From NCBI RefSeq assembly GCF_963678245.1, contig NZ_OY782770.1, positions 496,001 to 560,000 of the forward strand: a DNA stretch of 64,000 nucleotides, read 5' to 3'. Made by a program: the position numbers and the translations under genes. The notes under the pieces are model-generated. The model saw only the letters and a program-made list of their open reading frames with translations, ran no database searches and was not told the origin of the DNA. This document shows, one piece after another, positions 1 through 64,000 of this stretch; position 1 is the first letter of the stretch; each line of letters begins with the position of its first letter. The stretch is from an uncultured Sunxiuqinia sp. (GTDB taxonomy: Bacteria > Bacteroidota > Bacteroidia > Bacteroidales > Prolixibacteraceae).

Positions 1-1
1 T

Positions 2-772
2 TATACGATATTGATTATCTTGAAACAAAAGAAACTATCGAATATAAAAAACGACTTTATCAACAATATGACACACGAGCTTAAGACTCCTATTTCGACC
101 ATCTCGCTCGCAAGCCAAATGTTGCACGACAATAGTATAAGCAACACGCCACGTACAATCGAGCATGTGTCAAATGTTATTTTGCAAGAGAGCAAACGAC
201 TAGGCTTTCAGGTTGAAAAAGTATTACAAATGGCGGTATTTAACGAAGGTCGTTTAAAGCTAAAATTCAAAGATGTTCATTTGAATGAACTAATTAACAA
301 TGTAATTCTTAACTTTGAAATACGGGTAAAAAGCAAAGATGGCACCCTAACATCAACAATAGCAGCCGAGAACGACCTGATTAAAGGAGACGAAGTACAT
401 ATTACCAATGTGATATTCAATTTGCTGGACAATGCCATGAAATACGGCAAAGATGTTCCGGCTATTGAAGTAAACACCGAAAACAAAAAAGACTTTGTAG
501 TCGTTTCGGTAAAAGACAATGGTATTGGAATCGCGAAAGAACATCAAGCGCAAATCTTTGAGCGCTTTTACCGTGTGCCAACTGGTAATGTACATGATGT
601 AAAAGGTTTTGGGCTTGGCTTAAGCTATGTGAAGAAAATTATTGACTCGCACCAGGGAAAAATAAAGGTGGAAAGTGCTTTAAATAAAGGAACAAAATTC
701 ATGATATACCTCCCACTAAATGTGAAAGTAAATGGAAACAAAAACAAAACTTTTATTAGCCGAAGACGATGA
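2..772 (+). CDS. Sensor histidine kinase, C-terminal part (5' end outside window)
   Basis: This is the cytoplasmic kinase half of a membrane sensor; the frame is open to the window edge, so the sensor part and true start lie upstream. The HisKA box is visible with the phospho-acceptor His in MTHELKTP (about residue 25 of the visible part). It is followed by a HATPase domain with an N box (NLLDNAMKYG), a G1 box (VKDNGIGI), an F box (FERFYR) and a G2 box (GFGLGLSYVKKI). Its 3' end overlaps the response regulator start by 41 bases, so the two are translationally linked and form a cognate pair. The signal sensed cannot be read from the visible part. Similar to RprX-type kinases of Bacteroidota. 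Confidence 0.93.
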   Translation, partial: YTILIILKQKKLSNIKNDFINNMTHELKTPISTISLASQMLHDNSISNTPRTIEHVSNVILQESKRLGFQVEKVLQMAVFNEGRLKLKFKDVHLNELINNVILNFEIRVKSKDGTLTSTIAAENDLIKGDEVHITNVIFNLLDNAMKYGKDVPAIEVNTENKKDFVVVSVKDNGIGIAKEHQAQIFERFYRVPTGNVHDVKGFGLGLSYVKKIIDSHQGKIKVESALNKGTKFMIYLPLNVKVNGNKNKTFISRRR

Positions 773-1418
773 AAACTTAGGTCTTCTGCTTAAAGAATAC
801 CTGATAGCCAAAGGATATGATACGGACCTGTATGGTGATGGAGAAGTTGCATACGAAGGATTTAAAAAAAATCAGTACGGATTGTGCATTCTGGATATTA
901 TGATGCCGAAAAAAGACGGTATGACATTGGCCAGAGACATTCGGTTAATCAACTCTGACATCCCTATTATTTTTCTTACAGCCAAAAATCTGAAGGAAGA
1001 CGTATTGGAAGGATTTAAAATGGGAGCAGACGACTACATTACCAAGCCATTTAGCATGGAAGAGCTGATATTCCGTATCGAGGCTATTCTACGACGCACC
1101 AGCGATAGCAAAGGTGGAGAGCAGTCGACTTATCAATTGGGGAAATTTACATTTGACCATCGGAAACAAACGCTTGCAACAGATGAAGAAACGGTCAAGC
1201 TAACAACTAAAGAATCAGAGCTCTTACGATTGCTTTGCAACAATGCCAATGATGTTTTGGAACGTAATTTTGCACTGAAAACCATTTGGATTGATGACAA
1301 TTATTTCAATGCACGAAGCATGGATGTTTACATCACCAAATTGCGAAAACACTTAAAAGAAGAACCTACAGTTGAAATTATTAATGTACACGGAAAAGGC
1401 TACAAGCTTATCGTTTGA
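732..1418 (+). CDS. OmpR-family response regulator
   Basis: Transcription factor phosphorylated by the upstream kinase. The receiver domain spans about residues 5-118, with the acidic pocket at E11-D13, phospho-acceptor Asp55 in CILDIMMP, and the switch Thr and Lys in FLTAKN and YITKPF. The C-terminal winged-helix DNA-binding domain is about residues 135-228 (LTTKESELL, then DVYITKLRKHL). At 228 aa it has the normal family length. The start at 732 lies inside the kinase gene, giving a tightly coupled pair. RprY-like by architecture; the regulon is unknown. Confidence 0.95.
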   Translation: METKTKLLLAEDDENLGLLLKEYLIAKGYDTDLYGDGEVAYEGFKKNQYGLCILDIMMPKKDGMTLARDIRLINSDIPIIFLTAKNLKEDVLEGFKMGADDYITKPFSMEELIFRIEAILRRTSDSKGGEQSTYQLGKFTFDHRKQTLATDEETVKLTTKESELLRLLCNNANDVLERNFALKTIWIDDNYFNARSMDVYITKLRKHLKEEPTVEIINVHGKGYKLIV

Positions 1419-1447
1419 TCTTTCTGTCGCATAAATATGATGATACC

Positions 1448-1480
1448 AAAATCCCTGTCAATAGCCGACCGGGATTTTTT
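1448..1480. terminator. Bidirectional terminator between response regulator and antiporter
   Basis: AAAATCCC at 1448-1455 pairs with GGGATTTT at 1471-1478, and T or A runs lie on either side. It sits between two convergent genes and runs into the antiporter stop codon. Confidence 0.7.
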
Positions 1481-3470
1481 AACTTGATTCGGCAGGGTCG
1501 TCTTTTCCGAAAAGCTCAAATGCGCTTGCGATCTGCTCCGATCTTCCCATGATATAAACAACATCATGTTTCTCAAGGACCGAATGTACGTCCGGATGCT
1601 CGATTAGCTTATCGTCCCGAAGTATGGCGACCAAGGTAACCCCAAACACCTTCCGGAAACGAATCTCGCTGATGCTTTTGCCTACCACAAATGATCCCTC
1701 ACGAACTTTCAATGCCATGATTTCGAGGTTCGGCAACTCCTGAAAAAGTTGATCTGACTTGCTGGTTTCTTCCCTGAAGATCCCATAATGATCACCTCTG
1801 ATTTTCGCAATAATCATATTTATTTCGCGCTGTGGAATTAGCCTTTTTCTCAATATCCGCTCAAACAAATCAATTGCTGTTTCAAATTCTTCAGGAATCA
1901 CCTGATTGGCTCCCAATCGGTATAATTCTTGAATATCATTAACCTTTTTGGTTCGCACAATAATAAAAGCATGCGGGGTCAAATGACGAATACGATCAAT
2001 AATGGACATGGATACAATCTGATTTCCCACCGAGATTACGACAATATCAGCCGTTTTTACATGTGCTTTTTCAAGAATCGGTTCGTTGGTGGCATCACCA
2101 TAAATAACAGTTTCTCCTTTTGCCTGCAATTTCTTAACTGTTCCCGGATCAAAAATAATAGAGATATATGGCATATTCAGATATTTAGCCATAACAGACA
2201 AATTAAGAGATCTGGAATCCTTTCCGATAAAAACAACATGATTCTTCAACTCAGGAATCTCTATTTGTGGTAATGGAAATAAACCATCGACCCAAAGTTT
2301 TGGAAGGGGAAATCTTAGCATGCGGGTTGCCACAGGTGCAGACAGCATCATCAGCAATGGAGTAACCGACATACTTATAATTGCAACCGCTAAAAACAAC
2401 TGATAATAGTATTCTGGTATGATTTCGTATTTCAGGCCGGATTGTGCCAGAATAAAAGAAAATTCACCCACCTGACAAAGTGCAAAACCAACCATTATTG
2501 TCCCGCGAAAAGTATGCCCCAGAATAAACGCAGTACCTCCTGCAATGACCATTTTTATAAACAGCACAAGCAAAACAGTTGAAACAACAAGCATAAAGTG
2601 ATTCGCGACAAAACTCAAATCAAGCAGTAAACCAATACTCACAAAGAAAAAGCTGGTAAACGTATCTTTAAAAGGAATAAGCTGCCCGAACGCATTGTGA
2701 CTGTACTCTGACTCCGAGATCATCAATCCGGCCAAAAAAGCACCGAATGCAAGTGAAATTCCCATTTCGGCAGTTAACAAGGCAACCGATAGGCAAATGG
2801 CGAAAATACTCATCATAAAGAGTTCCTGATTTTTCGTATGAGCCACCAAGGTTAAAAGGCGCGGCATTAACCAGCGATTACCAATATACACCAACCCAAC
2901 CAAAACAATTGTCTTCCCCAGCAAGACGAGCAATTGCCCCCCCTGATCCGATACTTCCCCACCCAGCATTGGCGTAAACAGTAATAATGGGATCAGAATA
3001 ATATCCTGAAAAATCAGAATACCGAGTACCGTTCGACCATAATTTGATGTGATTTCTGAGCGTTCTTGCATAAGCTTTAGCACAACCGCCGTACTACTCA
3101 ATGCCGTTAAAAACCCAACAAACAGAGCTCCTGTCCATCCCATACTATAAAGACGGGCAATTAACATGGTGATGCCAGCTGTCAAAATAAGCTGCATAAA
3201 TCCACCTAGAAAAACAATTTTCCGTATTCGTAAAAGATGATTGATCGAAAATTCAAGGCCAATTGTGAACATAAGTAAAACGACACCAATTTCAGCCAGC
3301 AACTCAATTTGATGATGGGATCCGATTATTCCTAAAAAGTATGGTCCTGTGATTACTCCCGTCAACAAATAACCAATAATTGTTGGCACTTTAATTTTTG
3401 TAAACAAGAAATTTACAACAGTCGATAATGCAAAAATGATAACAATATCTTTTAAAAGAGACAGCTCCAT
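1479..3470 (-). CDS. CPA2-family cation:proton antiporter with TrkA domains
   Basis: Inner-membrane monovalent cation (K+ or Na+)/proton antiporter of the KefB/YbaL type. Residues 1-380 are about twelve hydrophobic segments of the Na_H_Exchanger fold, including GYLLTGVITGP and the FGAFLAGLMISES region typical of CPA2. Residues about 410-525 are a TrkA-N (RCK) nucleotide-binding domain (HVVFIGKDSRSL, later ANQVIPEEFETA). The C-terminus, about 570-655, is a TrkA-C domain (VVGKSISEIRFRKVFGVTLVAI). The length of 663 aa is normal. It is monocistronic and convergent with the response regulator. The ion is not identifiable from sequence alone. Confidence 0.93.
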   Translation of the reverse strand: MELSLLKDIVIIFALSTVVNFLFTKIKVPTIIGYLLTGVITGPYFLGIIGSHHQIELLAEIGVVLLMFTIGLEFSINHLLRIRKIVFLGGFMQLILTAGITMLIARLYSMGWTGALFVGFLTALSSTAVVLKLMQERSEITSNYGRTVLGILIFQDIILIPLLLFTPMLGGEVSDQGGQLLVLLGKTIVLVGLVYIGNRWLMPRLLTLVAHTKNQELFMMSIFAICLSVALLTAEMGISLAFGAFLAGLMISESEYSHNAFGQLIPFKDTFTSFFFVSIGLLLDLSFVANHFMLVVSTVLLVLFIKMVIAGGTAFILGHTFRGTIMVGFALCQVGEFSFILAQSGLKYEIIPEYYYQLFLAVAIISMSVTPLLMMLSAPVATRMLRFPLPKLWVDGLFPLPQIEIPELKNHVVFIGKDSRSLNLSVMAKYLNMPYISIIFDPGTVKKLQAKGETVIYGDATNEPILEKAHVKTADIVVISVGNQIVSMSIIDRIRHLTPHAFIIVRTKKVNDIQELYRLGANQVIPEEFETAIDLFERILRKRLIPQREINMIIAKIRGDHYGIFREETSKSDQLFQELPNLEIMALKVREGSFVVGKSISEIRFRKVFGVTLVAILRDDKLIEHPDVHSVLEKHDVVYIMGRSEQIASAFELFGKDDPAESS

Positions 3471-3589
3471 ACAATAGGTTTTGGATTAATAAAACAGGCT
3501 CTCCCATAATATAGTTGAGACCTTTCAATCAAAATAAGCATATTTTAGCAACTAACGATCATCGCACCACAAATCTTTACTTAGAATTC

Positions 3590-3597
3590 TATTTTTG
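3590..3597 (+). promoter_or_regulatory. Candidate -7 box (TATTTTTG) of the SDR gene
   Basis: An exact match to the Bacteroidota -7 consensus TAnnTTTG, about 42 bases before the ATG at 3640. The -33 element is not clear. Confidence 0.5.
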
Positions 3598-3639
3598 CAT
3601 TGCGATTTTGTACTTTACACGTTGCAAAATCAAAAAAAT

Positions 3640-4440
3640 ATGATTGTACTAATTACAGGTGGAAGTGCTGGTATAGGCGCTGCTATTGCAAATCAATTAC
3701 AACAAGAGGCCCATCGGATTATTGTTGCGGGGCGGCGAGTTAAGACCAACTTTTCAAAAAGCGGTATTTCAACCTTACAAATGGATGTTACGAAAAAAGA
3801 ATCTGTAACAACTGCAATTACAAAACTTTATAATGCAACCAAACGGATTGACGTGGTAATTCAGTGTGCAGGGCGAGGTGCCATTGGACCTCTAGAGGCT
3901 TTTCACACCGATGAAATTGCAGATGTTTTCAACTTAAATCTTTATGGCATTTTACGGGTTAATCAAGCCATTATTCCAATTATGCAACAACAAGGCAGTG
4001 GCCGAATTATATTAGTCAGCTCATTAGCTGCTGAAGCGGGACTGCCATTTCAAAGCGTATACTGCGCCAGCAAAGCAGCGCTCGATATTATGATTGAGTC
4101 ATTACGCATGGAAATAAAAGCGTTTGGTATAGATGCCTTCGTACTCCAACCAGGCGATTTTAAAACAGAAGTTGCCCAACACCGGAAGCTTCCAGATATT
4201 GACTCCAAATCGCCCTACAAAAACGCATTTAAGAAAATTAATTTAAATGCAACCAATAAAGTTGAGATGGCTGGAGACCCAATAAAAGTTGCCCGAAAAG
4301 TAAGCCAATTGCTGGCAAAGAATAGGCTTGCGCCGAAATACCGTGTTGGGGAACCACTAGAACTAGTAATGCCTTGGGTTAAAGCGTTGCTGCCTGCCAG
4401 TTTGTTTGAAAGGCTTTTAATGAAGTACTATGGACTGTAA
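3640..4440 (+). CDS. SDR-family NAD(P)-dependent oxidoreductase
   Basis: Classical short-chain dehydrogenase/reductase of 266 aa. The Rossmann nucleotide motif TGGSAGIGAAIA is at the N-terminus, followed by CAGRG, the catalytic Ser of LVSSLAAEAG and the YCASKAA motif (Tyr-x3-Lys). I start it at ATG 3640, 15 codons after the longest possible start, because the Rossmann strand begins immediately there and the candidate -7 promoter box overlaps the longer start at 3595. The C-terminal region ends with a hydrophobic stretch (LELVMPWVKALLPASLFE), so weak membrane association is possible. The substrate is unknown. It ends at a bidirectional terminator shared with lepA. Confidence 0.9.
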   Translation: MIVLITGGSAGIGAAIANQLQQEAHRIIVAGRRVKTNFSKSGISTLQMDVTKKESVTTAITKLYNATKRIDVVIQCAGRGAIGPLEAFHTDEIADVFNLNLYGILRVNQAIIPIMQQQGSGRIILVSSLAAEAGLPFQSVYCASKAALDIMIESLRMEIKAFGIDAFVLQPGDFKTEVAQHRKLPDIDSKSPYKNAFKKINLNATNKVEMAGDPIKVARKVSQLLAKNRLAPKYRVGEPLELVMPWVKALLPASLFERLLMKYYGL

Positions 4441-4514
4441 GACAGAATCCGAAGAAAGTATCATTTAAAAGTTGTAAACTTCAGAGCATGCTGACACCTT
4501 AATTCTAAAACAAA

Positions 4515-4543
4515 AAAATCCGACCTGAAGCAGGCCGGATTTT
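4515..4543. terminator. Bidirectional terminator between SDR gene and lepA
   Basis: AAAATCCG (4515-4522) plus CCTG (4524-4527) pairs with CAGG (4531-4534) plus CGGATTTT (4536-4543), with one mismatch and a 3-base loop. A and T tracts lie on both sides, suiting both convergent genes. Confidence 0.85.
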
Positions 4544-4565
4544 GAATAATTATACCGTGCGATGA

Positions 4566-6350
4566 CTAATCTAGTTTCAACACCGCTAAAAAAGCATTTT
4601 GAGGAACCTCAACATTACCAACTTGCTTCATTCGTTTTTTACCTTTCTTCTGCTTTTCCAAGAGTTTACGTTTACGAGAGATATCGCCACCATAACATTT
4701 AGCTGTCACATCTTTACGAACCGCCTTTACGGTCTCGCGAGCAATAATTTTAGCTCCAATGGCAGCCTGAATTGCAATATCAAACTGCTGACGCGGAATC
4801 AATTCTTTCAGCTTTTCGCACATCCTACGTCCCATTGGGTAAGCATTGTCGAAATGAATAAGCGACGACAATGCATCCACCATTTCTCCATTCAACAAAA
4901 TATCTAATCGAACTAATTTTGCAGGTTTGTAGCCTGTGATGTGATAATCGAATGAAGCATATCCCTTTGAAATCGACTTCAACTTATCGTAAAAGTCAAA
5001 CACGATTTCGCCCAGTGGCAAATCAAAAGTCAACTCAGCTCGCTCAGCAGTCAGGTAATCTTGTTTGATCAGGGTTCCTCGTTTTTCCAAACACAAAGTC
5101 ATAACAGAACCAATAAAATCGGACTTGGTAATAATTTGTGAGCGAATATACGGTTCTTCAATATCGTCGATAGTTGTTGACGCCGGCAAGCCCGAAGGAT
5201 TATAAACCGTAATGGTTTCGCCACTAGTGGTGTGTACTTTGTACGATACGTTTGGTACTGTAGTAATCACGTTCATATCAAACTCGCGATCCAGCCGTTC
5301 CTGAATAATTTCCATGTGTAACATCCCCAAAAATCCGCAACGAAATCCAAAACCAAGTGCGGCAGAAGACTCCGGCTCAAAGGTTAATGATGCATCATTT
5401 AACTGTAGCTTTTCCATCGCTGCACGCAAATCTTCATAATCTTCAGCATCAATTGGGTAAACTCCGGCAAACACCATTGGTTTCACTTCTTCGAAACCGG
5501 AGATAGCCAAAGTTGGTCTTTCTTTGTGCGTAATGGTATCTCCCACCTTCACCTCTTTTGCGGTTTTAATTCCAGAGATGATATAGCCAACATCGCCTGT
5601 ACTCAACGTTTCTCGTTTCTCCATACCAAGCCGAAGTACTCCAATTTCATCAGCATTGTACTCCTTTTTAGTATTAACAAACTTTACAGAGTCGCCCTGA
5701 TGAATCGTTCCGTTTACAATTTTAAAATAAGCAATCACCCCACGAAACGAATTAAAAACAGAGTCAAAAATCAAAGCTTGCAGCGGCTCTTCAGGATTAC
5801 CTTTTGGGGGAGGAACTATTTCAACAATATTTCTCAGAATTTCATCGACGCCCTCTCCGGTTTTTCCACTCGCGCGAAGGATTTCTTCGCGTTTACAACC
5901 GATTAAGTCAATAATTTGGTCTTCCACAACCTCTGGCATGGCGTTCGGTAAGTCCATTTTATTCAGAATTGGAATAATTTCCAGGTCGTGCTCAATAGCC
6001 AAATACAAGTTCGAAATGGTTTGTGCCTGAATTCCCTGTGTAGCGTCAATAATCAACAATGCACCTTCGCATGCTGCAATTGAACGAGAAACTTCGTACG
6101 AAAAGTCAACGTGCCCCGGAGTATCAATCAGGTTCAATACATATTTCTCACCATCCTGCACATAATCCATTTGTATAGCATGGCTTTTAATGGTGATGCC
6201 TCGTTCTTGTTCCAAATCCATACTATCGAGTACCTGAGCTTTCATCTCTCTCCCACTCACCGTCTTTGTTACTTCCAATAAGCGGTCGGCCAACGTACTC
6301 TTACCGTGGTCAATATGTGCAATGATGCAGAAGTTGCGGATATTATTCAT
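4566..6350 (-). CDS. lepA: Elongation factor 4 (LepA), ribosomal back-translocase GTPase
   Basis: Translational GTPase that binds ribosomes and influences translocation or 30S assembly. The G1 loop AHIDHGKST is at residue 10, the Thr-containing switch I is in [12 protein letters not shown]3 is DTPGHVDF and G4 is NKMD. These are followed by domain II, two EF-G-like domains ([14 protein letters not shown]) and the LepA-specific basic C-terminus ([21 protein letters not shown]). The length of 594 aa is standard. It is monocistronic, with a possible promoter about 140 bases upstream at 6487-6494. Confidence 0.99.
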
Positions 6351-6486
6351 ATGATTATTATCGTTTGCTTTTTATTAGGTATTATATGGAACTCGCGTAA
6401 ATCATCCTACTATGTATAAGAACTTTTAGATGCTCGTTTCATATATATAAAAACCTTTCTTTCAATTACTCAGTTTCAGATTGGCG

Positions 6487-6494
6487 CAAAGATA
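6487..6494 (-). promoter_or_regulatory. Candidate -7 box for lepA (TATCTTTG on the minus strand)
   Basis: A perfect TAnnTTTG match on the minus strand, 137 bases before the lepA ATG. This would give a leader of roughly 130 nt. The -33 element is not clear. Confidence 0.4.
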
Positions 6495-6618
6495 TTCAAA
6501 ATTTAATTACAATAATAGAAAGCCCATGGCGTTAAGAAAGTTTAATAAACCCCTAATTAAATTCATCCCTTTCAACGGAATAATAGTCACCGGAAGTCAG
6601 TAAACAAGTGAATTCAAT

Positions 6619-6626
6619 TATCTTTG
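6619..6626 (+). promoter_or_regulatory. Candidate -7 box (TATCTTTG) for the LpxB-N-domain gene
   Basis: A perfect TAnnTTTG match ending 22 bases before the ATG at 6649. No convincing -33 TTG at the expected spacing. Confidence 0.45.
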
Positions 6627-6648
6627 CATTGCCTGAAATAAATTAAAA

Positions 6649-7338
6649 ATGAAAGATTACCTGATATACTCAGTCGGTTTTATTGCTCAAATACTATTTT
6701 TTGGGCGTACTATTGTGCAGTGGTTCAAGTCGGAGCACGAAGGAAAAGTACTATCGCCAACTATCTTTTGGAAGATTAGTTTATTGGCCTCAATCCTGAT
6801 GCTAACCTATGGAATCTTACGAAACGATGCGGCTATATTGATCGGACAAATTCTGGTTTACTTCATTTATGTGCGCAACATCCAATTGAAAAACGACTGG
6901 AAAACCATGTTGCTCCCCACACGAATAGTTATACTGGCCATGCCAATTGCTATTTTAGGATACCTATTTTTCGGTACAAACTATTCGCTGTCTACTTTTT
7001 TCAAAAATGAAAACAACCCCTTCATGTTGATGGTCTGGGGTATTGTTGCGCAGGTAATTTTCATTTCACGCTTTTTTTATCAGTGGATTTATTCTGAAAA
7101 CCGCAAAGAGTCGATCCTTCCGTTAGGGTTTTGGATCATCAGTATTTGTGGCTCATTGATGAACTTTATCTATGGTATTTTCCGACTCGATCCGGTCTTG
7201 GTCGCAGCACATAGTTTAGGCATGTTTGTCTATCTTCGTAACATCTTAATTCACTATAATAAACGAAGCCTTTTCAGCCGTTTAAACATTCCCTTTCTGA
7301 ACAAGCTTATCGCATTTGTTTCGGGGAAAATAAAATAA
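6649..7338 (+). CDS. Membrane protein with two LpxB N-terminal-type (LAB_N) domains
   Basis: Integral membrane protein of 229 aa built from two homologous halves, about residues 1-80 and 118-205. Each half carries a version of AQxxFxxRxxxQW, then FWxxSxxxS, then YGIxR and finally YxRN. This is the domain found in front of some lipid-A-disaccharide synthases and as free-standing proteins near glycolipid genes. Here it stands alone, with no glycosyltransferase domain, so it is not LpxB. A role in lipid A or undecaprenyl/dolichyl-sugar modification is inferred from family only. The following gene, 180 bases on, is a nucleotide-sugar epimerase. Confidence 0.85.
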   Translation: MKDYLIYSVGFIAQILFFGRTIVQWFKSEHEGKVLSPTIFWKISLLASILMLTYGILRNDAAILIGQILVYFIYVRNIQLKNDWKTMLLPTRIVILAMPIAILGYLFFGTNYSLSTFFKNENNPFMLMVWGIVAQVIFISRFFYQWIYSENRKESILPLGFWIISICGSLMNFIYGIFRLDPVLVAAHSLGMFVYLRNILIHYNKRSLFSRLNIPFLNKLIAFVSGKIK

Positions 7339-7349
7339 AATTAAATGAT

Positions 7350-7499
7350 TATCCGTATTAAAACCTAAATCATGAAATTTATTCCGAATATCAATTCGGT
7401 TACCCCACACCTAAAGGAACCGAATTGATTATCTCTGCTCCCTTTAGGGGCGGGGTATTTAGAGATAATCATTTTGCGGACCGGGTAAATAAACGGATA
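7350..7499. repeat. Compound palindromic intergenic element with competing hairpins
   Basis: Several perfect inverted repeats are packed into 150 bases: 7391-7401 with 7418-7428 (11 bp), 7426-7436 with 7461-7471 (11 bp), 7410-7417 with 7441-7448 (8 bp, CCTAAAGG/CCTTTAGG), and an outer pair at 7350-7356 and 7493-7499 (7 bp). The first two stems share bases 7426-7428, so they cannot both form completely. It may be a REP/MITE-type repeat or a regulatory leader for the epimerase gene that starts 22 bases downstream. Confidence 0.65.
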
Positions 7500-7520
7500 T
7501 TTAAATAAAATAAAAAGCAT

Positions 7521-8486
7521 ATGCAAACGATAGTTGTAACCGGATGTGCCGGATTTATTGGATCTCATTTATCAGAAAAACTGTTAGCCGAAGGAAATCG
7601 GGTGATTGGCATCGATAATTTTGATCCGTTTTATGATCGTCAAATAAAAGAACGCAACTTATCAGCCTCCATTGATCATCAAAATTTCCGTTTTATTGAA
7701 GTCGACTTATCTGATTTTGCAGAACTCTCTTCAACCCTCAATGAAGAGTCAATTGACACGATTGTCCACCTGGCAGGGAAAGCCGGAGTTCGTCCATCAA
7801 TCGAAGATCCGCAGGGCTACATTCGTGCCAACATCACGGCCACTCAAAACATCTTGGATGTGATGAAAGAAAAAGGCATCAAAAAACTGGCTTTTGCATC
7901 ATCATCATCGGTTTACGGCAATACCAAGGAAACCCCGTTTCACGAATGGCAGGATGTGAGCAACCCCATTTCGCCCTATGCTTTTACCAAAAAGGCTTGC
8001 GAATTGATCAATTACACCTATCACTCGTTATATGGTTTAGATATTATTAACCTTCGATTTTTTACCGTATTTGGACCTCGCCAGCGACCTGATTTGGCGA
8101 TTCATAAATTTACCCGATTAATTCTGAGTGGTGAAGAAATTCCGATGTTTGGTGATGGCAGCACATCGCGCGACTACACCTATTACGAAGACACTGTTGC
8201 CGGAATTCGAGGAGCTATCAAATACCTAAAAAACAACGAAAAGGTTTACGAAATCATTAACCTGGGGAACAATCAGCCGGTGAAATTGTCGGATATGATT
8301 GTGGCCATTGAAAAAGCTTGTGGCGTAAAAGCCAACATCAAACAACTCCTCATGCAACCCGGCGATGTCGATATTACTTTTGCCAATATCGAAAAAGCAA
8401 AAAAACTGCTGGGCTACAATCCTCAGTATTCCTTTGAAGAAGGTGTAAAAAGCTTTGTAGATTGGTATCGGGAGATTAACAAATAA
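7521..8486 (+). CDS. NAD-dependent nucleotide-sugar epimerase (UDP-glucuronate 4-epimerase type)
   Basis: Extended SDR of 321 aa that acts on nucleotide sugars for polysaccharide or LPS synthesis. The NAD motif TGCAGFIGSHL is at the N-terminus. ASSSSVYG supplies the catalytic Ser, and SPYAFTKKACE the Tyr-x3-Lys pair. RFFTVFGPRQRPDLAI and GDGSTSRDYTYYEDTV are the substrate-binding signatures seen in UDP-glucuronate 4-epimerases (CapI/LspL group). GDP-mannose dehydratase or UDP-glucose epimerase activity is less likely. It follows the compound hairpin element and may be cotranscribed with the LpxB-N-domain gene. Confidence 0.88.
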   Translation: MQTIVVTGCAGFIGSHLSEKLLAEGNRVIGIDNFDPFYDRQIKERNLSASIDHQNFRFIEVDLSDFAELSSTLNEESIDTIVHLAGKAGVRPSIEDPQGYIRANITATQNILDVMKEKGIKKLAFASSSSVYGNTKETPFHEWQDVSNPISPYAFTKKACELINYTYHSLYGLDIINLRFFTVFGPRQRPDLAIHKFTRLILSGEEIPMFGDGSTSRDYTYYEDTVAGIRGAIKYLKNNEKVYEIINLGNNQPVKLSDMIVAIEKACGVKANIKQLLMQPGDVDITFANIEKAKKLLGYNPQYSFEEGVKSFVDWYREINK

Positions 8487-8490
8487 GAAA

Positions 8491-8517
8491 GAGGCTGTTC
8501 AAAAAATCAACAACCTC
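8491..8517. terminator. Weak hairpin between epimerase and TolQ-like gene
   Basis: GAGG-c-TGTT (8491-8499) pairs with AACA-a-CCTC (8509-8517) with one mismatch. There is no strong T tract, so termination is uncertain. Confidence 0.35.
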
Positions 8518-8525
8518 CTCTTCGG

Positions 8526-8909
8526 CTAACTCAACTCTTCGGTTTTCCGAACGTATATTTCTTTCAAAATTCCCCAGGCTATTAGTGATAAAATAAAAAT
8601 GAGAGTTCCATACACCGGGGCAATCATGCTTACTTTCAATCCTCCGGCTACTAATGAAGGAGAAATATCACCAGCAGCCTCTATGGCGTCGAAAGCCGCA
8701 ATTAGTCCGATGGCCTGACCTAAAAATCCGCTAACAATTGCCAGGCTTCCAAATAATAAAATTAGTCCCAATCCATTTTTTGTTACTTTCCCTTGCACAA
8801 AAAAATGAATCACCTTTTGAGCTGTAAAAACAAGCATGCCAATTCCCCAAATTGTTAAAATTGACATGAATAATGGTCCACCCGTGTAAAATAACTCTGT
8901 TGCTTTCAT
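8526..8909 (-). CDS. Small MotA/TolQ/ExbB-like membrane protein
   Basis: 127-aa membrane protein with three hydrophobic segments, about residues 12-30, 46-72 and 92-115. The last two, with GQAIGLIAAFDAIEAAGDISPSLVAGG before and APVYGTLIFILSL after, match the proton-channel helix pair of MotA/TolQ/ExbB proteins. It is shorter than a full ExbB (over 200 aa) and no ExbD/TolR or TonB gene is adjacent. It may be a stand-alone channel-like protein of the type common in Bacteroidota; the function is unassigned. It is monocistronic on the minus strand. Confidence 0.7.
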   Translation of the reverse strand: MKATELFYTGGPLFMSILTIWGIGMLVFTAQKVIHFFVQGKVTKNGLGLILLFGSLAIVSGFLGQAIGLIAAFDAIEAAGDISPSLVAGGLKVSMIAPVYGTLIFILSLIAWGILKEIYVRKTEELS

Positions 8910-9139
8910 GATCTATAAAATTAAAATGAATTAATGATACGAAAGTAGAACAGGCTATCTTTTTCAGCATATTTTATCGACTAACAACACCAAAGCTCGT
9001 CGATACAACCTAAAGTAGAAATTTTATCATTCGAGATGGTGATTATTTCATTGGGGCTTAAAATGATGTAATTCATCGACATTTTTTCAATTTCAATATA
9101 AATTTTCAGTAATTTGAGTTTCTGGAAAATCAGTCGATA

Positions 9140-10267
9140 ATGAAGAACATCATTCATCAAGTAAACTTAGGGAACTTATCAAATTTCAGCTTTATTAAAG
9201 TTGGGCAGCATTTTTTATTTTGGGTGGTTTCCTACCTGTTCTTCATTCTATTTTTTGGGCGTGCCAATCGCGACTATCAAACAACGATTATTTTTGCTTC
9301 GCTTTTATTTCCGTTAGCTATTATTACCAGTTATTTCTTGAATTATTACCTTATACCACGATTCCTTTTTACTGCAAAGTATTGGCGATTTACCTTGTTC
9401 CTTTTTTACACTTTTGTATTTACATTGTGGTGTGAGGTGATGATCAGCATGTTCGTATTTATCATTGTTAGCAACTTCCAATTCTACAAGATAGACCCAA
9501 GCTCCTTTGACGTTGTTTTCCTGTTAGTTGGTTTATATTTTATTATTCTCGCCTTTATTGCCATTGAGCAGGTAAAACGCGCTTTCGAAATCAAGAAAGA
9601 AATTACCCGGTTAGGAAAGCGACAACTGGAAACCGATCTGAAGTTACGTGAGTCGGAGCTCAAATTACTGCGCGCTCAAATTCATCCTCATTTCCTATTC
9701 AATACCTTAAACAACCTGTATGGGTTAACGCTCGAAAAGTCGGACTTAGCGCCGGAGTTGGTGTTAAAACTCTCTGACTTGATGGACTACATGCTTTATA
9801 AATGCAACCAACCCAAAGTGAGTTTGAAGAGCGAATTAGATCATCTGAAGAATTACATTGAAATTGAGAAGATTCGGTATGGGAAAAAACTGACCCTCGA
9901 ACTCGAAGAAAAAGGCAGCCCGGATCAATTGGAAATTGCGCCCATGCTTTTGCTGGCTTTTTTCGAAAATGCCTTTAAGCACGGGGTCAGCAAATCCATT
10001 CAAAATCCGTTTGTTTCCATTCAAATTATAATTGAAGGTCGTCAACTTCAACTTCACATTGAAAATAGCAGAAACTCCAATGCCGACCATGCTGAAGACT
10101 ATACAAAGGGCATTGGGTTGAAGAATGTACAAAAAAGGCTGAAGCTGATTTATCCCGACAAACATCAATTGGAAATCAATCCAAAAGAAGATACTTTTGA
10201 AATTGAACTGCAGTTAGAATTGGATCAATTACACAAGCCGCAACAAGAAAGCCAATGGACGAACTAG
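9140..10267 (+). CDS. LytS/YehU-type sensor histidine kinase
   Basis: 375-aa membrane kinase. Four hydrophobic segments lie in residues about 20-145, followed by a short coiled region and the His_kinase domain. The phospho-acceptor sits in the diagnostic stretch AQIHPHFLFNTLNNLYGL (about residues 180-197), and a HATPase domain follows (LLLAFFENAFKHG, then GIGLKNVQKRL). This is the class that pairs with LytTR regulators; the next gene is exactly that, overlapping by 13 bases. The N-terminal domain gives no hint of the signal. Confidence 0.93.
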   Translation: MKNIIHQVNLGNLSNFSFIKVGQHFLFWVVSYLFFILFFGRANRDYQTTIIFASLLFPLAIITSYFLNYYLIPRFLFTAKYWRFTLFLFYTFVFTLWCEVMISMFVFIIVSNFQFYKIDPSSFDVVFLLVGLYFIILAFIAIEQVKRAFEIKKEITRLGKRQLETDLKLRESELKLLRAQIHPHFLFNTLNNLYGLTLEKSDLAPELVLKLSDLMDYMLYKCNQPKVSLKSELDHLKNYIEIEKIRYGKKLTLELEEKGSPDQLEIAPMLLLAFFENAFKHGVSKSIQNPFVSIQIIIEGRQLQLHIENSRNSNADHAEDYTKGIGLKNVQKRLKLIYPDKHQLEINPKEDTFEIELQLELDQLHKPQQESQWTN

Positions 10268-10974
10268 TTTATAATTGTTTAATCGTAGATGATGAGCCCA
10301 TTGCCATTCGGGTGATTAAAAATCATTTGTCCGAATTTAAAAACCTGAAGCTGGCTGGCGAATGCAACAATGCGATTGAAGCCATGGAATTTCTTTCAAA
10401 ACACAAGGTTGATCTTATTTTTCTGGATATTCAAATGCCGCAGATAACCGGGATCGAATTTCTGAAAAACCTGAGTTCAGCTCCAAAAGTAATTTTCACC
10501 ACAGCTTATCGCAATTATGCGATCGAAGCGTTCGAGTTGGATGTGATTGACTATTTATTGAAACCAATTTCGCTGGTTCGTTTTTCAAAAGCCGTCAACC
10601 GGTTTTACCAGCGAGTCAATGCGAATACAGCTAATCCCTCACCGATCGAAAAAGGCAAGCAGGCTCCGGACCACCTATTTTTAAAGATTGATAAGAAGTT
10701 GCATAAAATCATGCACCATGAGATTTTCTATCTGGAAAGCTTTGGAGACTACGTTATTGTGCACTCCGAAAAAGGAAAACTGACAACCAAGGAACGGATC
10801 AGCCATCTGGAAGAACAACTGCCTGCCAGTCAATTTTTGCGGGTACATCGCGGATACATCATTTCAATCTCCAAGATTACAGCCTTACTTCCCGGTCTGG
10901 TTGAGCTCGGAGAATTTAAGATTCCCATTGGCCGAAGCTATAAAACGGAGGTTGATAAAATTATTCTCTCCTAG
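10255..10974 (+). CDS. LytTR-family response regulator
   Basis: 239-aa regulator with a receiver domain (VDDE at 11-14, phospho-acceptor Asp58 in IFLDIQMP, then FTTAYRNYA and DYLLKPIS) and a C-terminal LytTR DNA-binding domain (residues about 140-239: IFYLESFGDYVIVHS, FLRVHRGYIIS). Its start is inside the end of the kinase gene, so the two are coexpressed. LytTR proteins typically bind imperfect direct repeats; target sites were not identified here. Confidence 0.95.
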   Translation: MDELVYNCLIVDDEPIAIRVIKNHLSEFKNLKLAGECNNAIEAMEFLSKHKVDLIFLDIQMPQITGIEFLKNLSSAPKVIFTTAYRNYAIEAFELDVIDYLLKPISLVRFSKAVNRFYQRVNANTANPSPIEKGKQAPDHLFLKIDKKLHKIMHHEIFYLESFGDYVIVHSEKGKLTTKERISHLEEQLPASQFLRVHRGYIISISKITALLPGLVELGEFKIPIGRSYKTEVDKIILS

Positions 10975-11280
10975 CTACCCGGGCACTCCCTGCGCCGACG
11001 GGTGATGATTTATACTTATCACAACAAAACCAGGCAAAAAAACTACCGTGACATTGAGCCATACCCACAAAATCAATCCGCAAATTTTATTTTTGCTTGC
11101 GCTGAGCGGCCGGGAACGATATTTTTTTCTTTTTTGAATGAATTCGGCAGAAGAGAGCAAAAAAATAATTTTTTTTCAGCAAACCTCGATGCGAAAAAAA
11201 TCCAAACAGCCCAAACTGCCCGTTTACAGTAATAAGCAGCAATTCGCACACCCAAACAGCTCACTCAAGCATGCACAACT

Positions 11281-11311
11281 GTTGAAAACTAGTTGATGCT
11301 TAGTTTTCAAC
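11281..11311. repeat. Perfect 11-bp inverted repeat
   Basis: GTTGAAAACTA (11281-11291) and TAGTTTTCAAC (11301-11311) around a 9-base loop. There is no T tract directly after it, so it is not a clear terminator. It could be an operator, an element end or the relic of one. Confidence 0.6.
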
Positions 11312-11512
11312 GACGATGCTTAACAATCTGGATTTTTTTGTAATTTAGAAATCTGTTTTATACAGAGTAGGTGTTGCTGTCATCCCAAATCGGAGGTACA
11401 ACAAAGCCTTTAAGATTGATATAAGAAATAGAACAACACTCGTGTTGCACGGTAGTTGAACAATTTACAGAGAAATTAAAATTTACCACAATCAAAAAAA
11501 GAAAAAATAAGA

Positions 11513-11579
11513 GATGCCAACGCATAAAGCATAAGTTTTCCAGCCCACCCCACAATCATCCCTTCACTGTCAAACACAT
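11513..11579. repeat. Left copy of an imperfect repeat flanking the FRG-RhuM segment
   Basis: Contains GATGCCAAC (11513-11521) and a 23-base block at 11557-11579 that matches 19 of 23 bases of 13767-13789. The same GATGCCAAC word precedes the right copy. In both cases an A-rich run (AAAAAGAAAAAA-like) lies just before it. The spacing between word and block differs by about 30 bases between copies. Confidence 0.4.
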
Positions 11580-11650
11580 GCTTTTTTGCCGACGCACACT
11601 TTCGTGCAAATTGACAGATTGGAACTAAACAGAAAGTAGTATTTTAGTAA

Positions 11651-11800
11651 TTTAAACTAAAAACACAACGAAACCCAAAATATGAGCATAACCAACTTCA
11701 ATCCGAAATCGAAAAACCCAATAAAGAAATTGACCGGATGGTTTACGAGTTGTATGGTTTGACTGATGAAGAAGTTAAAATTGTGGAGGAAAGCATGTAA
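11651..11800 (+). pseudogene. C-terminal stub of a restriction-modification (type IIG or I methylase-like) gene
   Basis: The frame ending at 11800 reads from about 11693 QLQSEIEKPNKEIDRMVYEL and then YGLTDEEVKIVEESM. From memory this is the characteristic C-terminus of Eco57I-type or type I DNA methylase/specificity proteins in Bacteroidota. Nothing of the methylase or nuclease domains remains upstream, and the frame has no in-frame ATG near its beginning. Its stop overlaps the next gene's start as TAATG, so that gene was once translationally coupled to it. An ATG in another frame at 11682 yields only 26 codons; it could be the original gene start fused out of frame by an internal deletion (inference). 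Confidence 0.6.
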
Positions 11801-12729
11801 TGTGTTCTTTTATAGAAAATATATATACAACTTGGGAAGAATTTGCCAAAGAAAATCCAGTTTCAAATCTTGAGAATAAACGATTTATTTATCGAGGTCA
11901 AACGAATAGTTTTTTAAATGAAAAATTTCTCGAATGGGAAATAGTATCTTCTTTCAATAGATATTATTCAAAACTTCATTACAGATTTTCTCAGTTTATT
12001 AGCCAACAAATTGCGTTTATGGATTCTACATATTCTGAATATGAATTTGTAAAGAATAGTAACATTTTAGATTCAAATATTATTTCAAAAATATATTTCC
12101 TGCAACACTATGGAGTACCTACCTGCTTTATTGATTTTACGTATCATCCATTAATTGCTTTATACTTTTCAATTTCATCATTAAAGGGACAATCTGGTGG
12201 GAGAAATACTATTGATGGTTTTCCTAAATATTATCATGAAAACTATTGTTTTACAGTAATTCGAATTGATACAAATAAGCTTCAAACAATAATTGGTATA
12301 AAAGACTTAGAACATTTTCAGCTTGACTTATTTTTAAAATATGATTCTTATTGTATTGATGTTGACCGTAATATTTATGCTCAGATTGCCTTAGACTTAT
12401 TTCCACTACAATCCACTAATAACTCAAATAATTTCAATCTTCTTAAGCAAAATTCTTGTTTTCTTTTATTTGACAATGCATCTTGTAATTCAATTTCGTT
12501 TGAAAAATTTATTCACTTATTTATTGAAAAACACCATATTCAAATTAATGAACCTTTTATAACAAAATATCACATAAAATATAATACTGCTTTTAAGCCA
12601 AGGAGGAGCAGACAACCGGATTATACAAGTCTTTTTAAATTCTTGAAACAAAATAATATCTCAGGGAAAACTTTATTTAACGATATACAAGGATTAAAAT
12701 ATGACTTTAACTTTTTTCATCAGGAATAA
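11800..12729 (+). CDS. FRG-domain protein
   Basis: 309-aa protein carrying the FRG domain, named after a conserved Phe-Arg-Gly motif. Here it appears as FIYRGQTNS (residues about 29-37), followed by the second signature LQHYGVPTCFIDFTYHPLIALYFSI (about 106-130, split here: LQHYGVPTCFID, then HPLIALYFSI). FRG proteins have no firmly defined activity but are frequent in phage-defence and restriction islands. The gene is markedly more AT-rich than its neighbours, pointing to horizontal transfer. It starts at TAATG on the restriction-modification stub, and RhuM follows after 2 bases. Confidence 0.85.
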   Translation: MCSFIENIYTTWEEFAKENPVSNLENKRFIYRGQTNSFLNEKFLEWEIVSSFNRYYSKLHYRFSQFISQQIAFMDSTYSEYEFVKNSNILDSNIISKIYFLQHYGVPTCFIDFTYHPLIALYFSISSLKGQSGGRNTIDGFPKYYHENYCFTVIRIDTNKLQTIIGIKDLEHFQLDLFLKYDSYCIDVDRNIYAQIALDLFPLQSTNNSNNFNLLKQNSCFLLFDNASCNSISFEKFIHLFIEKHHIQINEPFITKYHIKYNTAFKPRRSRQPDYTSLFKFLKQNNISGKTLFNDIQGLKYDFNFFHQE

Positions 12730-12731
12730 TT

Positions 12732-13748
12732 ATGGCAGATTCAGAAATATTACTTTACCAAACCGAAGACGGACAAACCAAAATAGATGTCCGGCTGGAA
12801 GATGAAACAGTTTGGCTTTCGCAGGTTCAAATGGCAGAACTTTTTCAGACAACAAAACAAAATATTAGCCTGCATATAAAAAACATTCTTGAGGAAGGTG
12901 AATTGCAGGATAATTCAACTGTCAAGGATTACTTGACAGTTCAACCCGAGGGCAAACGCGAGGTTCGGCGTAATTTAAAGATTTACAACCTCGATGTAAT
13001 TATTTCGGTTGGTTACCGTGTAAAATCGCACCGTGGCACACAATTTCGTATTTGGGCTACTACTCAACTTCGCGAATACTTGATAAAAGGGTTTGTGTTG
13101 AACGATGAGCGCTTAAAAGAAACCGGGCACACCAACAAATATTTTGATGAACTGCTAGAAAGAATTCGTGATATTCGCAGTTCGGAGAAAATTTTCTACG
13201 CAAAAATCAAAGATATTTATACAACTGCCATTGATTACGACCCTGCTACAGAAGAGAGTCAATTGTTTTTCAAATCAGTGCAAAACAAAATGCATTGGGC
13301 AATTCATGGACACACTGCATCGGAAATCATCTACAAACGAGTAGATTCAGAAAAACAAAATATGGGATTAACAACATGGGGAAATGCTCCTCATGGAAAA
13401 ATTAGGAAAACCGATGTTTCAATTGCAAAAAACTACCTGACCAAAGATGAATTAAAAGACCTGAACCTGATTGTTGACCAGTATCTTTCATTTGCAGAGT
13501 TGCAAGCTCGGAACCAGAAACCAATGTACATGAAAGACTGGATTAGTAAACTCAACGATTTCATGACATTGAACGACAAGGAAATTTTGGAACATGCCGG
13601 GACAATTTCGGCGAAAATGGCAAAAGAACTGGCAGTATCCGAATATGAGAAATACCGTAAAACCCGGATTGAGATTGAAGATGTGCAAGAGATGAAAGAG
13701 CTTGAAGAGGGATTAAAAAAACTGGAAAACAAAAAGAAAAAAAAGTAA
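12732..13748 (+). CDS. RhuM-family protein
   Basis: 338-aa full-length member of the RhuM (virulence) family. The N-terminus ILLYQTEDGQTKIDVRLEDE, the predicted DNA-binding-like segment WLSQVQMAELFQTTKQNISLH, and RNLKIYNLDVIISVGYRVKS with RGTQFRIWAT are family signatures. The middle and C-terminal part (residues about 170-270) includes HWAIHGHTASEII and a Fic/Doc-like helical region. The last residues are a Lys-rich tail. The molecular function is not established; these genes are often found inside restriction-modification loci, which agrees with the stub upstream. It is cotranscribed with the FRG gene. Confidence 0.9.
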   Translation: MADSEILLYQTEDGQTKIDVRLEDETVWLSQVQMAELFQTTKQNISLHIKNILEEGELQDNSTVKDYLTVQPEGKREVRRNLKIYNLDVIISVGYRVKSHRGTQFRIWATTQLREYLIKGFVLNDERLKETGHTNKYFDELLERIRDIRSSEKIFYAKIKDIYTTAIDYDPATEESQLFFKSVQNKMHWAIHGHTASEIIYKRVDSEKQNMGLTTWGNAPHGKIRKTDVSIAKNYLTKDELKDLNLIVDQYLSFAELQARNQKPMYMKDWISKLNDFMTLNDKEILEHAGTISAKMAKELAVSEYEKYRKTRIEIEDVQEMKELEEGLKKLENKKKKK

Positions 13749-13751
13749 GAT

Positions 13752-13789
13752 GATGCCAACACACACCATCCCTTCGCTTTCAGGCACAT
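13752..13789. repeat. Right copy of the imperfect repeat flanking the FRG-RhuM segment
   Basis: GATGCCAAC at 13752-13760 and a 23-base block at 13767-13789 sharing 19 of 23 bases with 11557-11579. It starts just after the RhuM stop codon. Confidence 0.4.
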
Positions 13790-13931
13790 TGGCAAAACGC
13801 ACAAAGCCAACGCTAAAATCAAATTTTGCCAAAGAGTCTTTCAGCCCTTCCCACTCCGAAGCAAACACAAAACAAAAATTGCGGTAAAATTGAAAATGAC
13901 GAATACAAAACATGATAAAAGCCAGCGCCTA

Positions 13932-14095
13932 GTCGAGTAAGCTAGGGGAATTCCACCCCTAACTTCTCACAGAACCGTACGTGAACAGCTCAATTCATGC
14001 GGTTCTTATTACGCAATGCAGCTCGTCGGAATCTGTCGAAAGCAATTCGTGGTTCGATCCACCCAGTTTCACCTTTAACGAGTTTCCATATTTTT
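13932..14095 (-). mobile_element. Group II intron 3' remnant (end of ORF, domains V and VI)
   Basis: Read on the minus strand. Bases 14005-13972 form a 34-nt hairpin matching group II intron domain V in length and shape: GAACCGCATGAA opposite TTCACGTACGGTTC. Domain VI follows, with TAGGGG (13961-13956 region) pairing with CCCCTA (13948-13943), and the sequence ends in CTTACTCGAC, a typical 3' splice end, at about 13932. Just 5' of domain V the frame reads GETGWIEPRIAFDRFRRAAL and then RNKNRMN stop, a tail I remember from intron-associated reverse transcriptase ORFs. The rest of the intron and the reverse transcriptase are missing, so it is a dead fragment. Confidence 0.8.
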
Positions 14096-14120
14096 ACACT
14101 CAAAATAGAAAAGAAAAAAA

Positions 14121-15050
14121 ATGAAGACACTATTGCTTGCCTCAATGATTCTTATGCTGTTTACAGGCTGTCAAAATTCAGAAAAAGAAGTCTATCTCTT
14201 CTCTTATTTTCAGGACAATGGACAAGATGGCTTGCATCTGGCATACAGTTATGACGGGTACAACTACACCGCATTGAACGACAACAAATCATTTTTAACA
14301 CCGACCGTTGCTGAAGACAAACTCATGCGCGACCCATGCATTATTCAAGGGCCTGGCGGGAAATTTCATCTGGTTTGGACCGTGAGTTGGAACGACCGGG
14401 GGATTGGCTATGCGTGGTCCGAAGATTTAATTCACTGGTCGGAGCAACAATTTATTCCGGTAATGCAAGATGAGCCTGATGCACTGAATTGCTGGGCTCC
14501 TGAACTTATTTATGATGAAAAAAGTGATCAATACATGATCTACTGGGCAACAACCATTCCCGGACGATTTACAGAAGGTGAAGGATTGGGTGATTCGAAA
14601 TACAACCATCGAATGTACTATACAACAACCAAAGATTTTGTCCAATTCAGCGAAACAAAACTTCTTTATGACGAAGGATTTAATGTAATAGATGCTGTTA
14701 TTAAGAATATTGATGGTGCTTATTACATGTTTCTCAAGGACGAAACAAAAAAACCGGCAAAAAAACATATCCGGATTGCTAAAAGCGATCAACTAACCGA
14801 AGGTTATCAACTAATTAGCGATCCCATCAGCCCCGACTGGGTTGAAGGACCTACGGTTACCAGAATCGGTGATAGCTGGGTGCTTTTCTATGATGAATAT
14901 ACCCGCCATCACATGGGAGCTGTGCGTAGTACCGATTTAAAAAACTGGGCCGTGATTAACGATCAGATCGGTTTCCCTGAAGGGACACGGCATGGAACTG
15001 TTTTTAAGGGTCCGGAAAGTGTCCTGAATAAACTACTTGAAACTCATTAA
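14121..15050 (+). CDS. GH43-like glycoside hydrolase lipoprotein
   Basis: 309-aa exported lipoprotein. The signal peptide ends in the lipobox LFTG-C17. The mature part looks like a five-bladed beta-propeller of GH43/GH32/GH117 type: HLAYSYDGYNYT, RDPCI (Asp71, a candidate general base), GIGYAWSEDLIHWSE, CWAPELIYD, VIDAVI, WVEGPTVTRI (candidate acid Glu) and MGAVRSTDLKNW. The acidic residues in RDP, VIDA and VEGP fit the GH43 catalytic layout. The sugar specificity is unknown; arabinosidase or galactosidase would be typical. It has no SusC/SusD neighbours, and the intron remnant lies immediately upstream. Confidence 0.75.
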   Translation: MKTLLLASMILMLFTGCQNSEKEVYLFSYFQDNGQDGLHLAYSYDGYNYTALNDNKSFLTPTVAEDKLMRDPCIIQGPGGKFHLVWTVSWNDRGIGYAWSEDLIHWSEQQFIPVMQDEPDALNCWAPELIYDEKSDQYMIYWATTIPGRFTEGEGLGDSKYNHRMYYTTTKDFVQFSETKLLYDEGFNVIDAVIKNIDGAYYMFLKDETKKPAKKHIRIAKSDQLTEGYQLISDPISPDWVEGPTVTRIGDSWVLFYDEYTRHHMGAVRSTDLKNWAVINDQIGFPEGTRHGTVFKGPESVLNKLLETH

Positions 15051-15059
15051 CCGAAATTC

Positions 15060-15090
15060 AAAAAAGCAGGCTTCAAAAACCTGCTTTTTT
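15060..15090. terminator. Strong bidirectional terminator after the GH43-like gene and the dcw operon
   Basis: AAAAAAGCAGG (15060-15070) pairs perfectly with CCTGCTTTTTT (15080-15090) around a 9-base loop. It terminates the GH43-like gene on the plus strand and the dcw/yqeY operon on the minus strand. Confidence 0.92.
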
Positions 15091-15169
15091 CTAAAAAAAA
15101 AAGCGAATTCGTTAAAATCCGCTTTCCATCCGAAAAGATTGATAATTTCGAATTGATTGATTGATTAAA

Positions 15170-15619
15170 CTAACTGAGTAAAGCCTTCACCTTATCAGCA
15201 ATATCTTTTCCGTCGGCTTGTCCGGCCAACTGTTTTGATGCCATTCCCATTACCTTTCCCATATCTTTCATGCCGGTTGCGCCTACCGAGTCGATGATGG
15301 TTTTAATATTCGCTTCCAGCATCTCATCGCTCATTTTCTCGGGCAAGTATGTTTCCAACACTTCCACTTGTTTCATCTCTTGCTGATACAAGTCATCGCG
15401 CTCTTGCTCTTTATAAATAGTGGCCGAATCACGACCTTGTTTGGCCAATTTCTGAATCGCTTTAACAGCATCCTGATCATCCAATTCTGCAGATGCACCT
15501 TTTGCTGTTTTCGCTTCCAAAAGCACTTTTTTAACGGCCCTTAGTGCTTCAAGTTTTTCCTTTTCGCGTGCCTTCATGGCCGCTTTTATATCTTCATTAA
15601 TTTGATCAAATACACTCAT
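15170..15619 (-). CDS. GatB/YqeY-domain protein
   Basis: 149-aa helical protein of the YqeY family, related to the tRNA-binding tail of GatB amidotransferase subunits. It is recognised by MSVFDQINEDIKAAMKAREK at the start, then LEALRAVKKVLLEAKTAKG, QVEVLETYLPEKMSD and GKVMGMASKQLAGQADGKDI. It lies 46 bases after ftsZ-A and is the last gene of the dcw operon; from memory yqeY commonly follows ftsZ in Bacteroidota. The role is unproven; a tRNA-related or tRNA-dependent amidation function is a family-level guess. Confidence 0.93.
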   Translation of the reverse strand: MSVFDQINEDIKAAMKAREKEKLEALRAVKKVLLEAKTAKGASAELDDQDAVKAIQKLAKQGRDSATIYKEQERDDLYQQEMKQVEVLETYLPEKMSDEMLEANIKTIIDSVGATGMKDMGKVMGMASKQLAGQADGKDIADKVKALLS

Positions 15620-15665
15620 GATACTAATTTCAAATTTCAGGTTTTACGTTTAACTCCCGGAGTTA

Positions 15666-17090
15666 CTAATCTACTTTATCGTGCAAATAGGAATTGTTGT
15701 CGCGTAACTTTGTGTTGTCATCATCATCGGGTGATAAAGAAAAACGCGACAATTTTTCTTCAAACTTCTTTTTCATACTCTGGATGTTAACCTTCTTGCG
15801 TCGGTAAGCCGGAATATTTTCCAGTTCATCAACTTCCTCATCACTCGAAATAGAATAATCCAATTTTACCGAGTATTCTTTCTCCGGATCGACCGATGAA
15901 CTTGATTTTCCGTACAACTCATCAAACTCATCTCTCGGCTTATTTACCTCAAATTCTATCGATTGCTGATTCTGACCAGCAACAGACCGACTTGGCTCTC
16001 CAGTGAATGGAACTCGAGCCTCCGGCTTAGGTCGAGGTGGTGCTGTTGGCTGAGGATCATCAACCAATGTATGGTACGTTTTTTCCACTTTTCGGGCAGC
16101 CATCATTTCCGGTATACTACTAACGCTAAAGCCTGTAGCAATTACGGTTACCGAAATTTCGTTACCCAGCGCCTCATCAACACCATTACCCCAAATCAGG
16201 TCGGCATCGTGCCCGGCCTTAGCCTGGATATAGTCGGTAATCTCTCCAATCTCGTCCATCGTTACTTCTTCGCCCCCCGATGTAATATTGAGCAAGATAT
16301 TTCGAGCACCGTTAATATCGTTATTATTCAGCAAGGGCGAGTTCATCGCTTCTTCAACGGCTTTGAGTGCACGATTCTCTCCTTCAGCCTTTGATGATCC
16401 CATGATGGCTACGCCGCTGCTTCGCATAACAGTTTCCACGTCGGCAAAGTCCACATTAATATAACCCGGTACCGTAATAATCTCGGCAATACCTTTCGCA
16501 GCAGTAGTTAACACATTATCAGCCTTTGCAAATGCCTCCGAGATTTTAAAATCACCATACATTTCACGAATTCTTTCGTTGTTGATCACCAACAGCGAAT
16601 CAACGTGAGTCTCCATTTCGGCAATACCATCAATGGCCTGCTTGATACGGCGGCGGCCTTCATTGCGAAATGGAAGCGTAACAATGCCGACAGTTAAAAT
16701 ATCAAGCTCGCGGCATGCTTCTGCAATTACGGGAGCCGCTCCTGTCCCGGTTCCACCACCCATTCCGGCAGTAATAAACACCATCTTGGTATTCGACTGC
16801 AATGTTCTTTTGACATCTTCAATATTTTCGATGGCTGCTTCACGCCCAATCTGAGGTTTATTTCCGGCTCCCCGTCCTTCTGTCAGTGAAGCTCCGAGTT
16901 GTATTTTTAGTGGCACCGGGCTATTTCTCAAAGCCTGCTCATCCGTATTGCAGAGCATAAAACCCACATCTTTTATTCCTTGCTCATACATGTGGTTGAC
17001 TGCGTTTCCTCCGCCGCCGCCAACTCCAACCACTTTAATAATCGCATCGGAAGATTTATCTTGATCGAAATTTACCATATCGCTTGACAT
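15666..17090 (-). CDS. ftsZ: Cell division GTPase FtsZ, canonical copy (ftsZ-A)
   Basis: Tubulin-like GTPase that forms the Z ring. Glycine loop T1 is GVGGGGGNAVNHM, T3 is LTEGRGAGNKP, the tubulin signature is GGGTGTGAAP and the T7 synergy loop is INVDFADVETVM with Asn, Asp and Asp intact. The globular domain ends near residue 325. A variable linker (about 330-415) leads to a conserved C-terminal peptide ENIPAYRRKKV (about 424-434), the part expected to bind FtsA. A 40-residue extension follows, ending NNSYLHDKVD, which I recall as typical of Bacteroidota FtsZ. The length is 474 aa. It lies 17 bases after a second ftsZ gene and is the more orthodox copy. Confidence 0.97.
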   Translation of the reverse strand: MSSDMVNFDQDKSSDAIIKVVGVGGGGGNAVNHMYEQGIKDVGFMLCNTDEQALRNSPVPLKIQLGASLTEGRGAGNKPQIGREAAIENIEDVKRTLQSNTKMVFITAGMGGGTGTGAAPVIAEACRELDILTVGIVTLPFRNEGRRRIKQAIDGIAEMETHVDSLLVINNERIREMYGDFKISEAFAKADNVLTTAAKGIAEIITVPGYINVDFADVETVMRSSGVAIMGSSKAEGENRALKAVEEAMNSPLLNNNDINGARNILLNITSGGEEVTMDEIGEITDYIQAKAGHDADLIWGNGVDEALGNEISVTVIATGFSVSSIPEMMAARKVEKTYHTLVDDPQPTAPPRPKPEARVPFTGEPSRSVAGQNQQSIEFEVNKPRDEFDELYGKSSSSVDPEKEYSVKLDYSISSDEEVDELENIPAYRRKKVNIQSMKKKFEEKLSRFSLSPDDDDNTKLRDNNSYLHDKVD

Positions 17091-17107
17091 ACACTTTTCT
17101 CTTTTTA

Positions 17108-18373
17108 TTAATTATCCATTTCTTCATCCTGATCGTCGAAAAAACGATTAAACTGGCGCTGAAACCAGCTATCCGTGTTTCCATTTTCCCGAGCTTCTTC
17201 AGAGACCAACTCGCGCTTGTTTTGCTTTTTTGGATTACGCGAGTGGTTTGTTTTCTTGCCCACTTGCTGTGGTTGCTTTTTCATTTCATCTTCAAAAATC
17301 CTGGAGAAATCATCTTCCTCATCTTCCAGGTTAATATCTACCGGTTGATCTTCAAGAAGAACTTCCTCTTTGGGCTCTTCCTTTTGAAGCAGGCTATTGG
17401 GATTTCTATCAAATCGAGTCGCAATTATGGTTACGCTGACTTTCGTCCCAAGTCGCTTGTCCAAACTGTTACCCCAAATAATATTCGCATCCTGACCTGC
17501 TTTTTCCTGCAAGAATTCAATGATATCTCCAATTTCACCCATTCGGATTTCCTCTTCTCCCGAAGTAATATTCAGCAAAATATCTTTTGTTCCTTTGATG
17601 TCGTTACTATCCAACAAGGGCGACTCCAGTGCTTTGAGTACAGCATCCATCGCTCTCCCATCACCTTCAGAAATACCAGTTCCCATGATGAATACCTCAC
17701 TCTTCGCCATCACAGTTTCAACGTCTGCGTAATCAATATTGATATTTCCGTGCAGTGTAATAATTTCAGCAACGCCTTTTACCGCGGTTCCCAAAATACT
17801 GTCAGCCTTTTTGAAAGCTTGTGAAGCAGGCAAATCGCCATAAATTTTATGCAGTTTTTCATTACTAATCACCAGCAAACTATCTACGTGCTCCTTGAGC
17901 TTGTCAACACCTTCCAGTGCTTGTTGAAACCGACGCTTCCCCTCGGCTGGCGACGGGATGGTAACGACTGCGATAGTCAGAATATCCAGTTCGCGCGCTA
18001 ATCCGGCAATTACCGGAGTAGCACCCGTTCCTGTTCCGCCCCCCATTCCCGCCGTAATAAACAGCATCTTGGTGGTTCCATCCAGCACGGTTCGAATATC
18101 TTCGAGATTTTCAATGGCAGCCTGCTCGCCCTGAGCTGGTAAATTACCTGCTCCGCGACCTTCAGTAAGGGTTACCCCTAATTGAATTTTCACGGGCACA
18201 GCACTAACCCTCAATGCCTGAGCATCGGTATTACAAATCATAAAATCAACACCTGTTATGCCTTCTTCGAGCATGTGGTTAACTGCATTACAGCCACCAC
18301 CGCCTACTCCAATCACCTTGATGATTGATGACTTTGTCTCTTGAAAACCGAAGTTTAATATGTCCTCACTCAT
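17108..18373 (-). CDS. Second FtsZ paralogue with FtsA-like C-terminal tail (ftsZ-B)
   Basis: 421-aa FtsZ paralogue between ftsA and the canonical ftsZ. GTPase elements are intact: GVGGGGCNAVNHM, LTEGRGAGNLP, GGGTGTGATP, and T7 loop INIDYADVETVM with Asn and both Asp present, so it is probably active. It differs where the canonical copy has PFRNEG (here PSPAEG). The linker (about 330-400) is acidic and then basic. The conserved IPAYxRR peptide is absent. Instead the last 19 residues, WFQRQFNRFFDDQDEEMDN, form a predicted amphipathic helix and match the FtsA C-terminus (RQxxxFFD, DQD, EM). The codons also match, so the tail was probably copied from or shared with ftsA. Direct membrane binding is inferred. 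Confidence 0.92.
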   Translation of the reverse strand: MSEDILNFGFQETKSSIIKVIGVGGGGCNAVNHMLEEGITGVDFMICNTDAQALRVSAVPVKIQLGVTLTEGRGAGNLPAQGEQAAIENLEDIRTVLDGTTKMLFITAGMGGGTGTGATPVIAGLARELDILTIAVVTIPSPAEGKRRFQQALEGVDKLKEHVDSLLVISNEKLHKIYGDLPASQAFKKADSILGTAVKGVAEIITLHGNINIDYADVETVMAKSEVFIMGTGISEGDGRAMDAVLKALESPLLDSNDIKGTKDILLNITSGEEEIRMGEIGDIIEFLQEKAGQDANIIWGNSLDKRLGTKVSVTIIATRFDRNPNSLLQKEEPKEEVLLEDQPVDINLEDEEDDFSRIFEDEMKKQPQQVGKKTNHSRNPKKQNKRELVSEEARENGNTDSWFQRQFNRFFDDQDEEMDN

Positions 18374-18393
18374 ATTCGAGGATTAATTGTTTA

Positions 18394-19704
18394 CTAAAAC
18401 ATTTCCGTATCCTGATCTTCGTCGAAGAACAGCGTAACCTGGCGAGCTACCTCATTTTTCATTTTTGATAAAAAGCCAGGTTGTATTGAGCGCGTTTTCT
18501 TTGCCTTTCCAGTTTTGAAAGAGTTTTTGGTCACTTCCGAATCCTCTGATTCATTAAGAGCGATGAGCAGCAAACCAAGTACAGTTGCATTTCGAGGATC
18601 TTCCAGCTCCTTCCACCGCTCACCAGCTTTCATCCGTGGAATGCCTTTACGAACATCCAAGCCGGTTTGAAACTTGATTAGCTGGCTGAGGTTAGGCATC
18701 AAAGCACAACCACCTGTAAGTACAATTCCTGCTCCTACTTTATCCATATAGCCCGATTTTTCAATTTGGAAGAAAAAAGCTTCTATAATTTCCTCCATCC
18801 GGGCCTGGATGATAAAAGCCAGGTTTTTAAATGAAATTTCTTTGGGTTCCCATCCGGAAATCCCGGGTATGGTAACCACTTTATCTTCAGGGGCAAAATC
18901 ACCCATCGCCTCTCCAAACTGAACTTTAAGCGACTCGGCCTGACGGGCTAAAATTGTGCATCCCTCTTTAATGTCGTGTGTAATCACGTTTCCTCCAAAT
19001 GGAATAAGCGATGAGTAGCACAAGACACCATCGTGGTAAATTGCCATTTTTGTGGTACCCCCGCCAATGTCTAGCATAACTACACCGGCTTCCTTCTCGT
19101 CTTCAGAAAGCAGTATTTCGGACGAAGCCAAGGGGTCGATCACCGTTTTTCGGACGGTGATTCCAGCTCGCTCGAAACAACGCTGTAGGTTATCTTCATA
19201 CAATTGGGGGGCAACCAAAAGTTTGAAGTCCGCTTCCATTCTCTCACCCGTCATTCCAACCGGATTTAGAATACCTGCCTCATTATCTATTGTAAACAGC
19301 TGCGGCGACGTATGATAAATCTTATACGCTTCAGGTATTTCAACATTTTTCACCTGCTGAAACATGGCATCAACATCTTTCTCTGAAACAATCCGGCTTT
19401 CGTTAATGTATTGTTCGCCACGCTTGGTAAATGTTTTTAGTTGTTGCCCAACAATATTGACATACACTTCCTCAATGTCTCCTTCAAACATATCTTCAGC
19501 TTGACGAATAGCCTCATGAATGGAAGAAAAAGCCTCGTCGATATTCAACACCACGCCGCGCTTCACGCCCATGGAACAAGATTTTCCGTATCCCAGAATT
19601 TCGATCGTTCCTTCTCTATCCTTGCGACCAGCGACCACAACAACTTTGGTTGTACCGACGTCAACTGCTGCTACTATTTTTTCGCTTTTGCCCATAAGCT
19701 TCAT
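18394..19704 (-). CDS. ftsA: Cell division protein FtsA, actin-like membrane tether
   Basis: Actin-fold ATPase that anchors FtsZ to the membrane. I start it at 19704, where ATGA overlaps the ftsQ stop by 4 bases. A longer upstream frame exists but runs inside ftsQ. Phosphate 1 is VAAVDVGTTKVVVVAG, the FtsA-specific 1C/SHS2 insert follows (residues about 80-165), phosphate 2 is VVMLDIGGGTTKMAIY and the adenosine motif is GIVLTGGCALMPNL. The C-terminus, GFLSKMKNEVARQVTLFFDE with DQDTEMF after it, is the amphipathic membrane-targeting helix plus an acidic end. That same end reappears on the next gene, ftsZ-B. The length is 436 aa. Confidence 0.97.
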   Translation of the reverse strand: MKLMGKSEKIVAAVDVGTTKVVVVAGRKDREGTIEILGYGKSCSMGVKRGVVLNIDEAFSSIHEAIRQAEDMFEGDIEEVYVNIVGQQLKTFTKRGEQYINESRIVSEKDVDAMFQQVKNVEIPEAYKIYHTSPQLFTIDNEAGILNPVGMTGERMEADFKLLVAPQLYEDNLQRCFERAGITVRKTVIDPLASSEILLSEDEKEAGVVMLDIGGGTTKMAIYHDGVLCYSSLIPFGGNVITHDIKEGCTILARQAESLKVQFGEAMGDFAPEDKVVTIPGISGWEPKEISFKNLAFIIQARMEEIIEAFFFQIEKSGYMDKVGAGIVLTGGCALMPNLSQLIKFQTGLDVRKGIPRMKAGERWKELEDPRNATVLGLLLIALNESEDSEVTKNSFKTGKAKKTRSIQPGFLSKMKNEVARQVTLFFDEDQDTEMF

Positions 19705-20450
19705 TTTTTTGTACACACCACCTGATTTGTATATTTCAAGTTGATTTTTGAATAGTATTCCCATCCTACCTTCGAAAATGCCTGATCGTATAAAGCTCTC
19801 AGGTTTCGAAATTTTATTTGAAAATCAACAGTTTTCCCCAGCTCAATAATTTGATCGCCCACCAAAGGCGCCATGATCACATCTCCCTGTCTGCTGACCT
19901 GCAATTGCTCAATCTGAGCGTTCCAGAATTCGTCGCTCCGAATAAACTTTACCATGGGGAGTAACTCTTCTCTGGCATATTTCTCACTAACATCGCCGTT
20001 TACCAAAAGTACCTGGGTAGCCACTCCCTGGTTGGCAGGAATCCGAACCCCCTCATCATCCAGATAAAAGTTTTCCTTTTCATTAATCACCCGCAAAATT
20101 GGCTGTCGCTGCTTAACTTCAACCATTAGCCGACCTTTAAAATCCATGTCCTCGCCAGTCACTCTACGGTAAATTTCAATATTTTTTATGGCCGTCACTT
20201 TTCGAAGTTCGGCCTCCAACTTCTCCGTATTAATGCTATCCAGGCGGGTATTTAGCAAGTTCCCTCCTGCCTTTTTAACAAGAGCTGCAATCTCCTCTTC
20301 GTCAATAAACCGCGGGGAGTCCTTGTCAATCACTACCACAATCTCGTCGCAATGAACTTTCGCCAACTTGCTGGTTGAAAATGCCGTGGTGACTACTACC
20401 AAAGCAACCAACAAGCAAAAAAACGCTATTTTTACAATTGACTTAAACAT
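19701..20450 (-). CDS. ftsQ: Cell division protein FtsQ (DivIB-like)
   Basis: 249-aa bitopic inner-membrane protein of the divisome. One transmembrane helix (about residues 5-25) is followed by a periplasmic POTRA-like region (about 35-105: IVVVIDKDSPRFIDEEEIAA, LRKVTAIKNIEIYRR) and a beta domain with KQRQPILRVINEKENFYLDD and GVRIP, a typical FtsQ stretch. It overlaps murC by 8 bases and ftsA by 4, so it is part of the tightly packed dcw operon. Confidence 0.93.
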   Translation of the reverse strand: MFKSIVKIAFFCLLVALVVVTTAFSTSKLAKVHCDEIVVVIDKDSPRFIDEEEIAALVKKAGGNLLNTRLDSINTEKLEAELRKVTAIKNIEIYRRVTGEDMDFKGRLMVEVKQRQPILRVINEKENFYLDDEGVRIPANQGVATQVLLVNGDVSEKYAREELLPMVKFIRSDEFWNAQIEQLQVSRQGDVIMAPLVGDQIIELGKTVDFQIKFRNLRALYDQAFSKVGWEYYSKINLKYTNQVVCTKK

Positions 20451-21828
20451 GTTCAGTTTCCATTAGCTTTTTCTTAACCGGTTCAACCAAAGTGTCAATA
20501 TCACCTGCTCCCATCATTAAGATCACTCCCGGATCAAATTTCGCTGCCAACTCCGGTAACGATTGCTTCGTAGCCAGCTGCTTATTTTTATTCTGAATTT
20601 GATCAAAAATCAGGTTCGAAGTAACTCCCGGCATCGGTTTCTCCCGTGCCGGGTAAATATCCAGTAAAACGATATTATCCAAACAATCTAATTCTCTTGC
20701 AAAGCCATCAGCAAAATCATTTGTCCGGCTATATAAATGCGGTTGAAAAACACCCGTAACTTTGCGACCTCTATACATATCGCGCACCGAAGTGATGGTA
20801 GCTTTCAATTCTTCCGGATGATGTGCGTAATCGTCAATCAATACAAATTGCTCGCTTTGATATTGAATATCAAAGCGTCGTTTCACCCCTTGGTAAGCGG
20901 CCAGAGCAACCATCAATTCTTCGGAATCTACTCCTGCTAGCAATGCCATCGAAGAAGCGGCAACAGCATTCTCCACATTCATTAATCCCGGATAATTCAG
21001 GTGCATGCCTTCAATTTTACCTTTTGGATGAACCAAATCGAATTGGTAAGCTTCATCAACTAGCTGAATGTTTTCAGCATAAAAATCAGCCTGTTCATTC
21101 AACGAATAGGTGTAATATTTTATATTCTTGTTTCTTACTTCATCTATTGGCAATCCCTTTTTAATAACAACCGCTCCCTCTGGTTTCACCTGACTTACAA
21201 AGGTGTTGAAAGATTCAACAATGGCTTCTTCACTTCCATAGATGTCAAGGTGATCAGCATCCATTGATGTAATTACTGCCAGATTGGGGAACAACCGTAA
21301 GAAAGAACGATCAAATTCATCGGCTTCGGCAACTACCCAGTCGCTATCCGAGCTCAGTAATAAATTGCTCCGGTAGTTTTTCGATATCCCCCCCAGAAAA
21401 GCAGTACATCTTAATGCTGATGTATAAAGAACATGAGCCAACATGGTTGACACGGAAGTCTTTCCATGTGTGCCGGCGACAGCACAACAGCTCAACTCGT
21501 TGCAAATCATCCCCAGTACTTCCGAACGTTTTTTCATTGGAAAACCGTTCGACTCCACAACTATTCGTTCGCCTAAATCTCTGGGGACTGCGGGAGTAAA
21601 AACCACGAGACAGTTGCCCTTTTTCAAGTAAGCTGCCAACCATTCGGGCCGATCATCAAAATGAATATCAATTCCTTCTGATTGCAATTCACGCGTCAAT
21701 GCAGTTTCCGTTCGGTCGTAACCGGACACCTCATACCCTACATGCTTAAAGTAGCGCGCCAAAGCACTCATCCCTATTCCTCCGATTCCGAGAAAATAAA
21801 CCTGCGTGATATTTGCTAATCCAATCAT
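20443..21828 (-). CDS. murC: UDP-N-acetylmuramate-L-alanine ligase
   Basis: Cytoplasmic ligase that adds L-Ala to UDP-MurNAc. It has the N-terminal Rossmann motif YFLGIGGIGMSALARYF, the ATP P-loop AVAGTHGKTSVSTMLAHV, the Mur ligase central domain (EADEFDRSFL, ITSMDADHLDIYGS) and the C-terminal domain with DDYAHHPEELKATI and FQPHLYSRT. The length of 461 aa is standard. Its start overlaps the murG stop by 4 bases. Confidence 0.98.
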   Translation of the reverse strand: MIGLANITQVYFLGIGGIGMSALARYFKHVGYEVSGYDRTETALTRELQSEGIDIHFDDRPEWLAAYLKKGNCLVVFTPAVPRDLGERIVVESNGFPMKKRSEVLGMICNELSCCAVAGTHGKTSVSTMLAHVLYTSALRCTAFLGGISKNYRSNLLLSSDSDWVVAEADEFDRSFLRLFPNLAVITSMDADHLDIYGSEEAIVESFNTFVSQVKPEGAVVIKKGLPIDEVRNKNIKYYTYSLNEQADFYAENIQLVDEAYQFDLVHPKGKIEGMHLNYPGLMNVENAVAASSMALLAGVDSEELMVALAAYQGVKRRFDIQYQSEQFVLIDDYAHHPEELKATITSVRDMYRGRKVTGVFQPHLYSRTNDFADGFARELDCLDNIVLLDIYPAREKPMPGVTSNLIFDQIQNKNKQLATKQSLPELAAKFDPGVILMMGAGDIDTLVEPVKKKLMETEHV

Positions 21829-22928
21829 AAATCCTTCACTTCATTTAATATGACATTCACAATGTCGGCTGTTGCATTTGGTCGAGCCATTTGCAAGCTA
21901 TTTTTAGACAACTCTTCTAGTTTCTTTCTATCCTTAATAAGCTCGAAGGCTGTTGGGAATAAATTCTTTATTGCATCTGAATCCTTCACCATCACAGCCG
22001 CATTATTATCGACCAATGCCATCGCATTTTTGGTTTGATGATCTTCTGCCACATTCGGAGAAGGTACCAATATTGAAGGTTTACCAAGCAAACATATCTC
22101 AGAGATAGTCGCTGCTCCCGCTCTTGAAATAACCAAATCAGCTACAGCGAAAGCTTTATCCATATGAGCTAAAAACTGATGCAGTTGTATATTTTCACGA
22201 AGTTTCCCGTTTAATCGTTCCAAAATAGTATTGTGGTAAACTTTACCCGACTGCCAAATAACCTGAACACCAGATCGATCAACAAAATCCATATTATCAA
22301 GAATGCTTTCGTTTAATGTTTTGGCACCCAAACTACCACCCAGCATTAAAATAACAGGCATATCTTCTTTCAAACCAAGCAACTTAAGAGCCTTTTTCTT
22401 ATCCACTTTCTCCAACAAATTCTGCCGTATTGGATTTCCCGTTACAACTAATTTATCTTGAGGAAAATATTTCTCCATTCCCTGATAAGCCACACAAATT
22501 TTGCGAGCCAACTTTGCCAACAGTTTATTTGTTACACCGGCATAGGAGTTTTGTTCCTGAATTACAGTGGGAATGCCTTTCTGGTTAGCCGCTTTTAACA
22601 ACGGTCCACTTGCATATCCACCCACTCCAATGGCAATATCGGGTTTAAAATTCCGAACAATCTTACGTGCTTCGAACATACTCTTATTCAGCAACCACAA
22701 AAACTTGAACATCTTTAGAGAAAACTTCCGAGGCATACCGATTACCGGGAGTCCGTATATCGGATATCCAGCAATTGGCACTCGTTCCATTTCCATTCTA
22801 CCTAAAGCTCCAACAAATAAAATGTCAACTTCAGGAACACGAGCTTTAATCTCGTTGGCAATGGATAAGGCCGGGAACAAATGCCCCCCGGTTCCTCCGC
22901 CGCTAATGATAACTTTTAATTTTGTCAT
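21825..22928 (-). CDS. murG: Lipid II synthase MurG (UDP-GlcNAc transferase)
   Basis: GT28 peripheral membrane enzyme that adds GlcNAc to lipid I. I start it at 22928 (MTKLKVIISGGGTGGHLFPA), one base after the ftsW stop, rather than the longer frame that overlaps ftsW. GGGTGGHLFPAL and GVGGYASGPLL are acceptor-site loops. LGGSLGAKTLN, QSGK and RAGAATISEICLLGKPSILV form the UDP-GlcNAc site. The C-terminus ends NVILNEVKDL, which coincides with a short DNA segment resembling a known intergenic repeat (21829-21854). The length is 367 aa. Confidence 0.97.
   Translation of the reverse strand: MTKLKVIISGGGTGGHLFPALSIANEIKARVPEVDILFVGALGRMEMERVPIAGYPIYGLPVIGMPRKFSLKMFKFLWLLNKSMFEARKIVRNFKPDIAIGVGGYASGPLLKAANQKGIPTVIQEQNSYAGVTNKLLAKLARKICVAYQGMEKYFPQDKLVVTGNPIRQNLLEKVDKKKALKLLGLKEDMPVILMLGGSLGAKTLNESILDNMDFVDRSGVQVIWQSGKVYHNTILERLNGKLRENIQLHQFLAHMDKAFAVADLVISRAGAATISEICLLGKPSILVPSPNVAEDHQTKNAMALVDNNAAVMVKDSDAIKNLFPTAFELIKDRKKLEELSKNSLQMARPNATADIVNVILNEVKDL
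21829..21854 (-). repeat. Repeat-like segment inside the 3' end of murG
   Basis: On the minus strand this reads GTCATATTAAATGAAG then TGAAGGATTT. It matches about 21 of 26 bases of a repeat common in bacterial genomes, which I remember as starting GTCATCCTGAACG and continuing AAGTGAAGGATCT. It encodes the last residues of MurG (LNEVKDL). The resemblance could be chance. Confidence 0.35.
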
Positions 22929-22929
22929 G

Positions 22930-24129
22930 TTACAATTCCTCGTCTTCGTCCGGCATATCAACTACAACCGGTGGTTCAACAACTTGATTTTTAAGCTGAT
23001 TGTGATAACTAACCGATAAAATGGCTCCAAATGAAACTGCCGTAAATAGCATTGAAGTACCGCCCATACTCACCCATGGCAACGGTTGCCCGGTAACAGG
23101 TGCTGCTCCAACCGAAACCGCCATATTGATGACAGCCTGAAATACGAGCAACAAAACCAATCCTGCGGTTAAGAATGCGGGGTAAGTCCGCTTAGATCGC
23201 CTGACAATAACAACCCCTCGATACAAAAGGATCAGGTATAGCAAAGCAACAAAAAAACCTCCTACAATTCCATACTCTTCAATAATTATAGCATATATAA
23301 AATCATTATACGCAGCCTCCATATAGTTACTCACCTCACTCCTTCCGGGGCCTTTCCCGAATGTTCCTCCTTCGTAGATTGCTAACTTAGCGTAGTCGGC
23401 CTGAGTTGTTCCCAACTCTGCATCATCATCTCCCGATACAAAATCATCAATCCGTTCTTTGAAGGTATGAACACGTCCGGCCCATTCAGGAAGATAATCA
23501 GCCGTTGAATATACTAACAGTAATAATAGCATTCCTGTTGCGAATGTGAGGAATAAAAATTTAATTGGAATTCGTGCAATCAACATCAGCACCATAATAC
23601 TGGCAAAAATAAGAGCTGAAGTAGAAATATCGCCGTAAAAGATAATACCACAAACAACTCCACTCACACCCATCACCCACAAAAAAGCCTTTTTTAAATC
23701 CTCTTTCGTTTTCTGACGTTTGGCCAATACTTTCGCCACAAACATCACTAAAGAAATCTTCGCCAATTCAGCGGGTTGAAAACTCAGAAAGCCCAAATCA
23801 AGCGAACGCGGGGTTGGTTTAGAAGGTGTCAGTTTATACTGAACAATGGCAGCCAGCAATGCACCGATTGTTATCATCAAAAGTAGTGGCGCAATGTAGG
23901 TGTAGAACTTAACAGGTATCACATTAACAAGGAAGGTCATGACCCCAAAGCCAAGCAATAGGAAGACAAGCTGCCTGATTAGATAATAGCCGGTATTGCC
24001 ACCTGCCTCACGGTAAGCCAAACGCCCCGTGGCGCTGTATACAATCAACAATGAGATGAGCGATAAAAATACCAACACCACCCAAAGTATCCGGTCACCT
24101 TTTAATATTTTACCTATTGAAAAATCCAT
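22930..24129 (-). CDS. ftsW: Septal peptidoglycan glycosyltransferase FtsW (SEDS family)
   Basis: 399-aa SEDS polymerase with about ten transmembrane helices. Recognisable pieces are FQPAELAKISLVMFVAKVLA, YNDFIYAIIIEEYGIVGGF and PVTGQPLPWVSMGGTSML, the family signature near the C-terminus. It works with the transpeptidase FtsI, encoded in the same operon. The C-terminal tail is acidic (MPDEDEEL). It lies 37 bases after murD, the second largest internal gap in the operon after ftsZ-A/yqeY. Confidence 0.97.
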   Translation of the reverse strand: MDFSIGKILKGDRILWVVLVFLSLISLLIVYSATGRLAYREAGGNTGYYLIRQLVFLLLGFGVMTFLVNVIPVKFYTYIAPLLLMITIGALLAAIVQYKLTPSKPTPRSLDLGFLSFQPAELAKISLVMFVAKVLAKRQKTKEDLKKAFLWVMGVSGVVCGIIFYGDISTSALIFASIMVLMLIARIPIKFLFLTFATGMLLLLLVYSTADYLPEWAGRVHTFKERIDDFVSGDDDAELGTTQADYAKLAIYEGGTFGKGPGRSEVSNYMEAAYNDFIYAIIIEEYGIVGGFFVALLYLILLYRGVVIVRRSKRTYPAFLTAGLVLLLVFQAVINMAVSVGAAPVTGQPLPWVSMGGTSMLFTAVSFGAILSVSYHNQLKNQVVEPPVVVDMPDEDEEL

Positions 24130-24166
24130 TCTTCTTTCGTTACAAAATCATCTCAATCCCCAAAAA

Positions 24167-25504
24167 CTACAACTCGCGTACGGCCATTTTAAACTGGCGG
24201 CCACGGTCTTCATAATTATCAAACAAGTCGAAACTTGCACATGTAGGCGATAATAAAACGGTTTCTCCATCTCTGGCCAAGTAATAGGCTGACCGAACCG
24301 CATCTTTCATATCTTGCGTTTCAATTATATCCGGTACAATATCGACAAAGGCTTCTTTTATCTTTCGATTGTCGGTTCCAAGACATATGATCGCTTTCAC
24401 TTTATCTTTCACCAAGTCTTGCAAGGCTTCGTAATCGTTGCCTTTGTCGACTCCTCCCGCAATCCACACAATCGGCTTGCTTAAACTCTCCAGCGCATAC
24501 CATGTCGAATTCACATTGGTTGCCTTTGAATCGTTGATAAACTCGATTCCGTGAACACGCAGAAAGCGCTCCAAACGATGCTCTACCCCTTTGAAATCAG
24601 AAAGACTCTCTCTGATTTTTTCGTTCCTGATATTCAACACCATTCCGGTCAACCCCGCTGCCATGGAGTTGTAGGTGTTGTGTCTTCCTTGTAATGCGAT
24701 ATCAAAAATGGACATATTGAATGATTTTTGTTTCCAATTGATTAATAGTTCTTCCCCCTTTATTCCTGCTCCATTTTCCGGAGTCTCAGTCCAACCAAAT
24801 GGCAAGCAAATAGCTGGTATATTTCTTTTCTCTATTTCTTTTTGAATGATCGGATCATCAGCACCATAGATGAAATAATCTTCCTCCGTTTGGTTTTGCA
24901 GAATGCGAAATTTTGAATCCACATAGTTTTGCAACCGATAATCATATCGATCTAGATGGTCTGGCGTGATATTGAGCAAGACTGCTACGTCCGCTTTAAA
25001 CTCATACATTCCATCCAACTGAAAGCTGCTTAACTCAACGACGTAGTAGTCAAAATCTCTTTCAGCAACCTGCCACGCAAGGCTTTGTCCAACATTTCCA
25101 GCCAACCCAACATTAAAACCTGCCATTTTTAGCAGATGATAAGTCATCATGGTTGTGGTTGTTTTACCATTGCTCCCGGTAATACAAATTGTTTTAGCCT
25201 TGGTATACCGTCCTGCAAATTCGATTTCAGAAATCACCGGGATTCCCAGTTCTCTTAATTTCAGAGCCAGTGGAACCTTGTCAGGCACCCCCGGGCTTTT
25301 GATCACCACATCGGCGTTAACAATTCGTTCTTCTGAGTGCTCACCCTCTTCGTAAAAAATATCAGACTTTTTTAGAACGTCTTTGTATTTATCTTGTACT
25401 TTTCCGGCATCAGTAACGAACACCTCAAAGCCTTGTTTCTTTGCTAAAATTGCAGCGCCAACGCCACTTTCTCCTGCTCCTATAATTACTGCACATTTCG
25501 CCAC
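24167..25504 (-). CDS. murD: UDP-N-acetylmuramoyl-L-alanine-D-glutamate ligase
   Basis: Cytoplasmic Mur ligase that adds D-Glu. An N-terminal dinucleotide-fold (VIIGAGESGVGAAILAKK) precedes the P-loop ICITGSNGKTTTTMM, the central domain with VELSSFQLDGM and NITPDHLDRYD, and a C-terminal domain starting HRLERFLRVHGIEFINDSKA. The length of 445 aa is standard. Two bases separate it from mraY. Confidence 0.98.
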   Translation of the reverse strand: MAKCAVIIGAGESGVGAAILAKKQGFEVFVTDAGKVQDKYKDVLKKSDIFYEEGEHSEERIVNADVVIKSPGVPDKVPLALKLRELGIPVISEIEFAGRYTKAKTICITGSNGKTTTTMMTYHLLKMAGFNVGLAGNVGQSLAWQVAERDFDYYVVELSSFQLDGMYEFKADVAVLLNITPDHLDRYDYRLQNYVDSKFRILQNQTEEDYFIYGADDPIIQKEIEKRNIPAICLPFGWTETPENGAGIKGEELLINWKQKSFNMSIFDIALQGRHNTYNSMAAGLTGMVLNIRNEKIRESLSDFKGVEHRLERFLRVHGIEFINDSKATNVNSTWYALESLSKPIVWIAGGVDKGNDYEALQDLVKDKVKAIICLGTDNRKIKEAFVDIVPDIIETQDMKDAVRSAYYLARDGETVLLSPTCASFDLFDNYEDRGRQFKMAVREL

Positions 25505-25506
25505 AA

Positions 25507-26757
25507 TTACCTCACTTTAAGTGTTACAATGGTCAATACAGCCAATATAATTCCCACAATCCAAAAGCGCGTAACAATCTTCGCTTCCGGAATTCCCTTC
25601 TTTTGATAGTGATGGTGAATCGGACTCATCAGAAAAACCCGGTGTCCTTCACCATATTTACGTTTTGTATATTTAAAATAGGCCACCTGAATAATCACCG
25701 ATAAATTTTCAACCAAAAAGATTCCACACAACAAGGGAATCAGAATCTCTTTACGGATGATAACTGCAAAAACTGCTAAAATACCACCTAGTGCTAAACT
25801 TCCGGTATCGCCCATAAATACCTGTGCCGGATATGAATTGTACCATAAAAAGCCAACTGTTGCACCTATGAATGCCGCAATAAATATCGTCAGTTCTCCA
25901 ATGTTGGGGATGTACATGATATTCAAGTAATCAGAGTAAATGACGTTACCACTAACGTATGCTAAAATCCCCAAAGTCACCCCGCTAATTGCCGACGTTC
26001 CGGTCGCCAGACCATCGATTCCATCAGTTAAATTAGCGGCATTTGAAACCGCTGTAATAATGAGAATAATTGCAAATGCGTACACCAGCCAACGCCAGAG
26101 ATTACCTGTCTGATCGGCAAATGGCACCAACCAAGCATAATCAAACTCATGGTTTTTAATAAATGGAATAGTGGTACGAGTTGATTTTACATCCTTGGTT
26201 ATGAACTGCACATTCTGAAGCCCGGATTCAACATCAATTACAATTTCCTTTTTAAAGTCGCCACTTTCGTTCAGCACTCTTTCCCGTACAACTACTTCTT
26301 CTGAAAAATAGAGTGTTGAAGCTACAATAACTCCTAAACTTATTTGGCCTAAAATTTTAAATTTACCAGCCAAGCCTTCTTTATCTTTTAAAAACACTTT
26401 GATGTAATCATCAGTAAAGCCAATCAGTCCCAACCAAATTGTTGTAATCAACATCAATAGGATGTAAATATTGTCAAGCTTAGCAAATAGCAGTGTAGGA
26501 ATAATAATTGAAGCCAGAATAATCAGCCCCCCCATGGTCGGTGTTCCTTTCTTTTGCAACTGACCTTCTAAGCCTAAGTCGCGAACCTCTTCTCCAATCT
26601 GCTTCTTGTGTAGGAAATTGATCAGCTTTCGACCAAATCCCATTGTAATGAACAGCGATGTAATAATCGCCGCCGCTGAGCGAAATGAGATGTATTGTAC
26701 CATCCCAATTCCGGGAATATCTAAATATTTCAACCACTCGTACAGTAAATGAATCAT
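25507..26757 (-). CDS. mraY: Phospho-N-acetylmuramoyl-pentapeptide transferase
   Basis: Polytopic membrane enzyme that makes lipid I from UDP-MurNAc-pentapeptide and undecaprenyl phosphate. Motifs: [22 protein letters not shown] (the DD pair), [35 protein letters not shown] and the HHH motif in [12 protein letters not shown]. At 416 aa it is longer than the E. coli enzyme (360 aa) because of an extra-membrane insertion at about residues 155-220 (between [11 protein letters not shown] and FADQTGNLW), a known feature of Bacteroidota MraY. Confidence 0.98.
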
Positions 26758-26767
26758 CCTGCTGTAT

Positions 26768-28225
26768 TTAGTTTAAATTGAAAATTTCTTTAATAACCTC
26801 TTTATCATCGAAATGATGTTTCACCCCGTTGATTTCCTGATAATCTTCGTGACCTTTGCCAGCAACAAGAACGATATCTCCAGGCTGTGCCAACATGCAT
26901 GCTGTTCGAATTGCTTCTTTCCGACTAACGATAGAAAGCACTTTATTCTTCTGGTGTGATTCAATACCGGTTTCCATATCGGCAATAATTTGCTCCGGCA
27001 CTTCACTCCGAGGATTATCTGATGTGAGGATCACTTTGTCGCTTTGCGATGCCGCCTCCTGCGCCATCACCGGACGCTTTGTTTTGTCACGGTCGCCACC
27101 AGCTCCAACAACAGTAATCACCTGCTCATTACCCGTTCTAATATCAGTAATTCCATTCAACACATTTTTCAGCGCATCAGGCGTGTGGGCATAGTCTACC
27201 ACAGCATATCTCCCATCAACCGAGCGGAGAATTTCAAACCGTCCAGCAACTGATCTCATTTCGCTAATCACCGGCAGTACACTTTCGACTTCTTCGCCCA
27301 ACAAAACAGCCGAACCATAAACGGCCATTAAATTGTAAGCATTAAATAGACCCGCGAAATGAGTCCAGACCTCCCGGCCGTCAACATCCAGCAACATGCC
27401 GTCAAAATGCTTTTCGAGCACTTTACATTTGAAATCAGCCAAGGATTTTAACCCGTATGTTTTTTTAATTGCTAGTGTATTTTGAAGCATGACCAAGCCG
27501 TTTTTCTCATCAGAATTCGTGAGTGCAAATGCTGATTTCGGAAGCTGGTCAAAAAACTTTTTTTTGGCTTTTAAGTATTCAGCAAAAGTTTGGTGATAAT
27601 CCAGATGATCGTGGGTTAGATTTGTAAAGACTCCTCCATCAAACTCAACTCCTGCAATACGGTCTTGGTGAATGGCATGCGAACTCACCTCCATGAAGCA
27701 ATAATCACAACCGGCATCAACCATTTTCGCCATGATTGACTGAATTTGCAATGCATCCGGAGTTGTATGTGTTGCTGGTAATTCTTCATCTCCCACGTAA
27801 TATTTTATAGTTGAAATTAAACCAACCTGATATCCCAATTTCTTGAATACTCGATACAACAAGGTGGCAATGGTTGTCTTGCCATTTGTTCCGGTTACTC
27901 CCACAACTTTCAAATTAGAAGAAGGATTGCGGTAAAAATTAGCTGCCAAGCGCCCAAAAACAGAAGCTGTATTTTTCATTTTTACCAAAGTAGCCGACCC
28001 TGCCTGAACACCATCAAATCTCTCTGCAATAATTACCTTCGCTCTTTCATTCAACGCATTTCCTATAAATTGGTGTCCATCGACATGCGTGCCGGCTACC
28101 GCGACAAAAACATCGCCCTCACTCACTTTCCTGGAATCGAATTGCAATTCGCCTACGTCTATCGAATCGTTCCCTTCAATCACTTCGTATTCCAGTCCTC
28201 TCAATATGTCACTCAGCTTCATCAT
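26768..28225 (-). CDS. murE: UDP-MurNAc-tripeptide ligase, meso-DAP type
   Basis: Cytoplasmic ligase that adds the third stem-peptide residue. The P-loop is [20 protein letters not shown]. The central domain has [11 protein letters not shown] and [13 protein letters not shown], and the C-terminal domain has [15 protein letters not shown]. The specificity motif TSDNPRSE (DNPR) is the meso-diaminopimelate signature, implying Gram-negative type peptidoglycan. The ATG at 28225 overlaps the ftsI stop as TAATG; a second ATG follows directly. The length is 485 aa. Confidence 0.98.
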
Positions 28226-30339
28226 TATCCTAAATCGATATAGATTGTTTGTCCTTTTCTAATTTTATTTCCAGCTTTCAACGATTGTTTCTTGACCCTG
28301 CCAATCCCTTTCATTTTCACCTTCAGACCCGCGTTCTCCAATAAATAAAGCGCATCGCTGCCACCCATTCCGCGAACATCGGGAACCAATCCTTCTGCAA
28401 CAGCCAATGCTTCCGCACTTAGCTCTTCAGTTCCTTGATTAATCTTGATTAATTTTGAGTCCACCTTCGCCTCCATCGGCAAGTCAAGCTCATTTGCTGT
28501 TATTTCAATTTCATCTTTAAAACTAGCTTTCACGATTGGAAGAGCTGCAATTTGATTCATCTCTTTTTCGCGTGGATCCATAAAACTCGCATACACTTTA
28601 CTCACAATTTCTTTGAATACCGGCCCAGCTACCGATGAACCGTAATACGTTCCCTTAGGTCCAACAATAACTACTACGCAAGTGTATTGCGGATCGTCAG
28701 CCGGAAAATAGCCGGCAAATGAGGCCTGGTAATTTTTACGGCCGCCTTTAGAGTAACCCTCATTATTGTATGCCACCTGCGCTGTTCCTGTTTTTCCTGC
28801 AATTGCGAAATACGGATTATTCAGTGATTTTCCGGTACCATCAACACACACCCCTTCGAGTAAAGCCTGAGCCTTTTTCAGTGTTTGCTTCGAACAGATT
28901 GAAGGATTAATCACTTCGGTTTTAAACTCCTTTTCTAAAATACCATTCCGACGCACTTCCTTAACAAATTTCGGTTTCACCATTCGACCATTGTTGGCCA
29001 CTGCATTGTAAAAAGTAGCTGTTTGCAGCGGTGTTAATTTGATCTCGTAGCCATACGAAATCCAAGCCAGCGACGGTCCCCACCAAACTTTGTCATCCGG
29101 ATACTTAATGTAAGGAATACCTTCTCCTGCAAAACCAAGTCCAAGTGGCTTATTCAAACCGAAATTGTAAATCCGGTCAATAAAATCTTCTTCGTGCCCC
29201 TCGTAATATTTCGTAATTATTTTGGCTACTCCAACGTTAGACGAAAGCTCAAAAATTTCTTTCATGGTAAGCTTGCCGTGCCCTCCATGGTGGTAGTCAC
29301 TATCATAAATTGTCTGACCACGATAGTCCCATGCTCCGTTCCCAGTGTCAAACACATCAGCGGTATCAACATAGCCCTGCTCCATAGCGACCATCATCGA
29401 CATCAGCTTGAAAGTTGACCCCGGCTCACTACATCCGGCATGCCCCAACGCAAAATTGTAGGTTTCAGCATAGGCGCCATCTTTACGGCGACCAAGATTG
29501 GCAATGGCTTTCACCTCACCAGTTTTAACTTCCATAACGATTGCTGTTCCCCACTCCGCCTGCGAAGTTTCCATCTGACGAAATAATGCATTGTTGGCAA
29601 AATCCTGCAAATTCACATTCAGCGTCGTGACCACATCACTACCATCATTGGGTTCAATAATGGGCACATTAATCCAACGTCCCGAATAGTTGCGCTTAAC
29701 AGCCTTGCCATTCTCTCCACTGAGGTATCCTTCCATCAATCCTTCGATACCGGAATAACCGACATTGCCATGAATACCTCCATAAGCACCTTTATTTAGC
29801 GTTCCAATGGTTCGGCTGGCCAACTCGCTGTGTGGCATCACTCGCTCATTCTCAGTCACAACAATCAACCCAGAACCAAAAATGCCCCGATTCATTGTTG
29901 ACAAGCGCTTAAATCTTTGAAGTTGATTATAATTAACTTCCTCCGGATAAATCAAAAACCATCGATTTCCCTTCTTAAAATCCTTATCTAGCTTTAGTTT
30001 GAATTGATATTTCGAAATTCCGAAAAACTCTGCTACCTCCAACGCAAAAGCATCCGCCTTCTCGTCATAAACTCGTTTAATTCGTGGAGCGGCCAAATCC
30101 AGTCGTAATTCATATTTTGGTACCGATGTGGCCAAAATACTTCCATCGTCAGCACAAATATTTCCACGCTTGGCTTCAATTTCGGTCGTGTTGTTTTTTA
30201 AATCTTTGGCGATACCTCTCCATTTATCGGTATCCATATTTTGGATCATGAAGATTTTGGCGACGATAACAATTCCGAAAATTGCTGCCGCAAAGTAAAT
30301 AAAACCAAACCGGGCTGTTATTTCCTTTCTAATCTCCAT
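28225..30339 (-). CDS. ftsI: Septal transpeptidase FtsI (PBP3) with PASTA domain
   Basis: 704-aa class B penicillin-binding protein. One N-terminal transmembrane helix (about 12-30) precedes the PBP dimerisation domain (VLATSVPKYELRLDLAAP and onward) and the transpeptidase domain with SxxK in EPGSTFKLMSMM, SxN in SSNVGVAKI and KTG in AGKTGTAQVAY. A single PASTA domain ends the protein (about 640-704: VPDVRGMGGSDALYLLENAG). The PASTA domain is common in Bacteroidota FtsI and absent in E. coli. It shares one base with ftsL upstream and one with murE downstream. Confidence 0.97.
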   Translation of the reverse strand: MEIRKEITARFGFIYFAAAIFGIVIVAKIFMIQNMDTDKWRGIAKDLKNNTTEIEAKRGNICADDGSILATSVPKYELRLDLAAPRIKRVYDEKADAFALEVAEFFGISKYQFKLKLDKDFKKGNRWFLIYPEEVNYNQLQRFKRLSTMNRGIFGSGLIVVTENERVMPHSELASRTIGTLNKGAYGGIHGNVGYSGIEGLMEGYLSGENGKAVKRNYSGRWINVPIIEPNDGSDVVTTLNVNLQDFANNALFRQMETSQAEWGTAIVMEVKTGEVKAIANLGRRKDGAYAETYNFALGHAGCSEPGSTFKLMSMMVAMEQGYVDTADVFDTGNGAWDYRGQTIYDSDYHHGGHGKLTMKEIFELSSNVGVAKIITKYYEGHEEDFIDRIYNFGLNKPLGLGFAGEGIPYIKYPDDKVWWGPSLAWISYGYEIKLTPLQTATFYNAVANNGRMVKPKFVKEVRRNGILEKEFKTEVINPSICSKQTLKKAQALLEGVCVDGTGKSLNNPYFAIAGKTGTAQVAYNNEGYSKGGRKNYQASFAGYFPADDPQYTCVVVIVGPKGTYYGSSVAGPVFKEIVSKVYASFMDPREKEMNQIAALPIVKASFKDEIEITANELDLPMEAKVDSKLIKINQGTEELSAEALAVAEGLVPDVRGMGGSDALYLLENAGLKVKMKGIGRVKKQSLKAGNKIRKGQTIYIDLG

Positions 30340-30707
30340 TATTCGCTGTCTATTTTTTCAACTTCTATTTTCCGGGCCGGCTCAGTTGGCTCCAACAAAT
30401 CCAATCCACTCGACTTTACCTTCGCCACGATTTCTGAAGGCCGGTTCATCTTCATCAATTCTGTTTCATAGGTAACCGATTCAGCTCGCAATTCCTTAAT
30501 CGAATCCTGAGCAGCTTCCATTCTCCGAATTGTTTTTTCAGACCAATAGCGATTTGAAATCAACAGAATACCGAGAAAAACCAAGAAAAATACAAAAGGC
30601 ATCTGTTTCACCACCTTTTCGCTGGCCAGCAAACTACCACCCAACAGAGACTTCAGTCCATTTCGGCGATTTTTAGTTTTACCTGTTATGTTTTTTTCTT
30701 CGCTCAT
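30339..30707 (-). CDS. ftsL: FtsL-like bitopic divisome protein
   Basis: 122-aa protein with a basic cytoplasmic N-terminus (residues 1-35), one transmembrane helix (about 36-53, QMPFVFFLVFLGILLI) and a periplasmic coiled-coil-like region (about 55-100: RRMEAAQDSIKELRAESVTY). Sequence similarity to E. coli FtsL is too low to see, but size, topology and position between rsmH and ftsI identify it. FtsL partners FtsQ and activates FtsW/FtsI. The 4-base overlap with rsmH fits translational coupling. Confidence 0.85.
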   Translation of the reverse strand: MSEEKNITGKTKNRRNGLKSLLGGSLLASEKVVKQMPFVFFLVFLGILLISNRYWSEKTIRRMEAAQDSIKELRAESVTYETELMKMNRPSEIVAKVKSSGLDLLEPTEPARKIEVEKIDSE

Positions 30708-31606
30708 ACTTTTTCTGCTATTCGCAACTTGGCACTGCGAGCCCTCGGATTTCTATTGATCTCCTCATCAGAGGGAACGATAACCTTTCGGTTAACCGCT
30801 TTCAACACCGAGCTTACATTTCCAAAAAAGTCTTTCTCCTGCTTGCCTTCAAAATTGCCTGACTTAACATAATTCTTTACCAAACGATCCTCTAACGAGT
30901 GATAGGTAATTACCACAAGGCGGCCACCCGGTTTTAATAGACTGGCGCTTTGTTCGAGAAAATCTTTAAGCACGTCCAGCTCCTTATTTGTTTCGATGCG
31001 CAAAGCCTGAAAAACCTTTGCCAAATATTTGCTCTCATTCTTTTTTGAAACACAATTGGCAATTACAGCTTTAAACTGATCGATCGTTTTGACCGGATTA
31101 TTACGCCGTGCGTCAATCAACTGCGTCACCAACCGATAGGCATTATTGATTTCACCATACTCCCGAAATATCTCGATCAAACCAGCCTCATCGTATTCAT
31201 TAACAATATCGGCTGCGGTCAATTTGGCATCACGGTTCATTCGCATATCCAGCTCTCCGGAAAACCGGAAAGAGAACCCACGTTCAGCAACATCAAAGTC
31301 ATGAGAAGAAACACCAAGGTCAGCTAAAATTCCATCCACTTTTTCGACATCATGGTAACGCAAAAAATTGCGGATATATTTGAAATTGTGCCGAACAAAA
31401 ATGAAGCGGGAATCATCAAATGCATTTGCCGCTGCATCTTCATCCTGGTCAAAGCCAAACAAGCGACCAGTTTTAATATACTTTAAGATTTCGCGAGAGT
31501 GACCACCTCCCCCAAAGGTGACATCAACGTAATCGCCATCGTTTTGAATGTTTAGCCCCTCGATACTTTCATTCAATAAAACCGGTATGTGATACGGTTG
31601 CTCCAT
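30704..31606 (-). CDS. rsmH: 16S rRNA (cytosine1402-N4)-methyltransferase RsmH
   Basis: 300-aa SAM-dependent methyltransferase (formerly MraW) that modifies 16S C1402. It opens with YHIPVLLNESIEGLNI and the SAM motif YVDVTFGGGGHSREIL. Later come GILADLGVSSHDFDVAERGFS, DMRMN and VVITYHSLEDRLVKNYV. It is the second gene of the dcw operon, 6 bases after mraZ. Confidence 0.98.
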   Translation of the reverse strand: MEQPYHIPVLLNESIEGLNIQNDGDYVDVTFGGGGHSREILKYIKTGRLFGFDQDEDAAANAFDDSRFIFVRHNFKYIRNFLRYHDVEKVDGILADLGVSSHDFDVAERGFSFRFSGELDMRMNRDAKLTAADIVNEYDEAGLIEIFREYGEINNAYRLVTQLIDARRNNPVKTIDQFKAVIANCVSKKNESKYLAKVFQALRIETNKELDVLKDFLEQSASLLKPGGRLVVITYHSLEDRLVKNYVKSGNFEGKQEKDFFGNVSSVLKAVNRKVIVPSDEEINRNPRARSAKLRIAEKV

Positions 31607-31612
31607 ACAGTC

Positions 31613-32068
31613 CTACTCTCCTCCAAAAAATTCGGTAAACATATCCTTATAGCTTTCCTTATCAGTATCTGAATAGTAAGCCTCGTATTCATCAACATCC
31701 CACAATCTAATCCGATCGCCAACACCAACAAAAAAAACATCTTTCTTGATGCTCACCTTCTCCAAAAAACTGTTGGGGAAGTTCATTCGGCAACTTTCAG
31801 GTACATTCAGGATCTTAAAATTTCGGTAGATCATATCCAGCAATCGACTTTGCCGGGGATTATTTCTATTCAACTTTGCCTTAAAAGAGGCCAATCTAGC
31901 CTCCCATGCTTCCATTGGATAAATATTCAAACACTTCTCAAACGGATCAATCTCAATCGCCAGCTGACCGCCCGGAATGCGCCCTCCCATCTCGTTTTTA
32001 TAGTCGACAGGCAGCACGACACGTCCTTTTTCGTCAAATGTTGCGCTCTTTTCTGCTGAGAAATCCAT
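31613..32068 (-). CDS. mraZ: Transcriptional regulator MraZ
   Basis: 151-aa protein with two SpoVT/AbrB-like repeats. The first holds the DEKGRVVLP motif (residues about 12-20); the second is degenerate (VSIKKDVFFVGVGDRIRLWD). MraZ represses its own dcw operon by binding short repeats in the promoter. Four matching boxes with a 10-base period lie 53-87 bases upstream. It is the first gene of the operon and its usual location. Confidence 0.96.
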   Translation of the reverse strand: MDFSAEKSATFDEKGRVVLPVDYKNEMGGRIPGGQLAIEIDPFEKCLNIYPMEAWEARLASFKAKLNRNNPRQSRLLDMIYRNFKILNVPESCRMNFPNSFLEKVSIKKDVFFVGVGDRIRLWDVDEYEAYYSDTDKESYKDMFTEFFGGE

Positions 32069-32120
32069 GAGTTAAATGTCTATTTTTCAATTGTAAAATT
32101 AGTAAATTCTTCCTCAAAAT

Positions 32121-32155
32121 TCCACTATTAGTCACATTAAGTCACTTTATTCCAC
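32121..32155 (-). promoter_or_regulatory. Four-box MraZ operator upstream of the dcw operon
   Basis: On the minus strand GTGGA, GTGAC, GTGAC and GTGGA occur at 32155-32151, 32145-32141, 32135-32131 and 32125-32121. Each is separated by exactly 5 A/T-only bases. This fits known MraZ operators (E. coli TGGGN repeats with 5-base spacers, Mycoplasma GTG-containing boxes). The last box ends 53 bases before the mraZ ATG. Confidence 0.8.
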
Positions 32156-32466
32156 ATTTATTTGATTTTAAGAATGTTCATTATTTGTTAATAACAACGC
32201 TACACCTGTTAACAACACAACACAAAAACCTCAATATCTGCCAATTAAAAAACAAATACCACTTTAAAACATCCGTTAATAAAACAGAGACATAAAGATA
32301 AAGCAAGCATGTAAAAATATTCACATACAGAAGTGTGATTATTAAAAGCGAGTTCCATGTGTTGCAAAAAATAAATAATTATAAAAACATGAAAAATTAC
32401 AAATAAACCGAAGAGATAAGTTAGCTCAGTTTTATTTCTTATTTTTCGGCATCAAAAAATCCAGAC
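32156..32466. other. AT-rich divergent intergenic region between mraZ and the GlsA-like gene
   Basis: No gene was found. It is very AT-rich and should carry the upstream parts of both promoters. TATTTTTC at 32440-32447 is one base off the -7 consensus for the plus-strand gene. Confidence 0.5.
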
Positions 32467-33309
32467 ATGACTGATCAATATCCAAATGGCATTAAACCGA
32501 TTGATATCAGGGAGGTTTTCAAAGCAAAAAGTCCGAAACTTGCCAAGTTTATCCCGGGATTCGTTTACAACTATATCACCCGGATTATGCACATTCATGA
32601 CATCAATGAAATACTGGCTAAATATGGCGACAAAACCGGAATCGAATTCGTGCACCAAATTGTAGAACATTTTGATGTAACTGAAAAAGTTGTTGGCACT
32701 GAAAACATTCCTGAAGGCGGTCGTTTTATTTTTGCGTCCAACCATCCTCTTGGAGGCTTCGACGGGCTACTACTCATGTCGAACGTAAACAAAGTACTCG
32801 GCGATGTTCGGTTTTTGGTTAACGATGTTTTAATGAACATCCCACAACTCGAAAGTGTATTTGTCCCTATCAACAAACACGGTGGTCACGGGCGTGCTGT
32901 TGCCCGCATTGTTCACGAGCAGTACCAGTCCGACTCCCAAATTCTGATCTTCCCTTCAGGCTATGCCTCACGAAAAATAAAAGGCACCATTACTGATACA
33001 GATTGGAAAAAACACTTCATTCAAAAATCGACTCAATACGAACGAGACATTATCCCTGTTCACGTCTCTGGGCAAAATTCAAATTTCTTTTACAATTTCG
33101 CAAATTTTCGCAAGGTTATGGGACTGAAGTGGAACCTTGAACAATTTTTCCTTCCTGATGAAACTTTCAGACATCGCGGGCAAAGCTTCACTATAACCTT
33201 TGGAAAACCAATACCCTATACCACATTCGACAAAAGCAAAAAACACAAAGAATGGGCTGACTACGTAAGAGACAAAGTCTATTCAATGTCTGAAATACAC
33301 AAGCACTGA
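32467..33309 (+). CDS. Acyltransferase, GlsA-like O-acyltransferase of glycine/serine lipid synthesis
   Basis: 280-aa PlsC-fold acyltransferase. The catalytic motif is FASNHPLGGFDGLLLMS (His and Asp five residues apart), followed by VFVPINKHGGHGRA and the substrate motif ILIFPSGYASRKIKG. It is next to a GNAT/hemolysin-type N-acyltransferase. The same pair, GlsB (N-acyltransferase) and GlsA (O-acyltransferase), makes glycine lipids in Bacteroides thetaiotaomicron. I therefore infer that it adds the second, ester-linked acyl chain to N-acyl glycine or serine. Ornithine lipid synthesis (OlsA) is the alternative. Gene order is A then B. Confidence 0.78.
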   Translation: MTDQYPNGIKPIDIREVFKAKSPKLAKFIPGFVYNYITRIMHIHDINEILAKYGDKTGIEFVHQIVEHFDVTEKVVGTENIPEGGRFIFASNHPLGGFDGLLLMSNVNKVLGDVRFLVNDVLMNIPQLESVFVPINKHGGHGRAVARIVHEQYQSDSQILIFPSGYASRKIKGTITDTDWKKHFIQKSTQYERDIIPVHVSGQNSNFFYNFANFRKVMGLKWNLEQFFLPDETFRHRGQSFTITFGKPIPYTTFDKSKKHKEWADYVRDKVYSMSEIHKH

Positions 33310-33350
33310 ATTTAAAGGTTAGCACACCCAAGTTCTTAAATAAATTTTTA

Positions 33351-33358
33351 TAGTTTTG
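33351..33358 (+). promoter_or_regulatory. Candidate -7 box (TAGTTTTG) before the GlsB-like gene
   Basis: A TAnnTTTG match 28 bases before the ATG at 33387, inside the 77-base gap between the two acyltransferase genes. It suggests that the second gene also has its own promoter. Confidence 0.4.
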
Positions 33359-33386
33359 TAGCTCAACAAATTTAGCGCGATTAAGT

Positions 33387-34343
33387 ATGAAAGATATTGT
33401 TGCACCGATGCCTAAAGAAGCTATTATTGCCGAATTAACCCCGGATAAGCTTTTGAGGAAGACGAACAAAGGTGCCAATGAGATCTACGTGATTACACAT
33501 CACGATTCTCCCAATTTAATGCAAGAGATTGGCCGCTTACGAGAAATCACTTTTCGTGATGCCGGAGGCGGAACAGGCAAAGAGCTCGATATAGACAAAT
33601 ACGACACGAAGGAAAATCCCTATCATCAATTGATCGTTTGGGATCCAGATGCGCAGGAAATACTTGGTGGCTACCGCTACCTCATGTGTGCCAATCTTCC
33701 GGTTGATGAAAATGGAGAGGTCATACTTGCCACTTCCCGCTTATTTCATTTCTCTGAAGAGTTTACGAAGAATTATCTTCCTTACACCTTAGAACTAGGC
33801 CGCTCATTTGTTCAACCGGCATATCAATCAAGTAAAGCTGGAGCAAAAGCACTCTTTGCACTCGACAATCTATGGGACGGATTGGGCGCATTGATCGTTG
33901 ACCATCCGGAAATGAAATACTTTTTTGGAAAAGTTACGATGTATTCTCATTTTCACACGGATGCCCGCAACACCATCCAGTATTTTTTCCTCAAATACTT
34001 CAGGGACAGAGAAAATTTGGTTTATCCCAAATCACCCATGGAGATGAATATGGACATGGAATCATTGGAGAAAATATTTAATGGCGGTTCTTATCAAGAA
34101 GATTATAAAATATTGACCCAACGAGTAAGGGATTTTGGAGAAAATATTCCCCCTCTGATTAATGCTTATATGAATTTGAGCCCTTCAATGAAAACATTCG
34201 GAACGGTTTTAAACGACCACTTTGGGGGTGTTGAAGAAACAGGGATTATTCTTACCATAAAGGATATTTACGAGGCAAAAAAGGATCGTCACATTGAGAC
34301 GTACGTAAAAGGGAAAGAGGATAATTTCCCTAACCCGGAATAG
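33387..34343 (+). CDS. GNAT/hemolysin-type N-acyltransferase, GlsB-like
   Basis: 318-aa protein of the OlsB/GlsB group (often annotated putative hemolysin). ITHHDSPNLMQEIGRLREITFRDAGGGTGKELD is the family's opening (in parts: LMQEIGRLREITFR, then DAGGGTGKELDID), followed by LIVWDPDAQEILGGYRY, LELGRSFVQPAYQ and FGKVTMYSHF. The expected reaction is N-acylation of a small amino acid (glycine, serine or ornithine) with acyl-ACP, the first step of aminolipid synthesis. The O-acyltransferase gene upstream would complete the lipid. It ends at a strong bidirectional terminator. Confidence 0.8.
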   Translation: MKDIVAPMPKEAIIAELTPDKLLRKTNKGANEIYVITHHDSPNLMQEIGRLREITFRDAGGGTGKELDIDKYDTKENPYHQLIVWDPDAQEILGGYRYLMCANLPVDENGEVILATSRLFHFSEEFTKNYLPYTLELGRSFVQPAYQSSKAGAKALFALDNLWDGLGALIVDHPEMKYFFGKVTMYSHFHTDARNTIQYFFLKYFRDRENLVYPKSPMEMNMDMESLEKIFNGGSYQEDYKILTQRVRDFGENIPPLINAYMNLSPSMKTFGTVLNDHFGGVEETGIILTIKDIYEAKKDRHIETYVKGKEDNFPNPE

Positions 34344-34365
34344 ATTTATATAAATACAGACAAAG

Positions 34366-34393
34366 AAAGCAGGCTTGAAGCCTGCTTTTTTTG
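34366..34393. terminator. Strong bidirectional terminator between GlsB-like and PurF-like genes
   Basis: AAAGCAGGCT (34366-34375) pairs perfectly with AGCCTGCTTT (34379-34388), with a 3-base loop and a T tract. The genes converge here. Confidence 0.92.
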
Positions 34394-34411
34394 TTCCTAT
34401 CTATTTTGTTA

Positions 34412-36310
34412 TTAATATGCTCTTCCTGAGACCCCCTCAACAAAATTGATGAAAGATTTATTGACCACTTTATTACCCCCTGGAGTTGGGAAGTTACCAG
34501 TGAAATACCAATCACCTTTATCATTAGGACATGCCTGATGCAAGTTCTCGATGCTCTGGTATACAATTTCAACTTCTGACTCGCAATCTTCAGGCTTCAA
34601 TAATTCGGCGATTTTAGCCGATATCTCCTCCGCCGTGGACTGGCGATAAATATCTTTCACATAATTGACAATTTCTTCTTTCGGAAGATTTTCCTGTGCC
34701 TTACATTTCTTGTAAACTTCGTCAATGACATGCTCTTTCTTCTTATCTTTCAATAATTCAATGGCTGCCGTAAAAGCAATAAACCTCTCCAACACAGCCA
34801 TGTCAATACCATAGCAATCGGGGTAGCGAATTTGAGGTGCTGAAGAAACGACTATGATCTTTTTAGGGTTAAGCCGTCCGAGAATACGAAGAATACTTGT
34901 TTTCAAAGTTGTACCACGAACAATGGAATCATCAATAATCACCAACGTATCTGTCTTTTCACGAATGACACCATAGGTAACATCGTAAACATGAGCCACC
35001 AAATCATCTCGACTCGCATCGTCGGCAATAAAAGTCCTCAGCTTAACATCTTTAATTGCAATTTTCTCAACGCGGGGTTCAATAGAAATAATATCCTCTA
35101 GCTCCTTTTCAGTCATCGTTCCGTTTCCTTCACGAATCAACTTCTTCTTGCGTTCAAGTAGATGCTGACGCACACCGGTCATCATGCCATAAAAAGCAGT
35201 TTCCGAAGTATTCGGAATATAGGAGAACACCGCATTTTCCAGATCATAATTGATTGACTTCATAATCATTGGAGCCAGCAATCGACCTAATTCTTTTCGC
35301 TCCTGGTAAATATCCTTATCACTACCGCGAGAAAAATAAATACGCTCAAAAGAGCATGACACACGATTGTGTGGAACTCGAATCATTTGCCTCGAAACAT
35401 CTCCACTTCTTTTAATGATCAATGCTTCCCCCGGTTTGATTTCTTTTACCTGATCGGATCTTACATCCATTACAGTCTGAATAACAGGACGCTCAGATGC
35501 CACAACGGCAATCTCATCATCCTCGTAGTAATGAGCAGGACGTATCCCCCATGGATCTCGCATTACAAATGCATCACCATGTCCTATCATTCCGGCAATA
35601 GCATAACCGCCATCCCAGTCTTTGCTGGCATTTTCCAATATACTTTGGACGTCCAGATTTTCTTCAATTAATGGCGAAATTTCTTTATTTGAATAGCCTT
35701 CGTTTTTGTATTGACGGAAACGAAATTGGTTTTCTTCATCCAGAAAATGACCAACTTTCTCAAGTACGGTTACTGTATCGGTATAATTCTTCGGATGTTG
35801 ACCAAGGTCGATCAGCTTCTGAAAAAGCTCATCCGTATTTGTCAAATTAAAATTACCTGCTAAAACCAATGTGCGCGACTTCCAGTTATTTTGTCGCATC
35901 ACCGGATGCACAAAGTGAATGCTGTTTCGCCCAAAAGTCCCATAACGCAAATGCCCCAAATAAAGCTCGCCCGAATACGGAAGGTTTTTATATACCCAGT
36001 CTGTATCATTAATATCCTTACCATGCTTTATGGCTTTCTTAACTCCTTTGGTTACTTTATCAAATACATCTTGAATTGGATTTTGCTCAATTGAGCGATA
36101 CCGGCTAATGTATTCCTGCCCTGGCTTAAGGTTCATTTTTACACTAACGACTCCTGCACCATCTTGCCCCCTGTTATGTTGCTTTTCCATCAACAGGTAA
36201 AGCTTGTTAACCCCATATTGCCAAGTGCCATATTTTTCCTGATAATAACTTAAGGGTTTTTTCAGACGAATTAATGCAATTCCACACTCGTGTTTTATCT
36301 GATCACTCAT
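34412..36310 (-). CDS. Amidophosphoribosyltransferase-like protein (PurF family, long form)
   Basis: 632-aa glutamine amidotransferase plus PRPP transferase. The class II glutaminase nucleophile would be Cys9 (HECGIALIRL), which in this form is not at the processed N-terminus. HNRGQDGAG and GHLRYGTFG follow. The C-terminal half has the PRPP loop LVIIDDSIVRGTTLKTS. It is about 130 residues longer than typical PurF (about 500 aa). From memory Bacteroidota often carry this long form as well as a standard PurF, so a role in committed purine synthesis is not certain. It overlaps the upstream SPOR gene by 4 bases. Confidence 0.85.
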   Translation of the reverse strand: MSDQIKHECGIALIRLKKPLSYYQEKYGTWQYGVNKLYLLMEKQHNRGQDGAGVVSVKMNLKPGQEYISRYRSIEQNPIQDVFDKVTKGVKKAIKHGKDINDTDWVYKNLPYSGELYLGHLRYGTFGRNSIHFVHPVMRQNNWKSRTLVLAGNFNLTNTDELFQKLIDLGQHPKNYTDTVTVLEKVGHFLDEENQFRFRQYKNEGYSNKEISPLIEENLDVQSILENASKDWDGGYAIAGMIGHGDAFVMRDPWGIRPAHYYEDDEIAVVASERPVIQTVMDVRSDQVKEIKPGEALIIKRSGDVSRQMIRVPHNRVSCSFERIYFSRGSDKDIYQERKELGRLLAPMIMKSINYDLENAVFSYIPNTSETAFYGMMTGVRQHLLERKKKLIREGNGTMTEKELEDIISIEPRVEKIAIKDVKLRTFIADDASRDDLVAHVYDVTYGVIREKTDTLVIIDDSIVRGTTLKTSILRILGRLNPKKIIVVSSAPQIRYPDCYGIDMAVLERFIAFTAAIELLKDKKKEHVIDEVYKKCKAQENLPKEEIVNYVKDIYRQSTAEEISAKIAELLKPEDCESEVEIVYQSIENLHQACPNDKGDWYFTGNFPTPGGNKVVNKSFINFVEGVSGRAY

Positions 36311-36780
36311 TTACTCTCTTTGTCGGTAATTAATTTTGGAAACTGAATTATATCTTTCACAATAAACGCATTCGGATACGTTTTTTTGATTCGATCTTTC
36401 AAGGCCAATGCTTCATTCTTTGTCCGAAAGTCTCCAACCCTAACCTTGAAATCAGGACTTTGAAAAATCATATAAGCCTGAACATTCGGGTAGTTTGTCA
36501 GAAACTCGGTCTTTACATTCATCGCTTCTTCCCTTGCCTTCAAGCCAGAGGCGAAAAAAACCTCAAGTCGATATCCATCAGTACCGTTCATCCGTTTATT
36601 CATCGCAATATGCCTCTTTAACAAGCTATCAATCCGTGCATCTTGCGACACAGGCAGTTGCTCACTTATTGGTTGCGACACATTTTCTGTTTCAAGCTGA
36701 TTGGGGTTGTATGAAGACGGTTGAGCACTGACACTCAAGCAAAAAAGGATAAATGCGATCCACGGTATGATCAACTTCAT
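36307..36780 (-). CDS. Exported SPOR-domain protein
   Basis: 157-aa protein with a signal peptide (about residues 1-19, IPWIAFILFCLSVSAQ), a short linker and a C-terminal SPOR domain (about 75-150: GYRLEVFFASGLKAREEAMN, YMIFQSPDFKVRVGDFRTK). SPOR domains bind glycan strands stripped of stem peptides at division sites, so a periplasmic or cell-wall role is likely. It shares an ATGA overlap with the PurF-like gene downstream, an odd functional pairing. Confidence 0.85.
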   Translation of the reverse strand: MKLIIPWIAFILFCLSVSAQPSSYNPNQLETENVSQPISEQLPVSQDARIDSLLKRHIAMNKRMNGTDGYRLEVFFASGLKAREEAMNVKTEFLTNYPNVQAYMIFQSPDFKVRVGDFRTKNEALALKDRIKKTYPNAFIVKDIIQFPKLITDKESK

Positions 36781-37135
36781 AATTTATTGTCCTTTAAAAG
36801 TGCAAATATAAACTTAATTGGTAGAATACAAGAACGTATAATTTCAATCATATGAAAAAACGAAAAAACTTTACATTAACATCAAATGACTAATATTTAC
36901 TATTCGTTCACATATACATAACGAAAGGGATAGAAGAAAATTTTCCATTTCAGTATTTCTTCAATTTTGATAAATTTGCCCGTCAATTTCTAAAATCCGG
37001 GAAGGACTGATCATGCATGTGCTATATCTCACTCCTATTCCATTCGGAACTAAGAACTTTTAGTGTTTTAAACCGTTACTGAAAAATATATTTTCAGATT
37101 AATATAGGCTAGTCAACTTATAATATTTCCAGGCA
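36781..37135. other. Divergent intergenic region between SPOR and AhpD-like genes
   Basis: 355 bases without a clear gene. It contains a perfect -7 box TAAATTTG (36971-36978) pointing to the AhpD-like gene. A 16-codon frame (37013-37063, MHVLYLTPIPFGTKNF) follows, with AAGGA seven bases before its ATG; a leader peptide is possible but unproven. The rest is AT-rich. Confidence 0.4.
36971..36978 (+). promoter_or_regulatory. Candidate -7 box TAAATTTG for the AhpD-like/NifX-like genes
   Basis: An exact TAnnTTTG match, 157 bases before the ATG at 37136, implying a long leader. Confidence 0.4.
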
Positions 37136-37492
37136 ATGAGCAAATTAATTGAAGATTTCCAGAGTTATCGTTCTGAAATGAACGAAAAGATCCTTGCGAA
37201 TGACAATAAAGTGATGAAACGGATTTTCAGTGTTGATACCTTAGCCTACCAGGAGGGAGCGCTGAATGTAAAAACAAAAGAAATGCTGGGACTGGTTTCT
37301 TCGATGGTGCTGCGATGCGATGACTGTATAAAATACCATCTGGAAAAATGTTTTGAACAAGGAACAACGACTGACGAAATAGTTGAAGTTTTCAGTATCG
37401 CAAACCTTGTGGGAGGTACGATTGTTATTCCACATACCAGACGAGCTGTAGAGTATTGGGAGGCACTTCAAGAACAAGTAAAAAGTAAATGA
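37136..37492 (+). CDS. Carboxymuconolactone decarboxylase/AhpD-like protein
   Basis: 118-aa all-helical protein of the CMD/AhpD family. The redox motif is Cys61-x2-Cys64 followed by His68 (LRCDDCIKYH), and Glu40 lies in YQEGALNVKTKEM. This is the AhpD-type arrangement for peroxide or disulfide chemistry, rather than a true decarboxylase. GTIVIPHTRRAVEYWEAL is the typical C-terminus. It is 29 bases upstream of a NifX-like gene and probably cotranscribed with it. Confidence 0.88.
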   Translation: MSKLIEDFQSYRSEMNEKILANDNKVMKRIFSVDTLAYQEGALNVKTKEMLGLVSSMVLRCDDCIKYHLEKCFEQGTTTDEIVEVFSIANLVGGTIVIPHTRRAVEYWEALQEQVKSK

Positions 37493-37521
37493 GAAATTTG
37501 AACAATTTAAATTAAGGTATT

Positions 37522-37830
37522 ATGATTGCAATCAGCGCCACTGAAAAAAAATTAACTGCTCCGATGGACTTGAGATTCGGACGTGCTCCCTATTTTTATA
37601 TCTCCGATGGTGAAGAATCTCGCTTTATCGTGAATCCCTACTGTCAGGAAGAAAATAACGTTGCTCCCCGGGTTGTGGAATTATTGGCAACAGAACGGGT
37701 TGATAAAATAATAACCGGGGAAATTGGACCGAAGGCACACTCCAGCCTGCAGAAAAACAACATTCAGGTTATCATGCTTGAAGAAGAGCGGATCAAAATA
37801 AACCAGATACTCAAGAAAATTAACTCCTGA
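37522..37830 (+). CDS. NifB/NifX-family (dinitrogenase iron-molybdenum cofactor) domain protein
   Basis: 102-aa single-domain protein of the NifX/NafY fold: MIAISATEKKLTAPMDLRFG at the start, then YFYISDGEES and ITGEIGPKAHSSLQKNNIQV. Such stand-alone proteins are widespread in anaerobes without nitrogenase and may handle iron-sulfur clusters or metals. No nif genes are nearby. It converges with yjjX; a short palindrome (TGATTT-cga-AAATCA) overlaps its stop. Confidence 0.88.
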   Translation: MIAISATEKKLTAPMDLRFGRAPYFYISDGEESRFIVNPYCQEENNVAPRVVELLATERVDKIITGEIGPKAHSSLQKNNIQVIMLEEERIKINQILKKINS

Positions 37831-37839
37831 TTTCGAAAA

Positions 37840-38364
37840 TCAATCGTATAATTCAGTGTTTAAAAATGGAATAAGTGCCAACATAATTGCATGTTGGTAC
37901 AACTGCTGACGCGTAATCAAGTCGTGAGTCAGTAACCCAACGGCGCCATTTTGTTGTTTCGAATTACTTGCTTTGAATACCTGATCATCTGCGTCTCCAA
38001 GCTCCAGACCTTGAATTACCAGTTGTGCTATTTCAGGAGGCAACTCAAAACTTCCTGTTCGCCCAAGTGCCAGTTTATCCCCATTCGAAATCGCAATCCA
38101 TGCAAAAGCCTGCATCCGAGCATCCACCATATCAACACCTCCTTCAATACCAACATAAAAATCGGCTTTCAAATCAGCCCGCATCAAATTAGTCACCCTG
38201 TTTTTTGCTCCTGTTCTGGTTTCTCCATCACTCATCGGCTGATCCGGGACATCTGTTTTCACGGACAAACCAGCAACATCAACAGGATTCGTGAAGCACA
38301 TTTTGAAAGCTTCTTGAACAGCATTAACTTTGACCGGATTTTTAGATGCAACCAGAATTTTCAT
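37840..38364 (-). CDS. yjjX: Inosine/xanthosine triphosphatase (YjjX family)
   Basis: 174-aa house-cleaning NTPase that hydrolyses ITP and XTP. MKILVASKNPVKVNAVQEAF at the N-terminus, DQPMSDGETRTGAKNRV and FYVGIEGGVDMVDARMQAFA are family signatures. The length is standard. It lies on the minus strand between plus-strand genes. Confidence 0.93.
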   Translation of the reverse strand: MKILVASKNPVKVNAVQEAFKMCFTNPVDVAGLSVKTDVPDQPMSDGETRTGAKNRVTNLMRADLKADFYVGIEGGVDMVDARMQAFAWIAISNGDKLALGRTGSFELPPEIAQLVIQGLELGDADDQVFKASNSKQQNGAVGLLTHDLITRQQLYQHAIMLALIPFLNTELYD

Positions 38365-38438
38365 CCGGATAAATCTATAAAATAATCAGTCAATAAAGTT
38401 ACTTTTACACCGCAAAACAAAAAAAAATTATCCAGAGA

Positions 38439-38888
38439 ATGATTATCCGCGAAGCAAATATTAAAGACGCCGGACAGATTGCAGAATTCCAATTGGCTAT
38501 GGCCTTGGAAACAGAAAACATACAATTAGACAAAACAACAGTTGATCTGGGTGTAAAGCACGTATTTGACGACCAATCGAAAGGAACTTATTATGTAGCT
38601 GATCGGGATGGAAAAATCATTGCATCATTGTTAACAACTTACGAATGGAGCGACTGGAGAAATGGCACCGTTCTTTGGATTCAATCGGTCTACGTTTCAC
38701 CCGAATTCAGAGGAACCGGCATTTACAAAAAAATGTACAGCCACATTCAGGGCTTGGTAAAAAAAGAGGATCATCTAAAAGGCATTCGTTTGTATGTTGA
38801 CCAAAGCAACACCCCGGCACAACAAGTCTATCAAAAACTAGGTATGACAGCCGAGCACTACCAGTTATTCGAATGGTTAAAAGACTAA
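38439..38888 (+). CDS. GNAT-family N-acetyltransferase
   Basis: 149-aa acetyltransferase. The acetyl-CoA motif A is IQSVYVSPEFRGTGIYKKM (the RGTG loop), and motif B is VDQSNTPAQQVYQKLGM. The substrate is unknown. Three bases separate it from the ferritin-like/VIT gene, so they are probably cotranscribed. Confidence 0.92.
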   Translation: MIIREANIKDAGQIAEFQLAMALETENIQLDKTTVDLGVKHVFDDQSKGTYYVADRDGKIIASLLTTYEWSDWRNGTVLWIQSVYVSPEFRGTGIYKKMYSHIQGLVKKEDHLKGIRLYVDQSNTPAQQVYQKLGMTAEHYQLFEWLKD

Positions 38889-38891
38889 ACG

Positions 38892-39773
38892 ATGGAAAGA
38901 AAACCAATTTCACCTGAAATTCGTAAGCAACTGATCATTGCTCAGCGAAATGAAATTACAGAATATAATATCTACAAACGGCTGGCAAGTCGGATTCAAA
39001 ACGACCATAATCGCAAAGTTTTAAACGACATTGCGGATGATGAACTGCAGCATTACAAAATCTGGCAAAAATACACTGCCCGTGAGGTAAATCCGAGCCG
39101 ATGGGATATATTCAAATTTTACTGGATCGCCCGTATTTTTGGAATTACGTTTGGCATTAAACTAATGGAAAAAGGTGAAGAAAATGCCCAAATCAATTAC
39201 AACCAAATTGCCAAGGAGGTTCCCGAAGCAGCCGGCATCAGCAAAGATGAAAACGACCACGAAAAAGAACTGATCAAGCTCATTAAAGAAGACAAGCTCG
39301 AGTACATCGGATCAATCGTACTAGGACTAAACGATGCTTTGGTTGAAATTCTGGGAACTTTAGCCGGACTGACTTTCGCCTTGCAAAACACCAAAATAGT
39401 TGCTTTGGCTGGAATCATAGCCGGTATTGCCGGTGCATTATCCATGTCGTCGTCGGAATACCTCTCGAATAAATCAGAAGGCAACGAAGACGGAGCAATT
39501 AAGTCTGCTATTTTCACCGGGCTCGCCTATCTGGTTGCCGTTGTCTTTTTAGTCGCACCATTCCTTATTTTCGCATCTCCTTTTATGGCACTATTAGTTG
39601 CTGTAGCCGATTCTATATTTGTTGTTTTCGTTTATAGCTACTACATCTCAATTGCCAACGACCAGCCTTTCAGAAAGCGGTTTTTTGAGATGGTGATCTT
39701 AAGTACCGTAGTTGGTTTGATTTCATTTGGGCTTGGTTATCTGGTTCGCGTTGCTTTTGGTATCGAGGTTTAA
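38892..39773 (+). CDS. Ferritin-like/VIT1 fusion iron transporter (MbfA-like)
   Basis: 293-aa protein. The N-terminal ferritin-like (erythrin) domain, about residues 10-135, carries EITEYNIY and DELQHYKIW, the ExxH iron-binding motifs. The C-terminal VIT1/CCC1 domain, about 140-290, has five hydrophobic segments with VLGLNDALVEILGTLAGLTF, a family hallmark, and MSSSEYLS. Such Er-VIT1 proteins (MbfA in alphaproteobacteria) export Fe2+ under peroxide or iron stress. Manganese transport is possible. Confidence 0.9.
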   Translation: MERKPISPEIRKQLIIAQRNEITEYNIYKRLASRIQNDHNRKVLNDIADDELQHYKIWQKYTAREVNPSRWDIFKFYWIARIFGITFGIKLMEKGEENAQINYNQIAKEVPEAAGISKDENDHEKELIKLIKEDKLEYIGSIVLGLNDALVEILGTLAGLTFALQNTKIVALAGIIAGIAGALSMSSSEYLSNKSEGNEDGAIKSAIFTGLAYLVAVVFLVAPFLIFASPFMALLVAVADSIFVVFVYSYYISIANDQPFRKRFFEMVILSTVVGLISFGLGYLVRVAFGIEV

Positions 39774-39819
39774 AACAATCTAATCCAAGGCTTGTTAATC
39801 TGAAAAATGGAGAAATATT

Positions 39820-40488
39820 GTGAGTTTTTATTTGTCAAAATTGATCCTTGAAGGAGAACACCAACAACAAGATTTTAAATATTGCATCAGCGATTCTAAA
39901 AAGATTGCCAAATCGCTGGTTGCCTTTGCCAACACCGATGGTGGGCGACTTTTGATTGGTGTAAAAGACAATGGTAATATTACGGGAGTTCGGTCGGAAG
40001 AAGAATACTACATGGTTGAATCGGCAGCTAAAATATACAGCAAACCCGAAATTGATTTCACAACCCAACAACATTTTATTGACGGAAAAACGGTGCTGGA
40101 AGCCATAATCAAATCAAGTAAAAACAAGCCGCATTTTGCAAAAAACGATGATGGAAGATGGATAGCCTACTACCGGAAGGATGACGAAAATAAATTGGCC
40201 AACAGAATTATGATTGAGGTTTGGAAGAAAGAAAAACGAAAGGACGGCATATTCCTCAACTACTCAAATTCGGAACAATTTCTGCTTGATTATTTAGACA
40301 AAAACGAAACCATCAGCCAATCGGCATTTACCCGGAAGGCGCAAATTAGTTATCGCGAAGCCGAGCGAATCATTTCCGACTTCATTGTTTTGGGAATCCT
40401 TGAAATAAGAACTCCAGAGAAAAAGATCATCTATGCGATTTCTGAAAATTTCGATCGCGATGAGTGGAATATCGAAAAAATCCGGTAG
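39820..40488 (+). CDS. AlbA_2/Schlafen-type DNA-binding domain protein
   Basis: 222-aa protein starting at GTG 39820 (no in-frame ATG fits). The AlbA_2 domain, about residues 10-125, shows the signature DFKYCISDSKKIAKSLVAFA, then NTDGGRLLIGVKDNGNITGV. The C-terminal part (about 145-215) looks like a winged helix (QSAFTRKAQISYREAERIIS). It lacks the ATPase or helicase domain found in larger members. A transcription-related role is likely but unproven. Confidence 0.82.
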   Translation: MSFYLSKLILEGEHQQQDFKYCISDSKKIAKSLVAFANTDGGRLLIGVKDNGNITGVRSEEEYYMVESAAKIYSKPEIDFTTQQHFIDGKTVLEAIIKSSKNKPHFAKNDDGRWIAYYRKDDENKLANRIMIEVWKKEKRKDGIFLNYSNSEQFLLDYLDKNETISQSAFTRKAQISYREAERIISDFIVLGILEIRTPEKKIIYAISENFDRDEWNIEKIR

Positions 40489-40605
40489 CTTAAATAGTCA
40501 TAAGTTCTTTTCAAATTCAACTGATTTTACAATCATTTAATTGCAAATAGCGAACCTTTCTCATAAAAAATGAGTTCTTTTAGATAGGGAATAATTCTCT
40601 GCAAA

Positions 40606-41388
40606 ATGGTTCGTTTTTCAATACACTTTTCTATTTTACTCGCTATTCTAATAGCATTTGTTCGTTGCAATAACGGCGGAACAGATCCTGTTGACCTTAC
40701 AATCCCGGAGGTTCCGGAGCAAAACATTAACGACAATGTTACTCCAAATGATTTTTTATCAGATATTAAATACGAACAACTTGTGATTGAGGCGATATAC
40801 ATCGATGGTCACCAACCCGATAGCCTATCAATTTATAAATTAGTCTCTTTTCTGGATGAGCGTATCCGCAAACCGAAGGGAATCCAGCTTTTTTACAAAC
40901 CAATTCCCAAGACCGGAAAAACCAGCTATTCAATAGATGATTTAAAAACTATTGAAACGAGTTACCGGGAAAAATCGACCAATGATACCTTGCTAACCGC
41001 GTGGATTTTTTTTACGAATGGGGATTATGCCGGCAACAATACTGACGAAAAGAAACTGGGACTAGCCTATGGCGCAAGCTCATTTGCCTTGTTTAAAAAA
41101 ACTATTCAGGAATATAGTGGAGGTGAAAATCAGCCCACAACACACAACATGGAGACCACGGTCTTAAAACACGAATTCGGTCATCTGTTTGGATTAGTAA
41201 ACAATGGTACCCCGATGATCAATAATCACCTTGACAGCGTTCATAGCAGTAATCATTGCTCCAACCCAAGGTGCTTGATGTATTACGCTGCCGAAACCAA
41301 TAATTTCTTTTCAACTTTTTCATCAAACAGCACCCCCTCACTAAGGTCCGACTGCATAGAGGATTTGAGAAACAACGGAGGCAAATAA
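40606..41388 (+). CDS. Archaemetzincin-like zinc metalloprotease lipoprotein
   Basis: 260-aa exported lipoprotein (signal peptide with a candidate lipobox Cys21, AFVRC, not an ideal one). The zinc motif is HEFGHLFG (His189, Glu190, His193). The third ligand does not follow at the usual metzincin spacing. Instead, after about 20 extra residues, HCSNPRCLM (217-225) fits the archaemetzincin pattern HCx4CxM. I infer an archaemetzincin-type protease with an insertion between the second and third ligands. The second CxxC of that family was not seen. The target is unknown. Confidence 0.7.
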   Translation: MVRFSIHFSILLAILIAFVRCNNGGTDPVDLTIPEVPEQNINDNVTPNDFLSDIKYEQLVIEAIYIDGHQPDSLSIYKLVSFLDERIRKPKGIQLFYKPIPKTGKTSYSIDDLKTIETSYREKSTNDTLLTAWIFFTNGDYAGNNTDEKKLGLAYGASSFALFKKTIQEYSGGENQPTTHNMETTVLKHEFGHLFGLVNNGTPMINNHLDSVHSSNHCSNPRCLMYYAAETNNFFSTFSSNSTPSLRSDCIEDLRNNGGK

Positions 41389-41482
41389 TTTATCTATTCG
41401 ATTAATCGATAATTAATCAAGTTAAACCATTCATTTATATTTTTCTGATTATTTTTACTGTTCTAAAATAAAAAAGAGAAAC

Positions 41483-42634
41483 ATGAAGAAAATAGTAACT
41501 TTTATCTTGAGTATTATCATGACCTGCTCGGTATATGCTCAGGAAAATTACAAAACTCTCACAAAAGAAGACTCAGTAAAAGTTTTTAAAGGCACCTCCA
41601 ATTATGAGGTAATAAAATATGAGGATTCATTCAACAATAAGAAGCCGAAAAATATCATATTAATGATTGGCGACGGAATGGGGACTGCTCAGGTTTTTGC
41701 GGGATTAACCGCCAACGGAGGTCATCTGTTTCTTGAAAATTTCAAACATGTTGGCTTTTCGAAAACACAATCGGCCAGCAACTACATTACCGACTCAGCA
41801 GCTGGAGGAACAGCTCTTTCAAGTGGTTATAAAACTTATAACGGTGCTATTGGTGTTGACGGCGATACCGTTTCACATCCTACAGTTCTAGAGTTGGCCG
41901 AAAAGGATGGCTTAGCAACCGGACTTGTTTCCTCGTCTGCTATTACCCATGCGACACCCGCTTCATTTATTGCACATCAGTCATCGCGTAATATGTATGA
42001 AGAAATTGCCGCCGACTTTCTGAAAACCGATATCGATGTTTTTGTTGGAGGTGGATATAAACATTTCACGGAGCGTAAAGACGGTCGAAATCTGGTTGAA
42101 GAACTGGAAGCCAAAGATTACACGGTATTGAGAAGCATTGATCAGATTGAAAATTTCACCGAAGGTAAATTAGTTGGGCTAACAGCACCCGAGCACAATG
42201 GCCGAGCTCCTGAACGGAAGGGATTGCTGCCCAAAGCGACTGAAAAAGTGATTGACCTACTCAGTCAAAACCACAAAGGATTCTTTCTGATGGTTGAAGG
42301 GTCTCAGATTGACTGGGGAGGCCATCAAAACAATACCATATACATTACCGAAGAGATGCTTGATTTTGATCAGAGTATTGGTAAAGCTCTTGAGTTTGCC
42401 GCCAGCAATAAAGAAACGTTGATCATAGTAACGGCGGATCATGAAACCGGCGGATTTGCTATAAATGGAGGCGACATAGAAAACAAAATTGTTAAAGGCG
42501 GATTTGCAACCGGACACCACAGTGCAGTTATGGTTCCTGTTTTTGCTTTTGGCCCGGGAGCTGAAAATTTCACGGGAATCCTTGAAAACACTGAAATTGC
42601 CAATCGAATGATGAAATTACTTGATTTAAAATAG
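41483..42634 (+). CDS. Alkaline phosphatase (PhoA family), exported
   Basis: 383-aa phosphatase with a signal peptide ending near Ala19 (SVYAQ). Asp64 (MIGDGMGT) binds metal. Ser105 in YITDSAAGGTAL is the nucleophile, and GYKTYNGAIG follows. HATPASFIAH, VEGSQIDWGGH and TADHETGGFA supply the remaining zinc and magnesium ligands. It is shorter than E. coli PhoA (about 450 aa), close to other Bacteroidota enzymes. It ends at a strong hairpin. No Pho box was identified. Confidence 0.95.
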   Translation: MKKIVTFILSIIMTCSVYAQENYKTLTKEDSVKVFKGTSNYEVIKYEDSFNNKKPKNIILMIGDGMGTAQVFAGLTANGGHLFLENFKHVGFSKTQSASNYITDSAAGGTALSSGYKTYNGAIGVDGDTVSHPTVLELAEKDGLATGLVSSSAITHATPASFIAHQSSRNMYEEIAADFLKTDIDVFVGGGYKHFTERKDGRNLVEELEAKDYTVLRSIDQIENFTEGKLVGLTAPEHNGRAPERKGLLPKATEKVIDLLSQNHKGFFLMVEGSQIDWGGHQNNTIYITEEMLDFDQSIGKALEFAASNKETLIIVTADHETGGFAINGGDIENKIVKGGFATGHHSAVMVPVFAFGPGAENFTGILENTEIANRMMKLLDLK

Positions 42635-42653
42635 ATTCAACGCTCACACAGCT

Positions 42654-42695
42654 AAAAAACTATTGAAGAGACATGCTTTTTTTCAATAGTTTTTT
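42654..42695. terminator. Terminator after alkaline phosphatase
   Basis: AAAAAACTATTGA (42654-42666) pairs perfectly with TCAATAGTTTTTT (42683-42695). It covers the upstream ATG at 42673, arguing that the next gene starts later. Confidence 0.85.
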
Positions 42696-42729
42696 ACTTT
42701 TAAGGCTTGGTTTAACTAAGCTTTTCCCG

Positions 42730-43677
42730 ATGAATTCATCAACAGACATAATTGACCATATGCAACTGAACTTTTCCTCTTCGGGCTTATTGTTCCTAAA
42801 CATTTCATTGGCCGTTGTTATGTTCGGGGTAGCATTGGAAATAAAGCCAGCTGAATTCAACAATATCTTGCGAAAACCTAAGTCAGCAATTACGGGAATT
42901 ATTTCCCAATTTCTTTTATTACCCCTCCTTACATTCTTGTTAGTTATTGCAATAAAACCAACTCATTCTATCGCACTGGGTATGATCCTTGTGGCGTCTT
43001 GTCCGGGAGGAAACATTTCCAACTTTATAAGTTCAATAGCAAAAGCCAATGCAGCATTATCAGTTAGTTTAACGGCATTTAGTACGCTTAGCGCCATATT
43101 TATGACTCCGCTAAACTTCGCAATATGGGGAAATCTATACGTTAAATTCTACAACAACCATGCTGCAGAATATTTGATCCGCCCGTTACAGATTGATCAA
43201 CTTCAAATGTTTCAGACAGTCTTTATACTTCTTGGCATTCCAGTGATCCTTGGGATTTTATTTGCTTCGAGATTTCCAAAAATCACCCACAGAATTATAA
43301 GACCACTAAAAACAACCTCTTTAATTCTGTTTATTGTCATTGTTATTGGGTTGCTCTCAGCCAACTTTAAACATTTTGTACAGTTCATCCATATCGTATT
43401 CTTCATTGTTTTCCTTCACAATGCGCTTGCACTATCTACTGGGTTTATATTTAGCGCAGTTATGAACCGTCCGCTAATTGATCGACGAACCATCGCTATA
43501 GAAACCGGCATTCAAAACTCCGGGCTGGCGTTGACCCTAATCGTCAATCCCAAAATCTTTCCTCCGGAGCTAGAACTGGGAGGAATGGCTGTGGTTGCGG
43601 CCTGGTGGGGAATCTGGCATATTATCAGCGGTCTGGCTATAGCTGGAGCATGGTCGCCAAAAACAAAACTAGCCTAA
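42730..43677 (+). CDS. Bile acid:sodium symporter (BASS) family transporter
   Basis: 315-aa membrane protein with about nine or ten hydrophobic segments. GVALEIKPAEF, ILVASCPGGNISNFISSIAK (the conserved CPGG...SN sodium-site region) and IETGIQNSGLALTLI are family signatures. I chose ATG 42730 rather than 42673 because the earlier ATG lies in the loop of the phosphatase terminator. The substrate (sodium plus an organic anion) is unknown. It overlaps nothing; one base separates it from the acyltransferase gene, which is probably cotranscribed. Confidence 0.9.
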   Translation: MNSSTDIIDHMQLNFSSSGLLFLNISLAVVMFGVALEIKPAEFNNILRKPKSAITGIISQFLLLPLLTFLLVIAIKPTHSIALGMILVASCPGGNISNFISSIAKANAALSVSLTAFSTLSAIFMTPLNFAIWGNLYVKFYNNHAAEYLIRPLQIDQLQMFQTVFILLGIPVILGILFASRFPKITHRIIRPLKTTSLILFIVIVIGLLSANFKHFVQFIHIVFFIVFLHNALALSTGFIFSAVMNRPLIDRRTIAIETGIQNSGLALTLIVNPKIFPPELELGGMAVVAAWWGIWHIISGLAIAGAWSPKTKLA

Positions 43678-43678
43678 A

Positions 43679-45013
43679 ATGAAGAAGTGGTCGCTGGGGT
43701 ACGAAATAGTAAGACAGCTTGTGCGACTTGCATTTTGGTTAAGTCACAAAAAAATAACTGTCATTGGGAAAAAACAAATCCCAAGTAACCAACCAATCAT
43801 TTTTACCCCCAATCACCAAAATGCGTTGATGGATCCACTGGCAGTAATATGCACCAGCTCTACACAGCCCGTTTGGCTTGCGCGAGCCGATCTGTTTAAA
43901 TTAAAATCGGTTAGGCCGATTCTCCATTTCTTCAAAATACTGCCAGTGTACCGCATTCGAGATGGGAAAAGTAAATTAGCTGAAAATGAAACTATTTTCA
44001 ATAAAGCAATCGAACTATTAGAGCACAAAAAGCAACTGGCGCTTTTCCCCGAAGCTGCTCACTCAGGGAAAAGGCAAATGTTACCACACAGGAAGGCTGT
44101 TCCGCGGATTGCATTTCTTGCCGAAGAAAAAAACAACTTCAAACTCAACTTGCAAATTATTCCTGTCGGAATTTATTACTCCCACTATTGGAAGTTTAAC
44201 CGTGAGGTACTCGTTAATTACGGAAACCCGATTACCATTGGTCATTACCAAGAGAAATATCTGAAAAGCCCAAATCAAAGCCTATTGGATTTGAAAGACG
44301 AAATAGAACAAAAAGTTGAAGACCTGACTATTAACGTCCGCAGTAAAAAACATTACGAGAACTACGAACTCATTCTGAAATTACGAGAATCGTCGTGTGT
44401 CTGGATTCAAGAGAGACTCTCTCACAAAGAGAACTTCTTCAAACGAAGAGAGCTTCTCCTCAAAATAGAAGAACGCGAGCGCATAAATCCAGATGTTTTC
44501 AAGATCTTTCATGATAAACTCGACCAGATTCGAAAGGTGACTGACAAACAAGGAATTAACATAGAGGCTATTGATCATCGGCAGTTAAAGACTGAAGTTT
44601 TATTCTTTAAAACACTGCTGGCGTTAGTATTAAGTCCACTAGTTGTTCTGGGCTTTATTTTGCACGGACTACCTTTTCTACTACCGCGGTACTTCATTCA
44701 ACGCAAAGTAATAGACCCGACGTTTTACAGCACTTTTCAATTTGTTTCCGGATTAGTTATTTACACGTCGCTTGTTATAATCATTGGTGTATTGCTTTTT
44801 ATTTTAACGGGGCAATGGTTTTGGCCATTCGTTTTTCTGCCAGCCTTTCTATTTACCGGAAAGCTTAGTTTTATGGCCTTTCAGTATTGGGAAAAACATT
44901 GGCAACAATTGAATTTTTATCAGTTCAGTAAAAAGCATCCGAAAATAGTAGAAAACCTAATTGTGGAAATTGAGTTTATAAAATCTGAATTAGATCGAAT
45001 TATCCGTGGCTGA
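43679..45013 (+). CDS. PlsC-type glycerophosphate/lysophospholipid acyltransferase
   Basis: 444-aa membrane protein. The acyltransferase domain (residues about 10-235) has TPNHQNALMDPLAV (His and Asp five apart, as in yeast-type GPATs), GKSKLAENETIF, LALFPEAAHSGKRQ and VGIYYSHYW. The C-terminal part has a helical segment and hydrophobic stretches at about 315-345 and 355-400. The family makes phosphatidic acid precursors; whether it uses glycerol-3-phosphate or lysophosphatidate is not clear. Confidence 0.85.
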   Translation: MKKWSLGYEIVRQLVRLAFWLSHKKITVIGKKQIPSNQPIIFTPNHQNALMDPLAVICTSSTQPVWLARADLFKLKSVRPILHFFKILPVYRIRDGKSKLAENETIFNKAIELLEHKKQLALFPEAAHSGKRQMLPHRKAVPRIAFLAEEKNNFKLNLQIIPVGIYYSHYWKFNREVLVNYGNPITIGHYQEKYLKSPNQSLLDLKDEIEQKVEDLTINVRSKKHYENYELILKLRESSCVWIQERLSHKENFFKRRELLLKIEERERINPDVFKIFHDKLDQIRKVTDKQGINIEAIDHRQLKTEVLFFKTLLALVLSPLVVLGFILHGLPFLLPRYFIQRKVIDPTFYSTFQFVSGLVIYTSLVIIIGVLLFILTGQWFWPFVFLPAFLFTGKLSFMAFQYWEKHWQQLNFYQFSKKHPKIVENLIVEIEFIKSELDRIIRG

Positions 45014-45097
45014 AAAACAAAAGGTGCTTTTTTTATTTAAATCCACAAAGGAGAACAAGAGACAAAATTTGTATATTCACACAGACAATATTACTGT

Positions 45098-46888
45098 ATG
45101 CATCACGAAATTGGAACATACCTGATTACTTCCTTAACGATCATACTTCTCATGTCAGGAATCACAGGTATAGTCATTAGTATTTATTTGTATAAATACC
45201 GAAAAACACCGGGAATTTTGTATCTGTTGCTTTTACAAATTGCGATAGCAGCCTGGGCTTTTTTCTATGCTCTCGAATATTCTGCCACGGTAGTCGAATC
45301 AAAAATATTTTGGTCAAAACTTTCGTATCTGGGTATTGTTTTTGCTCCGGTATTTTTCTATTTATTCAGCCTTCATTTTGCCTATAAGCAGCACCGAATA
45401 AATGCGACTCTATTGGCCTCGTTATTTGGATTATCTACAATTTTCTTAATTTCTGTTACCACCAATGATTACCATTTCCTACATTGGAAATCTTATCATA
45501 TCGATCCGATATTAAACACCACCATATACACGTATGGGGTATCGTTCTGGCTTGTTTTTGCTTTCAACTACATCTTGCTTACCTTAAGTATAGCCAACAT
45601 CATTCCGTTAATCTTTAAGTACCCGGAAAACTACCAGCAGCAAATCATTTTCATCGTTATCGCCTGTGTGTTTCCCGTGGTTGGCAATGTGATGTACGTT
45701 TTCAATGTGGGACCGATACAGGGGTTCGACTGGACTCCAATCTTTTTTGCTTTTTCCGGAGTTATTCTAACATACATCAATCTGCGATTTGGCATATTCG
45801 ACCTGATTCCAATTGCCCGAAATAAACTGTTAAGCATCTTGCCCGATGGAGTCATCATTGTTGATAAACACCGTCGGATTGCAGATGTGAATCCAGCCTT
45901 TCTGGAGCTCACACACCGCAGCAAAAATGATACAATTGGGAAATCGCTGGCAGATGTGTTCCCTAAACAGAAATCATTGATTGACCAACTCGCCCCAAAG
46001 GAACAAATTGAATCGATGGAGCTGGAAGCAGAACTAAGTGGCCAACTTACCTACTTTGACATTCGGGTTACTTCGCTGTTTGATCAAGCGAATCAGATGA
46101 ATGGAAAACTAATTGTCTTGCGGAACATTACCGAAAAAACAATCAATCAGCAATCCATTCAAAAAAAGAATCAGCAATTAAAAAAAGAGATTGAAGAAAA
46201 GGAAAAACTGATCGCTGATTTGGATGCTTTTGATCACACGGTGGCTCACGATTTAAAAAACGTGATTGGTGCCATTCTGACGTCCAACGATTTACTGAAA
46301 CTCGAAATTGAACAAAAAAACTATCAAAATCTGGAAGAAATAATTGAACTGATCCAGCTTTCGGCAAACAAATCTTTTCATGTCATTAAAGAGCTGTTGA
46401 CAATGGCCAGTGTTCGCCAACAGGATATAAAAAGAGAGCAGGTGGACATGGCTGATATACTAAAAGAATGTGAGATTCGCTTGGACGACATGATTAAAAC
46501 GTCAAAAGCCACAATCATCAAACCCAGAGAATGGCCCACAGCTCTTGGCTACTCCCCTTGGATTGAGGAGGTGTGGGTTAATTATATCAGCAACGCCATT
46601 AAGTATGGTGGAAAACCTCCGGTTCTCGAACTAGGGGCAAAACAATTCTATCGTGAGAAGAAAATTCGCTATTGGATAAAGGACAATGGCAATGGATTGC
46701 CACAACAAGACCAGACAAAGCTGTTCAAAAAATACGAACGATTCAACCAAACACCTATCGAAGGAACCGGACTCGGCCTGTCAATTGTCAAGCGAATTGT
46801 GGAGAAACTTGGTGGAGAAGTTGGTGTAATTAGTGCCGGAATTAAAGGTGAAGGCTGTATCTTTTATTTCACGTTACCTCAAGAATAA
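45098..46888 (+). CDS. Membrane histidine kinase with 7TM (HisKA_7TM) sensor and PAS domain
   Basis: 596-aa sensor kinase. The N-terminal seven hydrophobic segments (residues about 10-235; LQIAIAAWAFFYALEYSA and RFGIFDLIPIARN at its end) match the histidine-kinase N-terminal 7TM domain. A PAS domain follows (about 245-350, DGVIIVDKHRRIADVNPAF), then a coiled coil, a HisKA box with HDLKNVIGAI (phospho-acceptor His) and a HATPase domain (NYISNAIKYGG, IKDNGNGL, GTGLGLSIVKR). No cognate regulator lies beside it, so it is an orphan kinase. Confidence 0.93.
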   Translation: MHHEIGTYLITSLTIILLMSGITGIVISIYLYKYRKTPGILYLLLLQIAIAAWAFFYALEYSATVVESKIFWSKLSYLGIVFAPVFFYLFSLHFAYKQHRINATLLASLFGLSTIFLISVTTNDYHFLHWKSYHIDPILNTTIYTYGVSFWLVFAFNYILLTLSIANIIPLIFKYPENYQQQIIFIVIACVFPVVGNVMYVFNVGPIQGFDWTPIFFAFSGVILTYINLRFGIFDLIPIARNKLLSILPDGVIIVDKHRRIADVNPAFLELTHRSKNDTIGKSLADVFPKQKSLIDQLAPKEQIESMELEAELSGQLTYFDIRVTSLFDQANQMNGKLIVLRNITEKTINQQSIQKKNQQLKKEIEEKEKLIADLDAFDHTVAHDLKNVIGAILTSNDLLKLEIEQKNYQNLEEIIELIQLSANKSFHVIKELLTMASVRQQDIKREQVDMADILKECEIRLDDMIKTSKATIIKPREWPTALGYSPWIEEVWVNYISNAIKYGGKPPVLELGAKQFYREKKIRYWIKDNGNGLPQQDQTKLFKKYERFNQTPIEGTGLGLSIVKRIVEKLGGEVGVISAGIKGEGCIFYFTLPQE

Positions 46889-46951
46889 AATACATAACTA
46901 GCTTATCACTAAAAGAAGCATTGTCTGGCTGCCCACCACATCGCTCTCTAA

Positions 46952-48265
46952 TTATCGACGCCTTCGTTTGTGCTTTTTACGTTGCTTTGCAAGATCTGGA
47001 CCACCTTTTCGTTCGACAGGAGGCTTTCTCTTTTTTTCGTGGAAAGCTCCTTGAAAAGTAGGATCATTCATTTTCTTTTGCCGATCGATTTCCCGCGATT
47101 GCTCTTGCGCTTCAGCTTTCCCGGTCGGTTCGATCACCACTTCGTCAGGAATAGCTTTTTCCTGAACTTTCATTCGGATAACCTCTTCAATTTTTACTAA
47201 ATGGTATTCCTCGGCAGGATCAATCAGCGCAATCGCCTCACCATGATTATTGGCTCGTGCAGTTCGTCCAATTCGGTGTACGTAATCTTCGTAACGCTGT
47301 GGCAAATCAAAGTTGATGACATGCGTTATCATTGAAACATCCAGTCCTCGAGCCGAGACGTCGGTAGAAATCAGGATTCGTAATTCTCCATCTTTAAAGG
47401 CCTGAATCGCATTCATCCGGGCATTTTGGCCTTTGTTTGAATGAAGTATCCGCTTCTCCCCTTCCGTCTTTCTTTTGATGACTTTAAAAACCTTTTCAGC
47501 ATGTTCCTTGGTTCGCACAAAAATCAAAACCCGGCTAAACACCTCCTCATTTTCTAACCAGTACCGAATCAGATTTAACTTGGTTTTGAAATTCGGAACT
47601 TTATAGTAGGATTGCTTAACCAACTGGGCAGGAGTTGCCGAAGGAGAAACTTCCACACGCTCCGGAAAATCAAGAAACTCGTGAGTCATTACTTCCACCT
47701 TCTCATTAAATGTTGCAGAGAATAGCAGGTTTTGCCGCTTAACCGGAATAATCTCCAACAATTGACGAATTTGTGGCATAAAGCCCATATCCAACATTCG
47801 GTCGGCTTCGTCAATTACAAGTGTTTTTATTTTCTTCAGCGAAACAGCATTGGCATGATACAAATCACGGAGTCGCCCGGGGGTTGCCACCAAAATGTCA
47901 ATGCCCGGCTCAATCAAAGCTGCGTGTTTGGTCCAGCCTATGCCACCAAAAACGGCGGCATGTCGAATGTTACTATAAGGAGTCAGCTCTTCAATATCCT
48001 CTCCAACTTGTATGGCTAGCTCCCGGGTCGGCACCAAAACGAGTACTCTTGGATCTTCGCCTTCGGCTTTCACCAGTTTGGAAAAAATTGGCAGCAGGTA
48101 AGCTGCGGTTTTGCCCGTTCCGGTTTGCGCCACTCCAACGACATCCACTCCCGACTTAATGATAGGAATTGCCTTTTCCTGAATAGGAGTTGGATGTTCA
48201 AAGCCAATCTCGTCCAACACCTTCAGAATCGACTTGTTTATTTTTAATTCACTGAAACTTGTCAT
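46952..48265 (-). CDS. DEAD-box RNA helicase, RhlE-like
   Basis: 437-aa ATP-dependent RNA helicase. The Q motif is PTPIQEKAIP. Motif I is AQTGTGKT, II is DEAD in VIDEADRMLD, III is SATF, V is STDVSARGLD and VI is HRIGRTAR. The C-terminus is basic (KQRKKHKRRRR), suiting RNA binding. I start at ATG 48265; the longer frame would put the start inside the promoter, whose -7 box lies just 6 bases upstream. The likely role is ribosome assembly or RNA decay. Confidence 0.95.
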   Translation of the reverse strand: MTSFSELKINKSILKVLDEIGFEHPTPIQEKAIPIIKSGVDVVGVAQTGTGKTAAYLLPIFSKLVKAEGEDPRVLVLVPTRELAIQVGEDIEELTPYSNIRHAAVFGGIGWTKHAALIEPGIDILVATPGRLRDLYHANAVSLKKIKTLVIDEADRMLDMGFMPQIRQLLEIIPVKRQNLLFSATFNEKVEVMTHEFLDFPERVEVSPSATPAQLVKQSYYKVPNFKTKLNLIRYWLENEEVFSRVLIFVRTKEHAEKVFKVIKRKTEGEKRILHSNKGQNARMNAIQAFKDGELRILISTDVSARGLDVSMITHVINFDLPQRYEDYVHRIGRTARANNHGEAIALIDPAEEYHLVKIEEVIRMKVQEKAIPDEVVIEPTGKAEAQEQSREIDRQKKMNDPTFQGAFHEKKRKPPVERKGGPDLAKQRKKHKRRRR

Positions 48266-48271
48266 AGGCCG

Positions 48272-48279
48272 CAAAGATA
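48272..48279 (-). promoter_or_regulatory. -7 box TATCTTTG of the DEAD-box helicase gene
   Basis: An exact TAnnTTTG on the minus strand with a TTTG candidate -33 element 22 bases further upstream. The box ends 6 bases before the ATG, so the transcript would be leaderless or nearly so. Confidence 0.6.
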
Positions 48280-48362
48280 CACTTTTAAATTTCCAGTTCG
48301 CCAAACGGATGTTCCGGTTTTTAACCGCGCATCAATAATCGTCGGTTAAAGATCAGCGTACC

Positions 48363-49469
48363 CTAAGTCAACTTGTACATTTTCCCGGGTAGGCTCGCCA
48401 CCAAACCTTTAAATTCGAGTGCTAACAATACAGAAGAAACTTTACCCATTGGCATTTGCACGATGGAACAGAGTTGGTCAATGTACAAAGGTGCTTCGTT
48501 CAACGAATCAACAATTCGCTGCTCTTCATCATTCAATTCAACAAACAGTTGCTTCTGTATTTTGGTAGGTTTATCCACAGTTTGTTGCCACGACATGGCA
48601 TACTCCAAATCATCCAACGTTTCAATCATTGCCGCTTTGTTTGATTTGATAAGTTGATTGCAACCTCTCGAAAACAGATCGATATGCCGACCGGGAAGCG
48701 CAAAAACATCGCGATTATACGAATCGGCTATATCTGCAGTCACCAGTGAACCACCCTTTTCAGCTGATTCAACAATTATTGTGGCGTCAGCTAAGCCAGC
48801 AATTATCCGGTTACGACGCAAGAAATTCTGCCGATCGATTTTCGTTTCACTAATAAAATCAGTGACCAAGCCACCCGAGTCAAGCATTCGTTCTGCCACC
48901 TGACGATGCTGCCTGGGATAAATCTGATCCAAGCCGTGAGCAAAAACACCAATCGTTGGCACTCCATTTTTCAAACAAGCTTTGTGAGCCGCCACATCTA
49001 TTCCGTAGGCCAAGCCGCTAATCACGGTGTAACCGACTCGCTGCGCCATATCCCGAACTAACCCATCGCAAAAATCACGACCATAGTTCGTTGCATTACG
49101 GGTTCCTACAATTGCAACTGTTTTTTCTGTGTTAAATTGGATATTCCCTTTCCAAAAAAGCATGATCGGTGCATCCACACAGCGCTTTAATCGCTGAGGA
49201 TAATGGTCATCCCAAAATGAAACATAGTGAATGTCATTTTTCAAAACAAACTCCAGTTCTTCTGAAGCACGCACCAAGGCGTCGCTCCTAATAATGGCGC
49301 GAGCTTTTATTTCACCAATGTACGGTATTCGTTTTAAGGTTTTTTCGTTGGCATCAAAAATAGGCTTAATTCCGCCTAAGGCTTGAACCAATCGTCTGGC
49401 ATTGCCTAGGCCGATACCCGGAATTAATGACAATGCAATTTGATATTTTAAATTTTCGATTTCAGACAT
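48363..49469 (-). CDS. dprA: DNA processing protein DprA
   Basis: 368-aa protein that loads RecA on incoming single-stranded DNA in natural transformation. An N-terminal HhH/SAM-like region (LIPGIGLGNARRLVQALGG) precedes the Rossmann-like core with VAIVGTRNATNYG, ISGLAYGIDVAAHKACL, RNRIIAGLADATIIVESAEK and GSLVTADIADSYNRDVFALPG. A C-terminal winged helix (DQLCSIVQMPMGKVSSVLLA) follows. It is conserved even in species not known to be competent. Confidence 0.96.
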   Translation of the reverse strand: MSEIENLKYQIALSLIPGIGLGNARRLVQALGGIKPIFDANEKTLKRIPYIGEIKARAIIRSDALVRASEELEFVLKNDIHYVSFWDDHYPQRLKRCVDAPIMLFWKGNIQFNTEKTVAIVGTRNATNYGRDFCDGLVRDMAQRVGYTVISGLAYGIDVAAHKACLKNGVPTIGVFAHGLDQIYPRQHRQVAERMLDSGGLVTDFISETKIDRQNFLRRNRIIAGLADATIIVESAEKGGSLVTADIADSYNRDVFALPGRHIDLFSRGCNQLIKSNKAAMIETLDDLEYAMSWQQTVDKPTKIQKQLFVELNDEEQRIVDSLNEAPLYIDQLCSIVQMPMGKVSSVLLALEFKGLVASLPGKMYKLT

Positions 49470-49518
49470 CCACGAGGTTTATGATAAATTTAGTTATTCC
49501 CTCCTGAATTTGCAAGTA

Positions 49519-49968
49519 CTATTTTTCCTTTAGATATTGAGATAAATCGGCCTTAATCGCAGCAGTATCTTTCTTACTCATTGCCGCCAAACTGACAGAT
49601 GGATATTCGGCAACTCCTCTTTTAGTCTTTACTTCCAGAAACAAATCGCTAAATAAAAACGTCTTCTTCACTTCAGCTTTATGCAAAAGCACTTTCCTGA
49701 ACTCTATTGAATTGTATTCCTTCCCGAAAAAAGAAATGATAGGATAGTAACGCACTTTAATCATCTCATTGGTCGACTCATACTGCACGTAATCCAGTCC
49801 CACAATTTGAAAAACAATAATATAAATAATTAACAATCCGCCATTTATCAGTGCAAACAAGTCCATCTCCTGCCACACAAAAAGCAAAATAGGCAATAAC
49901 AAAAGTACAACTCCCAGATTAAAACCTCTTTTTATTTTCTGTGATCGCTTTTGATTCGATATCTCCAT
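49519..49968 (-). CDS. Small membrane protein of unknown function
   Basis: 149-aa protein with two close transmembrane helices (about residues 18-34 and 37-54), then a cytoplasmic beta-rich domain (about 60-149) with VQYESTNEMIKVRYYPI and VKTKRGVAEYPSVSLAAMS. The domain resembles the PH-like folds attached to membrane anchors, but this is not a confident assignment. It is monocistronic and divergent from aroB. Confidence 0.6.
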   Translation of the reverse strand: MEISNQKRSQKIKRGFNLGVVLLLLPILLFVWQEMDLFALINGGLLIIYIIVFQIVGLDYVQYESTNEMIKVRYYPIISFFGKEYNSIEFRKVLLHKAEVKKTFLFSDLFLEVKTKRGVAEYPSVSLAAMSKKDTAAIKADLSQYLKEK

Positions 49969-50037
49969 AACTTTTTATTGAATTGTAAATAATAAGCCGT
50001 TTTTGCTATTGACTTTATAGCACTGCTAAAAATATCT

Positions 50038-50045
50038 TAACTTTG
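50038..50045 (+). promoter_or_regulatory. Candidate -7 box TAACTTTG for aroB
   Basis: An exact TAnnTTTG ending 24 bases before the aroB ATG. Confidence 0.5.
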
Positions 50046-50069
50046 TGCTCCGCATTTTAAAACAGACAA

Positions 50070-51134
50070 ATGGCGACATCAAAAATACATTCAAATATTT
50101 TCTTTTCCCAAAAGGTAGCTGACGAACTCGAGAAAATCGTTCAGCAATTTCCTGCCGGCAAAGTATTTTTATTGACTGAAGAAACACCCAAAGAGCTTTG
50201 CCTTCCTTCAATCAACAATGTTATAGAAGAGTATGGCATCAAAGCAATTAGCATTAAAGGAGGAGAGCCCAATAAGTCGGTTCGCTCAGTTGAGCAAGTT
50301 TGGGAATTCTTATCGAAGAATGGTGCTGACCGCAAATCGCTGCTAATCAATATTGGTGGCGGAATGCTCACCGATTTGGGTGGATTTGTAGCCTCAACTT
50401 TTAAACGTGGAATGTCATTCGTAAATATTCCAACAACTTTATTAGCACAGGTCGATGCTTCGCTAGGCGGAAAAACCGGCATCAACTTTAATGGCTTAAA
50501 AAATGAAATCGGGGTATTTAATGAGCCTGATGCAGTAATCATCAACACGAGCTTTTTAAAGACAATTGATGCGGACAATTTCCTTTCGGGTTATGCTGAA
50601 ATGCTGAAACACGGCTTAATTAAAAATCCTGATCACTGGGAAGAATTGATGCAATACGATCTTAAAAAGGTCGACTACGATTCGTTGCAGGAAATTATTG
50701 CACACTCGGTAGCTGTCAAAGAATGGCATGTACAAAACGACCTTACTGAGAAAAACATTCGAAAGGCATTGAATTTCGGGCACACAGTTGGTCATGCTTT
50801 TGAAAGTTATGCACTATACGACAATCGGCCAATCCTGCATGGTTTTGCAGTAGTTTACGGAATGATTGTCGAGCTATACCTGTCAGCTAAAGTCTGTGGA
50901 TTCGACCAGACAAAATTAAAAGAGATCAACCAGTGGATGATTAAAACCTATGGTAAGTTTGAAATTGAGCAATCAGCTTACGACGAGCTTTACGAGCTGA
51001 TGACGCATGATAAAAAAAATGAAGGCAGTCGGATTAACTTCACCTTAATTTCAACAATTGGTCAGGTTGAAATAAACAAAGACTGCTCAAAAGAACTGAT
51101 TATTGAAGCACTTGACTATTATCGTCAACTCTAA
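50070..51134 (+). CDS. aroB: 3-dehydroquinate synthase
   Basis: 354-aa shikimate-pathway enzyme that cyclises DAHP to 3-dehydroquinate with NAD and a divalent metal. INIGGGMLTDLGGFVASTFK with RGMSFVNIPTTLLAQVDASL after it is the family core. GYAEMLKHGL and ALNFGHTVGHAFES supply metal ligands. It is followed after 17 bases by aroA, making a two-gene aromatic amino acid unit. Confidence 0.97.
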   Translation: MATSKIHSNIFFSQKVADELEKIVQQFPAGKVFLLTEETPKELCLPSINNVIEEYGIKAISIKGGEPNKSVRSVEQVWEFLSKNGADRKSLLINIGGGMLTDLGGFVASTFKRGMSFVNIPTTLLAQVDASLGGKTGINFNGLKNEIGVFNEPDAVIINTSFLKTIDADNFLSGYAEMLKHGLIKNPDHWEELMQYDLKKVDYDSLQEIIAHSVAVKEWHVQNDLTEKNIRKALNFGHTVGHAFESYALYDNRPILHGFAVVYGMIVELYLSAKVCGFDQTKLKEINQWMIKTYGKFEIEQSAYDELYELMTHDKKNEGSRINFTLISTIGQVEINKDCSKELIIEALDYYRQL

Positions 51135-51151
51135 TTTCGGAACAATAAATC

Positions 51152-52384
51152 ATGAAATACCGCCTTTCCAAGTCAGATAAAAATGTTAAAGGAAGTATCG
51201 ACCTTCCATCGTCGAAAAGTATTGCCAACCGCGCACTGATTATTCACGCGTTGAGTTACAGTCCTTACCATTTGAAAAACTTATCGGTTAGCGACGATAT
51301 TGAGGTAATGCAACAAGTGCTAACCTCCAATACCAATAAATTTGATATTGGGCACGCAGGAACAGCCATGCGCTTTCTGACAGCTTTCATGTCGCAAATC
51401 GTTGGTGAATGGACTATTACCGGATCAGATCGGATGAAGCAACGCCCAATCCATATTTTGGTAGACGCGCTGACTGAACTTGGAGCAAAGATTGAATATG
51501 TAGAAAACGATGGCTATCCGCCACTTCGTATTTTTGGCTCGCACCTCAAAGGAAGAGTTTTGGAATTGGATGGAAGTATCAGCAGCCAATACATTTCTGC
51601 ATTGCTCATGATTGCTCCTGTAATTGAAGGAGGCCTGACACTTCGGTTGAAAAACAAAATTACTTCGCGCCCCTATATTGAGTTGACGCTGAAATTAATG
51701 AAGCAATTTGGTGTTCGTTCCGTTTGGAAAGGCAATGAAATTCTTGTTGCTGAACAGCCTTACCAAGCCCGGGAGTTTACGGTTGAAGCAGATTGGACTG
51801 GTGCATCTTATTGGTATCAACTAGCAGCATTGTCTGATGAAGCTGAAATTAAGTTGAAAAATCTTCGCCTGATGAGCTTGCAAGGTGATTGCCAAATTGC
51901 AGCTTGGTTTAAGGATTTTGGAGTTGACAGCCAAGCCACTGCCGACGGCGTAGTTATAACAAAGTCGGCTGACACTCAACCCAAACATTTACAACTTAGC
52001 TTTATTGAAAATCCGGATGTGGCACAAACCATGGCTATGTTGTGCGTACTCAAAAAAGTCCCCTTTCATTTTACAGGCCTGGAGACTCTAAAAATTAAGG
52101 AAACCGACCGCATTGCGGCACTGCAAAATGAGCTGGCAAAATTTGGAACCGAAATTACCGAACCCAAACACGGTGAGCTAAAATGGGATGGCAGTTTTTC
52201 GTTACCTAAAGATGAAGTACCTTGCATTACGACTTACCACGACCACCGCATGGCACTGGCCTTTGCCCCTGCAGCCCTATTCCAAAAAATTGATATCGAT
52301 GATCCGATGGTAATTTCTAAATCGTACCCGGAATATTACGAACACTTGAAACAGGTTGGCTTTGAAATTGCGGATTCTAAGTAG
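51152..52384 (+). CDS. aroA: 3-phosphoshikimate 1-carboxyvinyltransferase (EPSP synthase)
   Basis: 410-aa enzyme that joins PEP to shikimate-3-phosphate. LPSSKSIANRALIIHAL, DIGHAGTAMRFLTAFMS, SSQYISALLMIAP, KETDRIAALQNELAKFG and the C-terminal DHRMALAFAPAAL are conserved EPSP synthase segments. It is slightly shorter than E. coli AroA (427 aa), as usual for Bacteroidota. The gene is in an operon with aroB. Confidence 0.97.
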   Translation: MKYRLSKSDKNVKGSIDLPSSKSIANRALIIHALSYSPYHLKNLSVSDDIEVMQQVLTSNTNKFDIGHAGTAMRFLTAFMSQIVGEWTITGSDRMKQRPIHILVDALTELGAKIEYVENDGYPPLRIFGSHLKGRVLELDGSISSQYISALLMIAPVIEGGLTLRLKNKITSRPYIELTLKLMKQFGVRSVWKGNEILVAEQPYQAREFTVEADWTGASYWYQLAALSDEAEIKLKNLRLMSLQGDCQIAAWFKDFGVDSQATADGVVITKSADTQPKHLQLSFIENPDVAQTMAMLCVLKKVPFHFTGLETLKIKETDRIAALQNELAKFGTEITEPKHGELKWDGSFSLPKDEVPCITTYHDHRMALAFAPAALFQKIDIDDPMVISKSYPEYYEHLKQVGFEIADSK

Positions 52385-52541
52385 CAAACCCTAAATCAAA
52401 ATAATTGCTATCGATACTCTAATTATAAAGATGAGCGCTGAAAGAAAATAAGGTCATATTAACCATTCAATCGTCATTTTTTGATAGTTGCTTGAGCAAA
52501 ATGAATAGTGAAAAAGAATCAGCACATTGAGCTTAAAATAC

Positions 52542-52572
52542 AAAAAGCTACCACCTCCCGGCAGCAGCTTTT
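52542..52572 (-). terminator. Terminator of yebC (possibly also aroA)
   Basis: On the minus strand AAAAGCT (52572-52566) pairs with AGCTTTTT (52549-52542), extended inward by a wobble-rich stem, and followed by T residues. Confidence 0.65.
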
Positions 52573-52592
52573 CAATGTATAAAGTATCTTAC

Positions 52593-53303
52593 TCAGGCAA
52601 TATTGGTAAACACCTGTTGAACGTCGTCATCTTCCTCCAGCTTATCAATCAACTTTTCGATTTCCTCCAGCTGTTCTTCAGTAAACTCAACAGCCGAAGT
52701 CGGAATCCGTTCCAGGTTTGATTTTTTCACATCAATTTTTTTCTCCTCTAAAGCCGATGAAAGTGTTCCAAAAGCTGTATAGTCACCATAGGCATAAACA
52801 GTTTCTTCATTTTGCTCAATGTCATCTAGCCCCGCATCAATCAACTCCAGCTCCAGCTCTTCCAAATCCATACCTTCGTAGGCTTCGAACTGAAAAACCG
52901 CTTTTCGGTCAAACATAAATTCCAACGATCCGGTTGGCACCAAACTACCGCCAGCCTTATTAAAATAGGACTTAACGTTGGCTACCGTACGGGTTGAATT
53001 GTCTGTGGCACATTCAACAAAAATAAGTACCCCATGTGGGCCTTTTCCTTCGTAGTTAACTTCGGTGTATTCGCTGGCATCTTTCCCTGCTGCACGCTTG
53101 ATCGCCGAATCAATATTGTCTTTGGGCATGTTTTGCGCTTTAGCATTCTGAATCGCTGTACGCAACTTAGCATTCATGTCCGGATCAGGGCCTCCTTCTT
53201 TGGCTGCCATTGTTATTGAACGCGATAACTTCGGAAAAATTCGAGACATGTGTCCCCAGCGTTTTTCCTTTGCTGCTCTCCGGTATTCAAATGCTCTTCC
53301 CAC
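52593..53303 (-). CDS. yebC: YebC/PmpR-family protein
   Basis: 236-aa protein of the TACO1/YebC family. The start [16 protein letters not shown] differs little from the usual MAGHSKW-type opening in Bacteroidota. [39 protein letters not shown] and [10 protein letters not shown] are typical. Members act in transcription control or help ribosomes through proline stretches. It is monocistronic. Confidence 0.94.
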
Positions 53304-53726
53304 AATACAATTATTTTAGCGTGAATGAATTTTTTAATCGACTGCAAAAATAAAAATAATCATTCACAATTAATTTCTGAAAGGTTAAAAAATCATTTTT
53401 AGTATAATTATTCATTGATTGTAAAATAAAAAGTAGCTCCTTCTACATAAACCGATCCTACTCAAATACGGCTTTTCGTTTTATGAATAATTTTCAGACA
53501 AAGGAAAAGTCCAATTTCTGTTCCCCTGAAATCATGCTTTTGAGCATCTTCCACCTTAACGAAGCGACCAAAATATTATGCTGATTTTCAGCGAACATGC
53601 CTATTGCGAATCTCATCTCTCATAATTCATTCTAAATATAACCGAATCAACTATCTTTACGACCCAAAATGATTAATCTCGCAAAAAACGCATACGACCC
53701 AAAATGATAAAAAACTCATAATCAAA
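53304..53726. other. Divergent intergenic region between yebC and apbE
   Basis: 423 bases with no convincing gene. It contains a perfect 16-base direct repeat close to apbE, and TATCTTTA (53653-53660), one base off a -7 box, which overlaps the first repeat. Confidence 0.5.
53658..53708 (+). repeat. Perfect 16-bp direct repeat upstream of apbE
   Basis: TACGACCCAAAATGAT occurs at 53658-53673 and 53693-53708, 35 bases apart start to start, ending 18 bases before the ATG. It may be a tandem duplication of the transcription start region or a regulator site. Confidence 0.7.
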
Positions 53727-54728
53727 ATGAAAAATATATACTGGGTATTCCTGATAATTGTAACGCTTGCTTCTTGCTCGAGCAATAGTCAATACATTTC
53801 TAATGAAGGGTTTATTTTTGGTACCATCTATCATGTCACTTATGAAAGCCCTGAAGGTAAAAACTTACAAAGTGAAATAGAAGCCGTGATGAATGAACTG
53901 AATCATTCCATGTCAACCTACGATTCAACATCAACCATTTCGAAAGTGAACAGGAATATTGATACTGAATTGGACGAGCAATTTACAACGATCTTTAACA
54001 AAGCTGAAGAAATTTCGGAAATAACCAATGGAGCTTTCGACATCACGGTTGCTCCAATGGTCAATGTTTGGGGATTTGGATTTAAAAACAAAGAACAGGT
54101 CACTTCAGAACTGATCGATTCGCTGAAAACAACTGTAGGCTATAAAAAAGTTAGAATAGAAAACGGGCAGCTTATAAAAGAACACCCCAGCACAATGCTC
54201 GATGGCAGTGCTATTGCAAAAGGGTTTGCCAGCGATATGGTAGCCAGCTACCTGCACGAGCAGGGTTGTAAGAACTACATGGTTGAAATTGGTGGTGAGG
54301 TGGTTGCCAGCGGGAAAAACGCCAAAGGTAATTACTGGTCAATTGGGATCAGCAATCCGGATGACAATGAGCTGTTCACGGAGCAAAAACTGAAAGCTAT
54401 TGTAGAACTAAAAGACATGGCCTTGGCCACTTCGGGCAATTACCGCAATTTTTATATTCAAGACGGCGTAAAATACGCGCACACCATTGACCCCAATACA
54501 GGATATCCGGTTCAACACAGCCTCTTAAGCACAACCGTATTAGCCGACAAATGCATGACAGCTGACGCCTTTGCAACTGCTTTCATGGTCAGCGGGCTGG
54601 AAAAGTCTATTGAGATTACGGAAGCGGATCCAGAAATTGAAGTGTACTTTATTTATTCGGATGAAGCAGGCAACTACAAAACTTACATTAGCCCAGGATT
54701 TAAAAGTATGCTTAAGAAAGAGTTTTAA
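53727..54728 (+). CDS. apbE: FAD:protein FMN transferase ApbE, lipoprotein
   Basis: 333-aa exported lipoprotein (signal peptide ending LAS-C17). ApbE covalently attaches FMN to Thr or Ser of redox proteins such as NqrB/NqrC and RnfG/RnfD. The FAD and Mg sites are visible in GTIYHVTYES, DITVAPMVNVWGFGFK, LDGSAIAKGFASDMVASYL, ATSGNYRNFY, HTIDPNTGYPV and CMTADAFATAFMV. The Nqr or Rnf substrate genes are not in this window. A convergent small membrane protein gene lies downstream. Confidence 0.96.
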   Translation: MKNIYWVFLIIVTLASCSSNSQYISNEGFIFGTIYHVTYESPEGKNLQSEIEAVMNELNHSMSTYDSTSTISKVNRNIDTELDEQFTTIFNKAEEISEITNGAFDITVAPMVNVWGFGFKNKEQVTSELIDSLKTTVGYKKVRIENGQLIKEHPSTMLDGSAIAKGFASDMVASYLHEQGCKNYMVEIGGEVVASGKNAKGNYWSIGISNPDDNELFTEQKLKAIVELKDMALATSGNYRNFYIQDGVKYAHTIDPNTGYPVQHSLLSTTVLADKCMTADAFATAFMVSGLEKSIEITEADPEIEVYFIYSDEAGNYKTYISPGFKSMLKKEF

Positions 54729-54760
54729 GAAAATTAGAGCTCGAAAACAGAGAGCACTTA

Positions 54761-54836
54761 TCATCCTGAACTTGTTTCAAGATTTATCGAAACTCGATAT
54801 GATTACGAAAAAGAGTATGAATAAATTCAGAATGAC
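54761..54836. repeat. Decayed intergenic palindromic repeat after apbE
   Basis: TCATCCTGAACTTG at 54761-54774 and AATTCAGAATGA at 54824-54835 are inverted relatives (10 of 12 bases). The words match a dispersed repeat known from many bacterial genomes (TCATCCTGAAC near one end, GTTCAGGATGA at the other). Confidence 0.5.
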
Positions 54837-54854
54837 TTACTTTATCCTCGCAAA

Positions 54855-54880
54855 AAAAGGAAGCTTAGCAGCCTCCTTTT
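54855..54880. terminator. Terminator between apbE and small membrane protein gene
   Basis: AAAAGGA-a-GC (54855-54864) pairs with GC-c-TCCTTTT (54871-54880). It covers the stop codon of the minus-strand gene. Confidence 0.75.
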
Positions 54881-55113
54881 ACATCATTCAATATCGATAG
54901 TTTTTTAAATGAAAGTTGTCGTTTGGCTTTGGCCTGCTCCATTTTGTCGAAAGTTTGAGCACAGGTAATTCCACGTGCCTTCATATGTTTGTTACTTCCA
55001 ATATGCAAGTTTGGAAATTTCCCTTTCTTTTGAATCAACATCCGAACAGCCAACCCCAAAAAAGCAATAGCAACCAATGCTACTGCTAATCCAAATACTA
55101 TTAAAAATTCCAT
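54865..55113 (-). CDS. Small membrane protein beside apbE
   Basis: 82-aa protein with one N-terminal transmembrane helix (about residues 3-26) and a basic soluble part containing KKGKFPNLHIGSNKHMKARG and then ITCAQTFDK. The pattern KFPNxHIGxNKxMxxxGIxC is one I recall from small Bacteroidota proteins annotated only as membrane or secreted. The layout resembles NqrM, the small Cys-containing membrane protein needed for Na+-NQR maturation, but the Cys pattern differs and the link is speculative. It is convergent with apbE. Confidence 0.7.
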   Translation of the reverse strand: MEFLIVFGLAVALVAIAFLGLAVRMLIQKKGKFPNLHIGSNKHMKARGITCAQTFDKMEQAKAKRQLSFKKLSILNDVKGGC

Positions 55114-55545
55114 TTTTTATCCTTTCTTTAACGCGACAAAAATACTTAAAATCAAGTAAACCGAAAAATTTAAGCTTCCTTTCATGATAAACATGATCAC
55201 CAAACAAATGGTTGAGTCTTTAGTTTCGGATTTTAACAGAAAGAGAACAACTCCGTGTAAGTCATTCCCGAAAAAACTTACTGCTTAAAAATCATACATT
55301 ATAAAATCTACTCCTTCGCTAAATTATCTTCTCATAAATACGAACTGGGAAAATAGTTCGCGAGTTCACGTGCATCGCGTTCAAAATAAATATGTATTTG
55401 AGCATCAGCACCCCATAGAAACATACAATATGGAATCATTTTAAATAAACGAATGCCCGTTTTATTTTCAAACCTTTTAAGCTTCCTTCATGTTAACAAA
55501 GACAGAAACAAACATAAAATCGTCTAACTTTTAAATTACAAAATT
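55114..55545. other. Divergent intergenic region before sod
   Basis: 432 AT-rich bases with no gene seen on either strand. It should carry the promoters of the small membrane protein and sod; TAACTTTT at 55526-55533 is one base off a -7 box. Confidence 0.45.
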
Positions 55546-56121
55546 ATGTCATTTGAATTACCAGCATTACCATACGCGAAAAGTGCTCTTGAGCCATACA
55601 TTAGTGAAAAAACATTAGATTTTCACTATGGAAAACATCACCAGACCTATGTGAATAAGCTGAACGACCTTGTTTCAGGAACCAAATTTGAAAATGCTGA
55701 TTTGGAAACGATCGTCAAAGAAGCTGAAGGTGGAATTTTCAACAATGGCGCTCAGGTATGGAACCATACCTTTTATTTTATGCAGTTTTCGCCTGATGGA
55801 CGCAACGAACCAAAAGATAATCTGAAAGCTGCTATTGAAGCAGAGTGGAAAACCGTTGAAGGTTTTAAAGAAGCATTCTCGCAAGCAGCTGCTACATTGT
55901 TTGGTTCCGGTTGGGCTTGGCTGGTTAAAGATGATGCTGGCAAATTAAGCATCGTTCAGACCAGCAATGCAGCCAACCCAATGCGCGATGGACTAACTCC
56001 AATAATGACTTGCGATGTGTGGGAGCACGCTTATTATTTGGATAAGCAAAATGCCCGTCCAAAGTACGTAGAAGATTTCTGGAAAGTACTGGACTGGAAA
56101 GTTGTTTCAGAGCGATTTTAA
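55546..56121 (+). CDS. sodB: Superoxide dismutase, Fe type
   Basis: 191-aa cytoplasmic SOD. Metal ligands are His27 (FHYGKHH), His74 (VWNHTFYF), Asp157 and His161 (CDVWEHAYYLD). Gln70 in GAQVWNH is the Fe-type outer-sphere glutamine; Mn enzymes place Gln elsewhere. The family is sometimes cambialistic in anaerobic Bacteroidota, so Mn use is possible. It ends at a very long perfect hairpin shared with the next convergent gene. Confidence 0.95.
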   Translation: MSFELPALPYAKSALEPYISEKTLDFHYGKHHQTYVNKLNDLVSGTKFENADLETIVKEAEGGIFNNGAQVWNHTFYFMQFSPDGRNEPKDNLKAAIEAEWKTVEGFKEAFSQAAATLFGSGWAWLVKDDAGKLSIVQTSNAANPMRDGLTPIMTCDVWEHAYYLDKQNARPKYVEDFWKVLDWKVVSERF

Positions 56122-56221
56122 TAGATCGCATTGACACATTTTGGGAAAGTCAATCTGAATTTGTTGTCGAGTATCCTTTTATTGTAGCGACTAAAATAAG
56201 TTCAGCGTGACTGACTCATAC

Positions 56222-56282
56222 TAATTAAATAACCCAAAAAGAGGGAATCGGTACGATTCCCTCTTTTTGGGTTATTTAATTA
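56222..56282. terminator. Very long perfect bidirectional hairpin between sod and DUF4870 gene
   Basis: Bases 56222-56249 are the exact reverse complement of 56255-56282 (28 bp, 29 if the next G-C pair is counted), around a 3-base loop GTA. It includes A5 and T5 tracts and overlaps the stop codon of the minus-strand gene. Confidence 0.92.
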
Positions 56283-56636
56283 CTTCAGAAACCGAATTGT
56301 CCAAGGATAGCGATAAAACTCGCCTTCGTTTGCTTTTATTGCGGCAATAATGGTCAATACCAAAGCTCCAATTCCGATAACTGCCAGCAGCAAAACACCA
56401 ATACCAACGATAATTAACATGCCCGATACGAACATTAGGATGGTTACGGTAATTTGAAAATTCAAGGATTCCTTTCCCTGATCGTCTACAAAACCATATT
56501 CTTCCTTTTTCATTAAATAAACGACTAATGGGCCGATGACATTCCCGGCAACAGGAATCACCAAACCGGCAAAAGCAGCAATATGACAGAGCATGCCCCA
56601 CATGCGTTCGTCTCGATCATCAACTATTCTTTCCAT
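56280..56636 (-). CDS. DUF4870-domain membrane protein
   Basis: 118-aa small membrane protein with three hydrophobic segments (about residues 12-30, 50-75, 77-100). DERMWGMLCHIAAFAGLVIP near the start, YLMKKEEYGFVDDQGKESLN and FQITVTI match the DUF4870/Tic20-like family. The function is unknown. It converges with sod. Confidence 0.88.
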   Translation of the reverse strand: MERIVDDRDERMWGMLCHIAAFAGLVIPVAGNVIGPLVVYLMKKEEYGFVDDQGKESLNFQITVTILMFVSGMLIIVGIGVLLLAVIGIGALVLTIIAAIKANEGEFYRYPWTIRFLK

Positions 56637-56705
56637 AATTCTATTTTTTCATGCAAGATAGAGAAGTCGACGGTTAATTCAAAAAGGATTATTTTAAATA
56701 TTGTA

Positions 56706-58766
56706 TCACTTTTCGATCCTGATCCGAGCATCGACAGCCAAAATCTGATCTCCGCTTCCCAATAGTGGATTAATATCCAGTTCTTTGATTTCGACGGCAA
56801 ATCGTAGCATACTCGACAGGCGAACAATAACCTCGGCAAATCGCTGCTCATTAATACCGCCGTGCCCGCGATAGCCTTTGATTAGCGGATACGATTTTAG
56901 ATTTTGAATCATGGAGACCGCTTCAGAAAAACCAAGAGGTGCCAAACCAGAAGTGACATCTTTAAGCAATTCAACCATAATTCCCCCCATTCCGCAAAGC
57001 ACAACATGACCGAAACGTTCTTCGTACTTAGCTCCGAGAAACAATTCAGTTCCCGACGCCATCTCAGCCACCAAAACCGCTTCAGCATTCGGGATATTCA
57101 TCAATCGCTCAAATTCGCTTGCCATCATTTCTTCCTCATGCACATTGAGCACAACGCCATCGACATCTGTTTTATGCAGCGGACCAATGACTTTCATTGC
57201 AACCGGACAGCCCAATGATCTGGCTGCTTTCAATGCTTCCTTCTTCGTTGAAACAACAATTTCTTGCACCCGAGGAATGCCGACGACATCAAACAAGCGA
57301 TGAATAACTGTGGGAGGTTGATAACCGTCTTCGGCCTCATCAATAATCCGCCGAATTTCTGCAATGTCAATCCCATCCAGAAAAATATCATCTGTATGTG
57401 GTTTGGCTGTGCTGGCTACTTTAGTCAATGCACGCCCCAGCAAAACTTCATCGGAGAAATTTACATTTCCTTTGTCGACAAAATAAGCCAGCTCTTCTTT
57501 TACATTGATAATGGAGGGTAAGATCGGGAAAATGGGCTTTTTGCAGGTGTGCATTTTTTGATTGAGCAGCTCATAGACATCGCTAACCGGAAACAAACCA
57601 GGGCTTCCATAAATAACCGCCATCCCATCCACCTCCTGAAAATCATTATCGCAAGCATCAATAATAGCTCCGAGCTGTTCTGCATTTCCGGTAGCTAAAA
57701 AATCGATGGGATTTTCAACCGACGAACCGAGAAAAAGTTTTTCCGTTAAAGCCTGCTTCTGAGATGAATCCTGAATTTGTGGAATCTTTAATCCGCCGGC
57801 TTCCAATGCATCCGTTAGCATTACGGCCGGACCTCCTGCATGCGTAATGATAGCCATGCGTTTTCCTTTCATTTCTTTACACATGAACACGCAACCAATG
57901 GTTGTCAATTCTTCGCGGCCATAACAACGCACGATTCCGGCTTTACGGAAAAGTGCTTCCACCGCCGAATCAGAACTAGCCATTGCCCCGGTGTGTGAAG
58001 CAGCAGCCCGACTTCCGGCATCGCTGCTACCTGCTTTGATGGCCGCTATTTTACACCCCTTTCTGATCAACGACGAAGCATGTTTCAGTAATTTATCCGG
58101 GTTTTGGATTGTTTCGATATAAAGCAGTTTCACCCGCGTGCTGATAGCCGGATCAAACACCTCATCCATAAATTCAAGCACCTCTTCTACCCCAAGCTGT
58201 GCTGAATTGCCAACAGAAAAAACGCTGGCAAAGTGAAGTCCTTTGGGAATGCCGGACTCCATAATAAAGACCGCCGTTGCTCCAGAGCTGGAGATAAAAT
58301 CGCAGCCCTTTTGATCGAGTGGCGGAACAGGAGTGGTGAACACGCTGGCATGTGCCGGAGTAATTATTCCAATGCAGTTTGGGCCAATCAGCGAAGCCTC
58401 GTATCGATTTACGATGCTGACTATATTCTGTTCAAGCTTTCGACCATCTTCGCTTATTTCGCTAAATCCTGCTGAAATAATAATGATACCACGAGTATTT
58501 TTATCTCTGCATAATTGCAAAACAACATCAGGACAAAGCGTGGCAGGAATAGCCAATACCGCAGTTTCAACCTTGGGTAGCTGTTCTACTTCGGGATAAG
58601 CTTTGATTCCCAGAACTTCCTCTGATCGGGGATTTACAACATACAACTGACCTTGATAATTATTATCGATCAGGTTTTTGAGTAGTTTTCCTCCTGGCTT
58701 TCTAATATCGTTCGATGCACCAATTACAACAATACTTTTGGGCCAGATCAGTTCTTGTGTCAACAT
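56706..58766 (-). CDS. ADP-forming acyl-CoA synthetase (acetate-CoA ligase type), fused alpha-beta
   Basis: 686-aa cytoplasmic enzyme that converts acyl-CoA, ADP and phosphate to acid, CoA and ATP (reversible). The CoA-binding domain is SIVVIGASNDIRKPGGKLLK. A succinyl-CoA ligase-like domain follows with SSSGATAVFIMESG and RAAASHTGAMASSD, holding the His that is phosphorylated. The C-terminal ATP-grasp domain (about 470-686) has GCPVAMKVIGPLHKTDVDGV and GLAPLGF. Both domain sets are fused in one chain. It likely yields ATP from fermentation or amino acid catabolism; the preferred acyl group is unknown. Confidence 0.92.
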   Translation of the reverse strand: MLTQELIWPKSIVVIGASNDIRKPGGKLLKNLIDNNYQGQLYVVNPRSEEVLGIKAYPEVEQLPKVETAVLAIPATLCPDVVLQLCRDKNTRGIIIISAGFSEISEDGRKLEQNIVSIVNRYEASLIGPNCIGIITPAHASVFTTPVPPLDQKGCDFISSSGATAVFIMESGIPKGLHFASVFSVGNSAQLGVEEVLEFMDEVFDPAISTRVKLLYIETIQNPDKLLKHASSLIRKGCKIAAIKAGSSDAGSRAAASHTGAMASSDSAVEALFRKAGIVRCYGREELTTIGCVFMCKEMKGKRMAIITHAGGPAVMLTDALEAGGLKIPQIQDSSQKQALTEKLFLGSSVENPIDFLATGNAEQLGAIIDACDNDFQEVDGMAVIYGSPGLFPVSDVYELLNQKMHTCKKPIFPILPSIINVKEELAYFVDKGNVNFSDEVLLGRALTKVASTAKPHTDDIFLDGIDIAEIRRIIDEAEDGYQPPTVIHRLFDVVGIPRVQEIVVSTKKEALKAARSLGCPVAMKVIGPLHKTDVDGVVLNVHEEEMMASEFERLMNIPNAEAVLVAEMASGTELFLGAKYEERFGHVVLCGMGGIMVELLKDVTSGLAPLGFSEAVSMIQNLKSYPLIKGYRGHGGINEQRFAEVIVRLSSMLRFAVEIKELDINPLLGSGDQILAVDARIRIEK

Positions 58767-58928
58767 AACGGCAGATTATTTTCCCAAATTACGAAATAAC
58801 TATTCAATTGTATCTGATATTACTCAGGAAGAGGGAGAATTTGAAAGAAAGCTCGCGAGGAATGTGCATGACTGAAAATGCAACATCCTTCTTCCTGCCT
58901 CAAACTTCCAACTTTCTAATTTTTTAAA

Positions 58929-58936
58929 TAGCTTTG
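58929..58936 (+). promoter_or_regulatory. -7 box TAGCTTTG of the universal stress protein gene
   Basis: An exact TAnnTTTG ending 8 bases before the ATG at 58944, again implying a nearly leaderless mRNA. Confidence 0.5.
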
Positions 58937-58943
58937 GCAGCTT

Positions 58944-59759
58944 ATGGCAAATGTTTCAGAACAGCGAATTATGGTACTTTGCGACTTTTCGGAGTCGATG
59001 AACGATGCCATCGTACATGGTGTGCGGATGTCCGGTATATTTCAAAAAGAGCTATGTCTGTTTCATCCGCTTCATCAAAAAGGGAAAAGCGATAAATTAG
59101 TCGTTCAGAAAGCACTTACGAAGATTATTCACAAGCTCAAAAACGATCTGCCTCATATCTCGATTTCCAGCCTAACGCTAAAAGGAAATCTTACTCAATG
59201 TATCGACCGGATTGCAAATAAGTACGATGGGATTATGTTGGTGCTAACGTCTGAAAAAGTAAAAAAGAAATTACCGGCTCTACAAATCAGCCAAATTCCG
59301 TTCCTGTTTGTTAACAGCAGCCAAGAGCATTCATTAAACTACAGAAATCCGATATTGCCCGTTGACTTCCGAAAGGTCATGAAAGACACCTCCCTGTGGG
59401 CCAGTTATTTTGGTCGTTTTAACCAGGCAAACACAACTGTGCTAGCCGCCACCGAGAAAAATAAAGACGATGCCAAAATGATCAGTAAGAATTTGAAGTT
59501 TATCGAGAAGCTTCTAATGAAATTCTCCCTCGATTTTCAAATACAGAAAACTCCAAAAGGTAGTTTTAAATTACCTTTTGAAGCCCTAAATCAGTGTCGT
59601 CAAAATCATTATGATTTACTTATTATTCCGTCCAGCAAACACATTAGCTTAATCGACCTGGTTATTGGGCTTCCGGAAGCAAAAATCATCAAAAAAGCGC
59701 AACAGCTCCCCGTGCTTTGCATCAATCCCAAACGCGACATGTACATTCTTTGCGATTGA
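58944..59759 (+). CDS. Universal stress protein family
   Basis: 271-aa protein with an N-terminal UspA-like domain (IMVLCDFSESMNDAIVHGVR) and a second, more divergent half (residues about 140-271, with NPILPVDFRKVMKDTSLWAS). The ATP-binding glycine motif of UspA is not obvious, so nucleotide binding is doubtful. It diverges from the ADP-forming CoA ligase gene and precedes an outer-membrane-like gene. Confidence 0.8.
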   Translation: MANVSEQRIMVLCDFSESMNDAIVHGVRMSGIFQKELCLFHPLHQKGKSDKLVVQKALTKIIHKLKNDLPHISISSLTLKGNLTQCIDRIANKYDGIMLVLTSEKVKKKLPALQISQIPFLFVNSSQEHSLNYRNPILPVDFRKVMKDTSLWASYFGRFNQANTTVLAATEKNKDDAKMISKNLKFIEKLLMKFSLDFQIQKTPKGSFKLPFEALNQCRQNHYDLLIIPSSKHISLIDLVIGLPEAKIIKKAQQLPVLCINPKRDMYILCD

Positions 59760-59834
59760 TTTAACACCATCTTATTACAATTCAAAATTTTATTATTCCT
59801 TTGTAAACGAATATAAATTTCAACTTATCCGATC

Positions 59835-60821
59835 ATGCGTGTTTGTTTATTAATTCTTCTCCTTCTCACTGCAAATGGCGTTTTTGCTCAAAAATTTGAA
59901 TACGACGTTACCTTTCACGGTCTTGGAGATAATCGTGAATTTCAAAGCCAGATTGCTAATTCTCAAACAATTTTAGGAGAAAGGACTGCCTTTTCTATTG
60001 GGACAACGCTGGATAGCACTCATCAACTACGAGTTGGACTTAGTCATTTATTTGAATTCGGCAGCAATATTGAAGAGCAGAAGCCCATTTTAACGGCTTA
60101 TTACCATTACGCGAATGATGAGCAAAAAGAATTTTACTTCGGTTCGTTTCCGCGCATGGATTTGATTGATTTTCCGCTGGCGCTAATTACAGATACGCTT
60201 TTGTATTACCGCCCCAATATCCAAGGTTTTTTTGGTCAGTACAATTGGGACTGGGGGCACCAGAATGGCTTTGTTGACTGGACAAGCAGACAAACAGACA
60301 CCCGGCGGGAAACCTTTATGGCTGGCTTTTCAGGCGAAATAAGGCACGCTAATTTTTTCTTCCAAAATTACATTACGCTGTTCCATTTTGCAGGTACGGC
60401 TATTCATGGTGCTGAAAGTCGTGTGAGTGATGACTTGGGCATGATCTTTTTTGTTGGCTCAGACTTGCATCAATTGCTACCCTTGCGAAAAACATACATC
60501 AGAGCCGGAATTTTTAGTTCCAAATATCGGGAACGAGGATTGACCAATGGCTATGTCGATTCCAATAGTTTTATGGCTCAACTATACGGCGAAGGCAAGC
60601 ATTTTGCAGTTCGATCAACTATAAATGTAGGTGATGGACACAACATTATGAATGGCGATCGTTTTTACGATGTTGACAGTTATTGGCGAACAGATGTAAT
60701 CTGGAAATTCATCAACAGCAGATATGTAGAAGGTCGCTTTAACCTTTCCTTTCACATGGTTGACGGAGCAACTTTGGATCAGTCGCAACAGCTGGCTATT
60801 ATTTATAAGTTTGGCAACTAA
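59835..60821 (+). CDS. Exported outer-membrane beta-barrel-like protein, unknown
   Basis: 328-aa protein with a signal peptide (residues 1-19, cleaved near VFAQ). The mature part is rich in alternating aromatic and polar strands such as AYYHYANDEQKEFYFG, FFQNYITLFHFAG and YVEGRFNLSFHMV, and ends AIIYKFGN, all compatible with a small outer-membrane barrel. No family was recognised. Its stop codon overlaps that of the convergent S46 peptidase gene. Confidence 0.65.
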   Translation: MRVCLLILLLLTANGVFAQKFEYDVTFHGLGDNREFQSQIANSQTILGERTAFSIGTTLDSTHQLRVGLSHLFEFGSNIEEQKPILTAYYHYANDEQKEFYFGSFPRMDLIDFPLALITDTLLYYRPNIQGFFGQYNWDWGHQNGFVDWTSRQTDTRRETFMAGFSGEIRHANFFFQNYITLFHFAGTAIHGAESRVSDDLGMIFFVGSDLHQLLPLRKTYIRAGIFSSKYRERGLTNGYVDSNSFMAQLYGEGKHFAVRSTINVGDGHNIMNGDRFYDVDSYWRTDVIWKFINSRYVEGRFNLSFHMVDGATLDQSQQLAIIYKFGN

Positions 60822-62971
60822 TCTGTGTTGTCTATGATTTCCATTTCATCCAGCAAATAACCAGCTCCGGCATATTTGTCGATAATGAGTAGCATGTAAC
60901 GAACATCGAGCATGATGTTGCGGCACTGATCTGGATCGAACATGATGTCGCTCATGGTTCCTTCCCAGCATCGGTCAAAATTCAAGCCGACCAACTCACC
61001 ATTTGCATTGATGGCCGGGCTTCCGGAATTTCCTCCGGTAGAATGAATTGAAGCAATATAAGCAACAGGCATTTCGCCATTTTCTGAAAAACCATCAAAA
61101 TCCTTGCTTCTGTATATTGATTTCAATTTCTCCGGAATTTGATAATCTGGATTGCCGGTCGCTACCTTCTCCATAATTCCAGTTAAGGTTGTGTAATAAT
61201 CGTATTCCACGCCATCGTGAGGTTCATAACCTTGTACTTTTCCATAGGCAATCCGCATTGTAAAATTAGCATCGGGATACAATCGTTCATCTTTTTGCAT
61301 CGCCAAAATACCCTGCATATATGTTTTCTGAACGGTTTCAATTTTCTCATTCACTGCTCGATAAACCAGTTCAACATTTCGCACGTAATGAAACCGCAAT
61401 GAATGGTAAAGCTCAACTAAAGGGTCTTTTTGAAGTTTTGCAATCCACTTTTCATTAAAATTCAAACTAATTTCCTTCATTTTTTGCGGATCAGCCAAAA
61501 CCGACTTATCGTATATTTTCCGAATAATCTTTTCATCATCGTATCGATCAAACATTTTCTTAAAGTCAGCCGGCAAGAAACTGGGCTCCAAGTCCTGCCG
61601 CAACATTCGAAGAAGTTTAAGAAAAACCTCCTGATCCGTTTCTTTGTTATAATTTCGATAGAATTCGTCAACTTTCGTCGCTACTGCTTTCCGATAAAGG
61701 TCTCTTTTTGACTCTGACATGCGTTTCCATCCTCTGTCATTTTTAGGAAAATAGCTTGGAAGATCGAATATGTCAATTCCTTTAAAAACAACTTCCTGAT
61801 AATAATTATATGCTCTGTCGAACGGCAGCAGATCAACATATAGTTTATCAAACTGAGGCAATACAGAACGATACTGTTCTTCCAACCGATCATCTTGTTG
61901 ATACCAAGCTTCAAATTCAGCCTCAAATTCACGTTTTTTTTCAACCGCACTTAATCGGTTCAACCCTCTGATTTCACCTTCCCATCGCTTCCATGAATTA
62001 CTCGATTTAGCAAATTTAGATGCATATTGAATCCGCGTCTCGGGATCAGCTCTCATATGTTTCGAAAAAATATTCAATCTGGCTGTGCGGATTGTTATCC
62101 GATCAGGATTGCTTTGATGAATAAGCATCTCAACCGCCTGGGAGGGCAAATATTCCTGTGTTGTTCCCGGATAGCCCATCAGCATCATAAAATCATTTGG
62201 TTTTACGCCATCAAGTGAAATTGGTAACCACTTTCGAGGCTGGTATGGAACATTACTTTCCGAATATGCTGCCGGTTCATTATTTTCATCGGCATATACC
62301 CGAAAAATCGCAAAATCAGCGTTGTGCCGCGGCCACATCCAATTATCGGTATCGCCGCCAAACTTCCCGATCGACTCGGGAGGTGCCCCCACCAAACGAA
62401 CATCAGGAAATACTTTGTAGATATACAAAAAGTATTGATTTCCAAAAAACAAGGGTTTGATCACTGCTTCGCATTTTCCATCTTCAGACGCATTTTTCTG
62501 AAGGCGTTTGATATTTTCGTTCAGTTTCAGTTGAAGGTTCTCAGCTTGCAAACTATCGCAATCTAAATACACCGAATCTGTTACATCTACCATTCGCTCC
62601 AAAAATCGGGCAGTTAACCCGGGATTCGACAATTCCTCCTCTTTTGACATCGCCCAAAACCCATCCGACAAATAATCTTGTTCAACCGAACTATGCGACT
62701 GGATGGACGAGAAACCACAATGATGGTTAGTAAGCAACAGCCCCTGATCAGAAATCATTGCACCCGTGCAACCTTTACCAAATATGACGACGGCATCCTT
62801 TAGGCTATTTTGATTGATACTGTAAATGTCTTCTGCAGTCAGTTTAAAACCCATTTCCTGCATTTCGTCAATGGTATACTTATCAAGCAAGGTGGGAACC
62901 CAAATACCCTCTTTCCCATACACAGAAAGAGAATATCTAAATATAAGTAGTGCGAACAAAAAATTCTTCAT
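60818..62971 (-). CDS. S46-family dipeptidyl peptidase, DPP11-type
   Basis: 717-aa exported serine exopeptidase (clan PA) that removes dipeptides from oligopeptides in the periplasm. The signal peptide is about residues 1-19. The catalytic His lies in LTNHHCGFSSIQ (His84), the Asp in WPRHNADFAIFRVY and Ser649 in GGNSGSPAIN. Arg667 (NFDRCWEGTMSD) is 18 residues after the Ser, the same spacing as Ser655/Arg673 of Porphyromonas DPP11, where Arg dictates cleavage after Asp or Glu; DPP7 has Gly there. This indicates Asp/Glu specificity. Confidence 0.93.
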   Translation of the reverse strand: MKNFLFALLIFRYSLSVYGKEGIWVPTLLDKYTIDEMQEMGFKLTAEDIYSINQNSLKDAVVIFGKGCTGAMISDQGLLLTNHHCGFSSIQSHSSVEQDYLSDGFWAMSKEEELSNPGLTARFLERMVDVTDSVYLDCDSLQAENLQLKLNENIKRLQKNASEDGKCEAVIKPLFFGNQYFLYIYKVFPDVRLVGAPPESIGKFGGDTDNWMWPRHNADFAIFRVYADENNEPAAYSESNVPYQPRKWLPISLDGVKPNDFMMLMGYPGTTQEYLPSQAVEMLIHQSNPDRITIRTARLNIFSKHMRADPETRIQYASKFAKSSNSWKRWEGEIRGLNRLSAVEKKREFEAEFEAWYQQDDRLEEQYRSVLPQFDKLYVDLLPFDRAYNYYQEVVFKGIDIFDLPSYFPKNDRGWKRMSESKRDLYRKAVATKVDEFYRNYNKETDQEVFLKLLRMLRQDLEPSFLPADFKKMFDRYDDEKIIRKIYDKSVLADPQKMKEISLNFNEKWIAKLQKDPLVELYHSLRFHYVRNVELVYRAVNEKIETVQKTYMQGILAMQKDERLYPDANFTMRIAYGKVQGYEPHDGVEYDYYTTLTGIMEKVATGNPDYQIPEKLKSIYRSKDFDGFSENGEMPVAYIASIHSTGGNSGSPAINANGELVGLNFDRCWEGTMSDIMFDPDQCRNIMLDVRYMLLIIDKYAGAGYLLDEMEIIDNTD

Positions 62972-63065
62972 TATTCAAAAACAAACTTTATCATTAACAA
63001 ACAGGAAACACAAAAAAATGGTTTGAGGCGGAGTACAAAATCGGGAAACAACAAGAAAATAAGAT

Positions 63066-64000
63066 TTAATAGATTTCTTCAGTTTGGTGGTAACCATCTG
63101 CAACTACCGTGGAAGAGATATTGTCGTTATTCACCAGAATTGGCTCAAGCAAATAAGCAGGAACAAGTCGCTTGCCATTACTTACTGTCGTGTAGTCTTT
63201 TTCAATAGTCTCCTCTTTTGCCAATTTGATAGCTACCTCAGCCGCTTTCTTAGACATGTCGCCCAAGGGTTTATAGATAGTGGCTGTATGATTTCCTTTG
63301 ACAATTTCTTTGATTATCTCCAAATCAGCATCCTGGCTCACAATTTTAACTTTTCCCAATAATCCAGCTTCGTTTAATGCCCGATGAACTCCATACGCAA
63401 TTTCATCTGAGCCTGCAATTATAACATCGATCGAACTATCGTTTTGAGCTAAAATTTCGTTGGTGCAGCGATAACCTTCTTCGGGAGTCCAGCTGGAAGT
63501 ATATTCACTATAAACGATTTGAATATCTCCTGATTCAACCTTTTCCTGAAGTTCATTCATTTGTCCGATAAACAACAACAACGCGTTGTTGTCATTCTCG
63601 TTGCCAATAATTAAAGCATATTTACCTGTTGGCACAATTGAGGTCATGTATTCAGCCTGTAGCTCGCCCACCCGAACACTGTTTGTCGTGATATAAAAAT
63701 CCAGGTCACAATTTCGAATTAATCGGTCGTAAGCAATTACCTTCACCTCTTCACGATGGGCAGCCTCAATAATTTCCGCAGCTTCATTTTGATTAGAAGA
63801 AACAACAATCAACACATCTACTCCCTGTTCGATCAGATCTTTTGCCTGCCTGTTTTGCTTCGCTTGATCATTGTCCGCGTCTCTAAAAATAACCTCGCCA
63901 CCCAATTTTTCAATATTATCTGTAATCAAAGATTTATCTCGCTCCCATCGTTCGTGATCCAATGAGTGCATCAACAACCCCACTTTTACAGTTGACTTTT
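63066..64000 (-). CDS. Sugar ABC transporter substrate-binding protein, XylF-like (5' end outside window)
   Basis: A partial gene open to the window end; at least 311 codons are visible, and the lead-in KSTVKVGLLMHS looks like the mature start of a periplasmic binding protein, so only the signal peptide should be missing. The type I fold is recognised by RDADNDQAKQNRQAKDLIEQ, VDVLIVVSSNQNEAAEI, VKVIAYDRLIRNCDLDFYIT, IAGSDEIAYGVHRAL and KIVSQDADLEII. The xylose-binding protein group is the closest by motif. It may serve an ABC transporter upstream, outside the window. Confidence 0.88.
   Translation of the reverse strand, partial: KSTVKVGLLMHSLDHERWERDKSLITDNIEKLGGEVIFRDADNDQAKQNRQAKDLIEQGVDVLIVVSSNQNEAAEIIEAAHREEVKVIAYDRLIRNCDLDFYITTNSVRVGELQAEYMTSIVPTGKYALIIGNENDNNALLLFIGQMNELQEKVESGDIQIVYSEYTSSWTPEEGYRCTNEILAQNDSSIDVIIAGSDEIAYGVHRALNEAGLLGKVKIVSQDADLEIIKEIVKGNHTATIYKPLGDMSKKAAEVAIKLAKEETIEKDYTTVSNGKRLVPAYLLEPILVNNDNISSTVVADGYHQTEEIY

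Follow-up and report, generated by a model that had tools for sequence, protein, structure and literature searches.

A CTP-less second FtsZ with an FtsA-like C-terminal tail in the dcw operon of Prolixibacteraceae

The dcw operon of an uncultured Sunxiuqinia sp. encodes two FtsZ proteins, one of which (FtsZ-A) carries the usual C-terminal peptide (CTP) to which FtsA and other partners bind, whereas the other (FtsZ-B) lacks it and ends in an aromatic tail. A CTP-less second FtsZ with an aromatic tail is a trait of the whole family Prolixibacteraceae. We put it at slightly better than an even chance, judging from sequence, that FtsZ-B is a membrane-proximal partner of FtsZ-A, with which it would co-assemble while binding the inner membrane by its tail.

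The ftsA, ftsZ-B and ftsZ-A genes

The window—the whole stretch of 64,000 nucleotides that was analysed—had been described in a first-pass annotation as carrying two ftsZ genes in tandem at the dcw operon, and this is confirmed. The ftsZ-B gene lies between ftsA and ftsZ-A, all three are on the minus strand, and the intergenic gaps are 20 bases (ftsA/ftsZ-B) and 17 bases (ftsZ-B/ftsZ-A). The frames upstream of ftsA are presumably ftsQ, murC, murG and ftsW. Features are given in window coordinates.

15666..17090, minus strand: ftsZ-A, canonical FtsZ (TIGR00065, 372.7 bits)
15795..15821, minus strand: FtsZ-A CTP, ENIPAYRRK (CTP pattern in FtsZ-A at 123 of 131 loci)
17108..18373, minus strand: ftsZ-B, CTP-less FtsZ paralogue of 421 amino acids (FtsZ profile matches; in a clade with Prolixibacteraceae orthologues, support 100/99)
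17111..17134, minus strand: acidic cap DQDEEMDN, residues 414–421 (mean net charge −4.4)
17135..17167, minus strand: hydrophobic segment of the tail, WFQRQFNRFFD, residues 403–413, candidate membrane segment (W in 129 of 131)
17168..17377, minus strand: C-terminal linker, residues 333–402, basic just before the tail (mean net charge +3.5)
17723..17740, minus strand: T7 loop NIDYAD, residues 212–217 (N[IV]D[YF][AT]D in 130 of 131 orthologues)
18023..18043, minus strand: GTP-binding signature GGGTGTG, residues 111–117 (GGGTG[TS]G in 131 of 131 orthologues)
18394..19764, minus strand: ftsA (TIGR01174, 332.9 bits; cut-off 175.85)
18397..18444, minus strand: FtsA C-terminal end, RQVTLFFDEDQDTEMF (alignment with the FtsZ-B tail)

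FtsZ-B matches TIGR00065 with 353.6 bits, above the cut-off of 295.2, and also PF00091 and PF12327; the TIGR00065 match stops at residue 332, and the CTP lies outside the model match. The GTPase and T7 motifs are kept, as first described, and the single T7-loop exception among the orthologues is L155 (NIDFSD). An IPAYxRR-type CTP is indeed absent from the window's FtsZ-B. The genome as a whole has exactly two FtsZ matches, FtsZ-A and FtsZ-B, and no SepF match in a search that was positive in 7 of 14 control genomes.

After its CTP, FtsZ-A continues to the end NNSYLHDKVD, which resembles the ends of other Bacteroidota FtsZs. The FtsZ-A CTP is about 50 residues from the C-terminus, and a second conserved end, NNS[FY]LHD.VD, is seen in many single-copy Bacteroidota FtsZs. 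On the plus strand of the window, near the dcw cluster, an FRG-domain protein (11800–12726) adjoins a RhuM-family protein (12732–13745); the pair corresponds to the PADLOC candidates PDC-S15 and PDC-S05.

Conservation and composition of the FtsZ-B tail

An FtsZ-B match is present in 135 of 140 Prolixibacteraceae genomes. The five genomes that lack one (G423, G322, G372, G374 and G392; 68–95% complete) contain no FtsZ of any kind in the search, so assembly gaps are likely there. The loci read number 131, one per genome, with the matching genomes G301, G305, G339 and G344 excluded from the count. Orthologues of FtsZ-B keep the tail, 129 of the 131 having W[FLIVM]; the strict CTP pattern occurs in none of the 131, and a looser version of it flags three (L240, L256 and L260; PSFTRR, PSYQKK). 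Most FtsZ-A proteins without the CTP pattern are incomplete: at L134, L230, L266 and L004 the gene extends past the locus boundary, FtsZ-A is missing from the L218 contig, L259 stops early near a contig end, and L220 is interrupted by a run of N, with the CTP on its second piece. The degenerate, unrecognisable CTP of L154 (genome G395) is counted as a real loss.

L154 is also one of the two loci at which FtsZ-B is without the W tail; at the other, L284, a run of N takes the place of the C-terminal end. The L154 protein ends GGGMFDGIKKIFGKLVKAPEDQNFK, the W motif being replaced by MFDGIKKIFGKLVK with a hydrophobic moment of 0.79, the highest of 24 genus rows. It is as if, in this one 84% complete genome, tethering had shifted to FtsZ-B, whose end is classically amphipathic.

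Over 23 genera, identity in the core is 69% for FtsZ-B, 75% for FtsZ-A and 43% for FtsA without its tail, and FtsZ-B is thus well conserved; FtsZ-A and FtsZ-B of the same genome are 60% identical (23 genera). Each forms one clade in the tree, with support of 100/99 (FtsZ-B) and 100/94 (FtsZ-A). Two further FtsZ-like genes were seen in the family, both on contigs other than that of the dcw cluster: a third FtsZ of 374 residues (L292, G409:C150) and an FtsZ-like match with one internal stop (L295, G422:C2).

The window's FtsZ-B ends in WFQRQFNRFFDDQDEEMDN. Anchored on the tryptophan, the 129 tails have the consensus D[NS]WFx[RK][QN]F and, after a spacer of two to four residues, [FL]F, followed by the acidic cap, with W in all 129, F(+1) in 117, R/K(+3) in 124 and F(+5) in 120. 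The 37 residues before the tail have a mean net charge of +3.5 (range −8 to +11), and the cap, taken from W+10 to the C-terminus, one of −4.4. Among nine aligned orthologues W403, F408 and F412 are invariant, and no invariant residue lies between Q330 and W403. The spacer between the hydrophobic halves is two residues in 84 of the 129, three in 16 (all in genus g3), four in 27 (g191, g193, g199, g204 and part of g3) and of other length in two, and insertions of one or two residues inside the hydrophobic segment are found in 43. Because spacing within the segment varies, helical phase is not kept.

In the window's own tail the proposed amphipathic arrangement, with W and four F on one face, is borne out: an ideal helix places W403, F404, F408, F411 and F412 inside one arc of 180 degrees, though Q407 shares it. 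The best 11-residue hydrophobic moment of this tail is 0.78. Moments were taken over the last 30 residues for one genome per each of 24 genus labels (the window's genome and g1 being the same genus), with a hydrophobicity scale and a D factor. The mean for the FtsZ-B tail is 0.58 (mean z 1.56; p<0.05 in 8 of 24 rows), close to that for the FtsA tail (0.54; z 1.29; 7 of 24), and the values are 0.32 for the FtsZ-B linker (z −0.32; 3 of 24) and 0.37 for the last 30 residues of FtsZ-A (z −0.22; 0 of 24). As a control, 41 other C-termini of the window give 0.46 (z 0.52; 5 of 41). The FtsZ-B tail is as amphipathic as the FtsA end, and it exceeds ordinary C-termini by a moderate margin. Residues 403–413 form a helix with pLDDT below 50 in an AlphaFold2 model built from 9 sequences with a mean pLDDT of 60.3.

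Likeness to the FtsA end and possible roles of the tail

The C-terminal end of FtsA is a membrane-targeting sequence. Alignment of RQFNRFFD-DQDEEM in the window's FtsZ-B with RQVTLFFDEDQDTEM in its FtsA gives 10 identities among 14 aligned residues with one gap, in line with the match of about 10 positions that the first-pass annotation had reported. The two tails have a local score of 43, whereas 2000 shuffles average 20.8 (SD 4.5) and none of them reached that value; the window's FtsA tail ranks fourth of 129 against this FtsZ-B tail, three other FtsA tails of the family being equal or better. The FtsA motif was also checked in close relatives and is kept in the congeners L112–L115. In distant genera such as g3 the FtsA tail is without RQ..FFD and FtsZ-B still has WF.[RK][QN]F; the exact identities therefore belong to the Sunxiuqinia group.

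The more general likeness extends through the family. The FtsA end in these Bacteroidales, like the FtsZ-B tail, has a basic stretch, a short hydrophobic segment and an acidic end, although it belongs to another protein and is less strictly conserved (best-10-column identity 0.36 vs 0.53) and less aromatic. Mean charges before and after the segment are +3.5/−4.4 for FtsZ-B and +3.7/−4.1 for FtsA, in windows that differ slightly, vs −1.7 for the FtsZ-A linker. Likeness of the FtsZ-B tail to the FtsA end has a mean z of 2.84 and exceeds 2 in 15 of 23 genera. The corresponding values for the FtsZ-A CTP region are 0.31 and 3 of 23, and derivation of the tail from a decayed CTP is not favoured.

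FtsA and FtsZ-B tails of the same genome also resemble each other more than mismatched ones do (mean score 27.7 vs 23.8 with other genera, over 23 genera; permutation p 0.0002 and 0.0008). Same-clade pairs (27.9) are about as high as own pairs, other-clade pairs scoring 23.3, and permutation by eight clade blocks, picked after the tree was known, gives p 0.008. Against shuffled FtsA tails p<0.05 is reached in 11 of 23 genera, and in six control pairings, which involve linkers of FtsA and ends or linkers of FtsZ-A, p ranges from 0.17 to 0.74. When the FtsA tails were shuffled five times, z ran from −0.5 to 2.6, and since three of these shuffles still had p<0.05, composition accounts for part of the covariation. 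Covariation is also seen between the two proteins in their last 10 residues (p 0.0012).

In the mechanism that we propose, FtsZ-B would be a GTPase-competent paralogue, to judge by its motifs, apparently kept under selection across the Prolixibacteraceae. FtsZ-A, which keeps the CTP, would be tethered via FtsA; FtsZ-B would co-polymerise with FtsZ-A, and its tail (basic linker, WF.[RK][QN]F..[FL]F, acidic cap) would bind the inner membrane directly. The Z-ring would thereby gain a second, FtsA-independent anchor, as is reported for chloroplast FtsZ1 beside FtsZ2. Such direct tethering is supported by retention in the dcw cluster family-wide, the missing CTP, the near-universal W tail and intact catalytic motifs, and further by the lack of a SepF match in the genome, the AlphaFold2 helix at 403–413 and a moment like that of FtsA tails. 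It is weakened by the variable spacing, the moderate amphipathicity (8 of 24 rows vs 5 of 41 controls) and the pLDDT below 50, and by the covariation with FtsA being partly compositional, with same-clade pairs as high as own pairs. It is weakened too because strict aromatics at W, F(+1) and F(+5) would be expected of a docking peptide more than of a helix that binds lipid.

The tail may thus instead be a new peptide ligand, WF.[RK][QN]F docking on FtsA or another divisome or membrane protein and so tethering or regulating FtsZ-B without lipid. Strict W and F identities together with insertions in 43 of 129 tails make this a serious rival, a real possibility but one that we would not expect to prevail. 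The W/F/[RK]/F identities are near-invariant over 129 genomes and exceed the identity of the FtsA tail; the varying spacer would break a single helix, and similar ends, W[FIL]-x-x-x-[FI]-x-x-[LF]F, occur on extra FtsZs of families f32, f70 and f106. On the other side, the FtsA end has a matching charge layout, the tail is unlike the CTP region, and in the sole genome from which the W motif is gone the end is unrelated yet amphipathic. This charge layout, the likeness to FtsA and the amphipathic replacement tail of L154 speak for binding to lipid.

Alternatively, FtsZ-B could be a regulatory or structural subunit of a co-polymer, for example diluting CTPs in mixed filaments, with a tail that is incidental or a stability signal. 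The combination of an absent CTP with intact GTPase motifs would suit such a subunit, and the covariation of the last 10 residues with FtsA could mark a shared C-terminal recognition signal, but W403, F408 and F412 stand invariant beyond an interval that has no invariant residue, and CTP-less extras in other families bear comparable tails; we consider this role unlikely.

Agreement at the codon level had also been noted. The base count holds in the window, where 33 of 42 aligned bases (45 counting the gap) are identical and codon usage alone predicts 28.9 (p 0.024), and where 9 of 10 codons are identical and 5.7 are predicted (p 0.021), but family-wide there is no excess: over 128 genomes, 355 codons are identical vs 354.1 expected, among 696 residue identities with M and W excluded. 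Genus g1 has 38 of 48 identical codons vs 26.2 expected, in genomes that are close relatives and not independent. Copying of the tail from ftsA by recombination or gene conversion, to which the window and g1 figures would point, is unsupported family-wide and highly improbable, given the lack of a codon excess over the 128 genomes and own-genome tail pairs no closer than same-clade pairs. What stands of an FtsA-type tail is a conserved segment at the place of the missing CTP, with the same charge layout and with matched tails alike; common descent at the DNA level is not supported. The likeness probably reflects convergence on the FtsA end or a constraint common to both tails, and we do not read it as a copied module.

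Extra FtsZs in other Bacteroidales and known membrane-binding FtsZs

In an order-wide sample, 27 of 295 genomes have at least two FtsZ matches, the CTP-less kind lying beside ftsA in 16 and not in 11. The 16 genomes fall in seven family codes (f1, f16, f23, f32, f70, f85 and f106) and have one or two extras between ftsA and the CTP-bearing FtsZ; six families besides f1 (Prolixibacteraceae) therefore have CTP-less extras at the same position. None of the 16 extras outside f1 (12 genomes) has the strict CTP pattern, and the last FtsZ copy has it in 11 of 12, the twelfth having FPAYER. At the C-terminus these extras have a short run of hydrophobic residues, in most cases together with an acidic cap (GWIQTTFDSLFDE, FGWIGSLFDEKDDELK and NNWLKRKIGTLFSDEE are examples); in f85 the run is about 30 residues before the C-terminus, and the ends in f32, f70 and f106 are similar to that of FtsZ-B. 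Their moments are not above those of control C-termini (2 of 16 at p<0.05; mean z 0.81).

Among the other 11 genomes, the matches in G058, G084, G149 and G278 are apparently genes broken by the ends of contigs, and the second copy in G250, on a contig of 4.3 kb, includes a CTP-like NIPAFVR. The second matches in G081, G185, G274 and G151 are of about 190 residues with 34–39% identity, and G193 has a second FtsZ without an FtsZ-B-type tail. A divergent pair of neighbouring FtsZ-like genes, with 28–32% identity to FtsZ-A, was observed at L290 (G229:C20). A CTP-less FtsZ in an eighth family code, f60 (L304, G799:C1:2293281-2294234), is in a 519-residue frame ending LTFVEKVKKRMEQFAFDITQDDDNK and lies about 147 kb from the ftsA-linked FtsZ of G799. 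At L293 (2325–3815, G378:C602) a lone FtsZ core (PF00091, 3.7e-37; FtsZ_C, 1.7e-14) is followed at the C-terminus by a CAP12/TIR-like domain (PF10137, 3.5e-5; 24.2 bits, just below the cut-off of 24.7); there is no adjacent ftsA-like frame and no PADLOC match, and the gene is possibly a defence or NADase fusion.

A draw of 392 genomes covered the phylum. In the same class outside the order one genome, G584, has two matches, the second a 238-residue frame with 35% identity; outside the class at least two matches occur in 20 genomes, 17 of them of family code f136, and no FtsZ-B-type tail is present in the six examined (G490, G505, G513, G583, G747 and G751). The f136 extras L305, L306, L308, L310 and L312 have two CTP-like motifs each (ATPAYVRRN and IIPAFRRR in L305).

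In the tree, FtsZ-B of the Prolixibacteraceae falls in a different clade from the extras of other families, but a single clade of all extras is not rejected (AU p 0.287, or 0.32 once the first copies in three-FtsZ families are removed). A quick tree of 118 rows placed three long rows (one L285 row, L287 and L288) beside FtsZ-B; the final trees use 91 of the 118 rows, with five long rows dropped (both of L285, L287, L288 and the L283 FtsZ-B) and near-duplicates thinned. Tentatively, and with rather less than even confidence, we suggest that a dual or triple-FtsZ divisome may be recurrent in the Bacteroidales, with one CTP-bearing FtsZ and one or two with FtsA-like membrane tails, so that the ring would be tethered both by FtsA and by FtsZ itself. 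It would have arisen several times, or once with many losses, with FtsA retained, and in at least one lineage, that of G395, the self-tethering FtsZ may have assumed the task while the CTP of FtsZ-A was being lost.

In plastids FtsZ2 retains the CTP and FtsZ1 is without it, and FtsA is not known from plastids. Engineered FtsZ fusions with a membrane-targeting sequence (FtsZ-mts) make rings in liposomes; like FtsZ-B, with its putative membrane tail, they have an FtsZ core, a linker and a C-terminal membrane helix in place of the CTP, but they are artificial whereas FtsZ-B is natural and conserved.

The first-pass annotation had supposed that a native self-tethering FtsZ would be new, and this fails: the principle is not new, because native membrane-binding FtsZs are already reported in PMC12583498. 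Three are described there, namely OdinFtsZ1 of Odinarchaeota, which binds liposomes through an N-terminal amphipathic helix, chloroplast FtsZ1, whose C-terminus is involved in membrane binding (Liu et al. 2022 and An et al. 2024, as cited in PMC12583498), and a Mycoplasma FtsZ that has membrane-targeting sequences (Dutta et al. 2025, as cited in PMC12583498). Chloroplast FtsZ1 and FtsZ2 are alike to the present pair in being two FtsZs of which one is reported to bind membrane C-terminally, but they act in a plastid, whereas in the Prolixibacteraceae a bacterial dcw operon contains both genes together with ftsA. Odinarchaeota FtsZ1 and FtsZ2 are likewise a dual system with one direct membrane helix and the other protein tethered by its C-terminus to an adaptor; they differ in that the helix is N-terminal, the host archaeal, the adaptor SepF and not FtsA, and the paralogues distant. 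Mycoplasma FtsZ is reported to be a bacterial FtsZ with its own membrane-binding end, whereas FtsZ-B is a paralogue that accompanies a normal FtsZ and FtsA.

According to PMC9871819, a second ftsZ gene occurs in few bacteria and is then located outside the dcw cluster, and to this description the Prolixibacteraceae are a clear exception. Among open-licence PMC papers we found no report of a bacterial dcw-encoded pair in which the CTP is swapped for an FtsA-like tail. The question at stake is why bacteria tether FtsZ by adaptors (FtsA, SepF, ZipA) and not by a membrane-binding FtsZ. Sunxiuqinia indica is a named strain with this protein, its FtsZ-B (locus L032) being 96% identical to that of the window, and a natural one-operon pair of a CTP-bearing FtsZ and an FtsZ with a membrane-like tail makes the adaptor question testable by deletions and tail swaps.
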